Below are positions 1-12,349 of a stretch of DNA of 12,349 nt, piece by piece. The notes under the pieces are model-generated. The model made no database searches and had not been told where the DNA came from. It was given only the letters and a program-made list of their open reading frames with translations. How positions within the stretch are numbered: position 1 is the stretch's first letter; each line of letters opens with the position of its first letter. A program made the translations under genes and the position numbers. Source of the DNA: Comamonadaceae bacterium (GTDB lineage: Bacteria > Pseudomonadota > Gammaproteobacteria > Burkholderiales > Burkholderiaceae_C); contig JAJTBK010000489.1 of NCBI GenBank assembly GCA_021286965.1, positions 1 through 12,349 of the forward strand, in the 5' to 3' direction.

Positions 1-1287
1 CTGTACAACGCACCGCACTTCAGCACCCTGCTGGCACAGGCGCAGGCACGCGGCCTGGAGCAGCAGCAACAGGGCGCGCTGCTGTGCCTGGACATCGACG
101 ATTTCAAATCCGTCAACGACGCCCTCGGGCGCGACCAGGGCGACGCCCTGCTGCGCCAGCTGGCGCAGCGCATCACCCAGGTCGTCGGCAGCACGCGCAC
201 CGTCGCGCGCCTGGGTGGCGACCAGTTCCTGGTGCTGCTCGAAAACCTGCCGCCGGTGCTGGCGGCGCACGACGCCCAGCACCTGGCCGAGCGCCTGCAG
301 CACGCCCTGGCCGAGCCCGTGGCGCTGGCCGGCGTGGCACACCATGCCAGCGCCAGCCTGGGCATCCTGGTCTGGGGCGAGAGCTACCAGGAGCCGCAGG
401 AGCTGCTGCGCCGCGTGGTGCTGGCACTGAACCAGGCCAAGAACGCCGGCGCCGGCAGCATCCTGTTCTTCGAGCCGCAGATGCAAGACCAGGTCAGCGG
501 CCGCGCGCGCCTGCAGCGCTGCCTGCGCGAGGCGCTGCAAAAACAATCATTCGCCCTGCACTACCAGCCCCAGCTCGACGCTGCGGGCCAGGTCGTCGGC
601 GTCGAGGCGCTGCTGCGCTGGCACCTGCCGGGCCACGGCCCGGTGTCGCCGGCCGAATTCATCCCGCTGGCCGAAAAAACCGGCCTCATCATGCCCCTGG
701 GGCGCTGGGTGCTGCACCAGGCTTGCAGCCAGCTCGCCGCCTGGGCGCAGAAGCCGACGCACTGCCACCTGACGATGGCCGTGAACGTCAGCGCCGACCA
801 GTTCCGCCAGGAAGACTTCGTGCAGCAGGTGCAGCAGGTGCTGGCCGAAACCGGCGCACCGGCGCCACGCCTGAAGCTCGAACTGACCGAGAGCCTGATG
901 ATGCACGACACGGAGCAGGTGATCGCGCGCATGAACGCGCTGCGCCAGCTGGGGCTGCGCTTTTCGCTCGACGACTTCGGCACGGGTTTTTCTTCGCTCG
1001 CCTACTTGAAGCGCCTGCCGCTCGCTCAGCTCAAGATCGACCAGAGCTTCGTGCGCGACCTGCTCGACGACGCCAACGACGCCGTCATCGCCCAGACCAT
1101 CATCGCCCTGGGCCTGAGCCTGGGTCTGGAGGTGATCGCCGAGGGCGTGGAAACGCAGGCACACCGCGATCTGCTCGACGGCTGGGGCTGCCGCTACTAC
1201 CAGGGCTATTTTTTCAGCCGGCCGCTACCGCTTCGGGAGCTGGAGGATTACCTGCGAACCCAGGCCGCAGCCGCAGCCAACACCTAA
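1..1287 (+). CDS. GGDEF-EAL cyclic-di-GMP protein, 5' partial
   Basis: C-terminal 428 residues of a protein that begins before the window; frame 1 is open from base 1 to the TAA at 1285-1287. The first residues (LYN...F) align with the start of a GGDEF domain. The signature at residues 72-76 of the visible part is GGDQF, not GGDEF/GGEEF, and the usual RxxD inhibitory site about nine residues upstream is absent (GSTR there). The EAL domain (about residues 175-420) looks complete: E202-A-L, N262, E294 in ELTES, D324-D325-F-G-T-G, K345, E381-G-V-E and Q401-G-Y. EAL domains hydrolyse cyclic di-GMP to pGpG with two metal ions. I infer a phosphodiesterase whose GGDEF half is reduced to a regulatory role, perhaps GTP binding. 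The sensory N-terminus is outside the window. It converges on folB with one base between stop codons. Confidence 0.93.
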   Translation: MYNAPHFSTLLAQAQARGLEQQQQGALLCLDIDDFKSVNDALGRDQGDALLRQLAQRITQVVGSTRTVARLGGDQFLVLLENLPPVLAAHDAQHLAERLQHALAEPVALAGVAHHASASLGILVWGESYQEPQELLRRVVLALNQAKNAGAGSILFFEPQMQDQVSGRARLQRCLREALQKQSFALHYQPQLDAAGQVVGVEALLRWHLPGHGPVSPAEFIPLAEKTGLIMPLGRWVLHQACSQLAAWAQKPTHCHLTMAVNVSADQFRQEDFVQQVQQVLAETGAPAPRLKLELTESLMMHDTEQVIARMNALRQLGLRFSLDDFGTGFSSLAYLKRLPLAQLKIDQSFVRDLLDDANDAVIAQTIIALGLSLGLEVIAEGVETQAHRDLLDGWGCRYYQGYFFSRPLPLRELEDYLRTQAAAAANT

Positions 1288-1288
1288 G

Positions 1289-1672
1289 CTACCACTGGCC
1301 GCTTTCCATGCGGATGGCGACCTCGCAGTCGTCAAAAATCTCCAGCTTGGCGATTTTCACGCGCACGCCGATCACGCCCGGCAGCTGCAGCAGGCGCTGC
1401 GCGAGCTTGCCGATCAGGCTCTCGAGCAGGTTCACGTGCTCGGCGCGGCACTCGTCGATGATGATCTGGCGCACCTTGCGGTAGTCGAGCACGTGCAGGA
1501 TGTCGTCATCCTGCGGCTTGAGGGGCTGCGTGCCCAGGTGCAGCTCGGCATCGACCTGGATCGGCTGCGGCGCGGCCCTCTCGTGCGCCAGGATGCCCAG
1601 GTTGGCATCGAAGCGCAGGCCAGTCAGGGTCAGGATTTGCGTGCCAGCGGCATGGTGCATGGTCAAACTCAC
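1289..1672 (-). CDS. folB: Dihydroneopterin aldolase
   Basis: Protein of 127 aa, normal for FolB (about 120). It cleaves 7,8-dihydroneopterin to 6-hydroxymethyl-7,8-dihydropterin and glycolaldehyde in cytosolic folate synthesis. Family landmarks appear in order: E31 in HERAAPQ, Y64 in LDYRKV, E84 in NLLESL and K109 in VKIAKLEI. By position these match the pterin-anchoring Glu, active-site Tyr, second Glu and catalytic Lys known for the family. The start is GTG at 1672-1670, overlapping the TGA of the upstream SDR gene (GTGA, 4 bases), which suggests translational coupling. An in-frame ATG at 1660 would remove only four residues. Neither start has a clear Shine-Dalgarno sequence. The partner gene also fits pterin metabolism, so the two read as one transcription unit. 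Confidence 0.93.
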   Translation of the reverse strand: MSLTMHHAAGTQILTLTGLRFDANLGILAHERAAPQPIQVDAELHLGTQPLKPQDDDILHVLDYRKVRQIIIDECRAEHVNLLESLIGKLAQRLLQLPGVIGVRVKIAKLEIFDDCEVAIRMESGQW

Positions 1673-2451
1673 ATCAAGGAAAAATCGCGCTCGAAGCGCT
1701 GCAGGTGCTGGCCGCCATCGACCAGCAGCGTGGTGCCCGTCACCGCCCGGTTCTCCAGCGCAAAGCGCACCGCCGCCGCCACCTCAGCCGGCTCGGAGCT
1801 GCGCCCGAGCGGGCTCAGGGCGTGCAGCTGGGCAAAGCGCTCGGGCGCGAGCATATGGCTGGTGAGCGTCAGCCCCGGGGCCACGCCCACCACCCGCACC
1901 AGCGGCGCCAGCGCCAGCGCCAGCATGGTGCCTGCGGCTTCGAGCGCGGCCTTGGACAGGGTGTAGCTCAAAAAATCCGGGTTCTGGTTCCACAGTTTCT
2001 GGTCCAGCAGGTTGACCACCGCGCCCTGCACGTCGGCCTCGCCCGCCGCCTGGCGCTGCAGCAGGTGCGCGTGCAGCGCCTGCGCCAACACAATGGGTGC
2101 GCCGGTGTTGCTGCGCACATGCTGCTCCAGGCGGGCATAGCTGAAGCTGGCGGCGTCGTCATGCTCGAACAGCGCGGCGCTGTTGACCACGGCGTCCACC
2201 CGGCCCCAGTGCGCGCACACGCGCGGCAACAGGCTGCGCACTGCGGTTTCATCAGAAAAATCAGCATCAAAACAGGCGCTATCGCCCGCCAAATCAGCGC
2301 AAGCAGCTACAGTTTGCATAGCATCCTGGCGCGAACCCCGGTAATGCACGGCCACGCGCCAGCCGGCACGCGCCAAATCCAAGGCAATCTCGCGCCCCAG
2401 ACGCCGGGCTGCGCCAGTCACCAGCACGGTGCGAAAAGAGGGTGGGGGCAT
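1669..2451 (-). CDS. Pteridine-reductase-like SDR oxidoreductase (FolM/PTR1 type)
   Basis: Protein of 260 aa, a classical short-chain dehydrogenase. The nucleotide-binding motif T12-G-A-A-R16-R-L-G19 has the TGxxxRxG form typical of pteridine reductases and FolM. Next come NSAA at 90-93, then D150 followed exactly 13 residues later by Y163 and by K167 (YTLSK). That Asp/Tyr/Lys spacing matches PTR1 (Asp181, Tyr194, Lys198), where Asp replaces the usual SDR Ser. PG at 192-193 and VDGGQ at 244-248 complete the fold. Likely role: NADPH-dependent reduction of dihydropterins or dihydrofolate in the cytosol, consistent with folB immediately downstream. The substrate is not proven and other SDR activities are possible. 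There is no evident Shine-Dalgarno sequence before the ATG at 2451. Bases about 2262-2325, encoding the variable stretch after residue 43, resemble a dispersed repeat (see findings). Confidence 0.85.
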   Translation of the reverse strand: MPPPSFRTVLVTGAARRLGREIALDLARAGWRVAVHYRGSRQDAMQTVAACADLAGDSACFDADFSDETAVRSLLPRVCAHWGRVDAVVNSAALFEHDDAASFSYARLEQHVRSNTGAPIVLAQALHAHLLQRQAAGEADVQGAVVNLLDQKLWNQNPDFLSYTLSKAALEAAGTMLALALAPLVRVVGVAPGLTLTSHMLAPERFAQLHALSPLGRSSEPAEVAAAVRFALENRAVTGTTLLVDGGQHLQRFERDFSLM

Positions 2452-2481
2452 GGCAGAGAGTCGGGGACAATCCCGGCTGTG

Positions 2482-3597
2482 ATGAGCAACGAACCGAAAA
2501 TTCTACCCAGCGCCCCCGAATCACCCTTGTCGTCGGTGATTTGTGCGGCGATCACCCAGGCCGGCGGTTGGATCGGCTTTGACCGCTTCATGGAACTGGC
2601 CCTCTACACCCCGGGCCTGGGCTACTACAGCGGCGGCCTGCCCAAAATCGGCGCCATGCCCGAGGGCGGCAGCGACTTCGTCACCGCGCCCGAAATGTCC
2701 CCGCTGTTTGGCGCCACCCTGGCCCTGCAGGTGCAGGAGGCGCTGGCGCACACCGGCACCGACGAGGTGTGGGAGTTTGGCGCCGGCACCGGCGCGCTGG
2801 CGGCGCAGCTGCTCACCGCCCTCGACGCCCTGGGCCAGCCGCTGCGGCGCTACCACATCGTCGATCTCTCGGGCGACCTGCGCGCACGCCAGCAAGAGCG
2901 CCTGGCCGCCTGGGGCGAGCGGGTCTGCTGGCACAGCACGCTGCCCGAGCGGATGGCCGGCGTGGTGCTGGGCAACGAGCTGCTCGACGCCATGCCGGTG
3001 CAGCTCATTGCCCGCGTGGACGGCCAGTGGTACGAGCGCGGCGTGGCCTGGCAGGGGCACGGCTTGGCCTGGGAGGATCGCCCCACGGCGCTGCGCCCCC
3101 CCCTGGACGTGGAAGGCGAGCACGACTACCTGACCGAGCTGCACGCGCAGAGCGAAGCCTTCATCCACACCCTGGGCGAGCGCCTCGCGCGCGGCGCGCT
3201 GCTGCTCATCGACTACGGCTTTGGCGAGAGCGAGTACTACCACCCCCAGCGCAGCATGGGCACGGTGATGTGCCACCAGGCGCACCGCGCCGACCCCGAC
3301 CCCCTGACCGCCGTGGGCGCCAAGGACATCACCGCCCACGTCAACTTCACCGCCATCGCCGTCGCCGGGCAGGAGGCGGGCTTCGAGGTGCTGGGCTACA
3401 CCTCGCAGGGGCATTTTTTGGTGAACTGCGGTTTGCTACAAAAAATGGAGCCAGCCACGCTTGCCCAGCGCGCCATGGCGGCCAAATTGATGCTGGAGCA
3501 CGAAATGGGCGAGCTGTTCAAGGTGCTGCTGCTGGCCAAGGGTGCACCCTGGCCCGCCGTGGGCTTTGGTCACGGCGACCGCACGCACCGGCTCTGA
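2482..3597 (+). CDS. MidA/NDUFAF7-family SAM-dependent methyltransferase
   Basis: Protein of 371 aa, the size of bacterial members of this family (formerly DUF185). Visible signatures: an N-terminal GFDRFMELALYTPGLGYYS block, the SAM-binding EFGAGTGALA motif, GNELLDAMPVQ, LLIDYGFGESEYY, and the diagnostic stretch from GTVMCHQAHR to GAKDITAHVNFT. Mitochondrial NDUFAF7 dimethylates an arginine of complex I subunit NDUFS2; the bacterial substrate is uncertain. The ATG at 2482 is preferred because the family block starts soon after it. The frame stays open upstream to 1705, but that part lies antisense to the SDR gene and lacks family resemblance. There is no strong Shine-Dalgarno sequence. It is divergent from the SDR/folB unit with 30 bases between starts, and its stop lies 5 bases from that of the convergent M20 gene. 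A short AT-rich patch at 3410-3450 resembles the dispersed repeat. Confidence 0.9.
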   Translation: MSNEPKILPSAPESPLSSVICAAITQAGGWIGFDRFMELALYTPGLGYYSGGLPKIGAMPEGGSDFVTAPEMSPLFGATLALQVQEALAHTGTDEVWEFGAGTGALAAQLLTALDALGQPLRRYHIVDLSGDLRARQQERLAAWGERVCWHSTLPERMAGVVLGNELLDAMPVQLIARVDGQWYERGVAWQGHGLAWEDRPTALRPPLDVEGEHDYLTELHAQSEAFIHTLGERLARGALLLIDYGFGESEYYHPQRSMGTVMCHQAHRADPDPLTAVGAKDITAHVNFTAIAVAGQEAGFEVLGYTSQGHFLVNCGLLQKMEPATLAQRAMAAKLMLEHEMGELFKVLLLAKGAPWPAVGFGHGDRTHRL

Positions 3598-3602
3598 CGC
3601 GG

Positions 3603-4874
3603 CTAGGAAAAAATCGCCGCCAGCGCCTTCTGGTCGCGCCCGGGCAGCGCCGGCGTGGGCTGCGCCTGCCAGGGCAGGGACTGCTCGATCAGGCCCGCGT
3701 GCAGCGCCGCCCCCAGGGGCAGCACCTCGTCGTTGAAGTCGTAGCGGCTGCTGTGCAGCGCCGCACCGCCCTGCACACCGCCCTGGCCCAGGCGCAGGTA
3801 GGCGCCGGGACGGGCCTGCAGCATGAAGGAGAAATCCTCCGCCCCCATGCTCGGCTCCAGCTGGCGCTCGACGTTATCGGCCCCGACCAGGCTTTGCGCC
3901 ACGTCGCCCGCCAGGCGCGCCTGCTCGGCATGGTTGAGCGTGGCGGGATAGACGCGCTCATAGCGCACGCTGGCCGACACGCCCAGGCCCAGGGCGACGG
4001 CGCTGCACAGCTCCTTGAGCCGCGCCTCCACCAGCTCCTGCACCCCGGCGTCAAACGTGCGCACCGTGCCCACCAGGGTGGCGCGGCCCGGCTGCACGCT
4101 AAAAGCCCCCAAATCCCCGGCCTGCATGGCGCACAGGCTGATGACGGCGCTGTCGAGCGCCCGCACATTGCGCGCCACGATGCTCTGGATGGCGGTGATG
4201 ATGTGCGCGCTCGCCAGGATCACGTCCTGCGTCTGGTAGGGGTGGGCGCCGTGGCCGCCCCGGCCGCTGATGTCGATGGTGATGCGATCGGCCGCCGCCA
4301 TCATGGCGCCGCCATTCAGGCCCACCATGCCGGCACGCAGCGCCGGCCAGTTGTGCAGGGCGTACACCGCCTGCACCGGAAAACGCTCGAACAGGCCGTC
4401 CTCGATCATCACGCGGGCGCCGCCGCCGCCCTCTTCGGCGGGCTGGAAGATGAGCACCGCCGTGCCGTCAAAGTAGCGCGTGGCCGCCAGGTAGCGCGCC
4501 GCACCCACCAGCATGGCCGTGTGGCCGTCGTGGCCGCAGCCGTGCATCAGACCGCTCTTGCCGGACTTCCAGGCGAAGTCGTTGTGCTCGGTCATGGGCA
4601 GCGCGTCCATGTCGGCGCGCAGGCCGACCATGGCGCCGCCGCCATCGCCCCGGCCCCGGATCAATGCCACCAGGCCGGTGCGGCCGATGCCGTCGTGGAT
4701 TGCATCAACGCCGCAGGCTTGCAGCGCCTCTTTCACCCGCGCCGCCGTGTAATGCTCCTCAAAACCCAGCTCGGGGTGCGCGTGCAAATCGCGGCGCAAC
4801 GCCGTCAGCTCAGGGTGGAACTGGGCAATCTGCGCAAACACGCGGCCACTGGCCCTGTAACGTAATGCCGGCAT
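3603..4874 (-). CDS. M20D-family amidohydrolase (hippurate hydrolase/aminoacylase-like)
   Basis: With the start at 4874 the protein has 423 aa, close to the family norm of about 390-410. M20D enzymes are two-metal amidohydrolases that remove an acyl group from N-acyl amino acids (hippurate, N-acetyl amino acids, auxin conjugates). Visible motifs: LRRDLHAHPELGFEE near the N-terminus, GLRADMDALPM, MHGCGHDGHTAML (C113 and H115), PAEEGGGGA (E147/E148), LHNWP (H174), the dimerisation-domain GGHGAHP, and a late SMGAEDFSFML. These are the expected metal ligands and catalytic Glu. There is no signal peptide, so it is probably cytosolic. The start is supported by AGAGGG at 4880-4885 five bases upstream; in-frame starts at 4910 and 4946 lack a ribosome-binding site and would add unrelated sequence. 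The exact substrate cannot be read from the sequence. Confidence 0.9.
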   Translation of the reverse strand: MPALRYRASGRVFAQIAQFHPELTALRRDLHAHPELGFEEHYTAARVKEALQACGVDAIHDGIGRTGLVALIRGRGDGGGAMVGLRADMDALPMTEHNDFAWKSGKSGLMHGCGHDGHTAMLVGAARYLAATRYFDGTAVLIFQPAEEGGGGARVMIEDGLFERFPVQAVYALHNWPALRAGMVGLNGGAMMAAADRITIDISGRGGHGAHPYQTQDVILASAHIITAIQSIVARNVRALDSAVISLCAMQAGDLGAFSVQPGRATLVGTVRTFDAGVQELVEARLKELCSAVALGLGVSASVRYERVYPATLNHAEQARLAGDVAQSLVGADNVERQLEPSMGAEDFSFMLQARPGAYLRLGQGGVQGGAALHSSRYDFNDEVLPLGAALHAGLIEQSLPWQAQPTPALPGRDQKALAAIFS

Positions 4875-4879
4875 ACAAG

Positions 4880-4885
4880 CCCTCT
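4880..4885 (-). promoter_or_regulatory. Ribosome-binding site that sets the M20D start
   Basis: On the minus strand AGAGGG lies five bases before the ATG at 4874-4872. The two upstream in-frame ATGs (4910 and 4946) have no such purine-rich sequence, so this site decides for the shorter 423-aa protein. Confidence 0.6.
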
Positions 4886-4929
4886 GCAATGGATCGGGGG
4901 GAGCGCCCATGCTAGCAGGCAGCAGGACG

Positions 4930-4954
4930 AAAAAAAGCCCCTGCAAGCAGGGGC
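4930..4954 (-). terminator. Intrinsic terminator of the downstream porin gene
   Basis: The plus strand reads seven A (4930-4936), then GCCCCTGC, AA, GCAGGGGC (4937-4954). Read on the minus strand this is an 8-bp GC-rich hairpin followed by seven U, lying 44 bases after the porin stop codon at 4999. It is a textbook rho-independent terminator and separates the porin from the M20 gene. Confidence 0.9.
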
Positions 4955-4998
4955 CTGGGAGCCAAGCCGGGAAAGCCCAGGGAAGGGCTTTAAAGGGC

Positions 4999-6273
4999 TT
5001 AGAAGCGGTGGCGCAGGCCGACGGTGAAGCCGGTGCGGCTGCGAGCGCCGAATTTGTCGATGGTCATGCCATCGCCGCCGCTGACCTTGGTGTAGTCCAG
5101 GGCAGCGTAAGCATCGGTGCGCTTGGAGAAAGCGTAATCCAGGGCCGTGACGAAGAAGTTGGCATTGCCGTTGTACACGCCGTTGGCCGAGCCCGACTGC
5201 TTGGCGTGGAAGTAATGCGCGCCGGCGTTGATCTGCGGCGTGACCTGGTAGCCAAAGCCGATCTTGAACATCTCGCGCTTGCTGGCGGAGTTGCCGACCT
5301 GGCCTACGTTCTGCGGCTGCAGGGTACCTGAGTCGAAGTCATAGATGGTCGGGCCGGGCATGAAGCCGCCGTTGGTCTGGCCCGACCAGTAGGTGGACAG
5401 CAGCACGGCATCGGCCATGCTCGGCACCGTGGCGTTGAACGGGTTCTTGACCTTGTTCTGGCCGTAGCCGGCGTTCAGGTACAGGGCGCCAACCTTGTAG
5501 GAGCCACCCAGGGTGAAGGCATCGACCTTGGTGCCGCCGGGCAGCTTGAAGTTCATGTAGCCACCGCCGACGGAAATACCGTCCTTGGAGTAGCGCACGA
5601 AGCCGCCATAGTTTTGGATCGGGCCTTGCAACTGGCTCACGAGCTCCTCTTTGGCACCCGGCTTGAGCAGGTCAATCAGGGGCTTGTCCTTGACTTCGTT
5701 GTTTTCACCAAACGAATACTGCAGGCCTGCCGCCAGGCTGCGGTCGGCGTTGGCGATCACGTACTTGAGCGAGTTGCTGGTGCGTGCGCCCATGGCCATG
5801 CCGAGCTCAGGCTTGTAGGCATCCATGTAGGGCGAGTACGGGAACGAGGCGTAGGTGCTGGTCACGACGTCGAACAGCACGTTCCACTGGCGGCCCATGG
5901 TCAGGCGGCCATAGGGGCCTTGCAGGCCGACGTAGGACAGCTGGAAGAAGGGGGCGGGAACGGGCTTGATATCTTTCTCGCCGCTATCGGCGTTGAGGCG
6001 GTGCTCCAGATAGGCCAGGGCCTTGGTGCCCGAGCCCATGTCTTCCTCGATAGTGAATTCAAGGCGGCTTTGCGACATGCCGCCGCCCACCATGCGGTTG
6101 AGGCCGCCTTGATCGGCGCCTTCGTTCGTGGTGTGGCGGTAGGCCACATCGACCACGCCAGAGAGCTGCACCTTGCTGGTATTGGCGGGGGCTGCCGGGG
6201 CAGCAGGCTGGGACTGGGCCAGGGCAGCGCCTGCGCCGCACAGGGCCAGGGCTGCGATGACGGTTTTCTTCAT
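4999..6273 (-). CDS. Gram-negative trimeric porin (first of two)
   Basis: Protein of 424 aa. A signal peptide (MKKTVIAALALCGAGAALA, cleavage before Q20) precedes a short Pro/Ala-rich linker (about residues 21-33), then a beta-barrel of alternating strands beginning KVQLSGVVDVAYR and ending TVGLRHRF. The terminal Phe is the outer-membrane assembly signal. LTMGRQWNVLFD resembles the strand leading into the constriction loop of Burkholderiales porins. It is expected to form a 16-stranded general diffusion channel, as is usual for the family. The ATG at 6273 follows AGAGGAG at 6282-6288 with 8 bases spacing; the longer frame to 6369 is rejected because it precedes the signal peptide. It has its own terminator. 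Its Shine-Dalgarno region (6282-6289) is perfectly complementary to eight bases of the putative small RNA at 8564-8571. It is larger than, and clearly diverged from, the neighbouring porin, so not a recent duplicate. Confidence 0.93.
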   Translation of the reverse strand: MKKTVIAALALCGAGAALAQSQPAAPAAPANTSKVQLSGVVDVAYRHTTNEGADQGGLNRMVGGGMSQSRLEFTIEEDMGSGTKALAYLEHRLNADSGEKDIKPVPAPFFQLSYVGLQGPYGRLTMGRQWNVLFDVVTSTYASFPYSPYMDAYKPELGMAMGARTSNSLKYVIANADRSLAAGLQYSFGENNEVKDKPLIDLLKPGAKEELVSQLQGPIQNYGGFVRYSKDGISVGGGYMNFKLPGGTKVDAFTLGGSYKVGALYLNAGYGQNKVKNPFNATVPSMADAVLLSTYWSGQTNGGFMPGPTIYDFDSGTLQPQNVGQVGNSASKREMFKIGFGYQVTPQINAGAHYFHAKQSGSANGVYNGNANFFVTALDYAFSKRTDAYAALDYTKVSGGDGMTIDKFGARSRTGFTVGLRHRF

Positions 6274-6416
6274 GGAAACGACTCCTCTAGGATGGGCAAA
6301 CCAGCTTTTGCAATAGGACGATCCGGGGGCAGCCCCGAACCCAAAGACAACGGCGTGTAACCGTGGCAACCACCTTGCCTGCCGCTGGGGCGGGCCGCGC
6401 CATCCCTCTTGGGGCT

Positions 6417-6445
6417 GGCAAAGGTGAGGTAACTGCGATTGTCAA
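6417..6445 (-). promoter_or_regulatory. Possible promoter of the first porin
   Basis: On the minus strand a perfect TTGACA (6445-6440) is followed after 17 bases by TTTGCC (6422-6417), a poor -10 hexamer. The location between the preceding terminator and the porin start fits. The weak -10 keeps confidence low; the true -10 could be elsewhere or regulator-dependent. Confidence 0.3.
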
Positions 6446-6507
6446 AAGCCCCTGCACCCCGGGCAAGCACACTGGGCATGGGCACCACAGGCGTTAACCC
6501 TAGGAAA

Positions 6508-6523
6508 TGTCGCCCATGCGACA
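6508..6523. promoter_or_regulatory. Perfect dyad TGTCGC-N4-GCGACA upstream of a porin
   Basis: TGTCGC, CCAT, GCGACA: two perfect 6-base half sites separated by four bases, a spacing common for dimeric regulators. It lies between the upstream porin's terminator and the putative promoter of the next porin, about 235 bases before that start codon. It could be an operator, or a small RNA hairpin; I recognise no specific regulator. Confidence 0.35.
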
Positions 6524-6541
6524 GAGCGTGGCCATGGTGGC

Positions 6542-6571
6542 AAAAAAAAACCGCTGCACGCGGCAGCGGTT
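6542..6571 (-). terminator. Intrinsic terminator of the upstream porin gene
   Basis: On the minus strand AACCGCTGC (6571-6563), loop CGCGT, GCAGCGGTT (6557-6549), running into an uninterrupted run of nine U (6550-6542). It lies about 45 bases past the porin stop at 6615. The plus-strand side has only four T (6570-6573), so activity in the other direction would be weak. Confidence 0.9.
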
Positions 6572-6589
6572 TTCAAGCTTCTTGGCACC

Positions 6590-6607
6590 GGCTGGCTTGC
6601 GCCAGCC
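6590..6607 (-). other. Short hairpin just after the porin stop codon
   Basis: GGCTGGC, TTGC, GCCAGCC forms a perfect 7-bp stem with a 4-base loop, beginning 7 bases past the porin stop and ahead of the true terminator. It has no U-run, so it is not a terminator itself. A 3'-end stabilising hairpin is a reasonable guess. Confidence 0.45.
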
Positions 6608-6614
6608 AGGGTGA

Positions 6615-7706
6615 TTAGAAGGAGTGGGTCACGCCCACTTGCAGGCCGTGCTGGCTGCCGTTGTCCTTCAGGGTACCAGCGGTGCCCAGGGTCAGACCCA
6701 TGTTGGCGCCGTTGTTGTCCTTGTTCTTGATGTAGGCGTAGGTGCCGTACAGCGAGGTGCGCTTGGACATGTTGTACACGTAGCCCAGGCCGAACTGGTC
6801 AGCCTTCAGCTTGTCAGCGTTAACAGCCGTGAACTCATAGCGGTTGTATGCAGCGCGCACCAGGCCAGGGCCGACCGGAGCGGTCACAGCCAGCATGTAG
6901 CCCTTGGTCTTGTCGTCGCCACCAACGCGCTCAGCCTTGGAGTCGCGGTAGCCAGCAACCAGCTTGGCAACGCCGAGGTCGTACGAACCACCCAGGCTCC
7001 AGACGGAGATCTTGCCGGAAGCGGTAGCGTCATCCTTGTTCAGACGCTCCAGACCCAGGCCCAGGCTGATGGGGCCGTTGTCGTACGTAGCGCCCAGGCC
7101 CAGGTATTGGCGGTCGCTGTTGGCACCAGCCACTTCGCCAAAGCCGTAGTTCACACCGACCTTGAAGCCGCTGAAGTTCGGCGACACGTAGGTGATGGCG
7201 TTGCTCACGCGCTGGTTGGTGGTCTTGGCGGTGTTGTATGCGGTCTTGCCGTCATCGGCGACGCCGCCGTTGGCCCACAGGCGCGACTGGGCGATACCGA
7301 CGGAGCCGAACACGTCGTAACGTGCAGTGGCGTTGTAGGCAGCGGTCAGTTCGCGGCCCAGACGCACTTCACCGAAGCCACCTTCCAGGCCCACGGTCGA
7401 CTGGCGCTTGAATGCCAGGCCGTTTGCAGCGTTGGAAACGTCGTAGCCAGAGTTACCCGTGCCATCGTCCAGCAGCAGGCCGGCTTCCAGGCGGAAGTTG
7501 GCCTTCAGGCCGCCACCCAGATCTTCCACGCCACGGAAACCGATACGGCTGGTCATGTTGTTGCCCGAGGTCACGCCGGACCAGTTCTTGTCGCCATTGA
7601 CGTAGGTCACGCCAGCGTCGGCCACGCCGTACAGGGTCACGGAGGATTGGGCCATGGCGGCGCCGGAAGCAGCCAGCACGGCCAGGGCGATCAGGGATTT
7701 TTTCAT
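6615..7706 (-). CDS. Gram-negative trimeric porin (second of two)
   Basis: Protein of 363 aa, the classical length for a Burkholderiales/Neisseria-type porin. The signal peptide MKKSLIALAVLAASGAAMA is cleaved before QSSVTLYGVADAG, the characteristic first strand. GFRGVEDLGGGLKANF and VRLGRELTAAYNATARYD follow, and the chain ends GLQVGVTHSF with the terminal Phe needed for outer-membrane insertion. It should be a general diffusion porin. Codon choice is more restricted and less extreme in G/C than in its neighbours, as expected of an abundantly expressed gene. The ATG at 7706 has GGAG at 7715-7718, 8 bases upstream; the open frame continues to 7961 but that part is not porin-like. The leader carries a strong hairpin (7740-7761) and an upstream dyad (7879-7897). 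A terminator follows at 6542-6571. Confidence 0.95.
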   Translation of the reverse strand: MKKSLIALAVLAASGAAMAQSSVTLYGVADAGVTYVNGDKNWSGVTSGNNMTSRIGFRGVEDLGGGLKANFRLEAGLLLDDGTGNSGYDVSNAANGLAFKRQSTVGLEGGFGEVRLGRELTAAYNATARYDVFGSVGIAQSRLWANGGVADDGKTAYNTAKTTNQRVSNAITYVSPNFSGFKVGVNYGFGEVAGANSDRQYLGLGATYDNGPISLGLGLERLNKDDATASGKISVWSLGGSYDLGVAKLVAGYRDSKAERVGGDDKTKGYMLAVTAPVGPGLVRAAYNRYEFTAVNADKLKADQFGLGYVYNMSKRTSLYGTYAYIKNKDNNGANMGLTLGTAGTLKDNGSQHGLQVGVTHSF

Positions 7707-7739
7707 TGCAGATACTCCAAGGTTTAACAGTGGAACCGG

Positions 7740-7761
7740 TGGCGCTGCGCAAGCAGCGCCA
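7740..7761 (-). promoter_or_regulatory. Strong hairpin in the porin leader
   Basis: TGGCGCTGC, GCAA, GCAGCGCCA is a perfect 9-bp stem with a 4-base loop, ending 33 bases before the porin start codon. It lies between the gene and any plausible promoter, so it should be in the 5' UTR. No U-run follows it. It could stabilise the abundant mRNA or be a regulatory structure. Confidence 0.5.
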
Positions 7762-7878
7762 GGGCACGCCCGACCGATCCCGGCCAACCTCCTGATGGGG
7801 AAGTTGCACCGATTGCACCAGAGCCGGGGGGACAGCGCAAAGAAAATCCCCATCCCGGTGCATGAAACGGCGCATTTC

Positions 7879-7897
7879 GTTGCTGTCGTACAACAAC
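7879..7897. promoter_or_regulatory. Imperfect dyad upstream of the second porin
   Basis: A 19-base sequence, GTTGCTGTCGTACAACAAC, in which 7 of 9 symmetric positions are complementary (outer GTTG/CAAC perfect). It lies about 175 bases upstream of the porin start and downstream of the osmC stop. It is a candidate operator only; I did not find a convincing -35/-10 pair nearby. Confidence 0.3.
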
Positions 7898-7962
7898 CCG
7901 AAGACGCCCTACACCCACGGGTTTTCACGGCCATGACAACGCCGTGACCCCGTGATGACATT

Positions 7963-8412
7963 TCAGGCCGCCACCACCTCGAAACCGGTGGTGATCTGCG
8001 CCGTCTTGCCCAGCATGACGCTGGCCGAGCAGTATTTTTCGTGGCTCAGGGCGATGGCGCGCTCGACGGCGGCATCGGGAATGTGGTGGCCGGTGACGGT
8101 GAAGTGCATGTGGATCTTGGTGAACACCTTGGGTTCGGTCTCGGCACGTTCGGCCGTGAGCTTGACGCTGCAGCCGCGCACGTCGTGGCGGCCCCGGCGC
8201 AGGATCAGCACCACGTCGTACGCGGTGCAGCCGCCGGTGCCGGCGAGCAGCGTCTCCAGCGGGCGCGGCGCCAGGTTCTGCCCGCCCAGGGCGGGTTGCT
8301 GGGCGTCGGGCGCGCCGTCCATGGTGAGCACGTGACCGCTGCCGGTCTCGGCCACAAAGCCCATGCCCGAGCGCGTGCCCAGGCCCCCTGTCCAGTTGAC
8401 GGTGCATTCCAT
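7963..8412 (-). CDS. OsmC/Ohr-family protein
   Basis: Protein of 149 aa, typical for the family. Cys62 in LLAGTGGCTAYDVV and Cys128 in HEKYCSASVML are the two conserved cysteines that reduce organic hydroperoxides in OsmC and Ohr. E53 and R50 in the preceding PRPLET stretch are near the positions expected to polarise the active site. The LALSHEKYCSA-type helix and the KTAQIT tail are closer to the YhfA-like OsmC branch than to Ohr. Likely a cytosolic thiol peroxidase, with lipoyl-dependent recycling known in related proteins; the substrate is not determined. The ATG at 8412 is preceded by GGGAG with 7 bases spacing. It is divergent from the putative small RNA gene, and the 23-base dyad at 8483-8505 could serve both. 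Confidence 0.88.
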   Translation of the reverse strand: MECTVNWTGGLGTRSGMGFVAETGSGHVLTMDGAPDAQQPALGGQNLAPRPLETLLAGTGGCTAYDVVLILRRGRHDVRGCSVKLTAERAETEPKVFTKIHMHFTVTGHHIPDAAVERAIALSHEKYCSASVMLGKTAQITTGFEVVAA

Positions 8413-8482
8413 CGTCTTGCTCCCTGTGGTGAAAAGAGCCCGATTGCAGCAAAAAAACCGGCCCTCTGCCTAGAAGGGTTGC

Positions 8483-8505
8483 ATCATGTTGCACCGCAGC
8501 ATGAT
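8483..8505. promoter_or_regulatory. 23-base dyad overlapping the small RNA promoter
   Basis: ATCATGTTGC, ACC, GCAGCATGAT: half sites match at 9 of 10 positions. The -35 hexamer at 8489-8494 lies inside it, as expected of a repressor operator. It sits between divergent osmC and the small RNA, so it may control either. The regulator is not known. Confidence 0.5.
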
Positions 8506-8516
8506 TGCGCTACAAT
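8489..8516 (+). promoter_or_regulatory. Sigma70-type promoter of the putative small RNA
   Basis: TTGCAC (8489-8494), 16-base spacer, TACAAT (8511-8516): four of six and five of six consensus bases. It is the best promoter in the window. Transcription would start near 8522-8524, just before a folded segment ending in a strong terminator. Confidence 0.7.
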
Positions 8517-8522
8517 CCGCTC

Positions 8523-8615
8523 CATGCAGCGCCCCAGGGCGTTGCGCCCCTTGTCTCCTCCACCTCCTCTAACGGTGGATTCAGCCCCCGGCCTTACGGC
8601 CTGGGGCTTTTTTTT
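8523..8615 (+). ncRNA. Putative small RNA with anti-Shine-Dalgarno-like loop
   Basis: The segment of about 93 nt is bounded by a good promoter and a strong intrinsic terminator, and no gene overlaps it. Predicted by eye: hairpin 1 at 8526-8545 (8 bp, one G-U, loop CCAG), a pyrimidine-rich stretch at 8546-8558, hairpin 2 at 8559-8579 (TCCACC/GGTGGA with the 9-base loop TCCTCTAAC), and a terminator hairpin at 8583-8608 with eight T. CACCTCCT at 8561-8568 equals the 3' end of 16S rRNA that pairs with Shine-Dalgarno sequences, so the RNA could mask ribosome-binding sites. Bases 8564-8571 are perfectly complementary to the ribosome-binding region of the porin at 4999-6273. An alternative is an attenuated leader for ilvA, but no Ile/Val/Leu/Thr-rich leader peptide is seen and a separate -10 follows. 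I know no named family for it. Confidence 0.6.
8583..8615 (+). terminator. Strong intrinsic terminator of the small RNA
   Basis: AGCCCC, one mismatch, GGCC, loop TTAC, GGCC, GGGGCT (8583-8608), followed by an uninterrupted run of eight T (8608-8615). It lies 65 bases before the ilvA start codon on the same strand. Confidence 0.92.
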
Positions 8616-8641
8616 GCCCTGCAGGTGGCGGACGACGGGCC

Positions 8642-8647
8642 TATGAT
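8642..8647 (+). promoter_or_regulatory. Possible -10 element of the ilvA promoter
   Basis: TATGAT, five of six consensus bases, lies between the small RNA terminator and ilvA. No good -35 is present 16-18 bases upstream. If real, the ilvA leader is only about 25-28 bases and is pyrimidine-rich. Confidence 0.35.
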
Positions 8648-8679
8648 TTGGGGTTTCCCCCTGCCCTTGCCCGCCGACC

Positions 8680-10239
8680 ATGAGCCAGCCCCTGACCCCC
8701 CTCGACTATCTGAAGAAAATCCTCACCGCCCGCGTGTATGACGTGGCCGTGGAGTCGGCGCTGGAGCCGGCCAAATCGCTGAGCCGGCGCCTGCACAACA
8801 AGGTGCTCTTGAAGCGCGAGGACCAGCAGCCGGTATTCAGTTTCAAGCTGCGCGGGGCCTACAACAAGATGGCGCAGCTGGCACCGGAGCTGCTGCAAAA
8901 GGGGGTGATCTGCGCCTCGGCCGGCAACCACGCCCAGGGCGTGGCCATGAGCGCGCGCAAGCTCGGCGCGCGCGCCGTGATCGTCATGCCGACGACCACG
9001 CCGCAGCTCAAGATCGATGCCGTGCAGGCGCTGGGCGGCGAGGTCGTGCTGGCGGGCGAGAGCTTTACCGACGCCTACCAGCATTCGCTGCAACTACAGC
9101 AGGCGCAGGGGCTGACCTTTGTGCATCCGTTCGACGACCCGGACGTGATCGCCGGCCAGGGCACGATTGCGATGGAAATTTTGCGCCAGCTGCAAAGCCT
9201 GGGCAGCCAGCGGCTCGATGCGGTGTTCGTCGCCATTGGCGGCGGCGGGTTGATTGCCGGCGTGGCCAACTACATCAAGGCGCTGCGCCCGGAGATCAAG
9301 GTGATTGGCGTGCAGATGAACGACTCCAACGCCATGATCCAATCGGTGCGCGCGGGCGAGCGCGTGACGCTCGCTGATGTGGGCTTGTTCTCCGACGGCA
9401 CGGCCGTCAAGCTCGTGGGCGAGGAGACGTTTCGCGTCGCCCAGGGCCTGGTGGACGATTTCATCACCGTCAACACCGACGCCGTGTGCGCGGCGATCAA
9501 GGATATTTTTGTCGATACGCGCAGCATCGTCGAGCCGGCCGGGGCGCTGGCGGTGGCGGCCATCAAGCAGTACGTGGCGCAGCACAAAACCAAGGGCGAA
9601 ACATACGCCGCCATCCTTTGCGGCGCGAACATGAATTTTGACCGCCTGCGCTTCGTCGCCGAGCGCGCCGAGGTGGGCGAGGAGCGCGAGGCGCTGCTGG
9701 CCGTCACCATCCCCGAGGCGCGCGGCAGCTTCAAGCGCTTTTGCCAGCTCATCGGCCAGCTGCCCGGCGGGCCGCGCAACATCACCGAGTTCAACTACCG
9801 CATCGGCGACAGCACGCGCGCGCACGTCTTCGTCGGCATGACGACGCATGGCCGGGGGGAGTCGGAAAAACTCGTCAAAGCCTTTGAGCGCCAGGACTTC
9901 GAGGCCCTGGACCTGACGCACGACGAGCTGGCCAAGGAGCACCTGCGCCACCTGGTGGGCGGGCGCTCGGCGCTGGCGCAGGACGAGCGCCTGCTGCGCT
10001 TTGAGTTCCCCGAGCGCCCGGGGGCGCTGCTCAAGTTCCTGAGCCTGATGGCGCCGGGCTGGAACATCTCGCTGTTTCACTACCGCAACCAGGGCGCGGA
10101 CTATGGCCGCATCCTGATTGGCCTGCAGGTGCCGCCCGAGGACGGCGCCGCCTTCGACGCCTTCCTGGCGCAGTTGGGCTACCCCTACGCCGAAGAGACG
10201 CAGAACCCCGCGTACAAGCTGTTTTTGCAAACAAAATAA
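8680..10239 (+). CDS. ilvA: Threonine ammonia-lyase, biosynthetic
   Basis: Protein of 519 aa, matching the long biosynthetic IlvA (E. coli 514). It deaminates L-threonine to 2-oxobutanoate with PLP, the first committed step to isoleucine. The catalytic domain has K56 in SFKLRGAY (Schiff-base lysine), N83 in SAGNHAQG, the phosphate-binding G187-G-G-G190 and C314 in LCGANMNFDR. The C-terminal part (about 338-505) holds two ACT-like modules, EALLAVTIPEARGSFKRFC and ERLLRFEFPERPGALLKF, where isoleucine inhibits and valine activates in known enzymes. The catabolic TdcB type lacks them. The 25 bases before the ATG are pyrimidine-rich, with no Shine-Dalgarno sequence. The small RNA terminator lies 65 bases upstream, and cobS begins 48 bases after the stop. 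Confidence 0.97.
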   Translation: MSQPLTPLDYLKKILTARVYDVAVESALEPAKSLSRRLHNKVLLKREDQQPVFSFKLRGAYNKMAQLAPELLQKGVICASAGNHAQGVAMSARKLGARAVIVMPTTTPQLKIDAVQALGGEVVLAGESFTDAYQHSLQLQQAQGLTFVHPFDDPDVIAGQGTIAMEILRQLQSLGSQRLDAVFVAIGGGGLIAGVANYIKALRPEIKVIGVQMNDSNAMIQSVRAGERVTLADVGLFSDGTAVKLVGEETFRVAQGLVDDFITVNTDAVCAAIKDIFVDTRSIVEPAGALAVAAIKQYVAQHKTKGETYAAILCGANMNFDRLRFVAERAEVGEEREALLAVTIPEARGSFKRFCQLIGQLPGGPRNITEFNYRIGDSTRAHVFVGMTTHGRGESEKLVKAFERQDFEALDLTHDELAKEHLRHLVGGRSALAQDERLLRFEFPERPGALLKFLSLMAPGWNISLFHYRNQGADYGRILIGLQVPPEDGAAFDAFLAQLGYPYAEETQNPAYKLFLQTK

Positions 10240-10287
10240 GCCGCCAGCGCTTGCTCAGCAAGCGCGAGCAGCTATCAAAACAAGAGT
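10240..10287 (+). repeat. Comamonadaceae-type short palindromic repeat
   Basis: The whole ilvA-cobS gap consists of a near-perfect palindrome, GCGCTTGCT, C, AGCAAGCGC (10247-10265), followed by GAGCAGCTATCAAAA (10266-10280). From memory this resembles a dispersed repeat found in many copies in Acidovorax, Polaromonas and relatives. Degenerate relatives occur elsewhere in the window: GCGCAAGCAGCTA at 2297-2309 matches 12 of 13 bases, and the complement of CTATCAAAA at 10943-10951 matches exactly. The copy ends just before the cobS start and supplies its weak AAGAG ribosome-binding sequence. Confidence 0.55.
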
Positions 10288-11118
10288 ATGCAAACCCTGC
10301 AGCAAGCCCTGCGCCACTACCTGCTGGCGGTGCAGTTTTTCACCCGCATCCCCGTCACCGGGCGGCTGGCGGCCTGGGTGGGCTACAGCCCGGCCATGCT
10401 GCGCGCCAGCAGCGCGCATTTTCCCGGCGTCGGGGTGCTGGTGGCGCTGGCCGCCTGCGCCAGTTATGGCGCGCTGGCGCTGGCACTGGCCTACAGCCCC
10501 TGGGCCAGCGCGGTGGCGGCGGTGGGCTGCACCATCGCCACGGTGCTGCTGACCGGCGGCTTTCATGAAGACGGCCTGGCCGACATGGCCGACGGCCTGG
10601 GCGGCAGCGCCGATGCCGCGCGCGCGCTCGACATCATGAAGGACTCGCGCATCGGCGCCTACGGCAGCATGGCCCTGGTGCTGGCGCTGCTGGCCAAATG
10701 CCTGCTGCTGGCGCTGCTGGGCGCGCACAGCCTGGGCGCGGCGCTGGCGGCGCTGGCCGGCGGCCAGGTGCTCTCGCGCTTTTGGCCGCTCTTCATCATC
10801 CGCAGCCTGCCCCATGTGGGCGACAGCGCCCGCTCCAAAAGCAAGCCGCTGGCCGACCAGATCAGCGCCGCCGCCCTGGCCGCCGCCGGCCTGTGGTGCA
10901 TTCCGGCGCTAGGGCTTGTCTGGCAAGCGCAAGGCGCTCTGTTTTTGATAGTAACTGTGCTATGCAGCGCGTTCGCCGCCTGGCGGGTGCAGCGCCTGTG
11001 CGCACGCCGTCTGCAGGGCTTTACGGGCGACTGCCTGGGGGCCGCGCAACAGGTGGCGGAAATGGGTTTTTACCTCGGCGCCGCCCTGGCGCTGGGCCTG
11101 GCGCAGCAGGTGGCCTGA
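10288..11118 (+). CDS. cobS: Adenosylcobinamide-GDP ribazoletransferase (cobalamin synthase)
   Basis: Protein of 276 aa, slightly longer than the usual 250 or so. CobS joins adenosylcobinamide-GDP and alpha-ribazole (or its 5'-phosphate) at the inner membrane, completing the cobalamin lower ligand. The N-terminal QFFTRIPV, then GGFHEDGLADMADGLGG (about 91-107) with its Asp-rich metal-binding motif, MKDSRIGAYG, and the C-terminal GFTGDCLGAAQQVAE are family signatures. Several hydrophobic Ala/Leu-rich helices fit an integral membrane protein. The stop overlaps the cobC start by one base (TGATG), so the two are probably coupled. cobT and cobU, usual neighbours, are not in the window. Bases about 10925-10962 include an AT-rich patch resembling the inverted repeat, encoding part of a membrane helix. 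Confidence 0.95.
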   Translation: MQTLQQALRHYLLAVQFFTRIPVTGRLAAWVGYSPAMLRASSAHFPGVGVLVALAACASYGALALALAYSPWASAVAAVGCTIATVLLTGGFHEDGLADMADGLGGSADAARALDIMKDSRIGAYGSMALVLALLAKCLLLALLGAHSLGAALAALAGGQVLSRFWPLFIIRSLPHVGDSARSKSKPLADQISAAALAAAGLWCIPALGLVWQAQGALFLIVTVLCSAFAAWRVQRLCARRLQGFTGDCLGAAQQVAEMGFYLGAALALGLAQQVA

Positions 11119-11678
11119 TGGCTTTGTGGCTGGTGCGCCACGCCCAGCCGCTGGACGCGGCCGGCCGCTGCTATGGCCGGCTCGATCTGGCGGCCTGCCC
11201 CGCTGCCACCGCCAGCGCCGCCCAGGCCCTGGCGCAGGTGCTGCCGCAGCGGCTGCCGGTGTACACCTCGCCGCTACAAAGATGTGAGCAGCTCGCGCTG
11301 GCCCTGCAAGCGCTGCGGCCCGATTTGCCCTACAAAGTTGAGCCGCGCTTGCAGGAGCTGGACTTTGGCCGCTGGGAGGGCCGGCCCTGGAGCGCCGTGC
11401 CACGCGCCGAGCTGGACGCCTGGGCGGCCGACCTGGCCCACTACCGCCCCGGCGGCGGCGAGGCCCTGGCGGCCATGCTGGCGCGGGTGCAGCAGGCGCT
11501 GGCGGCCACACCCACGCCAGCGGTCTGGATCAGCCACGCCGGCGTGGCGCGCTGCCTGGCCTGGCTGCGCAGCGCCGCCCCCGGGCAGCTGCCGCAGGCG
11601 CAGGACTGGACGCTGCCGGCGCCCGCATTCGGCGCCTGGTGCTGCTACCCGGCGCTGCCGCCCCAATCCAGCGCCTGA
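11118..11678 (+). CDS. cobC: Histidine phosphatase, probable alpha-ribazole phosphatase
   Basis: Protein of 186 aa, within the usual 180-210. Histidine phosphatase motifs: R7-H8 in WLVRHAQP (H8 is the phosphorylated His), R55 in TSPLQRC, E80 in LQELDFGRWEGRP (proton donor region) and H140 in WISHAGVARCL. CobC removes phosphate from alpha-ribazole-5'-phosphate, or from adenosylcobalamin-5'-phosphate depending on the order of steps. The assignment over other family members rests on direct coupling to cobS, whose stop codon it overlaps by one base. RHAQP in place of the common RHGxT/E is a small deviation. The 3' end overlaps the convergent dGTPase-like gene by 34 bases. No ribosome-binding site is needed if translation reinitiates. 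Confidence 0.88.
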   Translation: MALWLVRHAQPLDAAGRCYGRLDLAACPAATASAAQALAQVLPQRLPVYTSPLQRCEQLALALQALRPDLPYKVEPRLQELDFGRWEGRPWSAVPRAELDAWAADLAHYRPGGGEALAAMLARVQQALAATPTPAVWISHAGVARCLAWLRSAAPGQLPQAQDWTLPAPAFGAWCCYPALPPQSSA

Positions 11679-12349
11679 CCCGTCAGGCGCGCGTGCTCGC
11701 GCACGGCGTAGCGGTCGGTCATGCCGGCGATGAAGTCGGCCACCACGCGGGCATGTGCGCGCGCGCTGGTGCTGGCCTGGGCGCGGGCGGCGTAGGCCGG
11801 CTTCATCTGCGCCGGATCGCTCTGGTAGGCGGCGAACAAGTCGCGCACCACCTGCTGCGCGCAGGCCGTGGTCGCCATGACCTGGGGGTGGCGGTACAGG
11901 TTCTGGAACAAAAAGCGCTTGAGCGCCAGGGATTGGGTGCGCATCTCGGGGCTGAACTGCACCAGCGCCGGGGCGGCGCGCACCGCATCCACATCGGCAG
12001 GACGGGCGGCGGCGAGTGCGGCGCGGGTGGCGGCGATGCCGTCGTACACCTGGTCGCTGAGGATGCGCCGGATGGCCTCGTACAGCAGGCGGCGCGGCGC
12101 CTGCGCCAGCGCCGGGTGCTCGGCCTGGGCCTGGGCGCGGTAGCGCGCAAACAGCGGCACGTCCTGCAGCTGCGCCAGGGTGAGCAGGCCCGAGCGCACG
12201 CCGTCGTCGATGTCGTGCGCGTTGTAGGCGATCTCGTCAGCCAGGTTGCACAGCTGCGCCTCCAGGCTCGGGCGCTGGCCGAGCACAAAGCGCGCGCCGA
12301 CGCCGCCGGGCTCGCGCGCCTGCAGGCGCTCGGCGTTGGCGCGGGCGCA
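11645..12349 (-). CDS. dgt: dGTPase-like HD-domain protein, 5' partial
   Basis: The C-terminal 234 residues are visible; the start lies beyond the right edge. The diagnostic stretch is SLEAQLCNLADEIAYNAHDIDDGVRSGLL, matching the LADEIAYNxHDxDDG block of bacterial type-2 dGTPase-like proteins. The Asp in LADE is the likely last metal ligand of the HD site. The remaining HD motifs are outside the window. TQSLALKRFLFQNLYRHPQV and the terminal VADFIAGMTDRYAVREH are also typical. These cytosolic enzymes hydrolyse dGTP (or other dNTPs) to the nucleoside and triphosphate, affecting nucleotide pools. The in-frame GTG at 12286 is not the start because homology continues upstream. It overlaps cobC by 34 bases, tail to tail. 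The context is housekeeping, not a defence island. Confidence 0.93.
   Translation of the reverse strand, partial: CARANAERLQAREPGGVGARFVLGQRPSLEAQLCNLADEIAYNAHDIDDGVRSGLLTLAQLQDVPLFARYRAQAQAEHPALAQAPRRLLYEAIRRILSDQVYDGIAATRAALAAARPADVDAVRAAPALVQFSPEMRTQSLALKRFLFQNLYRHPQVMATTACAQQVVRDLFAAYQSDPAQMKPAYAARAQASTSARAHARVVADFIAGMTDRYAVREHARLTGQALDWGGSAG
11671..11690. other. Perfect hairpin at the cobC stop codon
   Basis: GCGCCTGA, CCCG, TCAGGCGC gives an 8-bp perfect stem with a 4-base loop. It includes the cobC stop codon (11676-11678) and lies inside the dGTPase-like coding region. Neither strand has a following U-run, so it is not a canonical terminator. In a convergent overlap it may still slow or protect transcripts from both sides. 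Confidence 0.4.

Follow-up and report, generated by a model that had tools for sequence, protein, structure and literature searches.

The small RNA between osmC and ilvA

The window, a stretch of 12,349 nucleotides from the draft genome of a Comamonadaceae bacterium, encodes an OsmC family protein on the minus strand at 7963–8412 (NF008009, 141.3 bits against a cut-off of 138; PF02566) and ilvA, the gene for threonine ammonia-lyase, on the plus strand at 8680–10239 (TIGR01124, 805.9 bits against a cut-off of 411.3). The initial annotation had placed a small RNA gene in the gap between these divergent neighbours, and the gap itself was borne out by the sequence and by the family models. Beside osmC, the minus strand carries two consecutive genes at 4999–7961 that, from their translations, we take to be porin-like.

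The promoter proposed earlier can be read directly from the plus strand as a −35 hexamer TTGCAC (8489–8494), a 16-nt spacer and a −10 hexamer TACAAT (8511–8516), from which transcription would be expected to start at about 8523–8524. These positions stand, but the promoter is weak by consensus: TTGCAC agrees with TTGACA at only three of six positions, and a scan requiring 9/12 consensus matches found no promoter. The promoter call is therefore based on its conservation rather than on agreement with the consensus. The −35 hexamer is of the same type as the TTGCAT mapped in the Bordetella S17 promoter, as described in PMC11722255.

The promoter and terminator together predict a primary transcript of ≈93 nt (8523–8615, plus strand). 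This RNA folds at −45.2 kcal/mol, compared to −29.5 kcal/mol (sd 3.3) for shuffled sequences (z = −4.77), and none of 200 shuffles was equally stable. Three hairpins and a terminator had been described previously. All three hairpins fold (8526–8545, 8559–8579 and 8583–8608), but the third is the terminator hairpin itself, part of an intrinsic terminator (8583–8615) that was apparent in sequence, fold and scan and ends in the expected eight T residues (8608–8615). The segment CACCTCCT at 8561–8568, which is presumably identical with the 3′ end of 16S rRNA, had been correctly located, but its CACC lies in the stem of the second hairpin, leaving only UCCUC in the loop. The first hairpin lies in the 5′ leader, upstream of and outside the Rfam model discussed below. 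When 38 short leaders of relatives were folded singly and without a shuffle control, they also formed a hairpin, with changing sequence. A small ORF starting with the ATG at 8524 was considered and rejected. Its frame passes through the terminator, inside an ORF spanning 8041–8646, and leader lengths differ among relatives, so that no coding reading of the RNA is supported.

The single match above a curated cut-off in a cmscan search of the window was RF02278, “Betaproteobacteria toxic sRNA”, at 8552–8614, covering model positions 1–64 of 64 with 65.4 bits (cut-off 50) and an E-value of 1.2e-11. The RNA, which had looked undescribed in the initial annotation, thus belongs to a family that has already been described, and the score above the curated cut-off, together with the conservation, makes the element more than a chance occurrence. 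The family is represented once in the window's draft genome. It was found at E ≤ 0.001 in 45 of 60 genomes, the window's own included, and above the cut-off in 33 of the 60, while no match was found in 14 control genomes. Other candidate families were rejected: RF00519 (MmgR) scored 17.3 bits (cut-off 41), and the matches to suhB/mmgR, ncS037, anti-hemB, Hrs1 and ylbH fell far under their own cut-offs.

We compared 30 members of the RNA family. The C/U-rich, anti-Shine-Dalgarno targeting strand UGUCUCCUCCA (8552–8562 in the window; site 1) is invariant in ten of its eleven columns and nearly so in the first; apart from one base, it and UGGAUU, which closes hairpin 2, are unchanged throughout. 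The loop of hairpin 2, UCCUCUAAC in the window (hairpin at 8559–8579; site 2), varies in both length and sequence. Hairpin 2 shows compensatory changes at its two inner pairs, the terminator stem varies with compensation, and for seven of the 13 predicted pairs there is at least one sequence in which both sides have changed. The window RNA has the double hairpin ending in an intrinsic terminator and the invariant UGUCUCCUCCA. Since UGUCUCCUCCA is invariant whereas the loop is variable, the 5′ strand, corresponding to site 1 of S17, is the conserved working part of the RNA. The emphasis previously placed on the TCCTCTAAC loop is therefore not supported, and the conservation expected in related genomes holds for the promoter box described below, for UGUCUCCUCCA, for the compensated stems and for the terminator, but not for the loop.

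The proposal of a trans-acting repressor of about 93 nt retains its core, in that the RNA is an independently terminated sRNA with C/U-rich anti-Shine-Dalgarno segments, and this mode of action is known in relatives. The published members of RF02278, ncS27 of Burkholderia and S17 of Bordetella, are reported to act at ribosome-binding sites, and discrete RNAs, processing, Hfq involvement and repression at the ribosome-binding site are described for them (PMC5688073, PMC11722255). S17 is cut by RNase E where the conserved region begins, yielding the 67-nt S17S (PMC11722255), and processing of the 92-nt ncS27 of B. cenocepacia can likewise give a short RNA (PMC5688073). By analogy, we would expect the 93-nt primary transcript of the window to be accompanied by a processed form of 65 nt (8551–8615).

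A palindrome over the −35 hexamer

When the upstream sequences were placed side by side, a palindrome, TGYTGC-N3-GCARCA, was apparent over the −35 hexamer, a feature absent from the initial annotation. The form in the window is TGTTGCACCGCAGCA, at 8487–8501, with the core TGC-N3-GCA. A search of the 150 nt preceding the RNA found the palindrome, at one mismatch or less, in 31 of the 34 loci from the bacterial family of the window (19 of them exact), whereas shuffled sequences gave a mean of 0.2 and a maximum of 2. The three misses were L010, which lies at a contig end, L024 and L126. In other families, there was no exact palindrome in 24 loci (L018 and L142 being one place represented twice), and one mismatch was found in five of the 23 distinct places, compared to a shuffle mean of 0.07. 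Most boxes there have 1–3 mismatches, often reading GCACAA or GCACCA, and their spacing varies. The sRNA core pattern occurs in 65 of 399 genomes of the order, and an exact palindrome 36–66 nt from the RNA core in five of the 399, all of them from the window's family.

We also scored these boxes with a matrix built from 47 phasin-promoter sites. The box at 8487 scored 21.3, and the second-best place in the whole window 10.3. Among the matches listed (118 stretches, less L195 and L219, whose upstream sequences are short), 97 of the 116 scored sRNA loci were above the 99% dinucleotide-shuffle level and 19 were below it. The low scorers among these listed matches include Thiobacillus, Thiomonas, Hydrogenophilus, Betaproteobacteria SCN2, two Variovorax records and, of the three records from Bordetella, that of Bordetella genomosp. 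12. Since the sites used for training had been chosen by the consensus that first emerged at the sRNA, the matrix test is independent only in part. Of 124 boxes, 117 were followed by a −10-like hexamer (searched over a range of 5–14 nt with three mismatches or less) and seven were not; in 114 of the 117, the end of the box was 8–11 nt from this hexamer. By its position over the −35 hexamer, the putative operator would be placed to block RNA polymerase.

Two side observations concern RF02278 RNAs with other promoter arrangements. In most rows of L298–L319, which come mostly from the PhaR-less families f15, f29, f44 and f50, a near-palindrome resembling TATTAGATAATTCTAATAA lies over the −10 hexamer, in what looks like an operator swap. 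Genome G042 has nine RF02278 matches, several of them with a weak box or none; these paralogs may be differently wired.

The palindrome closely resembles a known operator. PhbF of H. seropedicae, a PhaR protein and repressor of PHB genes, is reported to recognize the motif TG[N]TGC[N]3GCAA, footprinted on phbF, and to repress phbF and phaP1 fusions (PMC3206438). TGTTGCACCGCAGCA departs from this strict motif only at its final position, where it has GCAG in place of GCAA. The window's own genome contains 13 exact palindromes and genomes G001, G002 and G006 contain 27, 23 and 28, respectively, against 0, 1, 2 and 0 for a backwards control pattern. We inspected these sites and grouped them by downstream gene (13/13 in the window's genome, 7/27 in G001, 20/23 in G002 and 28/28 in G006), with gene names resting on the copies in the window's genome. 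In all four genomes, two exact palindromes 57–58 bp apart lie upstream of phasin, and exact palindromes also precede a GNAT-family gene (with a divergent lipase-like gene in two) and the sRNA, the G001 site of the latter being taken from the full site list. An exact palindrome also precedes DUF485-actP in three of the four (the window's genome, G001 and G002) and an acyl-CoA synthetase gene in two, a count to be read with the seven inspected sites of G001 in mind. Other recurring sites exist, several of them inside coding sequence. In the window's own genome (L052, 1145–1515), a palindrome lies ≈42 nt, measured from its centre to the start codon, before the DUF485 gene, which is followed by an acetate symporter gene, and acetate uptake may thus belong to the same regulon as the sRNA.

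Phasin promoters more widely carry the motif at two mismatches or less in 27 of 30 loci (28 genomes), often twice, and outside the window's family the GCACAA and GCACCA variants are frequent at both phasin and sRNA promoters. The distribution of the box also follows that of PhaR (TIGR01848). Among sRNA-bearing genomes, 50 of the 55 that have PhaR also have the box, as against none of the 24 that lack PhaR. Counted by loci, the contrast was 51/61 to 0/24 (Fisher 1.5e-13, kinship ignored), and counted by families, which roughly allows for descent, it was 8/9 to 0/7 (p = 0.0014). The family counts were made by hand, a family being scored for the box if any of its PhaR-containing genomes has one, and with G330 and G044 treated as separate losses. 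The contrast does not include L010 (37 nt of upstream sequence), the genome of the window itself or nine loci from the same bacterial family for which no PhaR status was available. Among the 24 PhaR-less genomes, G418 may be a chance match to the pattern, and G078 scores 10.7 against the threshold of 10.9.

These results make PhaR the probable regulator of the sRNA promoter, as judged from sequence comparison. A different protein, for example another repressor of carbon metabolism acting at phasin and acetate-uptake promoters, could in principle bind the box of this RF02278 member. A search of the window's own draft (571 contigs totalling 2.73 Mb; completeness 87%) by family model and with the protein of a congener did not find PhaR, R. 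eutropha PhaR is reported to bind quite different sites, unrelated 12-bp repeats (PMC3206438), and five PhaR-containing genomes (G038, G091, G176, G241 and G325) have no scoring box, several of the G042 copies also falling below the threshold. However, G038 and G241 fall just under it, at 8.9 and 9.9 against 10.9, and PhaR is present in all 35 other genomes of the window's family, three congeners included, so that its absence from the draft is likely to be an assembly gap. The near identity to the footprinted PhbF motif, the sharing of the box with phasin promoters and its absence from the PhaR-less genomes all argue against a different protein, which we consider unlikely. Because PhaR was not found in the draft and the gap is likely rather than certain, we do not file the locus as a proven member of the PhaR regulon. 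Upstream of phaR itself, a site with two mismatches or less was present within ≈200 nt of the PhaR motif in five of nine loci (L031, L032, L034, L104 and L105, with one mismatch in L034), which lends weak support to possible autoregulation by this box; no such site was found within that distance and mismatch limit in G002 (L071).

Neighbouring genes and candidate targets

The gene order osmC(−)/sRNA(+)/ilvA(+) is conserved. In the 30 best-scoring loci from the window's genome and the 60-genome search (a selection and not every match), osmC was present in 27, ilvA in 24 and both in 23. A broader count covered 134 distinct places, each side being evaluated where no less than 1.4 kb of flanking sequence was available. 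Of 119 loci evaluable upstream, 96 have a divergent osmC no more than 1.5 kb away, and of 114 evaluable downstream, 63 have ilvA on the strand of the sRNA at up to the same distance. The RNA in five Bordetella/Achromobacter records is preceded by osmC at a distance of 1.0–1.2 kb, which suggests that S17 is the likely positional ortholog of the window RNA.

The closeness of osmC, whose start codon is ≈75 nt from the box, raises the question of whether the palindrome serves this gene and not, or not only, the sRNA. The box is indeed commoner beside osmC: of the 23 loci in which no divergent osmC lies within 1.5 kb, only ten have a box above threshold. However, those ten (L024, L029, L115, L116, L119, L123, L139, L141, L196 and L228) show that the box also occurs where osmC is not close by. 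Furthermore, in four of the five Bordetella/Achromobacter records with a distant osmC, the box adjoins the sRNA, and the spacing between the box and the −10 hexamer of the sRNA is nearly fixed. We therefore regard a role for the palindrome at osmC as very improbable.

Two further features were observed between the box and osmC. A terminator-like hairpin with a T run lies on the minus strand at 8462–8477, perhaps within the osmC leader; by eye, it is similar in the close relatives L005 and L015. At 8444–8451, a half-site, TTGCAGCA, is followed by an A-tract, also seen by eye in L005, L014 and L015, and is a possible second operator half-site.

We considered the start regions of several genes as possible targets of the RNA. 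The phasin start region of the window's genome pairs with the sRNA at −16.6 kcal/mol, with 2% of shuffles as good, and the mean longest match to the targeting strand was 5.0 bases for phasin starts, 4.4 for osmC and 3.1 for ilvA. However, phasin mRNA was rejected as a conserved target, since at least seven contiguous bases were matched in just two of 30 phasin loci (3/108 for osmC and 0/58 for ilvA). The phasin complementarity may only reflect better Shine-Dalgarno sites, and we thus claim no target. For the start regions of ilvA, osmC, yjcH and the GNAT gene, pairing with the sRNA did not go beyond that of shuffles.

An RNA that mimics the 3′ end of 16S rRNA might instead block Shine-Dalgarno sites broadly and act as a global ribosome poison, the idea behind the name “toxic sRNA”. 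According to PMC5688073, the family was named for growth inhibition in E. coli (citing Kimelman 2012), and overexpression of ncS27 slows B. cenocepacia. Yet S17S overexpression is reported to have hurt E. coli growth only modestly, as the cells entered stationary phase, and 92 genes were raised when S17S was absent (PMC11722255), leaving general poisoning a very doubtful account of the RNA. Least credible of all is that the element is a 5′ leader or attenuator of ilvA, with transcripts running through, as the initial annotation had allowed for: ilvA does begin 65 nt downstream on the same strand, but the strong terminator is conserved, 51 of the 114 distinct loci have no same-strand ilvA within 1.5 kb, and relatives are discrete RNAs by Northern blotting or end mapping (PMC5688073, PMC11722255).

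Proposed control of the RNA and comparison with known systems

We conclude, with a probability of roughly 0.7, that the locus encodes an RF02278 sRNA of the ncS27/S17 type, with PhaR controlling its transcription at the palindrome that covers the −35 hexamer. PhaR, a repressor that binds PHB granules, would sit on the palindrome and gate transcription. As PHB accumulated, PhaR would be titrated away and the promoter freed, and the sRNA would be made together with phasin. The primary transcript of ≈93 nt would then be trimmed to ≈65 nt, as in its relatives, and the invariant UGUCUCCUCCA would pair with Shine-Dalgarno regions, aided by Hfq, lowering the translation of targets that, by analogy, should be mostly uptake and catabolic genes. 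Carbon import and catabolism would thereby be throttled once the PHB store is full. The repression and the PHB signal are carried over from work on PhbF and PhaR and are inferred for the sRNA promoter.

The proposed control agrees with two published observations. In glucose medium, ncS03, ncS05 and ncS27 rose 8.0-, 6.9- and 4.3-fold, respectively (PMC5688073, Table 2). The S17 promoter, PS17, was active in vitro with σA polymerase and unaffected by BvgA, and an unnamed repressor was postulated to act in vivo (PMC11722255). The copies in Burkholderia share an upstream motif, for which the main text of PMC5688073 names no owner, calling the switch unknown. We lean, with somewhat less confidence than for the window itself, towards a general arrangement in which the RF02278 sRNAs of PHB-making Burkholderiales would be the RNA arm of the PhaR regulon: once the PHB store was full, an anti-Shine-Dalgarno RNA would shut off carbon uptake at the level of translation. 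The unnamed repressor of S17 and the owner of the Burkholderia upstream motif would then both be PhaR, and lineages without PhaR would have been re-wired to another operator over the −10 hexamer.

What seems to be new here is the reading of the promoter, with its probable PhaR operator, and not the RNA family. No statement linking PhaR to RF02278 sRNAs was found in the literature searched; Sass 2019 (on ncS27), Kimelman 2012 and the supplements lay outside that search and may contain such a link. RNAs of this family slow growth and curb the use of amino acids and sugars, and PhaR control, if true, would explain how they are switched on. It would also link a translational regulator of wide distribution to PHB, the polymer in which carbon is stored, with relevance for hosts used in bioplastic production.

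The closest known systems are the published family members. The ncS03, ncS05, ncS27 and ncS62 RNAs of B. cenocepacia share the RF02278 family, the double hairpin and the C/U-rich strands with the window RNA, but there are four copies in that species (PMC5688073), compared to the one found in the window's draft. S17 of Bordetella pertussis has the targeting strand, a σA promoter with a TTGCAT −35 hexamer and the terminator in common with the window RNA, whereas its leader is ≈123 nt long, compared to ≈28 nt here; it was studied as an RNA of the Bvg+ mode, and PhaR, PHB and phasin do not appear in the main text (PMC11722255). The Neisseria NmsR siblings, set beside the window RNA by description only, have two unpaired C/U-rich stretches complementary to ribosome-binding sites (PMC5688073), but form a tandem pair. 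MmgR of Sinorhizobium meliloti is Hfq-dependent, tied to PHB and reported to be negatively controlled by AniA (PhaR) (PMC8401924), and thus provides a precedent for a PhaR-gated sRNA. It is an alphaproteobacterial RNA of another family (RF00519), unrelated to the window RNA, to which the control proposed here would, if true, be a parallel.
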